From positions 1,612,001-1,676,000 of the forward strand of contig OX637621.1 of assembly GCA_951802195.1 (NCBI GenBank): 64,000 bases of DNA. The letters run 5' to 3'. This document shows, piece by piece, positions 1-64,000 of this stretch (position 1 is the stretch's first letter; each line of letters starts with the position of its first letter). This stretch comes from Tausonia pullulans. Lineage: Eukaryota; Basidiomycota; Tremellomycetes; Cystofilobasidiales; Mrakiaceae. A program made the position numbers and the translations under genes. The notes under the pieces were generated by a model that did no database searches, was not told the DNA's origin, and saw only the letters and a program-made list of their open reading frames with translations.

Positions 1-2
1 GC

Positions 3-359
3 CTTGCCTCCATCGGCGTGCCTGGGACTCGACCGCCAAGTTTCCTCGCGCACCCCGTTGGGATCGGCGGCCCGCAGGAGACCGGCGGTGGTGGCGGGCA
101 TGGACTCCCGAGCCTGTACTCGCTCCCTGCCCAGGGTCCGTCCGGGACGTTTCTTGGAGGCCGCCACCGCAACGGTAGCCTCGGAAGCGCTGGATCGAAC
201 TGGGCCCCCCCGCCGCCGCCAACCGTGAACGGACCGGTCGACTACCTGGGCCACCGCTCGCGGGCGGATCAGACGGCGCCTTCTTCCCAACCTGGTGTGG
301 GTGGTTCTGGGAAAGGTGGAGTCCCTGGACTGCATCCAGTGACAGGATCAGGTGTGTAG
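3..359 (+). CDS. C-terminal fragment of an unrecognised low-complexity protein
   Basis: An open frame enters from the left edge and ends at a TAG, giving about 118 residues rich in Gly, Pro and Ser, with a run of five prolines near the middle. No domain is recognisable, and the composition is that of an intrinsically disordered tail. The true start and upstream exons lie outside the window. The two other plus-strand frames here are also partly open, so the frame was chosen for its length and typical disordered composition; this is an inference. Confidence 0.4.
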   Translation, partial: LASIGVPGTRPPSFLAHPVGIGGPQETGGGGGHGLPSLYSLPAQGPSGTFLGGRHRNGSLGSAGSNWAPPPPPTVNGPVDYLGHRSRADQTAPSSQPGVGGSGKGGVPGLHPVTGSGV

Positions 360-1592
360 AGTCTCTCCTTCCGGCCTGGAGCACAGGATGAGGCTAACCG
401 TCCGGGGGTTTATTTCAGCTCGCCCTCTCTACGCCAGCGACGGCCGGTGATGTAATCCGTTTGCATCCTCTCTCTTTCTGTTTTCTTCTATCTTTTCCCT
501 CCCTCTTTCTGTGCTTGCAGCATCTGTTCGATTCGTTATTCACAAACCTTCCTCTCTTTGTCATGTCTGCCCTCTTTTACCTTGTTCTCCATCATTTCGC
601 GTCGCTCCGTCTTCATCAGCACACTTCCCCAGTTGTTTCGTATTGCATGCTTGCCTTGTGAAGATTTCAAGACCGATGGCTTGACGACCACGCCAGGTGG
701 CGAAGGCCAGACATCGGCGACGACCGCGCTCTTCTCGCCCTGGCGACGTCGTTCTCCGCTTGTCCATCACATTCGCTCACCCTCTTTCTCCCTTCCCCTG
801 GCTAGCTCAACGCTTCGCTCATACCTAACTCGTCGGATGTTTCCTCCGCATGGCATCCTTCAGGAGCTTGAGGCTCACATCGCATCTATCGAATCCCCAG
901 CTCTGATTTCTAGCTGCTGGCGACGGGATTGGGGCTCTCTTTCCCCTTCGCTCGATCTCTGGTCCGGTGTTTGGTCGTGGGGGCGAGAGAGATAATTACT
1001 CTTGTATGAGTTCATCCTTCATCCTGCGGTCATCTCAATGCTGATGTTAATAGTTTGGCGTCATACCCTTGTCGCTCCTCAGGGCAAGGGGAGGGGGATG
1101 GATCAGAGTTGAAGAGTTTGGGCAAAAGAATCAGCGTATTATCAGTGTTATGTTGTCTTCGATACACCATGTATCTCTCTGCCGTAGTCAACCAACCGTA
1201 TAGGAGAAAGTCAAGTGCACTCTAGCGTAAAATCGCTAGGGAGCAGCAGCTTCCTGGTACGCTTGTACGGGCGCCAAGGTCCTCCTCACCGCTGTGCACT
1301 TCATAGAAATGAGGTTTGTATAGCCAGCTCTTTACATTCATGGAACGCACAGTGAAGTTCGAGGGGAACCCTACGTCAGCGACGACACAGGTGGAGGCCG
1401 TCGTCGTCAAGGAAATTTCAGTCCTTGCCACCTCCTGCCCGCACTGATCTGTTTCTCGCCCGTCTCCTCTCCTCCCGTATCCTCCAACTTCCATCCCGCT
1501 CCACCGAGACCGCCATCCACGACTAGGCAGTCCGACAGCAGACCCGTACACCTCTGTTTCCAGACTCTCTGTCCTCGTCCAGCCCCCCTGCC
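360..1592. other. Intergenic, no gene seen
   Basis: This stretch holds the presumed 3' UTR of the preceding gene and the promoter and leader of ESF1. The open frames are short and of random composition. The last 150 bases before the ESF1 start are pyrimidine-rich, as in other leaders of this window. No TATA box or RNA gene was recognised. Confidence 0.5.
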
Positions 1593-4252
1593 ATGTCCTC
1601 TAAGGCCGCCGACAAGCGCTTCGCGTCCCTCAAGTCGGACCCGCGCTTCCGCAAGCAGAAGGCCGACAAGTTCAAGGTCGAGATCGATGACCGATTCAAG
1701 AGCGTCCTCGACGAGGGAGGCGTCTTTGCCAAGGAGCGTGGACCGGGAGCCAAGGGTGGGAGCCGTCTCTATCATCCCCCCCCCCCCCCCCCCCCCCCCC
1801 TCGTCCTGTCACCGTCCACTTTCGCACCGAAGCGGCCAGTTCGCAAGTCCGCTTGACTGACTGACGACGCGTCCTTCCTCTATCTCCGTCCTCTAGCCAA
1901 GACCGACAAGTACGGTCGTGCCGTGTCGGAGAACCACTCGCGGGACCAACTCCGAAAGTTCTACCGCATGGGCGACGAGTCCAAGGGCAAGGCCGTCGAC
2001 GCCGGCGAGGAGGGGCCTGCCTTCGTCGACTATGCCCGTGGTGAGGGTGTCCTCGAGTCGTCGGGCTCCGAGGACGACTCGGACGACGACGACCTCGCCC
2101 AGTCGGAGAGCGAGGCTGAGGATGAGATCATCGAGCTCGGCGCGGGACGGCGCAAGAAGCCTACCGCGCAGCAGACGATGTCGGACGACTCGGACTTTGA
2201 GGTCGACCTCGACGAGGACGCCATGCCGGAGGAGCACGACCCAGCCGCCCTCCAGCGGCTTCAAGAGCAGGCCGACGCGTTCGCCTCGGACGACGAGGCC
2301 GAGGCTGAGCCAACGACGACGGAGCAGACTAACCGGCTCGCCGTCGTCAACCTCGATTGGGACCACGTCCACGCCGCCGACCTCTACAAGATCTTCTCGA
2401 GCGTCCTCCAACAGGGAGGCACCTCGTCCAAGGGCGAGGTGGTAAGCGTGCGCGTCTACCCGTCTGAGTTCGGCAAAAAGCGGATGGAGAAGGAGGAGCT
2501 CGAGGGGCCGCCGAAGGATGTCTTCCGCAAGAAGGGCGAGCGGTCGGACGACGAGTCCGAGGAGGAGTACCAGGTCGAGCGGCTGAGCGATGCCGAGGAC
2601 GACGACGAGGAGGAGGAAGAGGAGGAAGAGATGGGTATCGACGATCTTGTCGAGGAGGGCGAGGGCGAACAGATTGACATGGACCGACTGCGCAAGTACC
2701 AGCTCGAACGTCTGAGGTGGGTCCTTCTCTCTTCTGCCTGGATTGATCTGCCTAGCTGAACTCCAAATTTCCAGGTACTACTATGCTGTCGCCACCTTCT
2801 CCTCCGTACAGGCTGCCGCGCACATCCACGCCGAGTGCGAGGGCACCGAATTTGAGCGCACAGCCAACGTCTTTGACCTTCGCTTCGTCCCTGATGAGAT
2901 GAACTTCGACGAGGACTTCCGGTGAGTGCCTTACAGTCTTGTTGATTGGGGTACGTAGCCCCTGACGTTTACCGGTCCGCATCTTCTCAGTGACGAGGCC
3001 ACCGAGGCACCTGCCCTTTACAAGGGCCTCGATTTCGTCACGGACGCTCTCCGCCACTCTTCCGTCAAGCTCACCTGGGACGATGACGCCCCCGAGCGGA
3101 CAAAGGTTACTCGGCGCAAGCTTTCGCGCAAGGAGATCGACGAGCAGGACTATTCGGCTTTCCTCGCGTCCGGGTCCGAGTCCGAGGGCGAGGAGTCTCG
3201 GAACCGGCTTCGGGAGCTCCTTCTCGGCAACCTCGGCTCGCGAAGGGACGATGGCATCGCCGATGGCTTCGGTGGCGACGCCGATATGATGAGCGACGAC
3301 GACGGGGGAGGAGACGGCATGGAGATCACCTTCGCGCCTGCGCTTGCTCACAAGGACACATTCGGCCAGGAGGAAGACCGGGAGGAGACGACGCTCGAGG
3401 CGTACAAGCGCAAAATGCGCGAGAAGAAGAAGGCCAAGAAGGAGAGCCGGGCAGCCGCGACCGAGGCTGATGGTGAGGATGGGACGGCGGCCGCGAGCAA
3501 GTCCAAGCAGAAGAAGGACGTCGCCGGTGGGGACGACTTCTTCGGCGACTCCAGCGATTCGGACGACGAGGCGCCTCCGCCTCCTTCGTCCAAGGGCAGC
3601 AAAAAGGACAAGGGGGCCTCCAGGACGGCAGATGACTCCGCGGCAGCGGCGGACAAGAACCAGGCGCTTCTCGACCTCGTCGCCCTCCCTACGCCTGCGG
3701 TCCCCGGTGCGGCTGTCGCCGTCGACGACTCGAAGCACTTCTCTATGGCCGACATTCTCAAAGACGAGAAGAATGCCGGAAAGAAGAAGCGCAAGCGTGC
3801 TCCTCACGGTGGCAAGTTGAAGGAGAAGGAGAAGGACGTTGAGCTCGGCGACCGCGGCTTCGAGATCAACGTCAAGGACGAGCGTTTCAGCAAGAAGCTC
3901 AACGAGGACCACCGCTTCGCCATTGACCCGAGTAACCCTCAGTACGTCTTCTCTTTCTCTTGGATCTCTTATGTCTGTGCCCTTTCTGATCGTCGCTGTC
4001 GTTCTTCCCTCCAGCTTCAAGAAGACCAAGGCGATGACCAAGATTCTCGAGGAGCGTTCTCGACTGCGTGACGAGCAGGGCCGCGAGGGTCCCCAGGAGC
4101 GCAAGTCGGGCACTTCGTCCCAGAACCAGAGTGGGGCGGGCGATGTTGACCTCGACAGCCTCGTCAAAAGTGTCAAACGCAAGGTCGGCAATGCTGCGGG
4201 CCAGGAGGGCGGCGGAGGCAAGACCGGTGGAGGCAAGAGGCGGAGAAGGTGA
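1593..4252 (+). CDS. ESF1: Pre-rRNA processing protein Esf1
   Basis: Esf1 is a nucleolar factor needed for 18S rRNA maturation and early 40S assembly. Five exons are read: 1593-1755, 1897-2716, 2775-2921, 2991-3941 and 4015-4252. They join without a break into about 772 residues, close to other fungal Esf1 proteins. The N-terminus has the family start (DPRFRKQKADKFKVEIDDRF). A long acidic stretch and an RRM-like segment follow (LAVVNLDWDHVHAADLYKIF and YYYAVATFSSVQAAAHIHAE across intron 2). The C-terminal NUC153 motif (DERFSKKLNEDHRFAIDP, then NPHFKKTKAM) is split by the last intron. A basic nuclear/nucleolar tail (GGKRRRR) ends the protein. Intron 1 carries a 25-nt C run. The next gene follows on the same strand after about 215 bases. 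Confidence 0.93.
1776..1800. repeat. C25 homopolymer in ESF1 intron 1
   Basis: Twenty-five consecutive C lie in the first ESF1 intron on the sense strand, about 95 bases before the acceptor. It is a mononucleotide microsatellite, so the exact length is prone to sequencing error. Confidence 0.9.
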
Positions 4253-4467
4253 TTACGGAGATGTGATGTCTTTCATGTTTTCTTTTGTTCTGTCTTGTCA
4301 TGAAAGTGGTTGGCCTTGGATCGCGGCCGGCTGCGCTTGACAACGAGTCAACGTCGGCCGCCTCACCGCGATGGTCCGAGCGAGTGCGCACTTCCCCTTC
4401 GTCTCTCTCCCAACAACCATCACCCTTCCCCTCTTCACAATATTCACAACAACCTTCATTCGGCAAC

Positions 4468-6353
4468 ATGGTCATATCAGCCATGACCTCGTCAAACCGC
4501 TTGCGAAGAGCGGTCCAAGGTGAGCCGCGCCGCTTCGCCCGGCAGTCAGTCAGCTCAGAGCTGATGCTGTCGTTGCTTTCACTCTGCTTCCAGAGGACAA
4601 CCTGCCCCTCGTCCGCCGACTAGCTCAGAAGTATGAGCTCCGCAACTCGGACGAGCATGGTTTCACCTCACTTTCGTGGGCCGCGCTCTGCGGGCACGAG
4701 GACATGTTTGAGTGGCTCTGCGTCGACGGCGGCCAGGATGACGACGAGCTCACGAGGGTGAGTTTGATGTGCTTCATCTGGGACGTCTGCCGTCAGAGGC
4801 CCTTTTCATTCGTGCGCAGACTCGTAGGCGAGAAGATAGATGATGGTCGACTCTTCGCTTCAGCCCGGCGCGCACTCCTTCTCCTTGTCGCGACTACTCC
4901 CCCACTCTTCGCTCTCGTCCGCCCGTCTGCTCTGGCCCGCACTGATACCTCGAGACTGTGCCTTTATCTCCAGGACTCGGAACGCAACACAATCCTCCAT
5001 CTGCTGGCATCACTTCCACTCGAGGGATTCACGCCGGCTCACCGCTTCGCGGCCTTTGAAAGTGGATGCGCCATTCGGATGGCCTCGGTCTACCACGATC
5101 GCTGTGGGTCGTGCTCATCGATGGCTGCCTGTGCTACGCTGACTGGAGGATCAAGTCTCTTTCGCCTATGACTGGTCTAATGATGCTGGCAAGACGCCGA
5201 TCCATGTCGCAGCACAGGAGGGCAACGAGGCCTTTGTCCGCGTCAGTCGTCATTGCACGATCCCGCAGGAGACGAGACCGAGGCTAATCTCGACTTATCT
5301 CGCTTGCAGTTCCTCATGGAGATAGGCGCGGACATCGATCTATCAGATGACTTTGGCAATACACCGCTGCACTAGTGCGTCTCGCTCCCTCCTTGCTCTA
5401 GGATCAAGCTGATGTTCGCCGCTACAGTGCAAGCGCTTGGGGTCACTCTGGTGTTCGTTCTCTTTAGCCATCTTCCACACTAGAACCACACTACTTACCC
5501 TCATCTGTCTCTTTGCAGGTAGTCCAGCTCCTCATTACCTCGGGGTGTCAGTTTGCGGCGAGGAATAACGAGGGCTTCACACCAAACGACTTTGCCTACT
5601 CGTGAGTTGCCTTGCACAGATCACCGCTCGTCACCCATGCGCCTGACGAAAGCCCTCTCGTAGATTCTCTCTCCAGTCGTTGTTGCAAGGTAAGGTTTCC
5701 CTCTGTCTCTCTTTCTCTTTATCTGACGGCTCTCTATGGCGACTGTAGACCTCGCCCGAGCCCAGTTCGACTCGCGCCGTGCACAACGTCGCTACCACGC
5801 CTCAAACCCTTCCTCCTCCCTCAGCGGGCCGAACACTGGTGTTCTTCCTTCCCCACAGTATTCCCACCCCTCCCGCTCTCCTTACAACTCCACCGCCATC
5901 GAGGACGACGAAGAGCCTGCGTCGGCATCGTCCTATTTCCTGCCTCCTTCCTCTTCCTCCGCCGCTTCGCCCTACTCGTCCTCTCCTTTCCCACCTGTTC
6001 CATCACCTAGTGGTTCCTCCTCTTACCTACGCTCTCCCAGTGGGTCTGCCTCTACAGCAGTCGTCCCGCAGCTTCCACCACCGCCACCTCCGCCTCCTCC
6101 CATCCCATCTCGGCATCGTTCAACGAGCGACAGCGCAAGCGCGTTCGGGGCACCATCGGAGGCCTCATCTAGCCGGAGCAAGACATCATCGAGCTCGCGA
6201 CGGAGTGGCGCTGTTGGTGCGGATGGTCAACCGTCGGCGAAGAAGCCGAGCAAGTGGGCAGCCGTCGGGCTAGGTGGGAGGAAGGACTCGTCCAGCGGCA
6301 TTGTGACACCCTCCACGGTCTCGGCGCTCAAAAAGGGTGTCTGGGGGCGCTAG
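4468..6353 (+). CDS. AVO2: Ankyrin-repeat protein resembling TORC2 subunit Avo2
   Basis: Avo2 is a non-essential ankyrin subunit of the plasma-membrane TORC2 kinase complex. The protein begins MVISAMTSSNRLRRAVQ and then runs through ankyrin units over about eight exons: HGFTSLSWAALCGHEDMFEW, NTILHLLASLP, DAGKTPIHVAAQEGNEAFVR, DDFGNTPLHYASAWGHSG and NNEGFTPNDFAYS. A Ser/Pro-rich tail with a run of nine prolines follows. The layout (N-terminal ankyrins, then a long low-complexity tail) and the opening RLRRAVQEDNL match yeast Avo2. The assignment is by resemblance and not certain; a generic ankyrin adaptor is the alternative. Introns are short; one is about 53 nt (5103-5155). One donor is probably GTTCGT (about 5455), because that choice keeps the ankyrin consensus GHSGVVQLL. 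Confidence 0.75.
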
Positions 6354-6781
6354 CAGAAGAACGATTTCACGAAAGAGATATATATAAATGTGATGATCTT
6401 GACGATCAGTCCGCGTTAGTTCGTAGTAGCGCGCGCGCATCTTTCATATGTGCGTCTCCTGCTCTTGAACTGCCGTTTTCGAGAGCCGAGATGGGCGCCG
6501 CAGTTCGAGACGCGATCAGAGAACAGCAGAAACGAGGATGATGGAATCGAAGCGTCAAAGTAAGGCACGGCGCGTGATGTCATCGACCCGCAAGGACGTG
6601 TGTGCTTGAGACGCGTCGATTCTGAGGCGAGGCCAACTGGGAGGATCGGGGGGGGGGGGGGGGGGAGGAGGGGACTCGGCCCTTGGTCCTCTGTCTATAC
6701 TTCAACAACCATCAACTTCTCTCACATAGTTTTCCCACCAACTTGCCTACCTCTCACATTCACCACACACAAACACACGTC
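6354..6781. other. Intergenic, with an 18-nt G run
   Basis: This region lies between the Avo2-like gene and the DUF3072 gene and contains a G18 run at 6648-6665. The last 70 bases are a C/T/A-rich leader. No gene is seen. Confidence 0.5.
6648..6665. repeat. G18 homopolymer
   Basis: Eighteen consecutive G lie upstream of the DUF3072 gene, about 117 bases before the start codon. Confidence 0.85.
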
Positions 6782-7990
6782 ATGCCCGAGCTGCAGTCCA
6801 CTACCACCGCTGGTCCCACCTCCACCCCTGTCGGCCCCATCGATTCTCAATCGGATGCGCACCTCGGGCACCCTGAGCGTACGTATCGATAATCCAGCTG
6901 ATGGCTATCCCGGGTCTTTGATCTGACCCCCTTCTCCGACTACTTCTTCAGGGTGGGCCACCGGTGATTGATGCAATCTGACGGGTCGCTCCCTTCCACA
7001 TTCTCTTACATCGAGCTGACGTGGAACCCTGTCCGACTATCCCCCTTCCATCCCTTCCATCCCATCCACCCAGGCAGCGACCCGGCCACCACCAAACAGA
7101 AAGGATTTATCGACGCCCTCGAGAGGCAGAAGGACCTCTCGATCGGCGAGGAGCGCAAGGAGAACCTCAGCAAGTCGGAGGCCTCCGTCATCATCGATGG
7201 CCTCCAGCAGAGCAAGGTCATCCCCGTGGCTACTGCTGAGTCGAACGGAGAGACGGCTGCGGAACCTAAGAGGAAGAGGGATGATGAGGAGAATGAGGAG
7301 GAGAAGAAGGATGATGCGGCCGATGTGAAGGCCGGTGGCGAAAGAGAGGGAGATACCCCTGTTCCTGTTCTTGATGCCGACGGTTCCAAGGTGGCTTCCG
7401 ACGCGTCTCCCTCATCTAACGGCATCTCGTACGAGAAGAAGGACGGCAAAGACGCGTCTAAAGGGAGCGAGAACGCGTCGACTGCCGACGAGAAATCCGG
7501 CGATGTTGACGATAAGGCACCGCCGGCAAAGAAGGCTAAGACGGACGACGCCGCCCCCTCGGCCTCCACCACCACCAACGACGTTGAGCCCACCGGTCCT
7601 GAGTCCTCCATTCTCAAGGAAGACGCCGTCGCTGCGGACGGCTCGGCGCTACCTCCTCTCCCGAAGGACCATCTCGACCATGCGGACAAGTGGGTGACGG
7701 GTGCGTGTGTATTTTCGTCTCCGCCCGCATATACCCCGCTGAAGACGAGCCTAAACCGTTGATCGACATTGTAGGTGAAGATCCTGCGACGGAGAAGCAG
7801 CTCGCATTTCTCAAGGTCCTTGAGAAGAAGCACAGCGCGTTGAGCGAGGGGGACGCGCAGCTCGGCAAGTCGGAAGCTAGCGTGAGTCAGCGCTTCTCCT
7901 TTTTTCATTCATCATTATCTATCACTTGCTCTTGCTGAGTGGTCCTTGCCTGGCATGTAGGAGAAGATTGACAGGCTCAAGGACGCGTGA
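6782..7990 (+). CDS. Protein with two DUF3072 domains
   Basis: Four exons (6782-6878, 7074-7700, 7775-7881, 7961-7990) join in frame to about 286 residues. Two copies of the small DUF3072 fold are visible. The first is near residues 33-77 (SDPATTKQKGFIDALERQKD, then LSKSEASVIIDGLQ). The second is at the C-terminus (EDPATEKQLAFLKVLEKKHS, then LGKSEASEKIDRLKDA). Each has the family pattern DPAT-x-KQ-x-(A/G)F and KSEAS-x-x-ID. About 160 residues of Lys/Glu/Asp-rich linker with a nuclear-localisation-like KRKRDD patch separate them. The function of DUF3072 is unknown; the domain is best known from bacteria and fungi and often occurs beside DNA-related proteins. A nuclear role is an inference from composition only. 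Confidence 0.85.
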
Positions 7991-8126
7991 AGCGCCATCT
8001 GACCTTCTTCCGTAACTTTGGTCGGGCTCTCCTGTGTCGTCCTGCATCGCCTCCTCATCTTCTACTTTTCCTCAAAACCAAACGAATGATACAAATAAAA
8101 AAAAATGGGAGACTTATTTAACTCCG

Positions 8127-10080
8127 TCACCGCGTTTTGCGAGACATCTTGCGAGGCGGCGGCTTCACATCAGCGTTCCCGCTGCCCCTCGTCCTCGTTC
8201 TCGGCTTATGCTCGTCCACCTCGAACGGAACATCTAGTTCGGGCGAGCTTGGCCTCTTCCGAGTAACTCTCGCCGATCCAGGCGATGGTGCCGGCTTCTC
8301 CTCATCCTCGTCCTCCTCCGCTTTCTCCTCAGAGCTGAGCGCGCTCGACTCCTCCTCGCTATCGCCCTCCTCTGAGGAGCTCGTCTCCACCTTTTTCTTC
8401 CTCCCGCCTTTCCCCTTCTATAAAACCAACCGCCACAGAATCGAGAACCGTCTCAGCATGAGCGCTTCACCAGATCTCCATCGTCTCCCCTGTCCTCCTC
8501 CTCCTCCTCCTCCTCCTGCGACGACGGCAGCCGCTGGAGGGGGGAAGCCGGCGATGGTCGAGAGGAAGCGCGTCGTAGTACGCACGGCAGGGGATCTTGT
8601 TGCGGTCTTCTTCTTGGGATTGCTGCTGGGACCGGAGGAGGAGGGGGCGATCTGGACTTCAGGAACGAAGGCTGAGGTGCGGCCGCCGATCTGCGAGAGA
8701 CGACGAGTCAGACGAGAGAACCAGCCAGTTCGGAGTGATGAGGAAGAGAAGGGACAGACGGTGATGAAGTCAAGCGAGCCCGTCTTGCCATCGGGCTGGG
8801 GGCGAGGACGGTCAGCGAATAAAGCAGCAACGACCGACCGAGCCACAGCTCACCAGAGGGATCTTCTTGTCAGCGATCCCTTTCTTACCCTTTCCCCAGC
8901 GATGCTTGAAGAGCCAGCCATCCGGAAATTTATGCGAGTTGGCATTCACTTCCACAGCCGTCTCGCACACAAAGAGCATCTTGCTCCGCACCTCCGCCAC
9001 CTGGGCCTCGTCCAGGGACGAGGCGAGCGTCGAAGGGTGGATGCGGGCGTGGAAGAGGATCTCGTCGGCCACCCAATTGCCAACGCCCGCGCAGGTCGCT
9101 TGGTCGAGGAGGACCGACTTGATGGGCGCTCGACGCTTGATGATGGCCGTCGAGAAGGCCTCGAGGGTTGGCGGGTTGTGGATCGGGTCGGGGCCGAGCT
9201 CGGACACCGGAGGCTCCTTAAGAGGGTCCAGGAGCAGACGGACGCGCGCGAGCCGGCGTGCGTCCAAGAAGGCGATCTGGCGTGTCTCGCCGCCGCCGCT
9301 CTTGGGTGTAAGGTGGAGTATGAACTGATCGCGCCACTGTCAGAGCGCGAGCCACTCGCAAGCGAGACAAGAGACAGCAGACCTTCATGTACTGCGAAGA
9401 CGAGACGATACTCAGCTCGTACACGGAAGCAAGGATACCTTGTCTCCGTTACACACCTTGGGCGGCCAACTGGTCTGTTTCGCCTTGGACCCGTGCGATA
9501 CATACCAGATCGGATCTTCGCCTCGCAGATGCAGCATCCCTGGCAGAATCCAAAGTCAGAATGAAACGTCAAGCCTGCCCTGGACGACATCGGACATGGG
9601 CGAAAGCCCATGAGTCTGTGATCTCAATGACGGACCAGTCATGCCAAAGTGCAGTAAGGGCTGCTTCCTCGTCTTGTCAGACAAATTCATCCAGAACCTG
9701 GACCAGGTACGAGCGAGCGTGTCTCCCTCGTCAGCAGCCAGGACGGACAAAGACGATGGTGGGGATCGCCGATGGCCAGCCGAGGCCAGGCAGTGACGTA
9801 CAGCTTGCCTCGCCGCTCGACCGAGAGAACGTCCCGGCCTGTGAGCGTTTTCTCAAACTCGCCCTTCGCGAGATCGACAAAGACGATGTCGTCGGGGGTC
9901 GTCTCAACCTTGGTGATTGTGCAACCCTCGGAAGCCTCGGCGAGGAGCTTGCGCGCGCATTCCACCTCTGAGCGAGCGAGGGAGGAAGCGCAGGGGCAGG
10001 GCAGGATGGTCAGTCAACACACGGCAGTCCAAGGATGGGCGCTGCCTTCGGGCTTTCTCCTCACCCGGCAGCTCAGGCAT
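8127..10080 (-). CDS. Fpg/MutM-type DNA glycosylase, zincless fungal form
   Basis: A bifunctional DNA glycosylase/AP lyase for oxidised bases. Exon 1 is only 16 nt (10065-10080) and encodes MPELP; it joins 9802-9967 to give MPELPEVE, whose Pro2 is the Schiff-base nucleophile and Glu3 the catalytic acid of the family. The conserved lysine (RRGKLFW), an HFGMTG strand and a LDARRLARVRL strand follow. The helix-two-turn-helix is GVGNWVADEILFHARIHP. In place of the zinc finger stands SHKFPDGWLFKHRWGKGK plus IGGRTSAFVPEVQ, the zincless arrangement known from plants and fungi. The tail is long, acidic then basic (ends RKMSRKTR), suggesting nuclear location. Borders of the middle exons (about 9300-9650) and of the last intron are uncertain. 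The gene diverges from the HMG-box gene. Confidence 0.88.
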
Positions 10081-10705
10081 GTGGGTCTATCAAGGATGGG
10101 GGTTGATGGTTATCGTCGGCAAAGAGTGACGTTTCGTCTCGCTTAGCTAGATGTCGTTTTAAAGTCCCGAACCTAGGGACGTTACTAATGCACGCCCTGG
10201 CCTCTCCCCCTGTCCTGTCTGTCGCGTCACTTTCCGATTTCCCCCAGGCAGCGCTCCCTTTCGCCCAGCCACGACCTTCCCCCTTATCTTTCCTTCCTAC
10301 TATCCCGTAGGTCCCTCTCGCCCCTCCTTCCGCCTCGATCGTGACTCGTTGAGTCGGACTGGCAAGCACTGGCAGAGGCTGATGGCCTTCTCTCCAATCT
10401 GTCCCCTCCTTGGATGCCTTCCGCCCCCGCCTTTCCCCGTCAGCCGCCCGTGAGTCTCCCGTCAACATGTCCTCCTTATCTTGTCTCCTTGGACAGTCTC
10501 ATGAATATCCTGGCGGGGTGGCGGTCGAGCGAGCGAAGGAATGCGCAAAGTCTTCGCCCAGGACGCGCCGCGTCCAACCACGACGCGTCGACCCTCACGT
10601 CCCCTCATTTCTTGATCTCGCTTAGTCCCCCAGGACGCGCCCTCGCCTCTCCGAACCCGTCCACCCTCCGTGCTGATCCTCTCCGTCTCCACAGCCCGTT
10701 AGACG
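10081..10705. promoter_or_regulatory. Divergent promoter region, DNA glycosylase / HMG-box gene
   Basis: About 625 bases separate two divergent start codons and should contain both promoters. The right half is C/T-rich on the plus strand, as expected for the leader of the HMG-box gene. No specific binding site was recognised. Confidence 0.4.
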
Positions 10706-11524
10706 ATGGTCGCCACTCTGCTCGTAGCCGCCCTCGAAAACCTCCAGGCCATCGTGCTCGACTGCTCAGCCCGCCTGGAGAACCCGGATGGCCATGGGCT
10801 CGGCGTCCCGACCTCCGAGCTCACGATCCTCACCAAGGCGGAGAAGAAATCGCTGAACCGCAAGCTCCAAAAGAAGAGGAAGAAGCTCAGCGATCCGAAC
10901 GCGCCCAAGAGGCCGAACTCGGCGTACATCAACTATCAGGCCGTCCGGAGGGCGGTGGCGAAGGAGGCGAACCCGGATGTGCCTTACACGGAACTGCAGA
11001 AGATCATCGGGGAAATGTGGAAGAACGAGTCGGAGGAGGTGAAGAAGGTGCGGCGAGCAGTCCCGTTCGTTGTAAAAGAGAAGGGCTTCATTCGTCTGAC
11101 ACAACCTGCGTGCGGCGCATCAACCCACAGAGCTACGAGGAGCCTGCAGCCGAAGCGCTCGCCGCCTGGAAGGCCAGCACGGCCGAGTACGAGACGGGCA
11201 AGGCGTTGACGGTGAGATGAATCATCGTTGTTTGTCATCGTCGTCCTTGGGAGACAAATTCGCTGATGACGGTCCCGCTGGCTCAGCAACCGATGGAAGA
11301 CGATGGCTCCGACGAGGATGAGGACGAGGACGAGGAGGCGCAGTCATCTCCTCAAACCAAGAAGAGGAAGAAGTCTGCTGCCGTCAAGGAGGCTTCGGAA
11401 GATGAGGACGAGGGCAATGAGCTGGACGACGACTCAGAGGTCAGTCTTGTCATCCCTCTCTTCTTGCGGTGCGTGGCGGCGAGCCAGAGCTGACCTCCCC
11501 CGGTTCTTTGGAATCCCCCAGTAG
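10706..11524 (+). CDS. HMG-box chromatin protein
   Basis: Exons 10706-11047, 11131-11211, 11287-11439 and a final exon consisting of just the TAG stop give 192 residues. An N-terminal helical segment (MVATLLVAALENLQAIVLD) and a basic patch (KSLNRKLQKKRKK) precede one HMG box (DPNAPKRPNSAYINYQAVRR, then VPYTELQKIIGEMWKNESEE and SYEEPAAEALAAWKAS). The tail is strongly acidic (DEDEDEDEE, then NELDDDSE), like HMGB and Hmo1-type proteins. The family bends DNA non-specifically in chromatin, and Hmo1 acts at rDNA and ribosomal protein genes. Which subfamily this is cannot be decided. The last intron (11440-11521) ends exactly at the stop codon; reading through it would add only a few unlike residues. 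Confidence 0.88.
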
Positions 11525-12466
11525 GCGTCCCGGGAACTTTGAGCATATGGAGACACACGTTCTCTTGCTTGATCACGGATGGGCTTGTCGTCCGGCCGTT
11601 CGTGTCCATCCTGTATCAACATGCCTTGCTTCGCCCAATCTCCTCGCCTATGTTGGTGTTGAAGGTATGCTTGCGAGACAAGAGTCCCCTCTCGAACTGG
11701 GATCTTCCCACCCAGCACGTACGGGAGCGCAAGCCGTACGAATATTGCTGCAGAATCGTCAGAGCTACTCAATTTGCCCTCCTCCCTCCCCCCTCCCACC
11801 CCGTGCTCCAAACCCCTGCATCCTACCCTCCTCCCCTGCCTTTGCATCATCGGCCCGCCCTCATCCATCTCGGGGAACGGCAACCTGCATTCCCCTCCCT
11901 TTCGCGAACTCGTCTGTTGGCAGGTTGAAGCCGATCAGCGACCCCCCCCCCAAAGCCTCGTCGTACTCTGAAGCAAGACGAAACGCAAAGACGAGGACGC
12001 CGACGACCTCTTCCAATAGTAGTCAAGACAGACCTTGCGCGAAGGCGAGCGAGCGTCCGTCCAGCCAATCGTCCGTCCGGAGCTGTCAAACCGCGTCCGA
12101 CCGACGACGAAAGGGCGCTTCTTCCTCAAACGAACCAGCCGGAGAACGCGCGAACGGTCAGTCCGCCGTCCCGTCCATTTGGCCGTCCGCCCGCCCGTCT
12201 GTCCCTCCGTAATCGACGCGACGGCGACGTAGCGTCTAGCCTTCCAGCCGTTCAGCAGGCGGGTAGCCCAGGCACGACAATTGACGAGTCAGGCCCAGCG
12301 TGCCGAACGCGAGGGGAGGTGTCCCGGTCCCGGTCCGCTTCTCCCCCCTCCCCCCCTCCTCCCCCCTTCCCCCATCCTCCTCCTTCCTCTCCCCCCCCCC
12401 CCCCTCCCCCCTCCACACACACAGAAACTTTACTGCCCTCTCTGGCTCTCCTTCTCCTTCCCTCCG
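11525..12466. other. Convergent intergenic region, C-rich
   Basis: This lies between the 3' ends of the HMG-box gene and the cyclin gene. It contains several C runs of 10-14 (about 11941-11950 and 12340-12410). Open frames are of biased, non-protein-like composition. It probably holds two long 3' UTRs; no gene is supported. Confidence 0.5.
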
Positions 12467-12976
12467 CTAAGGAGCCGCCGGCCACCGGCCTCCCGCTCCC
12501 GACGTTGACGCTGACGCATCCCCCCGTCGCTCTGCTGGCCCCCGCTCTCCTGCCGCCGTGTCTCCCCCCTTCTCCTCCGCTTGCCTCTCTGCAGCCGCCC
12601 TGTCCTTCAGAGCCGCCACCGCCAAAGACGACGACGGGAATTGCCCGGCCGCGGTTGTCGTTGTTCCTCCTCGGGCCGCCCCGCCACCGCCGAAAGGCGA
12701 CCTCGGCGGCTCGGGCGTCGCGGCGATGGCGGGGAAGGACAATTGGGCGGGGGAATGGAGCTGGCTTGGATGCAGGGGGGAGAGGGTCTCGGTGGTGGCG
12801 GTGGTGTTCGTGTTGGAGTGAGCATGGTGGGTGAAGGAAGACGAAGACGAAGACGAGGACGAGGGGGTAAGAGGGGCCGCGCGGGAAGAGGGCCGCGGGA
12901 GAAGGGTATCGAGAGGTTTGGGGAGGGTCTGCTCATTTGACGAGGGAGGAGGGGGGCAAGGTCAGGAAGTAGCGAG

Positions 12977-13030
<54 letters not shown>

Positions 13031-14307
13031 AACGGACATGGAGGAGCGAGGCGAGCTCAGGGACGTGCCGGATCTCGGGCTTGCGGGCGCAGCTGCGGAT
13101 GATCCAAAGCATGCATTCTAACGATCGAAGTAGTGTGGGTCAGTCACCACACCAAGCTCAGGTGTCGAAGAGGAAGCCAACGAACCTCGTACGTCCGAAG
13201 CATCCTTGTCACTCGTGTTATCGACGCCAAAGTGTGATCGCCATGTCTCGAACGTCTCGAGCAAGGCGGCGTACGGGGTGCCCTCGAAGACGACGGCAGT
13301 GAGAACGTAGGCCGCCGAAGCGATGATGGATGGTGGTTGAAGGACCGGAAGAGGATCGGCCATGCTGCGAAAGAGACATCGACGTTATCTCTCTGGCTGA
13401 CGAGACGCGGGACAGCACGCGTTCGACGGACCACTCGTTCATGAACGCCCAGCCCTGCCGCTCCCACCGGAACGCCTGGTGCTCCCTCAGCTCAGTCCGG
13501 ATCCGCCTCAGGCCGAGACTGTACATCTGGAATGGCAAGGCGGGGATGAACTGCCAGCAGAGGCTGCTCGAGAGCTGCTCCTCGACGACGAGCGTTCGCC
13601 GGGTCCACTCGCCGAACTCCTGCGGGGAGGGCAGATACAGAGTTCAGCGACAGGGTCTCGTCTCTTCCTTTCTATCGCCCTGGCTTGCAGAAGAGAGAGA
13701 GAGAGAGAGAGAGAGCGGGGGCGAGGGCGAGAAGCGACGGAGAGACCGACCTCGCGCGCCTCGATGGCCTGGCCATGCGCCTCCTTGCCCTCGTCTTTGA
13801 GGAGCTTCCCGAGCGTGACGAGGACGACATCCTTGAGCCGGACGGGCTTCTCGCAGTCCTTGAAGGCGAGAAAGACGGCGGCCACGGCGACCTCCTAATA
13901 TATTGCGAGGCGGGGGGGGGGGAGTTCCAACGATCCGTCATCAGCCTTGGGCGGAGAGAAGGACCCAACCCGACTCGACGCGACGCGACGCCAACCGACG
14001 GGCGCGAGCGAGCGAGCGGACCCGGACGACGGACCTTGGGCGGGTAGTCCTTGAGGCTGTTGCGCATGTAGAACCGATGGATGAAGAGCGAGGCCGTGCC
14101 CTGGATGAACGCGCACTCGTACATCGTCGGGCCCTGGCGGAGCGTCATGGAGAGCCTTGCGGCGAACGTGCAGGCCTCCTTGCGGCCGTCGAGCTCGGCC
14201 TGGAGGGAGAGGCCATCGGCCCGCGAGGGCGTCCGGGCGAGTGCCGCGGGGGGGAAGAGCCACTGGCCGGGCGTGGGCACGGTCGTCGGCAGGACGGCTG
14301 GAGCCAT
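12467..14307 (-). CDS. Transcriptional cyclin (cyclin K/T, Pch1-like)
   Basis: Regulatory subunit of a CTD kinase (P-TEFb or CTDK type) that drives RNA polymerase II elongation. Six exons (14035-14307, 13751-13894, 13432-13619, 13186-13364, 13038-13117, 12467-12928) sum to 441 residues in one frame. The first cyclin box reads QWLFPPAALARTPSRADGL, EACTFAARLSMTLRQG, FIHRFYMRNSLKDYPPK and EVAVAAVFLAFKDCEKPVRL; the Trp-then-TPS-x-x-(D/E)GL start and FHRFYM-like motif are typical of cyclin K/T/C. The second box follows (MYSLGLRRIRTELREHQAF, then LPVLQPPSIIASAAYVLTAV). The C-terminal 150 residues are Ser/Gly/Ala-rich and disordered. The 13186 donor is GTTCGT. Two introns carry long CT repeats on the sense strand. 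The gene diverges from the Zn2Cys6 activator across only 189 bases. Confidence 0.85.
12981..13027. repeat. (GA)n microsatellite in cyclin intron
   Basis: About 47 bases of perfect GA repeat on the plus strand, that is CT on the sense strand of the cyclin gene. It lies at the donor side of the last intron. Confidence 0.92.
13692..13715. repeat. (AG)n microsatellite in cyclin intron
   Basis: A second dinucleotide tract of about 24 bases, again CT on the cyclin sense strand, inside the intron between exons 2 and 3. Confidence 0.88.
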
Positions 14308-14496
14308 GGCGGAGGCGTGGGAGGGCGGTGGAGCTGTCGGAGGGACAGGAGCGCGCGGCGGCACGACAGATCGACGCCCGCCTGCGCACGGGCCGCCAAG
14401 CCCGCCCACGAGCCAGCCGGCGCAGAGGAGGAAGCATCGAATTGTAACCAGGCCTGCCCCTCCCGACACCCAACCACCAACGGACTCCGCCCCTCC
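14308..14496. promoter_or_regulatory. Short divergent promoter, cyclin / Zn2Cys6 activator
   Basis: Only 189 bases separate the two divergent start codons, so the genes probably share promoter elements. No core motif was recognised. Confidence 0.45.
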
Positions 14497-17400
14497 ATGG
14501 ACCAGATCAGCGAGATCAAGCGCGAGGATGTCCTCCACCACATCCCGCCCTACATGACCGACGACGAGGACCCAGAGTCCCAGGACGAGGAGGACTCGAA
14601 GCGCCCCCGCCTCCGACTCGGTCAGTCCCTGCGGCCGCTTCTTCGCTCCAGCAGCGCGTCATCCCACCAGGCCCAGCCGGGGGGTGGCCTCGTCCGTCGA
14701 CCCGGGCCCGCCGATCCAGCTGACGCCTGCCTCTGGGTGCCCCCCCTCCAGCGCGAGCATGCGACCGCTGCAAGTGAGTCGAGCGCGCTCCTCCCCGCGC
14801 GCCCCTGCTGGCCTCCTTCCGGCTGGCTCCGGCGCTGCCGGAGGGACGGCGTGCAGGCCCGTCGTGCCCTTGAGAGTCCGTATGCGCGGCACCTAACCGT
14901 CTCCTCCTCCTCTTCGCCCCAGACGCCGCAAGATCAAGGTCAGCACGCCTCTGAGCCCTGCCGGCGCTAGGCTGCCTCCGGCGATAGCGACCCGGGACTG
15001 ACGTCGCCTGTCCGCCGCTGGCCCCACCTGTCACGCGCGTGTTGCCCCTTCGCTTCGCCGCCCCCAGTGCGATACCAACCTCCCCTGCTGCCTGCCCTGC
15101 ATCAGCGCGAAGCAGCAGTGTACGCAGCCCCCGGAGGCGGCCTTGGCATGGCCTCTCCGCCCAGCGCTGACAGCTTCTCCCCGCTCCCGCACCCAGGCAC
15201 CTTCAACACCCCCACCCGGCGAACGTCGAAGCCGAGGTCGGTCCAGCTGCTCCGTGCCCCCGTCCACAGTCACCGCCCGCCCTCGACTGCTGGCGCTGAC
15301 AGGCCACCCTTCCCCCCCCCCACACACACCCCGCTCTGCTCTGCCCAGACCCCACGAGAAGCCGCGCAAGAATGTCAAGGACCTCGAGGCTCGCATGGCC
15401 TCGCTCGAGCAGCAGCTGCGACGTGAGTTATCGCTCGTCTGACTCCTCCCCCTCCTCCCCCGGCTCGCTCGCTCTTCACCGGCTCCGGCATGCATCGTTG
15501 CACGCCCCTTTCTCTTCGCTATTCTCTGCTTCCCCGCACAGGCTATCTTTTGCCGTAGAGGCCTGGCTTCTGGCTCTGTCGCCTGTCCTGGCTGGCGTTG
15601 TAGTCGCCGACTGCTGACTCGGACGCCGCCGTCCTCCTCCTCTGCTCCCCGCCCCCCCCCCGCTCCTACTGTGCTCCGAATACTCCCGCAACCACCGCCC
15701 ATCCTGCCCCGCTCTCAACCCCCAACAACAGAGGTCCCGCCGCACGTTCATAACGCGGCCCTCACTCAGCTCGACGCTTCGCTCTCGACGACAAATGCGC
15801 TGGCCTCGTCGTCGTTCAACCCGCCGAAGGAGGCCGCCCTCGCAGAGATCATCAACCCGTTCGCCAAGCGGCCAGAGATCATCCGATCCCAGACGACGAT
15901 GAGCAGCAGCACGAGTGGCCTCGATTCGTTGACCAAGGAGATGGAGGGCATCTCCCTTAGCCCGGGGTTCATCTACCTCGACGAAATGGGCATGACGGTG
16001 CGTCCGGATGAGGGCCCGCGCGGTGATTGGCCTGGGCCGGCCGGCCTACATACATGCACCAGCCGCTGACGCGTCACGAACCTTCGACACCTCTATCTCC
16101 GATCCAGAAATGGCAAGGAGCTACCTCTGGCTTCCCTCTTCTCGAGCTCCTCGCCGAAGCCGAGCGCCACCCGCCCCAACAGCGCTCGTCGTCCCCCGCT
16201 GGCGTCGAGGCCACGCCTGGCTCTCGCGCCAGCGGCGCCGACGAGTCCTCCCCGTTCGAGGCCGCCCACCCGTCCTCGACGCCCTCGACGAGAGAACGCG
16301 GGCGAGCGACGACCCGGACGCTCTCGCCCGAGGCTGCCGACGGGCGCCGGTGCTCGACGACGAGCAAGGGCAAGTCGCGTGAGACGGTCGCGAGCGAGTC
16401 CGACTTCTTCCCCGGTCGCAAGCCTCGCGTCGCCCAGAAGCTCAACCCGGAGGCGAGCTGGAAGGTCATCACGGGCGTCATCCCGCCGGACCTGATGGAC
16501 GTCCTCATCCGGTCGTACCTCTCGACGACGCACTTGCTCTGGCCGTTCCTTCACGTCCCGAGCTTCCTCGCCGTGAGTCTCGTGCATGCAGCCGGATAGA
16601 CAACACCTCTTGTCTTGACAGCTACCTTCCCCGCTCCTTCTTTTCTAATTTTTCTTCTGTTCTTTTTTTTTTCTTTTTTCTTTTTTTCAACAAAAGGACT
16701 ACGCGAACCCTTCTCGCTGGGGCGAACCTGGCTTTGCCCGCTTCATCGTGGCCGTCTGCACGCTCTCCTCCAGGCGTGGGTCGCAGGTCACCCGCCTTGA
16801 TGTCTTGAAACGACTTTGACAAGACTCCTCCCTTCTTGCCTCCCAGACGTCGATGACCCTCGTGTCCGTGCCGACCCATCAGACCCCTCCTCCGCGGGCA
16901 TCAGTTACCTCGAGCTCTTCAAGAAGATGCAGGACCTGCCCAACGCCGACCGACCGACGCTCTATTCGATGCAGGCGAGCTTCCTCGCGGCCATCTATTG
17001 CATGGGCTTAGGAACGCTCTCCAAGGCGTTCATGCTCTTCGCCGAGAGGTGAGAGGGAGCAGAGCAATCGGTGGCTCCATTAGACTCGGTAAAATTGACC
17101 CCTCCTCCCCCTCTCTCGCTCCTTCCTCTCCTCCTTCACCGCGCTCAGCATCACCATGGCCATCGACGGAGGCCTCCACCGGGACGTCGGTGGGTACGAC
17201 ATCTTCAACCCGATCGAGCGTGAGGTCCGCAAGCGTACCTTCTGGAGCATCTACTGTTGGGACAAGGCCTCAGGCGCCTGCTTCGGCCGACCGGCAATGG
17301 TCCACCTGAGGGATTGCGACGTCTCGGAGCCGCTAGTGCTCGACGACGAGTACATCATGGCCGACGGGTTGGGCGTCCAGCCGGAGGGGAGTCAAAGTCG

Positions 17401-19042
17401 GATCTGCGCGTTCGTGGCGGCGATTCGGCTGCATGTCGTGCTGGAGGGAGTGGTGCGTGTGATCTTCGTCGGTCTACTATCCTCCTCATTCCTTCCTGGC
17501 TGACTTTCTTTCGTTCGGGACCCAGCTCGACGGCTCGATCCGCCCCTCAGACTTCTCCAACTCGCCCTTCCTCTCTCGCGCAGCTGTCACCATTGCCAAG
17601 CGGCACCCTCAGAGCGAGGCTCTCCGGGAGGAGGAGGAGCTTCTCGCCGAGTGGGATCGGCTGCTCGAGCCCCACTGGAAGTACAACCCGGAGACGATCG
17701 CCAGCAAGGACCCGATACGTATCACGCAGGCCGAGAGGCTTGATTGCTTGGAGAACCTCGTCAAGATGCGTGAGTGGGATGGAAGCTCATCTTTCGTCGA
17801 GATCGAGCCGCCATTGAGACAGTAGCTTACCCCCTTCCTCATTCACCCTCTCCACAAAAACGTATCATGATTCATTCAGTCATCTACCGACATCGCTTCT
17901 CGGGCTTTGTCCTCTCCCCCGCTCAGACGCCAGAAGAGAGCACGCGGCATGTCGAGCTCTGTCGGCAAGCCATGTCGTGCGCGCTCGCCATCGTCGCCAA
18001 CCACCTCCATATCTCCCAGCGCGGTTTTATGACCTACTACGGCGTCCACGTCATCCACCAACTCGCCCAGGCCGGAAGGACCCTCGTCGCCGTCATCCTC
18101 AACTGCAAGTCAGCTGAGTCGAGACCGCTCATCGCTTCGAGCATCGAGGGGTTCCGATCATGCGTCGGTCTGCTGCGGAGGTTTTCTGGCCGATACGTCT
18201 GCGGTCTAAGGTCAGCTGACATTCTCGAGGAGTTTTGCCGAAGTGAGTGTCGCGCTTCCGTTGCCCTCTTGAATCGAGACGTTGGAATGCTCACATCCAC
18301 GGCCAACAGTCTGTCGCATCCCCGTCGACACGCCGCAAGTCCCCAACGCCGGCAAACCCTCGCCCGCCTGGCTCCGGCCCGTCCGGAAGCGCCACTCGCC
18401 CTCTCCCAATCGCTCGTCGTCGTACCAGCCCGAATCTTCCTTCTCCCCGCCGGCCAACATCGGCACTCCTTCCACGATGCCTGTCTCTGTCGCTATGGGC
18501 GGGACCCGCGACGCACCTATGGAAAATGCCACCCCGGCCTCGACGACGCTCACCCCGCTCGAAGCCGCCGCCGCCGAGTTTGCTGCGACCCAAGCGTCCT
18601 TCGGAGACCTCAACCAGAGCGAGGACGACATCTCCCTCAGCAGCGACAATAATCGGCGCTCCTCCTCCGCCTCCGCGCCCTATCTAGCGCATACGACGGG
18701 CGGACCCAGCTCGACGCTCTTTGACGAATCGGACTACTTCGATCTTGCTGCGGCCGCGTCGAACCCCTCCCCTTCACCCGGAGGGAAGGAGGACGCATCG
18801 GTATCCCCAACGGGCAGGTCCGGCTCCGAGCCACGTCTGACGGGCGGGCTTCTTGGAGCCAGTGGCGGTGCGGGGGGAGGGTTCAAGAGCTTTGGGGAGG
18901 CGGTGTCGTCCGTCCTCGGTGGTGGTGGGGTAGGGGTGGGAGGTGGTGCGCACAGCCCGATGCCGTTCAGCGATTTTGGGCTGCCTTCCGCGGGGATGGA
19001 TGGGCTCATGCCGGATGTCCAGGGGAACGACAACATGTAGGC

Positions 19043-19088
<46 letters not shown>

Positions 19089-19328
19089 ACACACAACACA
19101 CACACACAGAATCACTCTTATTCTCTGAACCTTCGCTAACTTGCATACTGTCCATGCCTCAGGTCCGCCTCGGAGATCTTCCAGCTCCTCAACTCGGGCG
19201 AGTTCGATTACGGTACCCTCTTCCCGGACCAGGAGATGTTCAGCCTCGCGGATGAGTCCTTAACGCACAGCAACGGCGGCAGCAATGGCCACCAGGGGTC
19301 GCCCTTGGGAGAGTCGTCGACATACTGA
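14497..19328 (+). CDS. Zn2Cys6 fungal-specific transcription factor
   Basis: A nuclear DNA-binding activator with many exons. After [20 protein letters not shown] and an acidic stretch, the binuclear zinc cluster is assembled from three small exons (about 14756-15120). It reads RACDRCKRRKIK, then [20 protein letters not shown], with spacing C-x2-C-x6-C-x6-C-x2-C-x6-C. A basic linker and coiled coil follow ([18 protein letters not shown]). The fungal_trans regulatory domain is clear ([12 protein letters not shown], then [39 protein letters not shown] and [19 protein letters not shown]). The C-terminus is Ser/Gly-rich, ending in an acidic-hydrophobic segment ([19 protein letters not shown]) that may be the activation region. 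Introns between the zinc cluster and coiled coil are uncertain. The regulated pathway cannot be told from sequence. Confidence 0.85.
19046..19085. repeat. (CT)n microsatellite in last intron of the Zn2Cys6 gene
   Basis: A roughly 40-base CT tract on the sense strand, directly after the last donor (split methionine codon at about 19035) and before a CACA-rich segment. Confidence 0.9.
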
Positions 19329-19700
19329 GGGAGCTCGGTGTGCCTCGACGGGGAGGGAGAGGCGGGGGGGAGGGGGGAGGGGAATGAGGGGTAGTCGGGT
19401 GGATTTTTGCGTCTTTCTTTCCTTTTCCTTTTTATTTCGTGGGCCCGTCCTCCTCGGGTCCTTCCCTACATCCATCTTTTTTTTTTTATCTTCTTCTCCT
19501 TCGTATCGTCGTCTCTCCTCTCCTCTCTCTCTCTCTATCTCCATCTCTTCGGTTCCGTACCCATGATCTTCGCGTCCATGGCCTTTTCCATCTCTCTCTG
19601 CCCTCTCCATCGTCCAAAGAAAGGAAGGAAAAGGAAAACAAAGAGACCATGCCATCTGCTCCCTCTTTCTTTCCCCCCCCCTCCACCCTTTCCCCTTGCC
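19329..19700. other. Convergent intergenic region
   Basis: Two genes converge here. The sequence is T/C-rich on the left with a T9 run near 19480 and contains the 3' UTRs. No gene is seen. Confidence 0.5.
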
Positions 19701-19864
19701 TCACATCAGCTGCGACATCTTGACGCTCCGCCGGACCGCCGCCGACGAGCCCTCGTGGAACTTGTAGAACACGCGGAACTTCTTGGCCGGGCGGCCTGCC
19801 AGGAACCGACCCCACGGAGGAAGGAGAGGGCGCGGGGGGGTTTCGTCAGCAACGAACGCAAGGT

Positions 19865-19896
<32 letters not shown>

Positions 19897-22800
19897 AAAT
19901 TAGAAAATTAGAAAAATAAAAAATTAAACGTGAACAGAGACAGAGACATAAGGAAGGGTTGAGGGGGGGGGGGGGGGGAGAAGGGGAAGACATGAAGGAG
20001 AGGCACGAGTGAGGACGATGTCGACTCACCATCTGGGACTGGCGCTGCCGATGCGATGCCATCGCCCTCCGCTCCCCCGGCGGCATCTGCGGCCGCCACG
20101 GCGGGGAGCATGACCTGGATGGGGCGGCCGAAAAAGTCGGTGGCAATCTGGGCGCGAGGGAGAGAGAGAAAGAGATCAGTCAGCCGAAGCGTAGAGCCAA
20201 CCTCTTCATCCCGAGGAGAAGAACGAGCCCGACCTTTTCGATCGTGAGGTCTGTCGGCTCCTTGGCAGGTTTTCTGAGAAAGGAGAGGGAGGTGTGGCGT
20301 CAGTCGTGACGAAAGGTGGAGCGGTCGGGGAGGGACGCCCAGACGGACGCTTTGAAGAGAGCAAAGTCTCGACTTGCTCCTTCCCCTCCCGGGATGGACG
20401 CCTGATTCCTTCGAAGCAGCTCCGCCTCGATCTATGGTCCCGCACGCGTTGTCAGAATCAACCAGCCGCAAGACCAGCTCTCGGGGGAGGAAGACGCACC
20501 TCCTGCGACACGAGGTTCCGCACAGCGTACCGCGACGCCGCGATGTCACCCGCCCGCTTGCCGTCGTAGTGGACAAAGACGTCGATCGGCGGATCGAGTC
20601 GACACGAAAGTTGCCCGTCCTCGCCCTTCTCCTGGTAGAATCGGAGCTTGTGAAGGATCATGATGTTGACCAGGCGGGCGAGCGTGATGCGCTCGTCAGG
20701 CTTGATGACTTGGGCGTTGACCTGACCGAAGTGGAAAGTGGAAAGTCAATGAGCGCGCGAAGGGGGAGGGAGGGGAAGGCGCGTCCAGCTGCAAAATCAA
20801 AGAAAAGAGACTAACCGGCTTCAGGTTCGGAGAGAGGATCCGCATGAGCAAGGGCGCAAGCTCAGTGAGCAACGTGTTCTTGCTGTAAATGGAGCGGATC
20901 GTCGGTGGGAGGCCCTGAATGAGCGCCACAGCGACCTCGTCATTCGTGGTTCGGCGGAGGTAGTTCTGGAGAAAGGACTTGGTCAATGCCAAAGGAGAAG
21001 GCTGCTCGCTGCACTCCAACCCACCTCATAGTCCTGTCTCGGGAAGTCGGTCGGCCCTGGTGGTCGACGAGGAATATTGAGCTCACAGCGCGAGGAGGGG
21101 GAACAAGACAGCAAGACTCACGGGAGGCATTGGCGTGGATGGCAAAGTCGGTGTGCCAAGGGACGAGCGCATAGGGCATGTAGCCCATCAAGTCGAACAT
21201 CTGGTTAGTATGAATGAACGCAGCGATGCCGTCGAAGAAGTGGAGCCAGTCGTGGACGTGGTTTGCCCGGACAAAATTTGAGTCGGCCCACTTAAGGTTT
21301 GGGTAGTGCTCGAAGCAGCCTAGGAAGAAGGTGGGTAGAGAGCTCGGTCGTCAGTGGTGAAGGAGTAGGCAAGAGCATGGATAACAGCAACAAACCCTGA
21401 GCAAGCTTTTCAAACTCTCCGTTTGAACTGGCAAGGCCCACAAGCCTGTTGACAAACTTGCCGTCCTCCACGCCGAGGCCGAACTTAGACTTTTTGGCCG
21501 TCAAAGGCACAAATAGCGCATTCCAGACCATCTGCATGCTCGTCCCGGAGTCCTTGAGGCCGACAGTTGATGAACGAACGGTCGCCTCATCCAGGGTTGA
21601 CGTCTTGGACTTGATGAACTGCAGAGAAGGGCAAGAGCGACGATTATCAGTACGAGAGGGAGACCGGAGGACTTTATCCAGCGTCGGCAGACCTGTAGCG
21701 TGTTGAGACAGCTTCGGATGTCGCAGTTCGTGACCTCCGAGAGCTTATTGAGGCTACGCGAGTCAGCCGAGAGGCCCTCGATCTCGCAGATGACCTTGAG
21801 GCGTTTGACGAGGAGGGCAACGGGCGGCTTGTTGAAACGAACCATCCGGGCAAAGGGGCGGAGTGGGCGAAGGGCGGAAGCATATCTGAAGAAGGGGACC
21901 AGAGTCAGATGAAGAAGGGTGAGAAGGAACGAGAGAATTTGGGCAGACAGGTCATTGCAGATGCAGATGATGGGTCGCATCAGGACCTTAGCCTCCCTCG
22001 TTGGCTTTCCTGAGGCGGTGTGGCAAGAAGTGTCAGTAAAGATGAGAAGGCGCAACCCAGTGAAGACTCTCACCCTTTTGCTTTTTGGCCGGCACGTCCT
22101 GGATGATTTGAAGGAGACTCTTGACGAAGCTCTGGGTACAGATAGATGGTCAATAGATTTGTATATCGCCCTTTACATTTCCGAACGACATACGTCGCCA
22201 TGGCCGCCAGTCGCGCCGTCGATCTCGTCAATGACCATGAGCGTTGGTCGCTTGTTGCCCATCTTGGATCCAGCGTCGAGCGCGTTCTGGATTCGCGTGG
22301 TCACCGTACTGCCACTACGGTCGTCACTATGGAGAAGGAAAAGAGTTGGGATAGATCAGAAGTGAGAAAAACGTCCCTCTATGAAGTTCCAGCTCACCTG
22401 GCGTTGATCTCGAGAACGGAGTACCCTGCCTGGGCCGCCACGATCTGAGCTAGGGTAGTCTTCCCTAAACCCGGTGGCCCAGAGAGAAGCAGGATCTGCA
22501 GACCAGGGCCCTCTGTCAGTGCAAATTAAGGGAAGGACGAGTAATGGAGACTGACCTTCTCCTTCGGCCGGCCCAAAGGATCCGGATTGAAGTTTACCCC
22601 ATCTTTATCTGCATCCTCCATCCCTCGCTTTTTGACTCTCGGCGGCTTGCGCTTGAAGACGCATTGGTCCCACTCCTTAAGCCAGCTCATGGTTTCGCGG
22701 TTTACGCGCTGCAAAGGGAGGAGAAGGCCATCAGCGTATGTCCCCAACGGTCGGCCGTCTGGTGAAGCGAAACGCACTTCGTCTCCGAGAAGGTCCGTAA

Positions 22801-23979
22801 ACTTGGTAGGGCGGTACCGGTCGACCCACATGACCGTGTTTTCTCTATCAATCGCCTTTCCCTTGCCCTTGGCACGAGCCGAAGACTCTTGTTGCTCGAG
22901 GCGTTCACTGTTCCCAGCCCAAGGCAGGTCAGTCCTCGGTAGACTACCTTTCAGAATTCAGTAACAAAAAAACTCACAGACGAGGGGCGTCAACTGCCCG
23001 CATCTTCAGCTCTTCGCGTAGACGATGTATAGGCGTCTCGAGGAGTTGTATCGAGCCGATGGCGTTTCTTTGAAGGTCGGGCACATTCTAGCAGGCAGAC
23101 GCGCAGGACACGGATGCGTCAGTCAACGGAGGCGTCGCGCTGTCCAAAGTCCACCACTTACGGACTGCGCCCGACCAGCGATAGGCTTGATCTTGCGACG
23201 AAAGGTGATAGTCTCGCCTGAGAAAGTTGTCGCTTGTACCAGAGACGTGCGCATCGTCTTGCTTGTCTCTGAGAAGGTAAACGCCAAGGACGACGACGCG
23301 CTGTCGTCCCCGGAGGCTAGAGGGAGGATGCCCAACAGCGAGTCGATACCTAAGCTCGTTTATCAGTTTCTGACGCACCGGGATATATTCAAAGGCGTGA
23401 CATACCAGAAACAGACGCGTCGTCGTTACCCGCTCGGCGGAGGGTGGTGCCTGTGAGGCCGGCCGCTGCCGAGGTCGTCGCCGTCTGGACTGTCGAGGTA
23501 GAGTTCGACGCGACTGAGGCGGCCATCGACCGCTTCACGGTTCCAAATATGCTGGCCATCGAAAAGCCCTCTTCCTCCTCGATTTGAATGTGCGCCGCAG
23601 GCTCAACAACAACATTAGCAGTAGAGGCTGGTAGCGGAAATGATGAAGGGGAGAGGGGCCGAGCAGGAGGACTGGGAGAGCCGGCCGCAGGGTGTCTAAT
23701 GGGTGTTGAAGGCTTCACGGAAAAGGGCGTCGCGTAGGGATGAGCATCTCTATTAACACTCTTGCTCTCAATGAGGGCTGGGATGGGTTGCAAGTCCGCC
23801 GTCGAAGAGGTGGGTGTGAGCGAGGGCAAACGCGAGGCGAGCAGCTCGTCCTCGACCTCGTAATCCGAGGGGGGAGGAGAGGGGGAAAGGAAAAGGCGGG
23901 ACTTCGGGCGCTGTGTTGGCGGTGGTGAGGGAGACCCGCGAGTGGGTGAGTGGAAGACACCCCCGACGACGGAAGGCAT
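19701..23979 (-). CDS. CTF18: Chromosome transmission fidelity protein 18, alternative RFC large subunit
   Basis: Ctf18 replaces Rfc1 in the Ctf18-RFC clamp loader, which acts with Dcc1 and Ctf8 in sister-chromatid cohesion and the replication checkpoint. The start is [15 protein letters not shown], followed by a disordered N-terminus. The AAA+ core opens with [18 protein letters not shown]. It then has Walker A ([20 protein letters not shown]), Walker B ([10 protein letters not shown]), RFC box IV-like PIICICND and sensor/lid segments ([20 protein letters not shown], then [13 protein letters not shown]). The clamp-loader collar region follows ([12 protein letters not shown], then [20 protein letters not shown]). 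The last exon ends [19 protein letters not shown], the conserved C-terminal segment that binds Dcc1-Ctf8 in homologues. About fourteen short introns are inferred; the last contains a C16 run on the sense strand. Confidence 0.93.
19963..19978. repeat. G16 run (C16 on sense) in last CTF18 intron
   Basis: Sixteen consecutive G on the plus strand inside a CTF18 intron, close to a short GA repeat (about 19877-19895). Confidence 0.85.
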
Positions 23980-24204
23980 GGTGGCGGTGGCAGCGATGAT
24001 TCGCGATGAGAATGAAGGAGGGAGGACGAATGGTTGTTGGATGTCGGGGCGCGAGACTGCACGCGTCTCTCACACGCGTCGCGTCCGGCCGGGAAATCGC
24101 GCCGCCAGGCAAGTGCGCGCCACTCCCACTCCCACATTCAGCTCTGGATAAGCGATTTATATATTTAATGCCCCATATGAAAACTTCGATGGTGTAATCT
24201 ATGG

Positions 24205-27200
24205 CTAGGTGGGCTGATTCTGCGCCTTGCATCTGGCGCTTTCGAACAACTCGTTCCACTTGCCGCTTTTGCGAACCATGCCCGCAAAGACGGCGTCCTC
24301 GCCTTCGGGCTTGGTAACTGCTCGGGCGAGAAGGAGTCGGCGGGCGGAGGGGGCGAGGTGTGAGCGAGAGATGGCACAGACGAGATAAAAAGAGGTTGGA
24401 TTAGAGCACTCACGCAGCTCGTACGGGGTCGCAAACTCAACGAGCCGACCGTGGTCGAGAACAAGGAGGCGGTCGTAGTCGATGATCGACGAAAGCCGGT
24501 GCTGCAGCAGGTAGGGAATCAGGTTGAGCTACATTCGTCAGCGCCACCGCCGCCTTGCACACGCACAGCAATCGTGATCAAGCACGAGTCCTTGAACTCC
24601 TCGCGAATCATTTTCTGCAGAAGGCTGTCGGTCTCCATGTCGACCGAGGCCTGTGCAAATACTCGATGAGTCAGAACCCAGGGCTGCTGGAGGCGAAGAC
24701 AGGAGACGCTCACAGTCGACTCGTCCATGATGATGATCGAAGAGTTGCGGAGGAGAGCCCGAGCCATAGCAAGCAGCTGGCGCTGGCCCTAGTGAGACGA
24801 AATGGATGAATGCTCAGATGACAGTGGATGCGATTCAAGGGCCAGTGAAGCGCAGGCGCGTACCTGGCTGAAGTTGGACCCCCCGGCGGCAACCTCCGAG
24901 TCGAGCGTGATGGACACTTTCTTGGCCGAAACCACGACACTGTTCGCCTTGAGCACGTCCTCCGCGTCGGCCGCAGGTGCTGCTCCATCGTCGAGCGAGA
25001 CGAGATTGCTACCGCTCGCCACGCGGCTCGGGCCGGCACTTGGCGTGCTTGGGCCCAGTTGGGCGCGCTGGAGGGCATCGAGAAGCTCGTCATCGGTGTG
25101 TTCCTTCAGGAGAGATGGTGTCAGCCTGAGCGCATACACAGAAGAGACGGGGCATGTAGGCATACTTGCCTTGAAGGGGTCAAGGTTCTCCCTAATCGTT
25201 CCGCTGAAGAGGATGGCATCCTGAGGGATTCTGAGAGGTGTGAGTAGAGTCAATTACCAGCTACTCTCATGGGCGACTGAAACCGAAGCTCACATTGTGA
25301 CGCGGGAACGCAGGTCCTCGAGGCCAATCTTGGTGATATCGATGCCGTCAATGCTGCCAGTGCAAAAGTCAGCGACGTCATCTATGCGCCAACGATGAGA
25401 AGGAAGGAACACCTACATAATGCGTCCCGAGATAGGATCAGTGAAACGGAGGAGACTCATGCCGAGCGTCGACTTGCCGCTTCCCGTTCGTCCGATGAGA
25501 CCGATCTTCTCCTTCGGCTTGATGTCAAACGACACGCCATGGATGACAGGAGGGAGCTCGGGCGAGTACTATGCGGACAAGGAAAGGCGAGCGTCAATAC
25601 TGCACGTTCACGATATCGCCACGCGAGAACATACAGCGACGACAAGTTCCTCGACGGAGATGAGGCTCTGGCCAGATGAGGAGGGCCAGTAGGCCGGGGG
25701 ACGGTTGCTCTCGATGATTGCAGAAGGTTCCTGGGGAAGCTGAAGGTACTCCTCGACGCGCTCAATCCTAGAGATGGGAAGGAAGGGTCAGTAAGCAGGA
25801 TGGGACAGGGATCAAGGGAGCAAGGACACTGACGAATTGAGATCCATCTCGAGCTGACTCCAGGAGCGGCACAGCCAGTACATTGAGAAGAAGAAGGATT
25901 GGGCCGAGAGAATGGCCATCTAAATGCAAGTCCAGGCGGCAACCGTCAGCATAGCTTCAAGAACCTCAGTCGGAGAAAGCATAGGATATACCCCGCCCGA
26001 GCCCGCGTCTGTTCCTTGAACAAGGACAAGGAGGGACGTAAGGAAGACGGAAAAGCCACCAAGGCAGTCGAAGCGGAGCAACAGCCAGCCTGAGAGAGCG
26101 AGACTATGTCAGTTGAGAGCTTGATCCGACACGCTGTCGACAAAATTCTGACGGTTAAGCATCCAGGTCCACCAGTAACAGCTCAGGCTCTTGTCCAGAT
26201 CGCTCTGGAAATCGCGAAGGAACCTGGGTCGTCATGACGTCAGCTAGCAATCTGCTCCAGGGTCGCAGGACGTCGGACTGACCTCGCCTCTTGACCCCAG
26301 GCTCGGATGGTCGTGATGCCCTCCAGACACTCTTGAAACCCAGAAATGATGGGAGAGCGAGCGTTCGCCTCGATCCGACGAAGCTAAAGGAGACGCGAAA
26401 GGCGATAATGAACACTCAACAACAATATGTCAGGGCAGCCCAGGAGAGCGCTCACATCGCGGCCGCATCGGACGTAGGCGACGGAGAGCCTCGCAAACAC
26501 CCAAGAAATAAGGGCTGCAGGTAAGGCAAACCTTGGGACAATCGCAATGCTGAGGGGAGAAATTGATCGTGGTAAAGTGAGCCCGATACTTGAGGAGAGC
26601 GGAATCATGGGAACTCACATCACAACAATAGACACGAGGAGACTCGAAGCCCACCAGACCACCGATCGAATGGAATGGGAAAGTTGGTCGTCGACAGTCG
26701 CCTGGTCGCGCGAGAAGCGGTTGACGATACGTCCGGACGGGGTTGTGTCGAACCAGCGCAGAGTCGAGCGAGTGACGGATCCAAGCATCCGCTCATGAAG
26801 TGTTTTCGAGGCCCAGTAGGCGCCGACGTAGGAGACTACGGTCAGAATGACGAAGACAGAGGCGGAAAGAAGGGTGATGAGTGCGTCTGAGAAGGACACC
26901 GCAAGGTCAGTCAACGCAATCTTCCTCAGTGAATCTCCAACCCCTTACAGATGGACAGATAGTATAAATTGTCAGACGAGGAAGATACTTTGAAAGCACT
27001 GCCTGCTGAAAGAATAAACTGGTTGGACAAGGATTGATTGAGGAGGAGCGCCGCAGGGACCTGCCGGACCAGGTTGAGCCCAAGCCGGGAAGTCTCCTCA
27101 GAAGCCCTCGTCCCTGGAACACGCGCCAAGTAGAGGTCAGCTCAGCCGAAACTCACTCAGCTCTCTGAGACTACGTACATTCTTTCAGCCAAAACCTTTC

Positions 27201-30200
27201 GAGCTGTGCATTGAATTGGGATAGAAGGATGAGGAAGAGAATGGCTGCCCAGATCCACCAAGATGAGGCGGCGAGGTACAGCTGAACGAGCGCAAGTGTC
27301 AGAAAAGACAGGGCTCACTAGTCCCGTCTGATGCAGGAGCTTCTAACTTTGTATACAGTCCAAGAGACGTTTCCGACAGCCCTGGCTTCGTCTTGAACCA
27401 TTTTTCTCGCCCGCTTCGTCGGTTGACTGTCGCTGTTGGCAGCAAGGGCAGAGGCCACTCCGTCTGCATCCTGTACTGGACCAGTGATATTCACCTTTTC
27501 TTCAGAGGTTGAAGTAAGGTCGTCGGTAATGATGGATGAGAGACCGCCGGATTTCCGAAGCGCTTCGACAGTTCCAGAAGCCTCGATGCGACCGTGGGCG
27601 ATCCGGATGAGAGAATGTGTGATCGGGAGGAGGAGCTCAATGTGGTCTGCACGAGTAAAGAAGGTCAGATGCGAAAATGTTTCTAGAAAGGGAGATAAAA
27701 CAGAACTCACGGGAGACGATGATGACGGTGCGACCCTTCAAGAGCGGTCCGCCGAGGCAGTCCGAGACGAGGGCGGCAGCAGTGTGCGAATCAACGGCAG
27801 CGAGTGGGTCATCGAGTAGGACATTCTGTCCAGAAAGAACTTCACTTTAACGCGCCGAGTCTATTTTGTATGACTCCGAGACCGTCGCCAAACGCACCTT
27901 AGCTCGAGAGTAAATCGCTCGCGCCAGAGCGACCCGAGCCTTCTGGCCGCCGGAAAGACTGACTCCCTTGCTTCCGATCTCTGCAATGGGTGGTGGCCAG
28001 CTATGTTCAGCCAGCTGCGAACGCTCAAGCAACGAGGGTCTTACCAGTCTCGTCACCGTCCTCGAGCTGCTTGAAATCCGGTAAGAGACAGCAAGCCGAT
28101 ACAACGGCGGTGTACCGCTGCTCGTCGAACTTGGTTCCAAATAGGCTGGGTAAGGCGGGCTCAATTTCAGTCTTACGAGTCGAGGAAGCAGGGAGCAAAG
28201 GCGAAGAACACATCCTCACATATTGTTCTTGATCGACCCATTCTGCAGCCAAGCACGCTGCGTGCAGACCGCGATAGAATTCTGAGAGTGATTGGGGCCC
28301 TCAAAAAAAGTTCAAAATGTTTAAGCAAGACGACATGACTCACCGTGAGACCGTCCTCGCCAACATGCGACGTGTCCTTGGGGAGGAAGACGTGCCCCTT
28401 CTCAAAGCTCATCTCGCCAAGTAGCGCCGATAGAAGAGCACTCTTGCCTGAGCCAGTCTGACCGGTGATAACCTAGAGACAAACTCCTTGTGTAAGTATA
28501 TGCGCCCAAGAAATCCCGCTTCTTGAACCGACCGTGAGAGAGCCAGAGGGGAAGAGAAAGTCGATGTCCTGGAGCTTGAAAATGGAAGCTTCCCCCTCAG
28601 ATGCGGGCCCAGCAGCGCCAGCATTCCAAGTGAAAGATGCATCAAGGAAGCCAATGCGGTTATCTTGATCTTCAGATGTGGCCGGAGAAGATAACTTCTC
28701 CGTTGACTTGAGTGTCGAGACGAAAGACGGGACTTCGTTCTCTGCGTGCGCGAGGGTCATCGTCAATGATCGAGTCGGGCAGTCACGGAGAGAAGGAGCA
28801 TCCACCTTGCAAGAAATCGTCAATCCTCTTGGCTGCCACATAGGTTTGCAGCACCGAGACAAAGAGGCTGCGCGAAAACAGTCAGTCCTTGCATAAGGGC
28901 GCAACGCGTTCAATGAGGGCCCCGCTCACGTTGGGATCATGTTGAGTGGATTACCTGAGCAATAAAAGGTCAAAGTTAGCCCTGTTGATCTGATCCAGGA
29001 GAATACCAGAAGCCACACTCACGAAGCATGGTGAAGAGCGACAGAGCCGTAAATGCGACAGCAGTCGTGAGCTCCTCGCCTTGAAGGGTCACAAAGCAAG
29101 CGAAGGTCGTGACTGTAACCAGCATTGGTGTGAGGACCCACTTGGTAAAAGTTATAACCGTAAGCTTTGCGCCCGAAGAGGGTATTTCGACCTATAGCAG
29201 CTCACAAGGATGGTGAACAAAGTTCCGTTCACACGGTCTCGAATCATGACGCGAAGTTCGTCGTCTCGGGCGGCCGTGATCTGGGCTTTCCAATGGCGCT
29301 CCCAGGCGTAGGCCTTGATGAGCTTGATGGAGTCGATCAGCTCCGTCATGAGATTGAGTCGCTTGTCTCTCGCGGCGAGGAGCAATTTCTCTGTAGGGGC
29401 CGGCAGGGTAACTCAGTCTTGTACTTTTCATCAAGGCTTGGAAGAGGCTAACGCACGAATCACGACGGTCCTCGACGAAAGGAAGTGATTGAGGGGCAAA
29501 GAAAGGACCAGCGCAGCGAATCCGACGAGTGATGACCACGACAAGAGCCTGCGCGACTGACCAACGTCAGGACAACAACTGGAGCTCTGGCGTGGTGAAG
29601 CAGCTACAAGACGCACGAGAATAGGAACCACAGGCAAACTATGACCTCTATTGGCGCTCCGTAAGCTTGGTATAGATTGCAGACTTGTTCGGAGATCTGG
29701 ACAAGTGGAAAGTCAGAACTGTTTGCGCCTTGATGCTTGCTCATAAGGCGAAGCATGCGCTCACCCGGTTGGTGTCTCCGGCCATTAGACTGGGAAGGAT
29801 GGATAAAGGATGAATTGATCGGAACACACTGAAAGAAGGGGCAGGAAACCACCGACGCACTTGATGATCTTCCCCACGCCCGCCACACCCTTGCCCTCGC
29901 CGACGCCGGACGCATCTCTTCTCTTGAGTGCTTTCTCATAGAGGGCACTGTGAAGCTCGCTCTTAACCCTGACGCCTGCTCTCCTGGAGAGCCAGAGATG
30001 GTTGACGTCCGACTGGGCTTTGACGAGCGTCGAGATGAAGGCGAGGGTAGAGAAGACAAAGCCTGAGGAGAGTGCCTCTCCGGTAGGGTCGGAGAGCGCA
30101 ACTAGGATGCGCTTCATGAAGTAGGGTGAGGCGCTGGAGGAGATGGGTGTGAGGTCAAAACAATCCGTGAGAGGAGAGGAGAGCGACCTTACTAGTTACA

Positions 30201-31361
30201 GGAGATGGAAATGACCATCAGCACAGCCTCGATGAGAAGATCTTGAGCATTCGATACTGAACAAGCGGAGGTATCAGCCCATTGTTTTCTCTTTCAGAAA
30301 CTTGAGCCTGCTCACTAAAGCATCGCATGAGAATGGAGTTCGAGGTCGTCGTCCCGAACTTGGCAAAGAGCGGAGCGGCTCGACTCGTCGGCGAGAGGTC
30401 GTAGATATCGGATTCGTTGAGAGTCCCGTTCCGGCCTGTATGCTCCCTTTGTCAGGTCCTTTGAGACATGTCTCTCTCTGTATAGTTGTGTCTCACCTCG
30501 GTCGATCAAAGATTGGCACCAGCTGAACGAGATCCAAGACCAGCCGGAGACCCAGTCCTCGGGGCTTGATCCGACGCCTCCTTGCCGCACGATCTGCTGA
30601 GCGTTCTCAGAGGTGAACGCCTCGGGAACCATTACAAGAGGTAGAGAAAGGGATAGCCCTAGGAGAAGGACGCTGAAGCAGAGAAGCAGTCAGCTAATTG
30701 TCCAGAGCGCGCCTTCGATCATTGATCCGACGACTCCAAACCCTGACGCGTCCACTCACTCGGAGGCGAGGCTATAGCCATGGAAAGCAATTCCGTAGAG
30801 GTTGACGATCGTTGGGAATTCAGACTGCCATGCGAGGCTCGAAAAGATGCCCAGGCCGGACGCGACGGCGTTGATAAGGTAGAGGAAAACAAGGGAAGGT
30901 CGGACAGTCCCTCTTGCACGCTCCAAGATGAGAGGGATCAATGCCGCGTAGAGCCAGACGACCGCGAGAAGGACGTGCGTCCAGACAGGCTGAAGACACA
31001 TTCGCTGTCGCGCTGCTGGTATCGAGGAGTTGCATGAGGCGATGCTCCATCCTACGAAGGCAAGGTGGACCGCGGCCTGAAGGGCAGCGATAAGAAAGAG
31101 GCCAACGGGCACCGTGGAGCCCAGGGAGGGCCTCTCTCTAGTCCTCTGCTGAGCAGGAGCTGCATCGTTCGTTGCCGGGGAGGTAGCAAGAGCAGAGTAC
31201 AGCTCATCGAGCGTAAGATAAGGCGAGAGCAGGCGAGAAACCCGCCGGGGGATGACAGTCTTGCGTAGAACGGACGTGGCGGTGGGGAGCAAAAGCAGAG
31301 CAGCGGAGACGATGGCCTGAGCCGTCGGGACGTCGCAGCTGTGCCAGAGCTGAGCTGTCAT
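24205..31361 (-). CDS. Full-length ABCC (MRP-type) ABC transporter
   Basis: An ATP-driven exporter of the vacuolar or plasma membrane. It starts at [17 protein letters not shown] and is followed by an N-terminal TMD0 with several hydrophobic helices ([19 protein letters not shown], then [20 protein letters not shown]). A linker and TMD1 precede NBD1, which has Walker A in [17 protein letters not shown], signature [15 protein letters not shown] and Walker [14 protein letters not shown]. In NBD1, Asp replaces the catalytic Glu, as usual in this subfamily. TMD2 and NBD2 follow: Walker [19 protein letters not shown]-loop [18 protein letters not shown], signature [16 protein letters not shown] and Walker [13 protein letters not shown]. 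More than twenty short introns are present. The layout fits Ybt1/Vmr1/Yor1-like fungal proteins; the substrate is unknown. NBD2 carries an extra Ser/Asp-rich loop between the Q-loop and the signature. Confidence 0.9.
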
Positions 31362-31918
31362 GATCCGGGCGAAGGGAGTTGATGGTAGGTGTTCAGGGTT
31401 TCCTGCTGCTAAAAGGACAAGAATCCGATAAAAGCACGGGATACCCCGAAACCCGGCTCGAAGCTCGTCATCCCATACACACGTGAAGTCATGCTCGTTT
31501 GTCGGCTGTAGTTCGCTTAAGGCGTCTCTCGATGGGGGAGGCCGAGGGGGAAAACTGACACCGGCTCGCCTTGGCCAAATCAGATACGCAATACGCGGGG
31601 CCGCGAGGAAGGAGAGATGAAAGAGAGCATGCGGATCGAGGCCACGACACTTGTGTAGGGTGTAATTAGCTAAGCGGTAGGATGACCAAGACAGAGCAGG
31701 AAAAAGACAAAGTTGCGAAAGAGATACGAGATGGTGAGATGAAAGCAACGAGCAGGGAAGAGGACAGAGAGGAGCAAAAAGAGCGTCGTGGGTAGCAAGC
31801 GTAATTACAGATGAAGAAAGAAAACCCTCAGAGGCGGGCGGGTAGAGAGAGAGTGAGAGGAGGACATATTCACTCCTGTCAAGGGATCAAACGCGCGCGC
31901 AAAACGGTCAGCTCTCCT
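31362..31918. other. Between the transporter start and the kinase stop
   Basis: The frame of the transporter stays open for about 390 bases upstream of its first ATG but contains no ATG, so it was treated as 5' leader and promoter. An upstream coding exon is not excluded. The remainder is the kinase 3' UTR. Confidence 0.4.
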
Positions 31919-34900
31919 TCAATCGCCCTGTGTCGTGGACAAACTCACGTCTTCTTCCTCTTCCTCTTCCTCGACAATGTCAGCACTCCGGAATGCCGGT
32001 GCAGGAAGACCCTGACGGCGCGCACTGCCAAGCACCTTGGCCGTCGCCGTCGTCGAGGGGCCCCCAGCGCTCTCGGGCAGAGCCTCGTTGAGCGAGACTG
32101 TCGTCTCCGGCTGCGAGGATGAGAAAGTCGACGCCGAGGTATTGAGGATCGGCGAGGGCAAGCGGACGTTGCCCAAGAGACCAATCCCGACAGTCAACGA
32201 CGACGGTGCCGAGGACGAGAACGCCGATGAGCCGAAGGACGAAAGCGGGTACCGGCTCGCAGGCGCTATCTTGAGCGCCGCCGAGGGCGATGTCATCCCA
32301 CGGCTCCCCCCGCCTCCTCCCCCGCCCACGGTGAACGAAGACATGGAGGAGAACGAGCTCGAACGTCCGTGGCCGCCGTGGTGCCCATGATGCCGCCGCT
32401 TGGTCCCCCCTTGACCGAGACCGCCTTCGAAGCCCTCGTCCTCGTCCACCCAGTCCGGATCGTCGCCGTCCACGGGCTTGAGCGCAAAGACGTCCCGGAG
32501 GACGGGCTTAACTCTCGGCGTGATGTCGCTGGACGTGAGGTGCATCCTCGGCGGGCCCCGCGCATGGTAAGGCGAGGCAAGAACCGTCTTGGTCCGATGA
32601 GCGACAAGCACCGTGTTGCTATGCCGGGAGGAGCAAGCGGAAGGTGGCCGCGAAGGAGAGCCTGGTCGAGAGGTGGGAGTTCCTTGGTGCTCCGAGAGCG
32701 TCTCGATACCTTCGTCAAGCGACTCAAGCTGAGCGGCGTCCGCGTCCGTCAATACGGCGTCGGCGCGAGAACTGAGATTGACGTCAGAGGTGGAGTGGGG
32801 CGTCGAGGAGAAAGATCGGACCGAGGAGCCAGCCGAGGGCGAGCGCATATGCGCCCCCCCGGAAGAATGCGTCTTGATCTGACGGACAACCTTGGTGGAG
32901 GACGTTGAGCCGACGCGACGGTGGTAATGCTGGAGAGGCGAGGCAACCGCGCTTCGGCGAATCGAGCCAGCAGAGCTGGCCGTCGGCGAACGGGAGAGGT
33001 GACGCTCGATGCCACTCCCGTGCGCCTGTCCGAGGTTAAAGGATCGGACTGAGGATGGACGTGAGTGAGATCTGCGCGAACCTTCGCCTGTCGGAGTCCG
33101 ACTCTCCAAGGATCGCCTGCGTCCGGGATCGCTCGGCATTCTGTTCAGATGGCTCGCCCAAAAGGGATCGCTGCCGCCCGGGGCACCCGATAAGGAGGCA
33201 TCGATAGCCGGGAGATGTACCGAGGCGATGGAGGATCTGCGGGAATGCGCTGACTGTCGCGAGTGAATTGACTGCTGGCTGCTCGACTGGCGGGTCATCG
33301 AGGGCCGGCCCAGCTCCGTTGCCGGGCCCCGACGAGCGGCGATTGGGTACTTGGGGATCCTCTGCTCGAGCGAGTGTCGAGGGGTCGATCGAGAGATAGA
33401 CCCTGACTTGTGGTGGCCTCCACCGCCGTGGGAGCCGCTACTCGAGCTATGCACCGGCGCGGAAGGCATATGGGCTGGCCGCTTGCCTCGCTGTTTGCGC
33501 AAATCTTCTCGGAACCACTGCCGAAAGGTTGAGAGCAGGCTACTCGTCGGCTTGGACTGTGGTTTTGCCCGGCCGATTGAGGAGAAGGACGACCCGCCCG
33601 AATCGACGCTGTGGATCGTCGGTAGTGAGCTCGTCTCGGACGTGCGATGCTCGTCCATTGGGTGGGTCGCCCTTCGGGCGGGGGAGGCCAGCCGATTGGG
33701 CTCGGCCTTGGGCGTGGTGGAAGAAGACGTGGCGGAGCTGCTGGAGACGCTTGGTCGGGATGCAGGTGAGGATGGTGGCGGTTTCTGCAGCTTGCTGTGC
33801 GCTTGCTGGGGAAGGGCGATCGGCTTGGGGTCGAGCCGTTCCACCTCTTCTCGAAAGCCACGCTCGTCCGACTTTTTTCGGGTGAGCCCTGCAGCGAGCG
33901 TCTGAAGCATGCTGACTGACGATGAGCGGGTCTTGCCCATGTCTGCCCGTCGCGACTTGCCTGGCGAGGATGGGGGCGAGGTCGAAGTGATGAGGATGTG
34001 GTCGACTGGCGAAACAGATCGTAGGCCGTCATGGGGAAGTGAGAACGAGCCAGAGCCTGAGGCTGTCTCGTCAAGATGGTTTGGGAAAGAGCGCGAGGTC
34101 GGGAAAAAGCTCGGCGAGTGGAGCTTGGATTCATCGGAGAAGGTTTGAAGAGACGACGAAGGATCTTCAAAACCAGCCGAGAGCGGATTCGGCGGCTTGA
34201 CCGAGATGGGGCCGGCGACAACGGTCGGGTTGCCGAAGGGATCATCCACAGCCATTGAAAGCTCGACGACGGGCTCCTTCTTCGATGTCGGGAGCATCGG
34301 CGACTCGAGAGGGGTGGTGCTGGATGTAGCCGTCCGGGCCAACGGAAGCGGGAGACAAGCAGGAGACGTCGACCTTAGCTGCCTCCGAGCATCCTCCTGC
34401 TTTTCTTCAGCCTCCCTTTTTTCTGGCAATGCCGCAGCAGCCTCCGCTGTCCTTCTCTTCGAGGCCTCCTCCTCAGCCTGCTCCCGCTCGATATGCTCTG
34501 TCCGTTCGGATGTCATCTTACTCTTAAGGATCCACCAGAGCGCCCCGCTCGTGTCGCACGCGTCACTTGAGACCGAATGCATGAGCTGGCCCGTGTCGAA
34601 ACCGAGCCGCTCGAGGCCCTTGACGAGCTCCTGCTCGTCCGGGGTCGAGAACCGAGAGGCTCGGTGCTCGGTGAGGAGCGTAAGATAGTCGACCGTCGGG
34701 AAGGGTGTCGGTTGGGATCCAAGGTTGAAGAGGTGCTGCGTCGAGGCGCTCGGATGAAGCCTTTCCGAGAGCGTCGACGAGATTGACCTCCGCTTGGTCC
34801 GCGAGGGTGTTCGAGAGTTCTGCGCGAGAGGCAAATGAGGCGGGTACATCTCCTCGAGATTCTCGAGATGATCCTCCTCCTCTTCCGCTAAGTCCTCCCC

Positions 34901-36645
34901 GAGATCAATCTTCGACACTCCTCCTGTGCGCGTTCCAATGTGGAAAGCCGTCTTCGTGAGCGTCGACTCGGATCCTGCCCGCCGGAGCGTGTTCGCCTCG
35001 TTGCCGCTACTTCCTCCACCACCGCCCATCGCCGTCGACGACGTCGCGGCGGTCTCTCCTCCAGCATCGCCGCTCTCGACAGTTGTCGGCGTCGTGAGAC
35101 CGCTCGCAGATGACTGCTCGCCGTCGCGAAACTCAAAGCTCGTGTCCGAGACCTCGCTGCCCGAGGTGGCGACCGCTGGATGTGACGACGCTGGTTGTCG
35201 TTGGGGCGAGGTCGGTGTCGACATCGGCAGCAGCAATGCGTCCTTGTCGGCATCGCTACTGCCGGACGCGAAGAAAGAGGAAGGGGCAGTGTCGAAGGCC
35301 TTGATAACGTTGGGAGGGGACTGGGTCATGGGCGAGGGGAGCCCCGAAAAGCAGGCCGGGTAGATGGACTTGGTGAACCAAGGGTGCGCAAGGATGTCCT
35401 TGACGCATGGGCGGCTGGCTGGGTCAGCCGAGAGCAGGGAGCGGATGAGGGAAAGAGGTTCTAGAGATATGCGGGCCTTTAGTAAGACGAAGGACGCAAG
35501 ATGGGGACGCCTAGAACCCAACGACTGACCATCGCTCAGCCAGCTCGGCTCCTCGTACTCGCCCTTGATGATCAGCTGCTTCATCTCGTCTTCGTCATCA
35601 TCGTCGAATGGCAGGCCACCGCACAGGAGCGTGTAGAGGATGATGCCCATGGACCAGAGGTCGACCTCTGATGAGAAGGCGTGAGGTGTGTCGTCGAGTC
35701 AGCCAACCAGCAAGCAAGCGGCCTAGCCATATCCTCAGCCACATTTCCGCTCACCCTGACCCGTGTATTTCTTCCCCTGGAGCATTTCGGGACTCGCATA
35801 GCCCGTAGTGCCGCAGAAAGTATCGAGGAGCCTCCCCGGTTCCCACTCGCGGACAAAGCCGAGGTCGCCAAGCTTAACACGGAGCTCGCCGTCGAGGAGG
35901 ATGTTCTCGAGCTTGAGGTCTCGGTGGACGATCCCGAGCGAGTGCATGTGGCCCACGGCGAGAGCGAGCTCGCCAAAGATCCGACGGGCCTCCTCCTCAG
36001 GCAGTCGGCCGCGTTCGACGAGGTAGTCAAAGAGCTCGCCTCCGGCGCAGAGCTCGGTGACAAGCCAAATGTTGGACTCTGTCGCGAGAACCTCAAGCAA
36101 CTGGCAGATGTTTGGGTGGTGCAGCCGTCGGTGGTGGTGGATCTCGCGTGTAAGAGACGAGGTGAGAGACTTGGGGATCTGTTTCATGGCGCACCGCGTC
36201 GAGGTGAGGCGGTGAGTGCAGAGGTGGACGAGGCCATAAGAGCCTGGTACGTTAATCTCGAATCAGCACCTGCATGCAGAACGAGAGCGGGAAGATACCA
36301 AGGCCCTGCGAGAAGCAGGGCACCTTCCCCGCGATGCTGACGACAACGACAACGTGCGACGGACCTTCTCCGATAACCCGACCGAGCGTATAACCGCCGA
36401 CGACGCGAAGCTTCTCCGATGAGAGCTCGCGGCCGAGCTCCTGGTAGGCATTGGCAAGCTGTGCGAAGTACGCGCGCGTCAACAGAGCATGATCGAGAGA
36501 TCCGCTAGCTAGCGAAGCAGCGCCAGGGCGGAGATTGAGGCGCGCGGGCCCTTCGCAGCCGACAGTCGAAGAGGAAGCTTGGGACGACGAGACTCACCTG
36601 GGCGCGCTGATTGTTGCTCGTGCTCTGTGACCGATGTCTGGACAT
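31919..36645 (-). CDS. Ser/Thr protein kinase, CAMKL group, Kin4-like
   Basis: A small first exon encodes MSRHRSQSTSNNQRAQ. The kinase domain then reads YTLGRVIGEGSYGLVHL (Gly loop), CAMKQIPKS (catalytic Lys), SNIWLVTELCAGGELFDYL and VHRDLKLENILLD (catalytic loop). It continues with VKLGDLGFVREW (metal-binding motif as DLG, not DFG), FCGTTGYASPEMLQGKKYTG (activation segment), VDLWSMGIILYTLLCGGLPF and RPCVKDILAHPWF. About 1,050 Ser/Pro/Thr-rich residues follow. Inside them is a compact helical patch (ELVKGLERLGFDTGQLMHSV, then CDTSGALWWILKSKM) resembling a UBA-type module. The kinase core resembles fungal Kin4 (spindle-position checkpoint) and related Nim1 kinases; Kin4 is a best guess. The protein is long (about 1,400 residues), and the tail is probably regulatory. 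The gene diverges from AIM41. Confidence 0.8.
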
Positions 36646-37098
36646 GGCGAGAGGCAGTTTCTCCTACTGTCCGGTGCGGCGACGGGAGAAGAGGAGAGTC
36701 TAGCGAAGAAAGAAGAGAGAAGAGAGAGGAAAGAAGAGGATGAGGGGAGGATGGCCGATGACGCGGGGAGGAGGGCGAACGCCTCGTCGCGACCTTCGGG
36801 CTCGCGGGAAGAGGAACGAAGACGACGGATGCGAGGCAACGACTTTGAGGTGAAGATGGGGCTCAGGGCCGGCTCTGTGGGAAAGAGATAGGTGGAGAAT
36901 CGTGAGATGAATGGCGAGGTGGGGAGTGTGGAAGGACACCCAGATGGTCGTCGAAGGGGGGTCCTCTCTCCCTCTCTCCTGATCGCTCTCTGAATGCGAG
37001 CCCAAGTGTGGGCTCGTCACCGACTCACCTATCTTGACCGTCGTCAGGTCGTCTTCTGTCTCCCTGCCCTCAACCACCACCTTCCCCAATTCAACACC
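36646..37098. promoter_or_regulatory. Divergent promoter region, kinase / AIM41
   Basis: About 450 bases lie between divergent start codons. The left half is purine-rich on the plus strand (pyrimidine-rich leader for the kinase) and the right half is C/T-rich before AIM41. No specific site was recognised. Confidence 0.4.
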
Positions 37099-38123
37099 AT
37101 GTTCTCCCCACGTCTCGTCACCCCCCTCGTTGCGCGTCGGCAGGCCGTCCGCTGGTCGACCCAGGCCGTTCGCTTCTTCGCCTCCGACGCGCCCGTCGTG
37201 CCAATCCGGGAGCAACTCAAGAACGCCCTCAAGGCTGCCATGCGGGCAAAGAACACTCACGAGACAACGATCGTCAAGGTGAGCCCTTTAGGGTTTACCT
37301 AGATCTCTCGCTGCTTGATGACCCTCCAATGACGATGGCGCTGCCCCCCTTGCGTCACGCGTGTGTCCTGTCAGAGCATTCTCGGTGAGCCTGTGCCCAG
37401 TTGCATCCTGGCATAGTCCCCCGGCTCACATCCTCTTCCAGCCGACATCATTTACCACGAGAAATCATCCTCGCCGCCGAAGCCTGCAGACGACGCCGGT
37501 GTTTACGCTGTCATCCAAAAGTCCCTGAACCAGCGTGTGCGTCCTAATCGAATGTCTGCCTGTCTGGCCTGTCTCCTTGACTTCACCCCACTCATGCCAC
37601 CACCGTCGCACGCCATATCTCCGGCATCATTCCACAGCGTGAGAGCGCCAAGCAGTACCTTGCTGGAGAGCGCAAGGATCTCGGTGAGAAGGAGCAGCAG
37701 GAGGCCGACTTTATCGTCCAGTTCCTCCCAACACCGCTGACATCCGAGGAGGTAGGAAGTCCATCCTCTTCGTTCCGGATTTTGATGAAGCGAGCTGACT
37801 TTCTGTTCTGCATGCTTGGCGGTGTATCTGCTACTATATCGCTGCCTGCTTCGTCGTTCGCCCGTTTACACCGATTAAGATACGGTCGGCCCTCGCCCGT
37901 CTCATCGAGGAGGTTCGTCCTGTCTATATTCCCCTCCCAGGAATTTCCCCTGACATCCTCCCTCACTTCCATTTCCCAGGGTGGCATCTCCAAGGGCGAC
38001 ATCAAGTCCCTCGGCAAGCTCATGAAGGCCTTCTGGGCCGAGGTCGACAAGGTCAAGGCCGACGGCGCCGAGGTCGGGAAGGTCGCCAAGGAGCTGCTCA
38101 TGGGCGAGGGGCCGAAAGCCTGA
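37099..38123 (+). CDS. AIM41: Mitochondrial GatB/YqeY-domain protein Aim41
   Basis: Six exons (37099-37278, 37375-37384, 37442-37536, 37638-37751, 37880-37912, 37980-38123) join to 191 residues. The first 30 residues form an arginine-rich mitochondrial presequence (MFSPRLVTPLVARRQAVRWS). The YqeY-like domain follows (REQLKNALKAAMRAKNTHET, then SILADIIYHEK, LNQRRESAKQYLAGERKDL, TPLTSEE and GGISKGDIKSLGKLMKAFWA). This fold is shared with the tRNA-binding tail of GatB amidotransferase. Yeast Aim41 has a mitochondrial role that is not well defined. Exon 2 is a 10-nt micro-exon, needed to keep frame and the SILAD motif. The intron after exon 5 uses a GTTCGT donor. Confidence 0.9.
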
Positions 38124-38312
38124 TGATCATGAAGTAACGCACTAATCTGAGAGCGGGGCGCTATGCAGGGAAGGTGGGCAAGAGGCGATTCCAGTATTGG
38201 CAGCGACAGGATTACCGTTCCTGGGCCACGCGTCCGTCTCTTCCCTCCTGCTCCTCGATGGCAGAAAAGCAGATTCAAAAGGTTTATTCAAGATTGAGAG
38301 GCAGAAAATTCA

Positions 38313-38383
38313 TCACAGGATTGGAAATAACACCCGGGTCTAGGCAGTGTTAGCACCTTGTTCTGGCCATTTTACGATCTCAA
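38313..38383 (-). pseudogene. tRNA-Val(AAC) relic
   Basis: The minus strand aligns along its whole length with the intact tRNA-Val at 42352-42421. The anticodon arm still presents loop CTAACAC (anticodon AAC), but the T arm no longer pairs and the acceptor stem is mismatched, so it is unlikely to be functional. Confidence 0.65.
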
Positions 38384-38493
38384 CGGCTGACTTGTTGGGC
38401 AAGATGGCGTCTGACAGATATTGATCCCTTAAGTACGGCTGTGACCCTGAGTAATTGCGAGCATGGCTGAGGGCTGAGGAGCGTCCCGAGGGA

Positions 38494-38517
38494 GGGGGGG
38501 GGGGGGGGGGGGGGGGG
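38494..38517. repeat. G24 homopolymer
   Basis: Twenty-four consecutive G follow a GGGA step, between AIM41 and the first LINE copy. Length may be unstable. Confidence 0.88.
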
Positions 38518-38757
38518 ACCAGGCGTCCGAACGACCACCGCCATTCCTCCCTCCCCGACCCTCCTCAGCCTTCAGCCATCGCCATCATCGCCACTGCCAT
38601 CATCACCATCATCCCCTCCGCCACTACCAACATCACCCTCCGCCCACGCCTTTCGACCTTCTCATCCTCTCGTGTCCGTCGGCCGATGCTTGCACCTTGT
38701 AATGGATATGACCATTCCGATCTTATCGTCTGCGATATCGACGAGATCCTTGACCTT

Positions 38758-38763
38758 GAGCTC
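38758..38763. repeat. Left target-site duplication of LINE copy M
   Basis: GAGCTC sits directly against the T run (the complement of the element's A tail) and is repeated at the other end of the element. Six bases is short, so chance cannot be excluded from this copy alone. Confidence 0.6.
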
Positions 38764-38989
38764 TTTTTTTTTGTATTCAAGTCATGAGTTGTCCGTAGAG
38801 GACGAGGCGACCCTATGAGAGATGGCGAGTCAGAGCTAGACAGAGCGGAAGCAAAATAAAAGGAGGTGGAAGGAAAGTAAACGATGAGTATGGACATAGG
38901 CCCATTTGAAAAGGTAAGATATCAAGATGACCAGCTATATTAAGTGATGGCTATGGTCTAACCATACTTCACCACCCCTGTTCTGTGTT

Positions 38990-39118
38990 TCACCCAGGAT
39001 CGATGACGGCGCCGACAGCAGTACCAACCATCTGGACACTGTCACCCTTGCAGGAGCGATCTCGCATGAACACCCTCTGGATGTTCGCCGCGATGATATG
39101 GACATCGTTGTACACCAT
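38990..39118 (-). CDS. Fused remnant of LINE ORF2 (42 residues)
   Basis: The frame begins MVYNDVHIIAANIQRV, resembling the N-terminal strand of a LINE endonuclease. It ends SVQMVGTAVGAVIDPG, which matches the C-terminus of ORF2 in copies A and B (GTAVGAAIDPG before the stop). The start and end of ORF2 have been joined in frame by one large internal deletion of well over 3 kb, judged from usual ORF2 length. It follows ORF1 after about 30 bases. As a 42-residue product it has no expected activity; it may be only a by-product of the deletion. Confidence 0.6.
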   Translation of the reverse strand: MVYNDVHIIAANIQRVFMRDRSCKGDSVQMVGTAVGAVIDPG

Positions 39119-39149
39119 TATTCTTCCATGTCCCCGGCTTCAGCCGAAG

Positions 39150-40970
39150 TCACGAGAGTGCGCTCGATGGGTGTCCAGAAACAAGGCGTGACGAGGATGC
39201 GAGAAGAAGCGAAGGGTGAATTTGGGGCATTGGAGATGAAGGGGGTGGAAATGGGGCTGACGATGGTGACGAGGGAGGTGGGGAGGGGGGTGGATGCTCG
39301 TCAACGACCTGCACCCCGTCCGTATTGCGCGGTGCTTGATCTGAGTGAGAGAGGCCGGCGTGGACAGGAGGTGTAGCCACCTCCATCGTGGCTTCAGTCG
39401 GCCTGTTCAGTGACCTCCTTTTGGATCTGTGTACGAGCTGGTATCCATCCAAGTTTGATCCCGGTTCCACAGGTTGTTGGAGGGGAAGGGGGGGTTCTTG
39501 GATTGGTGCTCGCGCTCTCGCTGGAAGATTTGCCTTCGGACGGCCTGGGCATCGGGCCGGTGGATGAGCGCGCGAGCCGCATCCGCCACACTCTGGAGCG
39601 ATGGGGCATTTGAGGCGAGCGTGCTCCATTGAGCGGCAGTAGTTACAGTACGTCGAGGCTGGTCGAGATGGAGAGTTTGTCGCAGCGCCAGCCTGGATAG
39701 GTTTGAAAATAACATAGTGGTTGACCCAGCCGGGGAACTGCTGAGTGAAGGCATTTACCCTCGGCATCAACTTGGAGCCAGAGAGGTCGAGCAGGACTCT
39801 CACCCGGCCAGTGGGGGCGATGGGTAAGCGGGGGTCGAATTGACGCTGGTAGAGGATGACTCTGTCTCCGGAGGCTTCTACCTGTTTGCGGAACTCCTCC
39901 TCCACTCCCTCGGATTCTTCAAAGTTTACCAGCAGGCCTTCTTGCAGGAAATTGTTTTGAGTATTGTAGCACGCGCGAAACTGAGGTTTCACCCCTCTCC
40001 CATTTAGCCGGAGGGACTGTAGTTGGGCCAGGATATCTTGAGCAGTTTCTCGAGGTTTGACTTGGGGGGGCGTTCTGCCTTCAGGGTCCTTGGAAGGACG
40101 GATCAGGCCACCCATCTGTTCGTCGCACTTGGGAATTGCGAGAGAGATCTCGAGGGGAGTGGTGTCTCGAGGGGCTGAAATGGCTAGACGGTTCCCGCGA
40201 TCGGTAGCCAAGGCTGGGGAGATTGGGGTAGTATCCTGCGGAGGTTGTTGGACGCCTTCGAAGGGGGACCACGACTGGACGCCAGACGAGTCACGCTGCC
40301 TCGCAGCTGAAGTAATAGGAAGAGCCTGTTTGGCAGGTTTCGCATATGAGCAGCCGATGGCGTTCGGCTGGGAGGTCGCGGCGGCACGAGTGTCGGCCGA
40401 GGTGTCGGCGGGGGTCGCCGGCGTGGGCGACGCGGCGCCGGGGACGAAGAGAGATCGTTGAGAGAGTGTCTCCCCGCCTGTAGAGCGAGACGGTCCAAGA
40501 TGCGTCACCTCGGACGTGCGGGATAGAGCGGCACCAAGGTCGCTGATGGCTGAGCTCGACCGAGTGATACAGCCAGCTGAGGGGGCTGCAGGGGTACTGT
40601 GGAGAGGAGAGGGGTAGGAGAGGAGGGCCATGGTGCTGATATGGATGTGGGGCGTGGCAGGGTTGGCAGGAGTAGTAGGGTGGGTGTTATCGGTAGCTTC
40701 GGTAGGCTTGGTAGGGTTGGTAGGGTTGGTGGGATGAGTAGGGGTGCTAGGGTTGGTAGGACTGGTCGGATGGGCAGGAGAGCTGAGGTTGGGTTTATCG
40801 ACGGGCGTTTTGAGGCGTTCGTCGACGTGAGAGGCCGTATTGGAAGCGATTTGGACGATGATGGCCTCGTCCGATGCGCTCTTCCTCTGTGCTGAAGAGG
40901 GAGGGTCTGGAGGATCCTCGGGAACCTTGAGAGCTCCTTGGAATCGCTTGGGGATTGATTCAATAGGCAT
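39150..40970 (-). CDS. LINE ORF1 protein, gag-like with two zinc knuckles
   Basis: An uninterrupted 606-residue frame. The N-terminal third is Pro/Thr/Ser-rich with a PTNPT-type repeat at about residues 65-105. A central folded segment (about 310-430) contains FRACYNTQNNFLQEGLLVNF and GWVNHYVIFKP, typical of the nucleic-acid-binding part of LINE ORF1 proteins. Two CCHC knuckles follow at about 440-475: CNYCRSMEHARLKC and CGGCGSRAHPPARC, each C-x2-C-x4-H-x4-C. The tail is Pro/Ser-rich. ORF1 proteins coat element RNA in the ribonucleoprotein. The intact frame suggests a young insertion or selection on ORF1. The homopolymer-free, A/T-richer codon use differs from the neighbouring host genes. Confidence 0.85.
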   Translation of the reverse strand: MPIESIPKRFQGALKVPEDPPDPPSSAQRKSASDEAIIVQIASNTASHVDERLKTPVDKPNLSSPAHPTSPTNPSTPTHPTNPTNPTKPTEATDNTHPTTPANPATPHIHISTMALLSYPSPLHSTPAAPSAGCITRSSSAISDLGAALSRTSEVTHLGPSRSTGGETLSQRSLFVPGAASPTPATPADTSADTRAAATSQPNAIGCSYAKPAKQALPITSAARQRDSSGVQSWSPFEGVQQPPQDTTPISPALATDRGNRLAISAPRDTTPLEISLAIPKCDEQMGGLIRPSKDPEGRTPPQVKPRETAQDILAQLQSLRLNGRGVKPQFRACYNTQNNFLQEGLLVNFEESEGVEEEFRKQVEASGDRVILYQRQFDPRLPIAPTGRVRVLLDLSGSKLMPRVNAFTQQFPGWVNHYVIFKPIQAGAATNSPSRPASTYCNYCRSMEHARLKCPIAPECGGCGSRAHPPARCPGRPKANLPARARAPIQEPPLPLQQPVEPGSNLDGYQLVHRSKRRSLNRPTEATMEVATPPVHAGLSHSDQAPRNTDGVQVVDEHPPPSPPPSSPSSAPFPPPSSPMPQIHPSLLLASSSRLVSGHPSSALS

Positions 40971-41016
40971 ATGGTAGGGTGATCTGGTTTGACCTGGTGT
41001 GACCTGGTGGTGGTTC

Positions 41017-41022
41017 GAGCTC
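41017..41022. repeat. Right target-site duplication of LINE copy M
   Basis: GAGCTC, identical to the bases against the A tail at the other end of the element. The duplication ends 75 bases before the 5' end of tRNA-Ala(UGC). Confidence 0.6.
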
Positions 41023-41097
41023 GTCGGAAGCCGGCGGGGCAGCGAAGCGGTGCGGTGTCCAATCGACCGTTATCGGCGGATATCTTGTCAAGCCTCC

Positions 41098-41170
41098 GGG
41101 GGTTTAGCTCAGTTGGTAGAGCGTTCGCTTTGCATGCGAAATGTCATGAGTTCGACTCTTATAGCCTCCA
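41098..41170 (+). tRNA. tRNA-Ala(UGC)
   Basis: A 73-base cloverleaf: acceptor GGGGGTT paired with AGCCTCC (two G-U pairs), D arm GCTC/GAGC, anticodon loop TTTGCAT giving UGC, T loop TTCGACT, discriminator A. There is no intron. Confidence 0.92.
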
Positions 41171-41488
41171 TATCCTTTTGCAGCCGGGAAGGTTGGCTTC
41201 GAGGATGGAAGCCAAGCGGGTTCATTTGGAGGTGAAGTGGCCGAGCGAGGACAGCCATTCCCGGCCTAACATACAGCCCGCCCTCTTTGTCCTCATGTCC
41301 CGACAGACAGCGCAGTATGGCATACCGAGCCATGTTACTAGTGTCGATAGCTTCTCCTCTATCTTGGCCCACACTGACGAGGTCGCCGCCGGATGGCAAG
41401 ATAGCGCGCGCACGAGACCGGCGGTCTGGGTGCGGCGCTCGCTACGTTGATTCCGGTTTAGTCCTTTCTCCCGACAAGTCCCTTGTAA
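41171..41488. other. Spacer between tRNA genes
   Basis: About 320 bases without recognisable gene or repeat. Confidence 0.5.
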
Positions 41489-41561
41489 GCCTCGATAGCT
41501 CATCTGGTAGAGCGTACGCCTGAAGAGCGTAAGGTGGCCTGTTCGAGCCAGGCTCGAGGCA
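41489..41561 (+). tRNA. tRNA-Phe(GAA)
   Basis: A 73-base cloverleaf with a perfect acceptor stem GCCTCGA/TCGAGGC, anticodon loop CTGAAGA giving GAA, T loop TTCGAGC and discriminator A. There is no intron. Confidence 0.93.
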
Positions 41562-41953
41562 TCCATTTTGGCGGTGAGACTCGGTGAGACTCGGTGGAGC
41601 TCAGTACAGTCGACCCAAGTCTCTCTTCCGCGTTGGATGGACGAACACGCTTTCACGACCGACCCTCCGCGACCCTCGGACGGCCAGGACGATGGACTGA
41701 GAGACAGATGCCGAGCGGAAGCCTCGTGAAGGCGTCGGGATTGGCCTGGTGCATCTAGCCAGCCAGTGAGCAAGCGGCGCAATCTCAGTAACCCTGTCCT
41801 CGAGCATGGCCATGACTCGCAGCTCGGACTCGGCTTCGACCAACGATCCAAAGCCAAACAAAACCGAAAATAAACCTAAAAACACAACAATAAGACAACA
41901 AAAACACACCAAAAACACAAAAAGTGTCGCCCTCGGTGAAGGGGGCATCCTGC
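41562..41953. other. Spacer between tRNA genes
   Basis: It contains a short GAGACTCGGT duplication near 41577 and an A/C-rich segment at about 41850-41925. No gene is seen. Confidence 0.5.
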
Positions 41954-42026
41954 TGGAGACTATAAGAGTTGAACTCATGACCTTACACATGCTAAGCGTA
42001 CGCTCTACCAACTGAGCTAAATCCCC
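41954..42026 (-). tRNA. tRNA-Ala(AGC)
   Basis: A 73-base cloverleaf on the minus strand: acceptor GGGGATT/AGTCTCC, anticodon loop CTTAGCA giving AGC, T loop TTCAACT, discriminator A. There is no intron. Confidence 0.9.
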
Positions 42027-42351
42027 GAGCAGTCTTCTGTGTTCAACGAACGCCATCGCCACACCAGCTGGCCGTCGCGCCATCTTGCCCGCCCCTGGCA
42101 TTGGGTGGCGGTCGTTCCCTGTTTGCGTCGAGCTCGGCAAGAGTGCAACAGAAGACGTGCATGCTCACTGCTCGCTGGCTGTCCGGGCCATTTCTCTCGA
42201 CCGCAGGTGGCCGCCGTGCGTCGGTAGCGACGGTCACCCCGCGGCCTGCCCGAGCATTGAGCATTGAGCCATAGCAGCAAAAGCGGAGAGCATGAACAGC
42301 GTGAACAGCGTGAACAGCGTGAATAGTCTCTGAGCTGAGGCTCAATCTCTT
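42027..42351. other. Spacer between tRNA genes
   Basis: It holds the 9-base tandem repeat listed separately and otherwise nothing recognisable. Confidence 0.5.
42291..42326. repeat. Short tandem repeat, 9-base unit
   Basis: GTGAACAGC-type unit repeated almost four times, the first and last copies imperfect. Confidence 0.8.
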
Positions 42352-42421
42352 ATCAGGACCGGGAATTGAACCCGGATCTAGGCGGTGTTAACACCTTGTA
42401 CTGACCATTATACGATCCCGA
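42352..42421 (-). tRNA. tRNA-Val(AAC)
   Basis: Minus-strand cloverleaf of 70 bases: acceptor TCGGGAT/GTCCTGA, anticodon stem AGGTG/CGCCT around loop TTAACAC (anticodon AAC), T arm CCGGG/CCCGG with loop TTCAATT. The first pair is U-A and the D arm is short, both unusual for Val, so the structure deserves a covariance-model check. Confidence 0.78.
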
Positions 42422-42637
42422 CTGCGGCCAGAGACGGGAGCCCGGTGCCTGACGATCTTCCATCATCAGCTTTCCGTCTCTCGCCTCGTGCACCGCGTCG
42501 AGACCGACAGCCAGCCTCCTACATGGCAACACCGCTCGCCAGGATGGCCAACAGTTGGCGCCCCTTTCGAAACGGACCTGGGGAGCAGCGCCAACAGCAG
42601 TCTCGCCCATCGGGGGCAACCGCGGCCAAAAACGAAG

Positions 42638-42732
42638 CGCGAGCAGACGGATTCGAACCGACGCACCCAAAGGGCATTGCCTAAACAGCTGTATATAGCA
42701 GGGCAACGGAGTAACCACTGTCCCATACTCGC
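42638..42732 (-). tRNA. tRNA-Ser(GCU) with 13-nt intron
   Basis: Minus-strand class II tRNA: acceptor GCGAGTA/TGCTCGC, anticodon stem TTGCC/GGCAA, long variable arm (CCC TTT GGG stem), discriminator G. The anticodon GCU is followed at position 37/38 by the intron TATACAGCTGTTT. One T-stem pair is mismatched. Total 95 bases equals 82 mature plus 13. Confidence 0.85.
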
Positions 42733-43028
42733 ACCAGTAATGGTCTGAAGGCCAGGACATGAGGTCAACACCAAGTCCCCAGCTATTGACTGCGCGCACA
42801 AAAAGAAGGGCCCCGACTTCTAACTAGGAGTGGGACGTGGCCGCGACGGGATCCAGCATGCTCCCGCCTCAGTCGTCCCGTTCCTGTTGGGACTAGCAAG
42901 CATGGTGAAGAATGAACGGCCGCTCAGCCTCCAGTATGCCGTGCCCACCGCTCCCTCTCGCCGCTCCCTCTCGCCACTCTCTCGCCACTCCCTCTCGCCA
43001 CACATCGGCGGCCCAAAAGGAAAACATT

Positions 43029-43128
43029 AGCCCCACGGGGGGGTCGAACCCCCAACCTTCAGATCACCAGTGACGACGATCGTTCCTTGCCTAAGAGTCT
43101 GACGCTCTACCGATTGAGCTAGCAGGGC
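43029..43128 (-). tRNA. tRNA-Lys(CUU) with 27-nt intron
   Basis: Minus-strand cloverleaf: acceptor GCCCTGC/GTGGGGC, D arm GCTC/GAGC, anticodon stem TCAGA/TCTGA, anticodon CUU, T arm GGGGG/CCCCC around TTCGACC. A 27-base intron sits at the canonical 37/38 site. Total is 100 bases. Confidence 0.88.
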
Positions 43129-43208
43129 AAGGACAAACAGCTTGCAAGCCGTGTCATGGCACGTGACCTTGCCGATCTCCCTAACCCTGGACCTGCCTGC
43201 CCAGCCTC

Positions 43209-43214
43209 TGCTTG
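43209..43214. repeat. Left target-site duplication of LINE copy A
   Basis: TGCTTG precedes copy A and is repeated directly after its A tail (43605-43610). It starts 81 bases from the 5' end of tRNA-Lys. Confidence 0.65.
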
Positions 43215-43604
43215 AAGATCGCAGCCCTCGATCCTGTCACGGACGAGGAAATCCGCAAGATCGCGTCCACAATCCGACGGACACTCTGGCAGTCGAGCAC
43301 GAGGTGGATGGCTGGCAGTGGCCAGATGGCTGGTACTGCCCTCGGTGCCGCCATCGATCCTGGGTGAACAGCAGGTCAGGGGTGGAGAAGTATGGCTAGA
43401 CTATAGACCATAGCCACCGCTTGAATTAGCCGGACATTTTGATATCTTACCTTTTTCTAATGGGCCTATATCCATAACCCATCTTTTGTTTTCCTTCCAC
43501 CCCTACTTTCATTTTCGCTTTCCTTCTATCTAGCTACGAATCACCATCTCTCATAGGGTTACCTCGTTCTCTACGTATAACTCATGACTTAAATACAAAA
43601 AAAA
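43215..43604 (+). mobile_element. LINE copy A, 5'-truncated
   Basis: About 390 bases. The first 150 or so keep the last 51 codons of ORF2 in frame (KIAALDPVTDEEIRKIAS to GAAIDPG and stop), followed by the family 3' UTR ending GACTTAAATACAAAAAAAA. The coding part is nearly identical to the end of copy B. Flanking TGCTTG duplications mark the insertion. Confidence 0.88.
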
Positions 43605-45763
43605 TGCTTGTTCTCGGAGATCGCGATCAGATTGCCAACTATCGTCCGATCTCGCTCATCAACGTTGACGCTCGCATTTTCTCCCTTGCCATCAACAGCC
43701 GCCTGCTCACCGTCGTAGACACCCTCATCGACGGGGACCAGACAGGCTTCCTCCCGGGCCGCGACTCGGGTCGCAACATCTCCTCTCTCCAGCTCGCCAT
43801 TGACGACGAAGACCTTTTGCCTGGCGTCCTCGCCCAAGTCGACTTCGAGAAGGCATACGACAGAGTGTCGCACGACTTTGTTGGCCCTTGCCTCCGCCAC
43901 ATGGGGTTCGGCCCACGCGCCGCCGCGTGGATCACCTCAACGATGACCTCTCAGACAGCTCGGCTCATGATCAACGGATGGAGGGGTCAAGCCATCGACA
44001 TCCGGTCTGGTGTCCGCCAGGGCGATCCCGCGGCACCGACGATCTTCGCCCTTCTTCTGGAGCCGCTGGCATGTATGCTCCGCCATCGCCTCCCACCGGC
44101 CAATCCGTCCCCCCTACACGAGCGGAAGGTCCTCCTCTTTGCAGACGATCTCAGTATCCGGTGTCGGACTTGGTCGGAGGTCGACGAGGCGACGGTCTGC
44201 CTCCGACAGTACGAGAAAGCCGCAGCAAGCAAGCTGAACTACCAGAAATCACTCCTCTATCCTCTAGGGTCATGCCGGACGGATGCGCCTACAACGTACC
44301 ACGAATGGCGCGTCCAAACGCTTTCATTCGACTTCCTCGGCGTTCCATGCGGTCGCACGGTCAACGGGCCTGCTCACTGGCGAGAGATCATCGGCAAGCT
44401 GAAGGCTCGTCTTGCTCGCATCCCGATGCACGATCTCCCTCTCCTTGCGCGATGCAACGTCATCAACCAGTACATCTACTCGAAGATCATCTACCTGGAC
44501 CGCTTCCTGCCGTGCCCAGACGATATCCTGACAGACCTCGAGGCAACGGCCTACAAGTCTCTCTACCGATCGAAACACCACGACGTCAGCAGGGAACGTC
44601 TAGAAACCCCTCGAGACCTCGGCGGCTTCGGCTTCACGCCACTCCGCTTCCGGCTCATCAAAGCGCGAGCTCAGTGGGCTGGCGATGTGCTCTTCAGACC
44701 GGAGCTCCCCGCATCGATCCGCATTCGCAAGCGGATCATCCATACCATGAGCCTCGATCCAGAAGCTTATAGAATGCTGACTCGCACCATCTTCAGGGAT
44801 GGAGAGTTCATCAGTGGACCCCGGCCCGCCAATTTCAGCTGGTTAGGCGTATTCCTTTCCCCAGTGGAAGGTCAATGGTTCTTCCCAGCCGTCTGGTGGA
44901 ATGCCATCCCAAGGCTCCAAGGAGCTCTCCCTGCACGATGGCAGGCTTACCTCCGGGCATGGTTCGAAGAAATCAGCTTTGACATGAGCTACTGGAATCA
45001 AAACCGCTGGAGGAACGCTGTCCACTGGATGTCTACGTTCGGTACAGATAGCCAGTTGCGGCTGGGTTTCCTCCCTATCCACACAAACCTCGGCCGGCTG
45101 AACGTTCCTCGTGAGCCCCACGGCGCACACAGTCGTACTCTAGCCAACCGCGACCTCATCATCCCAAAGGGCTGGCAAGACCACTTTCCGGCGCTTACCA
45201 AGATCGATTGGAAGCGGCAGTGGTGCTTGCTCAAGGCCGTGTCCCGAGCGTCGCCCGAAGACGTCGACTTGGCCCAGCGCTTCTCGCTGTACAGTCTTCA
45301 CCCAGGAAAGCACACTGCTGCGCCATTCCTCGCCGACGGAACCGCTACGCCGCACAACAGGTCCAAGCGATGTGCGCTGTGCCTGACGGCCCCCGTGGAG
45401 TCCTTCTTCCACCTCTTCGACGAGCCGTGCCCCGTCGTGCGCGCTATCTGGTCGGCTGCGGCAGCGCGTGCCTCTCCTTCGCTCCCCTCCCATCCTCCCT
45501 CCCTTCAGACGCTCGTCTGCCCGACACCGTCGCCGCCGAGGGCGGTCTTCCTCTTCCACTGCATCTTTGTAGCCCGGACATGGCGATTCGTCCGGAGGCG
45601 GAGGTACAGCAAGATCGCAGCCCTCGATCCTGTCACGGACGAGGAAATCCGTAAGATCGCGTCTACGATCCAGCAGAAACACTGGCAGTCGAGTACGAGG
45701 TGGATAGCTCGCAGGGACCAGATGGATGGAACTGCGGTCGGTGCCGCCATCGATCCTGGGTGA
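43604..45763 (+). CDS. LINE ORF2 C-terminal two-thirds: reverse transcriptase
   Basis: A 719-residue uninterrupted frame starting at the RT domain; the endonuclease part is missing because the copy is 5'-truncated. The RT motifs are in order: NYRPISLINVDARIFSLAIN, DQTGFLPGRDSGRNI, VDFEKAYDRVSHDF (motif A Asp), SGVRQGDPAAPTIFALLLEP (motif B), LLFADDLSI (motif C, FADD) and SFDFLGVP. The thumb/connection follows (RDLGGFGFTPLRF), then a C-terminal CCHC-like motif CALCLTAPVESFFHLFDEPC. No RNase H domain is seen, which fits L1/Tx1-like groups. The first ATG is formed at the junction between the A tail of copy A and target DNA, so it is not the element's own start. Confidence 0.88.
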   Translation: MLVLGDRDQIANYRPISLINVDARIFSLAINSRLLTVVDTLIDGDQTGFLPGRDSGRNISSLQLAIDDEDLLPGVLAQVDFEKAYDRVSHDFVGPCLRHMGFGPRAAAWITSTMTSQTARLMINGWRGQAIDIRSGVRQGDPAAPTIFALLLEPLACMLRHRLPPANPSPLHERKVLLFADDLSIRCRTWSEVDEATVCLRQYEKAAASKLNYQKSLLYPLGSCRTDAPTTYHEWRVQTLSFDFLGVPCGRTVNGPAHWREIIGKLKARLARIPMHDLPLLARCNVINQYIYSKIIYLDRFLPCPDDILTDLEATAYKSLYRSKHHDVSRERLETPRDLGGFGFTPLRFRLIKARAQWAGDVLFRPELPASIRIRKRIIHTMSLDPEAYRMLTRTIFRDGEFISGPRPANFSWLGVFLSPVEGQWFFPAVWWNAIPRLQGALPARWQAYLRAWFEEISFDMSYWNQNRWRNAVHWMSTFGTDSQLRLGFLPIHTNLGRLNVPREPHGAHSRTLANRDLIIPKGWQDHFPALTKIDWKRQWCLLKAVSRASPEDVDLAQRFSLYSLHPGKHTAAPFLADGTATPHNRSKRCALCLTAPVESFFHLFDEPCPVVRAIWSAAAARASPSLPSHPPSLQTLVCPTPSPPRAVFLFHCIFVARTWRFVRRRRYSKIAALDPVTDEEIRKIASTIQQKHWQSSTRWIARRDQMDGTAVGAAIDPG

Positions 45764-45991
45764 CAAGCAGGTCTGGGGTGGGGAAGTATGGCTGGTCCAT
45801 AGCCACTGCTTGATGTAGCTGGTCATCTTAATATCTTACCTCTTTAATGGGCCTATGTCCACACCCATATATTGCTTTCCTTCTACCTGTTCTTTACTTT
45901 CGCTCTCCCTCTATCTGGCTACTACTCGATATCTCTCATAGGGTTACCTCGTTCTCTACGTATAACTCATGACTTAAATACAAAAAAAAAA
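43611..45991 (+). mobile_element. LINE copy B, 5'-truncated, long
   Basis: It starts within the RT domain and ends with the family 3' UTR and A tail. TTCTC appears at both ends (43611-43615 and 45992-45996) and may be its target duplication, but five bases is weak. It abuts copy A directly, as if two insertions used the same site upstream of tRNA-Lys. Confidence 0.85.
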
Positions 45992-46421
45992 TTCTCCCGC
46001 CTCTGGCTCGACTTAGGGCTCGCTCGGCGGGCTTCCACACGATCGTGAGGTCGAAGAAGTGGCAGGTGGTAGGTAGAGCACGGCCCCGCCGCCGCGCAGG
46101 TATGCCTGCCACACGACCGGTCTTCGTCCGTCATTGGAGCCGACGTGAGGCAGCAGACACGTTGAACCAGCCAAAAGCGCACTCGATGATGATGACGGAA
46201 CGAGGTGGAAAGACGTCAGTCAGGGCCATGCTAGTCTGCGGTCTCAACACCCTACACCACCACCATTACCGCCATCACCACCGCCATCACTATCACCATC
46301 GCCATCACTACCACCACCAACCCCCACCCCCCGCGAAGCCCTGCTCCGACCCTGGCCGCTCTTTCTCATCTTGACTCGCCCAACCATTACTCGGCCGCTG
46401 CGAATCAAAACGCAAAAAGGT
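45992..46421. other. Spacer with CAN-repeat low-complexity DNA
   Basis: This lies between LINE copy B and tRNA-Asn. The segment 46253-46330 is an imperfect CAC/CAT trinucleotide repeat. No gene is seen. Confidence 0.55.
46253..46330. repeat. Imperfect (CAN)n trinucleotide repeat
   Basis: About 78 bases made almost only of CAC, CAT and CGC triplets. Confidence 0.85.
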
Positions 46422-46494
46422 CTCTCAGCGACGGGTTCGAACCGTCGACCTACAGATTAACAGTCTGACGCTCTACCAACTGAGCTAGCCGAGA
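46422..46494 (-). tRNA. tRNA-Asn(GUU)
   Basis: Minus-strand 73-base cloverleaf: acceptor TCTCGGC/GCTGAGA, anticodon loop CTGTTAA giving GUU, T arm GACGG/CCGTC with loop TTCGAAC, discriminator G. There is no intron. Confidence 0.92.
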
Positions 46495-46568
46495 GAAGAA
46501 GATGCAGCATCCGATGGTCGTCCTTGTCCTCGTTGCTTGCCTCGACTCCTACGGGATTGCTCATCCAC

Positions 46569-46577
46569 GCGTCTGAC
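46569..46577. repeat. Left target-site duplication of LINE copy D
   Basis: GCGTCTGAC, repeated perfectly right after the A tail at 46801-46809. It begins 75 bases from the 5' end of tRNA-Asn. Confidence 0.85.
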
Positions 46578-46800
46578 TACGGGGTGGGGAAGTATGGCTG
46601 GTGGCCCATAGCCAATGCTTTGTGTATCCAGTCATCTTAATATCTTACCTTTTTCTAATGAGCCTATATCCATAACCCATCCTTTGTTTTCCTTCCACCC
46701 CTACTTTCATTTTCGCTTTCCTTCTATCTAGCTACGAATCACCATCTCTCATAGGGTTACCTCGATCTCTACGTATAACTCATGACTTAAATACAAAAAA
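46578..46800 (+). mobile_element. LINE copy D, truncated to the 3' UTR
   Basis: 223 bases matching only the 3' UTR of the family, ending in the same GACTTAAATACAAAAAA tail and flanked by a perfect 9-base duplication. The 3' UTR is very close to that of copy A, so the insertion is recent. Confidence 0.9.
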
Positions 46801-46809
46801 GCGTCTGAC
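46801..46809. repeat. Right target-site duplication of LINE copy D
   Basis: Second copy of GCGTCTGAC, directly after the A tail. Confidence 0.85.
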
Positions 46810-46903
46810 CACCCTCTATCTAGCCACAACTCGCTATCGCTCACAGGGACGCCTCGACCTCTACGTAGAACTCACAACTTGATAATAATAATAATAATAA
46901 TTA
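46810..46903 (+). mobile_element. LINE copy E, old 3'-end fragment
   Basis: About 70 bases resemble the last part of the family 3' UTR (CCCTCTATCTAGCCACAACT, then CTCTACGTAGAACTCACAAC) with many changes, followed by an ATA-repeat tail instead of pure A. It starts where copy D's duplication ends, so the same spot has been hit more than once. Confidence 0.65.
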
Positions 46904-47342
46904 AAAATTAAAATCAAACACCAGTAAAACCAAAACCCCACCCGCTCAGAGGCCGATGCGAGCTCTGATGAGGGGCCGATGGGTCGGGTCTTCAAGGAGC
47001 GAGAGGCAGATGGGAGACAGCTTGAAGAACCGAGGACGCACGCATCTCTGCGCGATGTCTACAGTGCTGCTGCCCCACCAGTCTCTTCGGTCATCACTTC
47101 GGCCACCTCGCTGTCTCGCCACCTCGCCACCTCACCATCCCCGACCGTCCTACACTCCCAGGCTAGCCCCTGGCCTTCTCTTGCGTCACCCCGTTTCCGC
47201 GCCTCTGGCTGACGACGCCCGGCCGCGTTGCGATAGGGAGCGGAGGCATCGGCATGAACGTCTGCACCCGTCCTGTTACGGGAGCCGGCTGTATCCAGGG
47301 CTGTCTCCGTCCTGCAAAAGGAAGACACAAAGGAAAAAAGCA
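46904..47342. other. Spacer between tRNA genes
   Basis: A/T-rich at the left edge, then ordinary sequence. No gene or repeat recognised. Confidence 0.5.
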
Positions 47343-47473
47343 CTCTCTGGCGGGGAGTCGAACCCCGGTCTCCCGCGGACAATTGTGCTCTTATTTCCCT
47401 GTTCCTGTGAGGGAGCAGGGATAGTCGGAGCTTGATTGACAGGCGGACATCTTAGCCGTTGGACCACCAAAGA
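47343..47473 (-). tRNA. tRNA-Asp(GUC) with 59-nt intron
   Basis: Minus-strand cloverleaf: acceptor TCTTTGG/CCAGAGA, anticodon stem TCCGC/GCGGG, loop CTGTCA|C (anticodon GUC), T arm CGGGG/CCCCG around TTCGACT, discriminator G as expected for Asp. A 59-base intron sits between positions 37 and 38. The mature length is 72. Confidence 0.85.
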
Positions 47474-47590
47474 CTGAAGGATGTTCAGAACAAACTGGAT
47501 CTTGCAGGTTCTCGGCGCTCGCACCTTGTTGATACCACCGTTGAATCCCATTCCGAAACTACATCGGGGCCGATACTGGCCAAAATATAT

Positions 47591-47684
47591 TGATCGGAAT
47601 GGGATTCGAACCCATGCCCGTGAAGACTAGCGAGTTCAGAAGAGAACCTTAAGCTAGCGCCTTAGACCGCTCGGCCATCCGACC
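47591..47684 (-). tRNA. tRNA-Leu(AAG), copy 1, with 14-nt intron
   Basis: Minus-strand class II tRNA: acceptor GGTCGGA/TCCGATC, anticodon stem CTAGC/GCTAG, anticodon AAG, 14-base intron after position 37, long variable arm, T arm ATGGG/CCCAT, discriminator A. It appears identical to copy 2. Confidence 0.92.
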
Positions 47685-47781
47685 ATAGTGTGTATATGTT
47701 CACAACACCCAACGTGGAGTAGTGTCTCGAGCAGCCATCTATGCCAACTATTTTATCTCCTCCCCGCAGTCATGGAAATCT
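47591..47781. repeat. Left arm of inverted repeat carrying tRNA-Leu
   Basis: About 191 bases nearly identical to the reverse complement of 48226-48417 (two mismatches seen at the inner end). It comprises the tRNA and about 97 bases of its 5' flank. Weaker similarity continues about 45 bases inward. Confidence 0.92.
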
Positions 47782-48225
47782 CACAGCTAGCCTGATTCTA
47801 TTTCCCCTTCCTTCCTCATACTGTCTCCCGATTGATCAATGATTTAGATACAAAAAGGAATGCATTCTCTCGCAGCCCCGCGTGAGTTCTTCCTTCCCTT
47901 CAAAACGCTGAGAGACCGCACGCGGGCAGGGGAAAGGGGAGTCGTGAGGCAGCTGACGTGGGCTAGTGCCAGGTCTCTGGATGGTCTGGAAATTGTGTTG
48001 ATGCTGGCGCTATGTCAGGAAATTGCGCACCCGCCATCTCGGTTCTGTGTCAGGCTCTTACAGATTCATCATATAGGCGCAGAGCCTGTGTGGCTGTCAG
48101 ATCAGAACCTCACGGACCCACCATATGACCCACACTCTTTGCTTTCTTGTCCTTCTCAATCCTTCCATTTCTCTCATCCATGACAGCTGGAGGAAAGAAG
48201 GGGAGATAGAATCGGGCCACCTCTA
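47782..48225. other. Spacer of the tRNA-Leu inverted repeat
   Basis: About 444 bases. Near 47840 the string GATTTAGATACAAAAA resembles the LINE tail (GACTTAAATACAAAAA), but no element body is recognisable. No gene is seen. Confidence 0.5.
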
Positions 48226-48417
48226 AGATTTTCATGGCTGCGGGGAGGAGATAAAATAGTTGGCATAGATGGCTGCTCGAGACACTACTCCACGTTGGGT
48301 GTTGTGAACATATACACACTATGGTCGGATGGCCGAGCGGTCTAAGGCGCTAGCTTAAGGTTCTCTTCTGAACTCGCTAGTCTTCACGGGCATGGGTTCG
48401 AATCCCATTCCGATCAG
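48226..48417. repeat. Right arm of inverted repeat carrying tRNA-Leu
   Basis: Mirror copy of the left arm; the repeat stops precisely at the 3' end of the tRNA. Confidence 0.92.
48323..48416 (+). tRNA. tRNA-Leu(AAG), copy 2, with 14-nt intron
   Basis: Plus-strand copy of the tRNA-Leu above, with the same intron and structure. Confidence 0.92.
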
Positions 48418-49358
48418 TTTCTTTTATTTCGAGTCCATTCATTCGGATGAACATTTAAACAGTGCGGGATTGAGCTTCAATTTTCAACGGCGCTTCTCTT
48501 GTCGTCAACGCTTTAACTCAACAGTGACACCTTCTGGCTACTTCTCCAGTTGTTCGCTGAGCTTGAATGTTGCCCTTTGAAATCACCGAATTACTACCAC
48601 CAATCTCCGGCAAGGACGACTCGGACGCTTCCGCTACATCGATGTCCCGGCCACTGCCGACAATTCGTCCCTTCGGGCGCTGATTCCATCCGGTCCGCTA
48701 TCCGGGAGAGAAATATCGATGGGAAAAGGAAAACACGCTGACCATTATTTCCTTTAGTTTTTGGCTTGCTGCTTTTTCGAGAATGCGGGCGAGTTGAGAT
48801 TCCCAAGCGCTCTCTCCCGGGACTGGGGGAGGTGCGCGGATTCCCGAGGCTGACGCAAGACTCTTGTGGCCGTACTTTATATTCCGTGTTACAGGAAGGC
48901 GTCATCCTCAAACAAGGAGACATCACCATTGTTTATAGGAACAGCGGACTCGACTGGTTCCTCTCACAGGGTAGATCTCGGTGATTGTCTGAAAGAACCA
49001 CCACCACCTCCTCATCTCTCCGTCTTCCTTCAAACACGAGAGACCCGCGGCTGGACTCGCAGCAGCTTCCCTCTTGCGTTTCCTATCCATGGCGTTTGCC
49101 TTGGGCAAGTTGGGTGAATTCCGGAGTCGGGAGAATCCGGAGAAGGGGTTCCAAGGACGGGGAGAAGGGCACGAGCGCTCCGGCAACAGCCGCGGCAGGC
49201 AAAGGGGCCTATTTCTCCAAATGGGCCGGCGTCCATTCAATCCCCATCACCCACAACCCCCCATCAACCTCCTTCCCTTCTCTTCCCCTTCCTTCACCCA
49301 AAGACCCCCCATCACCCCCTTCCTCCCACCCCTACACCGTCGCCCATCCATCCATACC
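48417..49358. other. Intergenic upstream of acetyl-CoA synthetase
   Basis: About 940 bases without a credible gene. The last 130 bases are a C/T-rich leader. It presumably contains the promoter of the synthetase gene. Confidence 0.5.
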
Positions 49359-52300
49359 ATGTCCGAAGAGACGGAGCACGTGCTCGCCATACCCATCGCT
49401 CGTTCGTCATCATCTCTCCATCTGCCTTGCACTCCCGCGCCCCTCACTGGCTCCAGCCTCGCTGACCTGTCCAAACACCACTTATACGCTTGCGCCGCTG
49501 GCAGACCGCGTATCCGGCAAGCACCCGGACCACCCGGTGCCGCACGTCGGCCCCTCGCTTGACGACTACCACAAGTTCCACGCCGATACCGTCGGCGGGC
49601 CTGAGGGCAGCGACGAATGGTGGAGGGTGAAGGCCAAAGAGACGCTGTACTGGCACCGTCCGTTCGAGACGGTCCGGTCCGGCGGGTTCGAGCACGGCGA
49701 CATTCAGTGGTTCGTTGAGGGCGGCCTCAACGCTTCATACAACGCCGTCGACCGGTACGTGATACTTCTTTTTGGCAGCTTCCTCCTCGCATGGTCGACG
49801 GCTACCCCGCGAGCGCGATCCGGGAGGAGGGAGGGAAGCGAACGAGGCGACCGACCCGCTTCGGGCAGAATCAGCTGACCTGGACCGACCGGTTTCTCTT
49901 ATGTCTCGTGCACCTTTCCCATCTCCGTCCTCCTTCCCTGTGTCCTACCCCCCTCATTGATCGCGTCTCCAGCTGGGCCTTCAAGCATCCGAACAAGGTG
50001 AGTCCGTGACTCTAGGCAGGAGCGTCTGGCACGACCGCATACACACCGGTTTCCAGACAAGTGCTGACCTCTCGGTCTACCCTCCTTCCTCCCAGACCGC
50101 TATCCTCTATGAGGCGGACGAGCCCGGACAGCACGTGGAGGTGACCTACGCTGAGCTTCTCCGGGAAGTCTCCAAGGTTGCCAATGTCCTCAAGTCGTGG
50201 GGCGTCAAAAAGGGCGACGTCGTGCGTTCCTCCGTTAATGCCCTTAGCTCGCTCGCTCGTCTCGGCTGAGTTAGCACCCCTTGTCTCCAGGTCTCCATCT
50301 ACCTCCCCATGACCTGGCAGGCTGCCGCGGCTTTCCTCGCCTGCGCTCGTATCGGAGCCGTCCACTCGGTCATCTTTGCGGGCTTCTCGGCAGAGTCCCT
50401 CCGGGATCGTTGTGTCGACGCTGAGTGCCGCGTTGTCATCACCTCCGAGTGCGTGGGCTCTCCCCTTACACCCTCACGTGATCGGTCTAGATTTGAGTTC
50501 GTTATCTGACTGGACTCTTCTTCCAATTGCACAGTGAGGGACGCCGCGGTGGAAAGTCCATCGCGACCAAAGCCAGTAAGCAGCCTTCATTTCGGTCCGT
50601 CTTAAGGCCGTCGATCCCTCGGAGCTGACCGAGTCTGCCACGTTGTCTTCTCCCTCTCCTCCCTCAGTCGTCGATGCCGCTCTTAAGCAGTGCCCGCTCG
50701 TCGAACATGTTCTTGTCCTGAAGCGGACTGGCGGCAAGGTCGCCTGGACGGAGGGCCGTGACGCTTGGTGGCACGAGGAGACGGCCAAGGTACCCGCCGT
50801 CTGCCCGGTTGAGGTCATGAGCTCGGAGGACCCTCTCTTTATCCTTTACGTGAGTGCTGCTCTTTCGTAAGTTCAGCGGCATGAGCCCACCTCACTCTCT
50901 TGCACATCTCCAGACGTCGGGCTCGACCGGAAAGCCCAAGGGAGTCGTCCACACCACTGGTGGCTACCTCCTCGGAGCCGCTCTCTCGGTCAAGTACGTA
51001 TTCGATGTCCACCCGGACGACAAGTTCGCCTGCATGGCCGACGTCGGATGGATCACTGGTCACACTTACATCGTCTACGGTCCTCTTCTCAAGTGAGTGT
51101 CAGGTCACGACGAAAGGGTGCTATTGGGAGACTGATTCGAACTTGCTTTAGCGGCGTCACTACCACCATCTTCGAGTCGACTCCCGTCTATCCCACAGCC
51201 TCTCGCTGTAAGTCTCTCTCCCTCCTCTCCCCATCACTTCTCGCCTGTCTCTGACCTCGCTCGATTCACCCATCAGACTGGGACATTGTCGACCAGCATA
51301 AGCTTACTCATCTCTACACCGCCCCGACGGCGATTCGTCTCCTCCGCCGGCTTGGCGAGGATTACGTCAAGAACCACAAGCTCCATTCGCTCCGCGTCAT
51401 TGGTTCGGTTGGCGAGCCTATCAACCCGGAGGCCTGGCACTGGTACAACGAATGGGTCGGCCGCAAGGAGTGCGCCGTCGTTGACACATACTGGCAGACC
51501 GAGACCGGCTCCATCATTATCACCCCCCTTCCTGGAGCCACCCCGACCAAGCCGGGATCGGCCACCTTCCCCTTCTGGGGTATTGAGCCTAAGATCCTCG
51601 ACCCGACGACTGGCAAGGTTCTTGAGGGCAACAACGTGGGTTGCCTGCTCCCTACTGCTGGCTTCTTCCGCCCAGTCTGCTTACCATTTCAGCTGCTTCT
51701 AGGTTGAGGGAGTTCTTTGCATTGCCAATCCCTGGCCTTCAATCGCTCGGACGGTCTACAAGGACCACGCGCGATTCCTCGAGACTTACTTCAAGCCCTA
51801 CCCGGGCTACTACTTCACGGGCGACGGTGCCGGCCGCGACAATGACGGCTACATCTGGATCAAGGGACGCGTCGATGGTAAGTTGAGCCTCGTCACTCTG
51901 CCGAGAGCCAGAGCTCAGTGACTGACATGTTGCCCACTCGTGCTCGGCCACCGTGCTGTAGACGTCATCAACGTCTCCGGCCACCGTCTCTCAACCGCCG
52001 AGATCGAGAGCGCCCTCATCCTGCATGCCGGTGTCGCCGAGACGGCAGTTGTCGGAACCGCCGATGAGCTCACGGGCCAGGCCGTCTACGCCTTTGGTTC
52101 GTTCACACGCCTTCATTCTCCTCACACTTGGACACCCTACTGACGCTCCTTGCCTCCACAGTCTGCATGAAGCCTGAATTCGATTTCTCAGCCCAGAAGG
52201 AGGCTGACCTCCTTAAAGAGCTCACCCTCCAAGTCCGCAAGGTGATCGGTCCCTTCGCGGCCCCCAAGGCTATCTACCTTGTCCCAGACCTCCCCAAGAC

Positions 52301-52436
52301 CCGATCGGGCAAGATCATGCGCCGCATCCTCCGCAAGATCGTCGCGGGTGAATCGGACCAGCTCGGGGACCTGTCGACCCTTGGGGATCCGAGCATCGTC
52401 GAGGTCATCAAGGAGAAGGTCGGCGACCGAAAGTGA
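49359..52436 (+). CDS. ACS1: Acetyl-CoA synthetase (AMP-forming)
   Basis: Converts acetate, ATP and CoA to acetyl-CoA in the cytosol and nucleus. Exon 1 (49359-49401) encodes [14 protein letters not shown]; its donor is GTTCGT. Exon 2 has [20 protein letters not shown], and [16 protein letters not shown] follows, the conserved ACS N-terminal signature. Further motifs: [20 protein letters not shown], the P-loop [55 protein letters not shown] (adenylate binding) and [20 protein letters not shown]. The hinge is [20 protein letters not shown], and the C-terminal catalytic lysine lies in [16 protein letters not shown]. About eleven introns are present. All core motifs are intact, so the enzyme should be active. 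Confidence 0.95.
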
Positions 52437-54296
52437 GCGAGCGTGCATTGGACTGTGGGATCGATCTTCAGTCCGCGCCCCGCTTTTCCGTCTGTCTCCC
52501 TGCTGTTGCGCTTTTCCAGCTCTTTCCTTGGTATTCTCTTAGTCGGTCGGTCACTCGATTTTGTGTATTTGTTTCCCCTGGTAGCTCAATGAGAAGTGCT
52601 CTGTTTCTCTTCACCGCGACAGGACATGATACTTGGTGATGCAAAGGAGGGGAAGCTAAGCAGAAGCAAGCAGAGTTAAAACAAAGACAAAACAAGTGGT
52701 TTCCGAAAAAGGGAACCCCAAACAAGGGAGATAGAGGGGGGGAGGTCCGGCCAGTCGCTTCAAACTAGCGGCCAAGTGGGCGGCAGTTGCCGCTGCTGCA
52801 ATGAGGCCGATGATTCGCGCCTGGCGGTCGTCGGCGACTTGACCTCGTCGTCGCACGGCGCGCTCGCGATGTCTCCTAGGGAGATGGGCGGGCGCCTGGA
52901 GCAAGAAGGATGCGACTAGGTGAGAGCCGCCGTCCTCCTCGGCGCCATCTCGTCAGCGACCCACGGAGAGCGAGATGAAGATGCCGTCCTCAAGGCCGTA
53001 CTAGTCGTCCTCTTCGGCGGTGTGGACCCAAGTGTCCGTCGCTCATGGCTTATGATCCGATGAGCGGGCCTTTCGAGGAGGAGGATATTGAACCTAAAGC
53101 CGGAGAATTTGTTGAACAAGGCGGCGAGGCGATCGAGGATGGCGAAGGCAGCTCAAGCGTCGATGGGAGGGCAGGGCGTCTTGGCCAACACGTAACGGAG
53201 GAATCGTCCCGAGTGGGGCGGATTGAAATGGTTGGGTGGGAGAGCGTGAAGGCCGTGGCAACTGAGCTCAGCGTCGAGATGCTATCGCTACCCGAGGACT
53301 CAGGCAGGTGGGTGTGACATAGTAGAGGGGGAGAGACGCCGTTTCTAGGAGTGAGTGCGCGCACAGGCGGAATGAGAAAACTGGCCGCCGTGATGGGAGG
53401 AGAAAGAAAAGTTAACCCACGAACGAGAGAGTGATACTGCCGCTGAAACCGGAGCAGAAAGAAAGCTGGCAAGGTCAGACGGGCCTCGTCAATCGAGCAG
53501 GAGAGACTTCGATGTACAAGAGTCGTCAACAGGTCAACGACGTTGTTCTTGTGATCGTCCGAGCCCACAAGCGTTAAAGCGAGCTTGAGTCAGCAAACTT
53601 TAGTCCCATCGTCGGGACAAGGTTCTCCCAGCCGTCAGCGTCAATCACGGGCGCCAGCAAGGCCCAGTTCGCCGGGCCTTAAGTCCGAGATCGGGCGCTC
53701 CTCTGGGTATCCCGAATGTCCTGGAGCTCGCCTTCTTCTCGGGTCCAACGCTGCTGCTTTGCGCAAATGTTGCTGTCGTTGCAGTGAATCACCTTGGGCT
53801 GGGAGTCAGCAGGGTGCCGGGCGAGCTTGAGTCGACGATCATGAGACGGCGCTTATTCTGCTTCTGGATGACGGACTTGATCTGTATCGGAACGGTGTCC
53901 TCATGCTGGAGCATCAACTCTTTAGACGTAGGCGAACAATGTACGGATGGCGTGCAGCGGAGGAGGCGTTAGAGTCTTGCCGGAGGAATGAGAGTACCTC
54001 TGCGTTCATATCAGCTGCCTCAACAGGAGCAGCGGGGGGCGGTCGCCGACGAGATGGTATCCAGGACGGCAGATAATATGATGGAAGACGGGAGCAGGAA
54101 GCCCTGGGGGAGGCAGCAGATTCTTGATCGCCTCCGCCGTTGTCGAACGAGTCGGAGAGCTCTGGCGGGAGGTCGGAGATCCGGCTGGTGGCGATCGGCA
54201 GGGGCATCTGCTGCTCGACCGAGTGGCACAAAGACGAGAATGACTTGTACGAGGAAGACCGGTGAGATCTGTGGGGCAATGTCCGCATTGATTAGT
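52437..54296. other. Unassigned region downstream of acetyl-CoA synthetase
   Basis: About 1.9 kb with no recognisable gene. Both strands have moderately long Ser/Arg-rich open frames (for example 53050-53568 minus) but no domain. It may be long UTR or decayed coding DNA. Confidence 0.45.
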
Positions 54297-57060
54297 CGCC
54301 CCAATCAATCTCGTCGATCCCGAGGAGTCTTTCAGCCTTCTGGGGCAACCTCCCGAGGACACACTTCGCCTTGCTCGGGATGATCAGGCCTCCACGGAGG
54401 CCTTCCTTCTTAAAACCGTCTGGATCTATCCAGCTGGCCTCGGGAAGGGCAGCTATGAGGGGCAAGGGAAACGTGAGCGGTGGAGACGGAAACTATAAGT
54501 CCACACACGAGGTATGAAGGGGAGAACTGGTCGGAGAGGAGTTGGGACGACGTTGTAGACTGCGAGACGAAGCGTGGCCGAGGCGGCTCAGAAGCAAAGA
54601 TACTGTGCTGAGGGGAAGCGGAGGCGGAGGTAGTTCAAGGATGGTAAGAGCCTTGGATGGGATGGAATGGGAGCGTGTAGAGGGGAGAGACGAGGAGAGG
54701 GAGGCGCTATTGCTATGCGCGGCGATAGTGAAGAGTGCGGCCAGAGGATTTGGAGCGCGCCATGGCTCTGCGGCGAGGGGAGAGTGAGAGAAAGAGTGTT
54801 TGGGAAGAAGCCGTGAGTAAAGATGGGGGATAGAGGAGGACCAGGCTCGACATGGAAATGCTCTTTCGCCGCTGATAAAGAAATGACGACGGACCCTCAG
54901 TCCGTTATTGTGTATATGGGAAGATTTCGGAGAGAAAGCAGTAGCACACACGCTGTTACAACTTTGGCCTGCATTGGGGAGACGTAGAGCAAGGCAGGCA
55001 CTGCTCGTGGACATCGAAGAACAGGGAGAAAGAGACCTGAGTATCGAAGAGGATAAGGCATCAGACGAAGCGTCAGATGAAGTCAAATGAAGTCAGACGA
55101 CCTGCTGAACTTGCTCAGTGACGACGAGCGACCGCCACATCCCCCAACAGGACTTCGCCTGTCTCTCTCCAATTAGGTTGCCTTGCACGTCGCGACTCCA
55201 TTCAAGATTGTATAGCCTACTACACATCGGCAAACCGACGCACTGACGCTCATCGAGTCGTCGGAGGACGACGCCTGCATGTACTATGAAACTTTTCCTT
55301 GTTCCGCCTCTGGGTGCTACATTCCGGCCTCGGTCATAATCCGTCCCAGCTCCCGCTCCCGCTTTCGTCCCATCTCTGGACCAGCCGTGCAAAGCTCCTT
55401 TCCCAGCGGAATTCCGCCGTCGAAGAGCAGCACGACTGCCTCTCCCCAACCCAGCTCGCACTCAGTTTCGCGACCGCTTGACAGCCCCAGACGTCGACTC
55501 TCCTAAAAACCTCGCCAGGTAACGTCTCCAGTTCTCTTAGGCGACGAGGAACCGCGGGAAGACCAACGTACGTCAGCACAAGGACGGCCTGGCCGAGGAG
55601 GAGGACGAGATGGATACCATGATGGGCACGCTGATTCGGGATCGGGGAAGCCTAAGAGGATGACGGGTAATAGAGGTTCGAGTTCATCGCTGGGGCGCTG
55701 AGAGATGAGTCAGAGGTGGAGGAGGACTTGATGCGCTCGATGGATTCAGTCGATAGGCGACACCTGCTGCGGCTGCGAAGGATGACAGGTATTGCGGCGT
55801 TGACGAGCGGCCCTCCCTCCTTCGCGACTCGGCCTCGACGGTCGATCCTCGACGAGGAGGACCTAAAGGGATTCCCCGTGGACAAGACCGTCCTCAGGAA
55901 GACTTTGGTGACATTGCTGCCGGCTTCTGGGGAATCGATGAGGTATCGTCTACGGCGGACACTCGGACGCCAATCCATGTTGGGGCACACAAGAGTGGGA
56001 GGAGACCGTCAAGGATGCGTCCGATGATGATGCCTCGTCGTCGTCGCCAGCAGCCCCCGGCGCTATCCTCCCAAATATCTCGACCAGAAAGATCCGCCCG
56101 GAAAAGGAATACCGTATTCTAGCCTTCGACCTGAACGTTGATCTCTCCCTGCGTCCTAACCGGCGTCCACAGGGGCCGCAGCTTCGCAAGGACGAGCTCC
56201 TCGACGACCCGGCGAAGAGGGTCCAGATGACGCAGAAGGATGTTCTCTCACTGAGGACAGGGTCTAAGCAGTCGGTCGCGGAGATCCTTGGGGAAACAAG
56301 AACCAGCTTAAGCGGTCCATCGATGCAAGACAGGTGATGGATCGCGTTCGGAGATTCAAGGCGATGGAAGCTGTCGCCGCTGCTCTGAGAACCAATCTCC
56401 CGGCGTAGCCCCTCCTGGTCAAGATCACCTTACCGGACTTCGTTTAGCACATCAGCCATCCCTCAGGCCATCCGTAATACTGAGGTGCCTCAGGAACCCC
56501 CGTGCCGGACGAGGTAAGGATTGCTTCACAGCCAGTAGAGAACACATCAGTCCGCCTCTCCTCCTCATGGACTCCTCGAAGGACCGTCTATCACGTATTC
56601 TACTCGAGGTATAGATAATTAGTTCTCAACAGGAGATCAGACCACTGAACCCAGAGGTCTTGAGGTCGCTCGAGTGAGCGACACCCTCGCCGCCGCCTTC
56701 CAGAAGAAAGGCTACACCCCCACCAGGCTCCCGACCCAGCTCTTCAAACGCTGTATCGTCTGCAACCGGTCTAGTGACTTCGAACCACGACAGGGATAGC
56801 GTCTTGGCTTGCAAGCGCTGGAGTACGACATGAAAGAGGTCGAGACGAGTGAGAGCGATGACTCCAACTTGGGAGGCGATAGGCTTCAAGGGGGACAACA
56901 AAGGTCAGGCGGAAACTTTATGAGCGAAAGTTCTAACGACGACCGGGAAGCAGCCCCAGCCCCAAGTCAGCGCAGCAGTGAGAGATTGAGGGAGAGGAAG
57001 GGTGCGAGACTCTCGCAGCCGAGCGGTGGCGGACTCAAGGACAGTGACACCGAGGAGTAG
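54297..57060 (+). pseudogene. Possible decayed gene(s), unrecognised
   Basis: Several plus-strand stretches look like protein but are separated by stops and shifts that short introns do not easily explain. Examples: 54300-54500 (NLVDPEESFSLLGQPPEDTL, then AFLLKTVWIYPAGLG), about 56000-56330 (ILPNISTRKIRPEKEYRILA, then RVQMTQKDVLSLRTGSKQSV), and 56670-57060. The last includes a C-x2-C motif in RLPTQLFKRCIVCNR and ends in an acidic/basic tail closed by TAG. No family was recognised. A rapidly evolving intact gene with many introns is the alternative. Confidence 0.3.
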
Positions 57061-57134
57061 AGGATGGCAGAGCCATATGACCGGACCGAAGGGCGGCGGC
57101 ATCAAGATGGGAAGGAGGTTACGAATCAATAGCA

Positions 57135-58597
57135 TCATCGCATCTTCGAAGCCAGCCAAACACCGACTCGCTGAGCCATGACGTCCCCATGGGAGTCATC
57201 GAGGCAGAAAGCATGCGGAATGCCCTCAACGCAACGCCAGATCTGGGGGCGCCAGGTGTCAATAGGACCTGTCAGCTGCCACTTTTTTTTTCTTACGACG
57301 ATCGCACGACGTACCCTCTGGATCGACTCTGGTAGCGCCTGAACTCCCGGCTGCACCTCACCTTCTACCTCCCCGTCCTCCTCCTCCCCACCACCAAGTA
57401 CTGCCCTTAGCTCCTCCGAGTCTGCCTCCCTGACCCACCCATCGTTCTTCCCCCAGTACCCCCAGATCTTCTCCCTTTCCCTTCGGAGGAACTCCACGTC
57501 CGCATCGCGGATGGCCTCCATCTCGGATCGACCGAGACTGAGCGCTGCACGAATGACGTGCCGAGACGTGACGAGGGCGACGGTCGGGGGTGGGAGGAAG
57601 AAGGAGAGGAGAGAGGAGAGAAGGCGGAGAGGGAAGGAGAAGTAGGGGATAAGAGCGCGGCCAGGGGCTGAAAAGATGGGCTGGGTTGGTTCAAGGTGGA
57701 ATGAGCTTGATGAAGAGGGTCAGAGCTAGGTTGTACTTACAGCGAGGAGTTGACCGTTGGGCGAGAGAACAATGTTAGCAAGGGTTGGGAAGAGGAGCGC
57801 TAGGGAGTTGACTGCGTCTGGTCGGGCTTTGGCAACCTGAGATCATACCACCGGACCGCAAGTTCAAGTCAGTTCGACAGCAAGGCCATATCTATCCCAG
57901 CAAAAGAGCGTGCGTCCTCACTTCGACAGCCATGTACGCCCCGACAGAGTGTCCTCCCACCGCCAGCTGAACGTCATCAGCCGACGCGCCAGCCTCGACC
58001 AACGCGTCCTGCACGGCGTCGACGAGCTCAATCTTTGCTGCGACCTGGGCCCCGAGCTCTAGACTCTTCACGCCCTTCGAAGGAGAAGGCAAGTGGGCTG
58101 CATGCCCGAGATGACCGATGGCGAGAATCGCGACGTGAGGCGGGAGGAGATTCGAGAGTGTCGAGAGGAATCGGTCGTAGTAGGCTGGAAGGCCGGGGTT
58201 GCCTGGTCGGTCGAGCGTCTCTCAGTTTCCACGTCTCTAACGTGACAAGAGAGTGCTACGTACCTGGGATGAAGAGAAATACACCCCTGCGACCTCCTGA
58301 CCCCTCCTCCCATGGCTCCCTAGAGGCCCAGAAGCGGACGTCGACGAGGCCTTGGGCGGCGGTCATCGGACTCGCGCGGTGCTCAAATGTCGCCTGGAGT
58401 GGGGTCGTCGAGAAAGGTGGTGGTGATTTGAGGAAGGGGAGCCGAGATGCAGTTTTGGACATGGTGGGGAGAGAGAGACGAGGTGGCCGTTGGGGAGAAG
58501 ACTCGGGCACCGGTGTTTCGGGGAGCGCCGATAATGAACCTCTGAAGCGCGTGTCCTTGCTACTCGTCATCGGCGAGAGGAGGGGCGAGGCTAGCAT
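57135..58597 (-). CDS. Lipid droplet-associated hydrolase-type alpha/beta hydrolase
   Basis: It starts MLASPLLSPMTSSKDTRFRG; the first 90 residues are Ser/Pro-rich. The core shows the LDAH pattern: FLFIPGNPGLPAYYDRFLST (oxyanion loop GNPG), HVAILAIGHLGHAAH and LAVGGHSVGAYMAVEV (nucleophile elbow GHSVG). ALLFPTLANIVLSPNGQLLA follows, and the acid/His end is CVEGIPHAFCLDDSHGDVMA. Human LDAH and yeast YPR147C belong to this family, act on lipid droplets, and their substrate is debated. The last intron (about 57250-57320) contains a T9 run. The gene lies 105 bases downstream of the uS9m gene on the same strand. Confidence 0.85.
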
Positions 58598-58702
58598 TGT
58601 CCCTTTCTTTCTTTTCACTCAGAAGGAAGTCTGTGAAACGGGAAGACCATATATCTCGAGCCTCCCTCGCCCTGTTGTGAGCTCGCAGGCTCGCCGCAGA
58701 TT

Positions 58703-60899
58703 CTAACGCTTGACCCAGACCTCGCTCTTCCTCGCCTTGGGCTTTCCAGTCTTCTTCCTCTCGACCTGACGGTTGTCAATCGAGAGAAGGCCGTCTACAG
58801 TAAGGAGGCGAATGGTCAGCGGTGATTTTGGAACAAGAGCAGCACTCTGGACACGCACCTCTCCGCATCGCGCTCTTGGCTGACGGCACTTGGATTCCAA
58901 TCCCCCGAGCAAGCGCAAGGGCGACGGCGCCCGACTGACCCGTTGGTCCACCCCTCTTGACGATGGCAAAGACGTTGAAAGCTCCGATGAGACGAGCAAC
59001 CTTGAGCGGCCGAAGGATGGTCTCTCGGTCGCGCGGGTTAGAAAAGTACCGATGAAGGGGCACGTTGTTGATGAGGATCTGCCCGAGGATTGGGTCCGCG
59101 TTAAGCGGCCGGGCCGAGGGGTTGACGACGTGGAGCGATCCGTCTTTGGGAAGGGAAATGTCCGGCGAATTGGAGTTGGCCGGGGAGGGGGTCGTCAGAG
59201 CCTTGTGCTGGTAGACTTCGACAAGGGTGTCGCGCGAAGGGAGGGTGGAGAGGTCGACGGGGGTAGAGGGGGAGGAAGAGGAGGCGGAAGAGAAGTCGGG
59301 AGTGGACGTGGAGGCTTTGGAGGAGGAGGGAGAGTCGAAAGAGGTGGAAGCAGTGGAAGGGAACGAGACCTCGGTCGCGACGGCCTGAGGAGGAGCATGC
59401 GAGTAAGCACAGAGATCAACCGTCCGTTAGTGGTACTACAACCGAGCCAAAAGAGAGGAAAAGGGACACACATCAGGGGAGAGGACAGTCTCCGGGAGGT
59501 TGACGGTCCGAAGCTTGTTGAGCTCGCCCTCCTGCGAGACAGCCGACAGGGGGGCCGCGAGCTCATGCTCAACAGCCCTGATCTTCGCGAACTCCTCGGC
59601 CTTCTCCACACGCTCCTGCTGCTCCGCCTTTGACTCGACACCGGAGTTGGCGATAGCGGCCATGGCTTCGACGGCGGCCTCGCGCTGCTTCTTGGCGATC
59701 TCGATCCAGAGCTTCTCGAGCGGCGTTCGGTCCGGCACCGACTTGCCTTCCCGGTTAAGTGCCTGCGCCAGCGACTGCTTGTCGGCCTGAGCGACGGGCG
59801 AGGCGGCGGCCTCGGCAGTCCGGATACTCCTCTCGAGGTCGAGCTCGAGGAGCCTGATCTTGCCGACGGTCGCAGCGCGCGACGAGACGGCCTTCTTTCG
59901 TCCGCGACGGGCCTCCTCCTTGCGTTCGAGGTCGGCTTCGTGGGTCCGGAGCCGAGCAACCTCCTCCGGGTTCTCAAATGTCTCGACGACAGCCTTGGTG
60001 AACTGGAGGTAGACCTGGGCGCGGGCCGTCTTCCTTGTGCCCGTGGTGCGGGTGCGACCGAACTCGTCGGGCTTGCGCTCCTTCCGAACGGTCTTGGCCT
60101 TCTTCGAGCCGTCAAAGTTGAAGCCCGAGCGGAGGATGTAGAACGGCTCGATGACTCGGGTGATCTCGTCGACGGTCGACTGGTCGCCGACGCACGCGGC
60201 GACGTGACGGGTGCGAAGGAGGCGCTCAAGGACCTTGACGACGTGGTCGTAGCCGGACTGCTTCATTCTGAGGGTGTACAGGGACCAGACAGGCATCAGG
60301 AAAGGAGCCCATATGCCGAGACAAGTAGGGCTATAGCGAGTTGCAGGAGAAGCCAGGGGAGACGAGAGAAAGAGGCCTCCCCTCTACTCCTACGACTCCC
60401 GCCTCGACCAAGCGGCACGCGACCTGCCAACCCTGGGACTCACGTTCCAACGCCGAGGAGCAGGGCGACCTCTTCCTGCTTCCTCCACTTGATGGGCGGC
60501 CGCGTGTAGGGTGTCATGCCCTTCTTGAGCGGGAAGACGTGGGCGTCCCGGAGTCTGCGCTTGAGCTCCTCGTTGGTACTCTCGAGCTTTTCGATCGCCT
60601 TCCACATGCCGGGCTTGGTGAGATAGAAGTAAGGTGGGGGCTTAGCGCGGGGCGTGATGGGGGTGATGTCGTGGACGGCCTGGAGGAGGAGAGAAGAGCA
60701 TAGGCTCGCGTCGGCCGTCAGCAAGGCGCGATGCAGGCAGACGAAGAAGCCGACCCGAGGCGGGCGAGGACGGGCTGACCTGAGGGCTGTAGCCGACACC
60801 GTAGGTGCCGCCCTCGAGGCGGCGGGCCGGGGTGGTGGCGAACGCCCTGCGGGCGGCAAACGAGAGGCTGGAAGAGAGCCTTCGCAAGGGGGGCGACAT
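58703..60899 (-). CDS. MRPS9: Mitochondrial ribosomal protein uS9m with large internal insertion
   Basis: Exons 60780-60899, 60444-60679, 59472-60267, 58859-59384 and 58703-58794 give 589 residues in one frame, roughly twice the length of yeast Mrps9. A presequence (RRLSSSLSFAARRAFATT) and a fungal N-terminal domain (TKPGMWKAIEKLE, then HVVKVLERLLRTRH) precede DEFGRTRTTGTRKTARAQVY (about 187-206), the start of the uS9 fold. The fold resumes only at about residue 485 with GQILINNVPLHRYFSNPRDR. It continues with VARLIGAFNVFAIVKRGGPT, GQSGAVALALARGIG and the C-terminal RKKTGKPKARKSEVWVKR that reaches the decoding site. The intervening 280 residues are Ala/Glu/Lys-rich helix, then Ser/Thr/Pro-rich. 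Most of the helical part is within one exon, so it is not a missed intron. Confidence 0.92.
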
Positions 60900-61518
60900 G
60901 GCGGGCTGGACGACGGGTTGGTGGTCGAGGCGGCGCGTACGAGCGACCCGGCGAAAAGAGCAGACACCCGTCGTTCACCACCCGCTCAGACAGACGGCTT
61001 CCGGTCCGTGCTGCTCGCTCCCATCGTCCGTCTCATCTCTCGCTGAGAACCGATCCAGCGGCACAGGCAACGGGGTGGACGGAGTTATATTGCGGGTGAG
61101 GCCGTTGGCGACCGAGGCAGGCCATCGCGACAAGAAGCGCCCGTCGCCAGCAGCAGCGCGTGCCTGACACACCGCGCGCGCGCAGAACTTTGAGAACGAC
61201 AGTTCTGCAGGCACACACAAGACTTCTCTCGCCAGTTCCAGGTGGCTCCAGACGGCTTCAAATCAGGATACTCGAGATCCATGGGACACCCTACTCCTTC
61301 TTTCACCAGTCTGTCGCGATCAGTAGCGGGCCATGCGTGCTCGCTCGCTGACGAACCATCGACACCCGTCGCCATGCTTCTTCCTCCTCAACCACGACTC
61401 TCGCTGCTCAACATCTGGTCTCGCTAGGCAACAAACCTATCCCGCCTCCCGTCTACACCACTCGTGCCCTTGGCCCCCATCAGCCCCTCCTCTTGCTTCT
61501 CTCTCGTCTCAGTTCGGC
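60900..61518. promoter_or_regulatory. Divergent promoter region, uS9m / CFD1
   Basis: About 620 bases between divergent start codons; the right part is C/T-rich leader for CFD1. No specific element recognised. Confidence 0.4.
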
Positions 61519-62757
61519 ATGGCAGCGACCGACACCCCCACGTCCAACCCGATCACGAGGCGGCTCGCCCACGTCGAGCACATCGTTCTCATCATGTCTG
61601 GCAAGGGCGGCGTCGGGAAATCGTCTTCGACCGTCCAGCTAGCGCTCACCCTTCATGCTCAGGGCCACCGCGTCGGCGTCCTTGACACCGATCTCACGGG
61701 TCCCTCGATTCCGCGGATGCTCGGCCTGGATGGGCAAGGTGTCCACCAGTCGACCGACGGCTGGGTGCCCGTTTATGCCGACGGGAGTGAGGGCAGACTC
61801 GCGGTCATGAGCGTGGGCTTCCTCCTCAAGAGCAGCCGGGATTCGGTCGTCTGGCGAGGGCCCAAGAAGGAAGGGATGATCAAGCAGTTCCTCGGCGACG
61901 TCCGCTGGGGGAAGCTCGACTACCTCCTCATCGACACGCCTCCAGGTGGGTCACCCAGCCTCTCAAATTGTTGCTCATTCGAGGAGCAGACGAGACGCTG
62001 ACGAGGCTCCTGTCGTTGTCTGCGCGATGCTGTCTTGTCGCATCGTCCTGTCTTGTCCTGTCCTGTCCTGTCCTGTCCTGTGTCATGTCTTCCGTCTCCC
62101 GCTCCATTCATTCGACTAGGCACGTCCGACGAGCACCTCTCTCTCATGACGCACCTCCACCCTCTCCTCCCTCGCCTCTCTTCTATCATCATCACGACCC
62201 CTCAAGCCGTCTCCCTCCTCGACACCATCAAGTCGCTCAACTTCACCCGCAAGGTTGGCCTCCCCGTCCTGGGCCTTGTCGAGAACATGTCGGGCTACGC
62301 CTGCCCTTGCTGCGGAGACGTAACTTACCTGTTCGGTCAGGGTGGAGGAGAGAGCATGTGCGCGAGGGAAGGGCTGAAGTTCCTGGGGAGGGTGCCCGTC
62401 GAGGCGGATCTCGTCAGCTTGCTTGATGCCACCGTTGCGGCCGTCAAGGATGCCGCCGATGCGCGCGAGGTCGACAACGGCGCTACGACAACTTCGACGG
62501 CTGATACCCTTTCAGCCACATCAGCGGAGACGGCTGCAGCTCCGATAGCGTCAGGAGGAGTGACGCCGCCATCAACCGACGTTGCCGCCGCCGCCTCCCC
62601 AGCGCCTTTCGACGTCGGAGCGAGGTACCAAAAGACACTCAGCTATAAGCTTTTCAGGGGGATCGCTGCCGAGGTTGTTCGACTGCTCGACGAGCGGAGG
62701 GCTGCGCAGACCGCCCATCCAACAGGAGAGGGGGAGGCCGAGGTGCTGACGGCGTGA
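61519..62757 (+). CDS. CFD1: Cytosolic Fe-S cluster assembly factor Cfd1 (NUBP2)
   Basis: A P-loop NTPase that with Nbp35 forms the scaffold for cytosolic and nuclear Fe-S clusters. Two exons (61519-61945, 62120-62757) give 354 residues. Walker A is [20 protein letters not shown], followed by [26 protein letters not shown] and the switch/Walker [20 protein letters not shown]. Near the C-terminus are [16 protein letters not shown], with the CPxC-type cluster ligand pair, and [20 protein letters not shown] Thr/Ala-rich disordered insertion of about 70 residues precedes the final helix ([18 protein letters not shown]). The absence of an N-terminal four-Cys cluster separates it from Nbp35. The intron carries a CCTGT repeat. 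Confidence 0.94.
62055..62083. repeat. (CCTGT)n pentanucleotide repeat in CFD1 intron
   Basis: About five to six tandem copies of a CCTGT unit, pyrimidine-rich on the sense strand. Confidence 0.85.
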
Positions 62758-63002
62758 GGAGGGGATAGGGGATGAGGGCCTGCCATTATAGATTCCACTT
62801 TATGTTGTACCCGAGTCTTCCAGCATTGCGCTCTCACAAGATGGGCGCTTCTGCATGAGTGCTTGAGAGTGAAAAAGCGACGTGATATGCGCGTTGTGGA
62901 TGGGGAGGTTCCCCAAGTGCACAGAACGAGAGGCTCGACGCGTTCGTTCCCCGCGCGTCGTGTCTCCGTTCTCCCTAGACCACCATCATCTGCGAGGCCG
63001 CG

Positions 63003-64000
63003 ATGTCGAGCACGCCCGCTCCCATCGGCTCGGTCCATCTCGTTCTCAAGGGAGGCGTCCCGCGTCAGCCTGGCCTATCCTATCCTATCCGAGAGATTGA
63101 GTGGTCCCTGATCTCCGTTCCCTCTTCGCAGGCCGATGCACCATCCTCCAAGCCAGTATCGACCCGACCTCGCTCGCGCGCACTGTCTACGTCTCATTTG
63201 CGCCCGAGCTCGACAAGCGGCTCGATGAGTGGATTGACGAGTCACGTCTCCTCGGCCCTGCACCCGCCTGGGAGACGTCGATCGCGTCCACGGCGGAAAG
63301 AGCAACGGCGGCGAAGACCGTCGAACCTGTCGGCGTTGATGGTGTCGCAACGTCTGCGAGCAGCGAACAGCAGCAGAAGCAAGCAGCCGTTGCCATCGAG
63401 GGGACGCCTTCTAAGCCGGATTCGGTCCTCAAGACCAAGACGCAGCTGAGGCATGAGAAGGAGCGGAGGAGTCTGGAGAGCGAGCTGACTGGGTCGAGGA
63501 AGAGGAAGCTCCCAGGAGACGTGAGTTCCGTGACGCGTCTCGACTCGGGCATGTCTTGCGTCTCTCACCTCCTCTCCCATGAAGTGCTCATCCCTGATAC
63601 GTCTAAAATTCAACCCTTGACCAGGCCACCGAACAACCTGTCATTAAGTCCACAGTCTCCGACCCCGAAGCCGAGCACAAGCTTCTCACGCGCGTCAAGA
63701 ACTTTACCTCCGTTCGGTACGGACCTTACGAAATCCAACCGTGGTACCACTCACCTTATCCCATGGAGGAGACGCACGACAAACAGCATCAGCAGCAGCA
63801 AGGGGGGCTCACCGCGACAGGCGGGAGCAGTGTAGCCTCGATGACGACGACGACGACGTCAACCAAGCGGCGTGCGTCAGGCATCCACAGCGGCGCTGCG
63901 CCGGCCTCTAGTTCATCGACGAAGATCCCAGGGGTTACCGTACCATCAGGAGGAGGGGATCAGATCAGAGCTCATGGCGGGGCTGGGGGATCTGCGGAGG
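63003..64000 (+). CDS. ESA1: MYST histone acetyltransferase, Esa1-like, N-terminal part
   Basis: Probably the catalytic subunit of NuA4 (H4/H2A acetylation). Exons 63003-63063, 63132-63520 and 63625 to the window edge are in frame. After MSSTPAPIGSVHLVLKGG comes a Tudor-knot chromo barrel (RCTILQASIDPTSLARTVYV, then DKRLDEWIDESRL). A charged linker (HEKERRSLESEL, SRKRKLPGD) and the start of the MYST domain follow: LTRVKNFTSVRYGPYEIQPW, then YHSPYPMEE, matching the GKYEIEPWYFSPYP strand of Esa1. Right after it stands a Gln/Gly/Ser/Thr-rich insertion, continuing to the edge. The catalytic region with the zinc finger and acetyl-CoA site lies outside the window, so Esa1 versus another MYST member is not proven. 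Confidence 0.82.

Follow-up and report, generated by a model that had tools for sequence, protein, structure and literature searches.

A LINE and a SINE-like partner inserted in one orientation upstream of tRNA genes in Tausonia pullulans

Insertions at three tRNA sites in the window

Several LINE copies of the basidiomycete Tausonia pullulans raise the question of how a retroelement might come to lie again and again at the same place beside a tRNA gene. In the stretch of 64,000 nt analysed here (the window), the five copies (A, B, B2, C, and D) all lie at three tRNA sites, and two of these, tRNA-Lys and tRNA-Asn, have been hit repeatedly (Table 1). The spacing from the tRNA 5' end to the duplication is 75 bp at tRNA-Ala, 80 at tRNA-Lys, and 73 or 74 at tRNA-Asn, where 73 is obtained with the ARAGORN 5' end (46495) and 74, the value of the original prediction, is equally good with the Rfam 5' end (46494). 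At all three sites the 5' ends are directed toward the tRNA and the A tails away from it, and the predicted duplications GAGCTC, TGCTTG, and GCGTCTGAC are in place. The tRNA-Lys gene was absent from the first ARAGORN run and was recovered with introns allowed and by Rfam. By the distance rule, element B is the younger of the two insertions at this gene, and B2 is the older one, displaced outward by B.

Table 1. Coordinates of tRNA genes, element copies, and target-site duplications in the window
Feature	Position	Strand	Evidence
GAGCTC target-site duplication of element A, distal copy	38758..38763	.	sequence
LINE element A: 5' end, ORF1 (39150-40970), and 3' UTR, without ORF2; 5' end toward tRNA	38764..41016	-	
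GAGCTC target-site duplication of element A, tRNA-proximal copy	41017..41022	.	sequence
tRNA-Ala(UGC), target of element A	41098..41170	+	ARAGORN; Rfam 64.8 bits
tRNA-Lys(CUU) containing a 27-nt intron; targeted by elements B and B2	43029..43128	-	ARAGORN (introns allowed), Rfam
TGCTTG duplication of element B, proximal copy	43209..43214	.	
Element B: 5'-truncated LINE (ORF2 end, 3' UTR, A tail)	43215..43604	+	
TGCTTG duplication of element B, distal copy	43605..43610	.	
TTCTC duplication (5 bp) of element B2, proximal copy	43611..43615	.	empty site in paralog
Element B2: 5'-truncated LINE, RT part of ORF2 and complete 3' UTR (45764-45991)	43616..45991	+	
TTCTC duplication of element B2, distal copy	45992..45996	.	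empty site in paralog
tRNA-Asn(GUU)	46419..46495 (Rfam bounds 46422-46494)	-	ARAGORN, Rfam
GCGTCTGAC duplication of element C, proximal copy	46569..46577	.	single copy in paralogous empty site L091
Element C: A-tailed fragment of the LINE 3' UTR; latest insertion at tRNA-Asn	46578..46800	+	
GCGTCTGAC duplication of element C, distal copy	46801..46809	.	
D: degraded older LINE tail	46810 to about 46880	+	also in paralogous cluster

A duplicated copy of the window tRNA cluster (C2:1730-1735 kb) keeps the empty sites for three insertions. The site of B and B2 together is contiguous there over 184/184 nt (C2:1732101-1732284), and that of element C is found in locus L091; for element A no empty site was found, the paralog matching its tRNA-side flank only. 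The match to tail D in the paralogous cluster begins 86 bp from tRNA-Asn. Another example is a tRNA-Leu gene that is occupied in L054 and empty in both window copies. Across the genome, duplications measure 5-10 bp where readable, and among 28 stack heads tested, 11 have at least 6 bp (two with a mismatch), 8 have only 4-5 bp, which could be chance, and 9 have none.

Association with tRNA genes across the genome

The original prediction of fixed-distance insertion upstream of tRNA genes, always in one orientation, has been upheld genome-wide in the DNA examined. In total, 93 tRNA genes of 25 anticodon types carry an antisense element upstream, with a near edge at 42-120 bp (mean 80.2, sd 14.2) and at 55-112 bp in 90 of them, and none of the 93 has a sense element within 130 bp upstream. 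Within the DNA examined, no element lies within 130 bp downstream of any of 105 tRNAs. This census replaces an earlier one (56/89 tRNAs occupied); the counts exclude L019, which mirrors L018, and L015, which belongs to the window, and L105 repeats L055 as L079 repeats L031. The lowest value, 42 bp in L074, is a BLAST edge, and the first full SINE unit there begins at 111 bp; the highest, 120 bp in L128, rests on a 29-bp match, with a weak 40-bp sense match also at 214 bp. An element edge about 67 bp from tRNA-Leu in L137, seen by eye, did not reach the BLAST threshold and is excluded from the 93, and the tRNA-Ile(UAU) of L018 and the tRNA of L139 were identified by eye instead of by ARAGORN.

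The same association is found when the LINE is taken as the starting point. A genome search with the LINE 3' UTR, proposed as a check of the prediction, gave 19 places, each leading to a tRNA gene, and a search with the 5' end gave 37; 27 of these reach a tRNA directly, and the other 10 do so by way of a stack that was read to its head. All 56 LINE-chosen places followed, some of them belonging to one common stack, lead to a tRNA gene, and the element head lies 42-108 bp upstream of it. Random distances or both orientations had been named as the outcome that would speak against the prediction, and neither has been seen in any copy traced, 22 of the 88 LINE-type reverse transcriptase (RT) matches lying outside the tracing, 9 being placed by array or spacing only, and 3 only running into another element. 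Length and score guided the choice of these 88, made by hand, from 143 matches; the set may include a few other elements, and in at least two cases a pair looks like a single copy (C14:505011/505394 and C19:306796/307017).

When tRNA genes are picked regardless of LINEs, 34/63 are occupied (27/53 newly fetched and 7/10 from loci already examined) and about half are free of element, L089 (149 bp) and L120 (180 bp) being scored as unoccupied. One of the 53 comes from C21, an 18.8-kb contig that may be mitochondrial. The ten best matches, all with the same score and one of them typed as tRNA-Trp, are among the 27 occupied genes; without those ten, 17/43 are occupied. With all 897 first-look tRNA candidates counted as genes, a random insertion would fall into a chosen antisense strip of 75 bp upstream of one of them with a probability of about 0.14%. 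Around a 5S match and two U6 genes above the cut-off, three genes too few for a test, no insertion is found within about 1.5 kb, and these few genes, together with one weaker U6-like match, give only 18-20-nt element matches.

The LINE, its SINE-like partner, and their stacks

The element is an APE-type LINE of about 5.8 kb (short 5' UTR, ORF1, ORF2, 3' UTR, and A tail), as seen from its endonuclease-like and RT domains in ORF2, 5' truncation, A tail, and duplications. The 5' UTR has a few dozen nt and begins (C)AACCACCACCAGG. ORF1 has two CCHC-like knuckles by eye and no match in Pfam or PDB, and in the one copy read its stop overlaps the ORF2 start as TAATG. In ORF2, RVT_1 has been found with 88.7 bits, the best PDB match is L1 ORF2p (E 6.5e-42, residues 398-850), and Exo_endo_phos is weak (E 2e-4, 21.7 bits, under the cut-off of 24.5). 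Protein searches gave one metagenome protein at 37% over 96%, others being at most 30%; there were no relatives in IMG/VR, and no named dictyostelid protein was among the homology-search matches. An open frame of 1231-1233 residues is present in 53 of the 88 LINE-type RT matches, and the LINE looks recently active.

Beyond the original prediction, the analysis has revealed a SINE-like partner with the LINE 3' tail, and stacks that are younger toward the tRNA. The partner is built from about 100-bp tandem units (101-bp unit) together with the terminal ~91 nt of the LINE 3' end, and is found at the same tRNA-upstream sites as the LINE. Many SINE-like copies carry these terminal ~91 nt of the LINE 3' UTR at 95.6%, and copies across the genome are among the matches listed. 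The partner has the characters of a SINE mobilised by a partner LINE, namely a common 3' end, an A tail, and no coding capacity by eye. The stretch GGTTCGACC in its repeat resembles a B-box consensus but sits in a hairpin array (fold z -6.8). In four stacks the tRNA-proximal element has been shown to be the later arrival; SINE copies on the inner side interrupt the outer LINE within its first ~15 nt, for example with the duplication CAGGTC in L043. Head-to-tail arrays with the tRNA gene at the 5' end comprise six RT matches at C2:366-398 kb and four at C11:448-467 kb. Because each insertion would re-set the same distance, every tRNA locus would hold a time-ordered record, the newest copy being beside the tRNA.

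How the insertion position may be set

We hold with high confidence that the recently active-looking APE-type LINE and its SINE-like partner insert by position upstream of tRNA genes, their RNP, as we infer, docking on the assembled Pol III initiation complex. The most likely docking partner would be TFIIIB, which the A box would position at a constant place with respect to the tRNA 5' end. The endonuclease would then nick free DNA just upstream of the docked complex, in one polarity, and insertion would proceed by target-primed reverse transcription, mostly 60-110 bp upstream of tRNA genes and antisense. The SINE-like companion would take the LINE's insertion route, and new copies would re-set the same distance and give ordered head-to-tail stacks. 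As suggested in the original prediction, ORF1 or ORF2 may contact TFIIIB or TFIIIC. In the Dictyostelium element TRE5, the ORF1 protein binds TFIIIB, and the B box is needed for targeting.

The distance occupies a band (sd 10-14 bp) instead of a single point. It shows little dependence on tRNA length (slope 0.076, p = 0.25, n = 66), and its sd is 11.8 with the tRNA 5' end as reference point and 26.6 with the B box. Because the distance is constant to the tRNA 5' end and indifferent to intron length, an anchor at the B box is disfavoured. It is possible, if rather doubtful, that the distance is set by TFIIIC, Pol III itself, or the edge of an upstream nucleosome, and not by TFIIIB. TRE5-A targeting is lost with B-box mutations that interfere with TFIIIC binding, and Pol III subunits are contacted by the Ty1 integrase, according to the review that treats both (PMC5911963); the intron-length test weighs against the B-box anchor only, and A-box-side TFIIIC, Pol III, and the nucleosome edge are unaffected by it. 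By eye, the precise 5' ends seemed clustered near 67, 80, and 90 bp; helical phasing was dropped because p was about 0.33-0.45 in a Rayleigh scan of 41 values (26 LINE and 15 SINE, with three SINE values of 111, 118, and 142 bp omitted) for periods between 9 and 13 bp.

Three further explanations would do without docking on the Pol III complex. In a compact genome the flanks of tRNA genes may well offer a safe harbour, which counts in favour of survivorship, that is, wide insertion followed by persistence only in a harmless strip upstream of tRNA genes. This is nevertheless improbable, as selection is not expected to yield one orientation in 93/93 together with a 60-110-bp band, nor to bring a new element to within a few bp of its predecessor's 5' junction, and copies with 99-100% identical 5' ends already show the pattern of the degraded ones. 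Even less credit can be given to an endonuclease reading a DNA motif upstream of tRNA genes, in the manner of R1/R2-type or other site-specific LINEs. Other LINEs do recognise DNA directly, and zebrafish Dewa is described as a target-specific element in the spacer of one tRNA type, tRNA-Leu (PMC3706591), whereas here 25 anticodon types are involved and the conserved sequence at the insertion point that marks R1/R2 and the Tx1 group with Dewa is lacking. Target duplications have no common sequence, the best column in 42 junction flanks reaches 0.20 bits, below the shuffle 95% level of 0.26, and 90 occupied flanks sort into 79 dissimilar groups, in agreement with the predicted signal of position and not of DNA motif. 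When the alignment starts instead from the tRNA 5' end, the raw value of the best among 60 columns is 0.29 bits. Finally, segmental duplication might have copied tRNA-plus-LINE cassettes, the association being inherited. Duplicated tRNA clusters do exist (that of the window with C2:1730-1735 kb, and the L018/L019 mirror pair), as does a group of six similar flanks with tRNA-Trp included; however, the dissimilarity of the flanks, the range of anticodons, and the differing duplications and truncation points speak against it, and differing insertions and empty sites within the duplicated clusters contradict it, so that this is hardly credible at all.

Position-dependent insertion upstream of tRNA genes has known counterparts. 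TRE5 (TRE5-A/DRE) of Dictyostelium discoideum is a non-LTR element with ORF1 and an APE-RT ORF2, found in a narrow band upstream of tRNA genes and oriented opposite to them (PMC5911963; PMC5006619), and band, side, and orientation are shared by the T. pullulans LINE. Nevertheless, TRE5 lies 40-54 bp upstream and has A/B/C modules and a -1 frameshift for ORF2 (PMC5911963), whereas the LINE has a mean of 80.2 bp (range 42-120), a short 5' UTR, and the TAATG overlap; a SINE-like partner is present here, and none is mentioned for TRE5 in the relevant parts of PMC5911963 and PMC5006619. The hosts differ as well, and the likeness is one of organisation. Two tRNA-upstream non-LTR elements unrelated to TREs have been reported (PMC5006619); NLTR-B of Polysphondylium pallidum and NLTR-A of Dictyostelium purpureum lie 39-64 and 2-6 bp upstream of tRNA genes, respectively (Table 1 in PMC5911963), and differ from the LINE in these distances, in an RNase H domain that replaces the zinc finger (PMC5911963), and in their amoebozoan hosts. 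That table, from a 2018 review, gives tRNA-targeting non-LTR elements from dictyostelids only (PMC5911963). In our literature search, tRNA targeting by a LINE was described for slime moulds and no report was found for fungi.

Ty1/Ty3, Tj1, Tca8-beta, and Ylt1/Tyl3/Tyl6 are LTR elements using integrase. These retroelements of ascomycete yeasts also lie upstream of tRNA genes (PMC5911963), at other distances; the LINE would instead use target-primed reverse transcription. The fungal LINEs Ylli of Yarrowia lipolytica (PMC5014426) and Zorro of Candida albicans (PMC7175516) have two ORFs and poly(A); no tRNA association is stated in the portions of these papers describing them, Ylli is without identified duplications, and Zorro3 enters poly(A).

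It appears fairly likely that a fungal LINE/SINE pair, evolved independently of dictyostelids, measures its distance against the Pol III initiation complex, that its loci keep a time-ordered insertion record, and that the 5' end of each element becomes the next landing pad, building head-to-tail LINE arrays. This may be a further convergence with Ty1/Ty3 and TRE5, and repeated insertion offers an explanation for the LINE arrays in the T. pullulans genome. The 88 LINE-type RT matches, 53 of them with full-size frames, would open Pol III steering of a LINE endonuclease to tests in yeast-like cells, and both the ordered stacks and the duplicated cluster of tRNA genes serve as natural insertion experiments.

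Tracing the elements to tRNA genes

The window is C2:1612001-1676000 in an assembly of Tausonia pullulans with 23.86 Mb and 21 contigs (C1, C2, etc.). The original prediction described LINE insertions upstream of three tRNA genes in the window, and these sites, their duplications and their distances were all as described. It also proposed a genome search with the 3′ UTR, which has now been run; wherever a copy could be traced all the way, a tRNA gene was reached, with no exception. This search gave 59 matches in 39 clusters (best 40 of 414 candidates scored), and 20 of the 39 were read; as locus L019 mirrors L018, these represent 19 places. A 311-base query from a full-length 5′ end gave 49 matches in 40 copies (best 40 of 62 candidates scored), three of them within loci already covered by the 3′-UTR set. 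The 5′ flanks of the remaining 37 were read: 27 have a tRNA gene inside the 761 bases read, and ten (L032, L036, L041, L042, L044, L046, L049, L051, L056, L059) start directly behind the A tail of another element in the same orientation. Outward reading from these ten reached tRNA-Met, Asp, Gly, Pro, Glu, His, Phe and a second Glu, the tRNA-Asp stack being common to L036 and L044, and L059 led to the head (the tRNA-proximal element) of an array on C11, where the gene has the anticodon UUA (ARAGORN). In L041, L044 and L059, the intervening LINE was placed from its reverse transcriptase (RT) hit and its two ends, which were read. Three places of the 3′-UTR set whose head lay beyond the stretch were resolved by other loci: L011 by L037 (same stack), L020 by L052, and L026 by L076. 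Twelve more RT-bearing copies were sampled with 261-base stretches, which reached a tRNA gene in three (L145; L137, element edge by eye; L139, tRNA by eye) and another element of the family in three (L134, L136, L140), and were uninformative in six. Altogether, 54 of the 88 LINE-type RT hits were traced to a tRNA gene, 9 were placed by array or spacing only (six in an array on C2, two in the C11 array, one elsewhere on C2), 3 led into another element, and 22 are untraced.

Distance, orientation and anchor

The reverse census started from tRNA genes. An Rfam search scored 63 genes among 897 candidates; ten were in loci already covered, and the upstream strips of 53 were newly read. Of the 53, 27 have an antisense element whose near edge lies 60–120 bp upstream, and none has a sense element within 130 bp upstream; with seven of the other ten, occupancy is 34/63. 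In the element-side loci, 68 of 105 tRNA genes were occupied, with 25 anticodon types among the 68 (ARAGORN; one by eye), and neither a sense element upstream nor any element downstream was present within 130 bp in the DNA read. Together, the two censuses give 93 distinct occupied genes. Their distances range from 42 to 120 bp (mean 80.2, median 80, sd 14.2; 90/93 within 55–112); they were measured from BLAST edges, with a possible error of several bases. The mean was 79.7 bp (sd 10.1) for the 26 heads whose first bases match the LINE 5′ motif exactly. When clustered at 80% identity, the 90 comparable occupied flanks form 79 groups, so the pattern cannot be due to inheritance by duplication. 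The single orientation and near-constant distance originally predicted thus extend to all 93 genes. The accompanying view that the signal is position, not a DNA motif, is likewise borne out by 42 junction-aligned flanks, in which no motif was found (best column 0.20 bits vs. a shuffle 95% level of 0.26).

The length of tRNA genes varies in this fungus, as many have an intron that separates the A and B boxes. The slope of distance on tRNA length was 0.076 (p = 0.25, n = 66). The distances spread by 11.8 bp relative to the tRNA 5′ end vs. 26.6 bp relative to the B box, the latter distance being taken as distance plus tRNA length. Since distance is unaffected by tRNA length and less spread relative to the 5′ end, the anchor is on the 5′ side: the transcription start, the A box, or the complex assembled there. 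TFIIIB sits on this side of tRNA genes.

Duplications, empty sites and order of insertion

Besides target position and polarity, target-site duplications have been directly observed. A duplication of at least 6 bp was present in 11 of 28 heads tested (three in the window, L009, one in L024, L013, L014, L022, L025, L027, and L028), with one mismatch in L009 and in L024; eight others have 4–5 bp only, which may be chance, eight have none, and one has no readable tail. An inverted duplicate of the window tRNA cluster, 90–97% identical in the pieces compared, provides empty sites. At its tRNA-Asn (L091), a single GCGTCTGAC is directly joined to the far flank, a clean empty site for element C. Fragment D, which is older, occurs in both cluster copies and starts 86 bp from tRNA-Asn in the duplicate, so D also fits the fixed distance before its displacement by C. 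B and B2 at tRNA-Lys were inserted 6 bp apart; joining their outer flanks gives a match to a site that lacks both elements (184/184 nt, 96% identical). At tRNA-Leu, the duplicate bears a full-length LINE, and the distal flank of this LINE is a truncated copy (L146) that is older still and has the same 5′ bases. The two window copies of this tRNA gene are without a LINE. At tRNA-Ala(UGC), each cluster copy has an element of its own (distances about 73 and 81 bp), and no empty site for element A was found.

A distance rule kept by every insertion would make the tRNA-proximal element of a stack the younger one. This order was observed in four stacks, where copies of the SINE-like companion interrupt the adjoining LINE within its first bases (L043, L038, L023, and L042 with L071); in L043, the duplication CAGGTC accompanies the split of the LINE start AACCACCACCAGGTC. 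A tRNA gene lies at the 5′ end of each of two head-to-tail LINE arrays (L066, L067), which comprise six (C2) and four (C11) RT hits and whose interior was mostly deduced from spacing. In another place, three SINE copies lie in a row behind tRNA-Met, each flanked by the same GCACCACCAAA; either a tandem duplication or several insertions into one nick would account for this.

Coordinates of the elements, duplicates and side observations
Feature	Position	Remark
3′ UTR query	window 45764-45991	
LINE array	C2:366-398 kb	
LINE array	C11:448-467 kb	
RT hit placed by array/spacing only	C2:894826	
Inverted duplicate of tRNA cluster	C2:1730-1735 kb	
Site without B and B2	C2:1732101-1732284	
Triple SINE	C1:1987680-1989700	L032 + L068
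Inverted tRNA-Leu(AAG) pair	window 47582-47825 and 48182-48425	94% complementary over 244 nt; LINE-free, unlike paralog
Element A far flank	window 38643-38763	repeated at ten other genome places, 71-78% identity
Mirror-image duplication	C4:624041-633941 and C4:636935-646835	L018, L019; tRNA-Ile(UAU)/tRNA-Ser region with SINE-LINE stack
Inverted LTR-type RT pair	C6:151453-/162346+	
Inverted LTR-type RT pair	C7:1326095-/1342950+	

The LINE, its companion and possible docking

The LINE is about 5.8 kb long (L023, L027). Its ORF1 encodes about 628 residues with two CCHC-like knuckles recognized by eye, and has no relative in Pfam or PDB; in one copy read, its stop overlaps the ORF2 start as TAATG. 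ORF2 resembles L1 ORF2p and contains an RT domain, its endonuclease match being below threshold; an open frame of 1231–1233 residues surrounds 53 of the 88 LINE-type RT hits. The companion has tandem units of about 101 bp on its 5′ side and ends with the LINE's terminal ~91 nt, and the RNA of one copy folds as a hairpin array (z −6.8). It lies upstream of tRNA genes at the same distance as the LINE (L012, L014, L018, L022, L023, L025, L030, L032, L038, L043, L049, L066, and others). Genome-wide, the 5′ ends of LINE (CAACCACCACCAGG) and SINE (CAACCACCATCCCGG) have their first nine bases in common, and many full-length LINEs start after a C; these features are perhaps used in 5′-end joining. In addition, micro-insertions that comprise about a dozen nt from the 3′ end of the LINE (ACTTAAATAC, A's optional) were seen by eye at the usual position beside element 5′ ends (L010, L014, L037, L043), as if reverse transcription were frequently aborted.

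In TRE5-A, the ORF1 protein interacts with TFIIIB subunits (PMC5911963), and by analogy the RNP of the LINE would dock on the Pol III initiation complex. Candidate contacts, among which sequence cannot discriminate, are TFIIIB, A-box-side TFIIIC, Pol III, and a nucleosome edge. The Tausonia LINE works like TRE5 by function, but it is not TRE5 by distance and ORF arrangement. The comparison draws on parts of PMC5911963, PMC5006619, PMC7175516, PMC3706591, PMC5014426, and PMC12749792; the tRNA-targeting non-LTR elements in Table 1 of the first are from dictyostelids only, and a literature search with small coverage of subscription journals found none in fungi.

Two other features can be mentioned. 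A host gene of the window encodes a kinase whose nearest named relative is from Mrakia frigida (45% identity over 80%), which points to a basidiomycete yeast host, probably of the Cystofilobasidiales. Finally, C3, C4, C5, C6, C7, C12, C15, C16, and C19 contain inverted pairs of LTR-type RT hits, 10–45 kb apart, that may mark centromeres.
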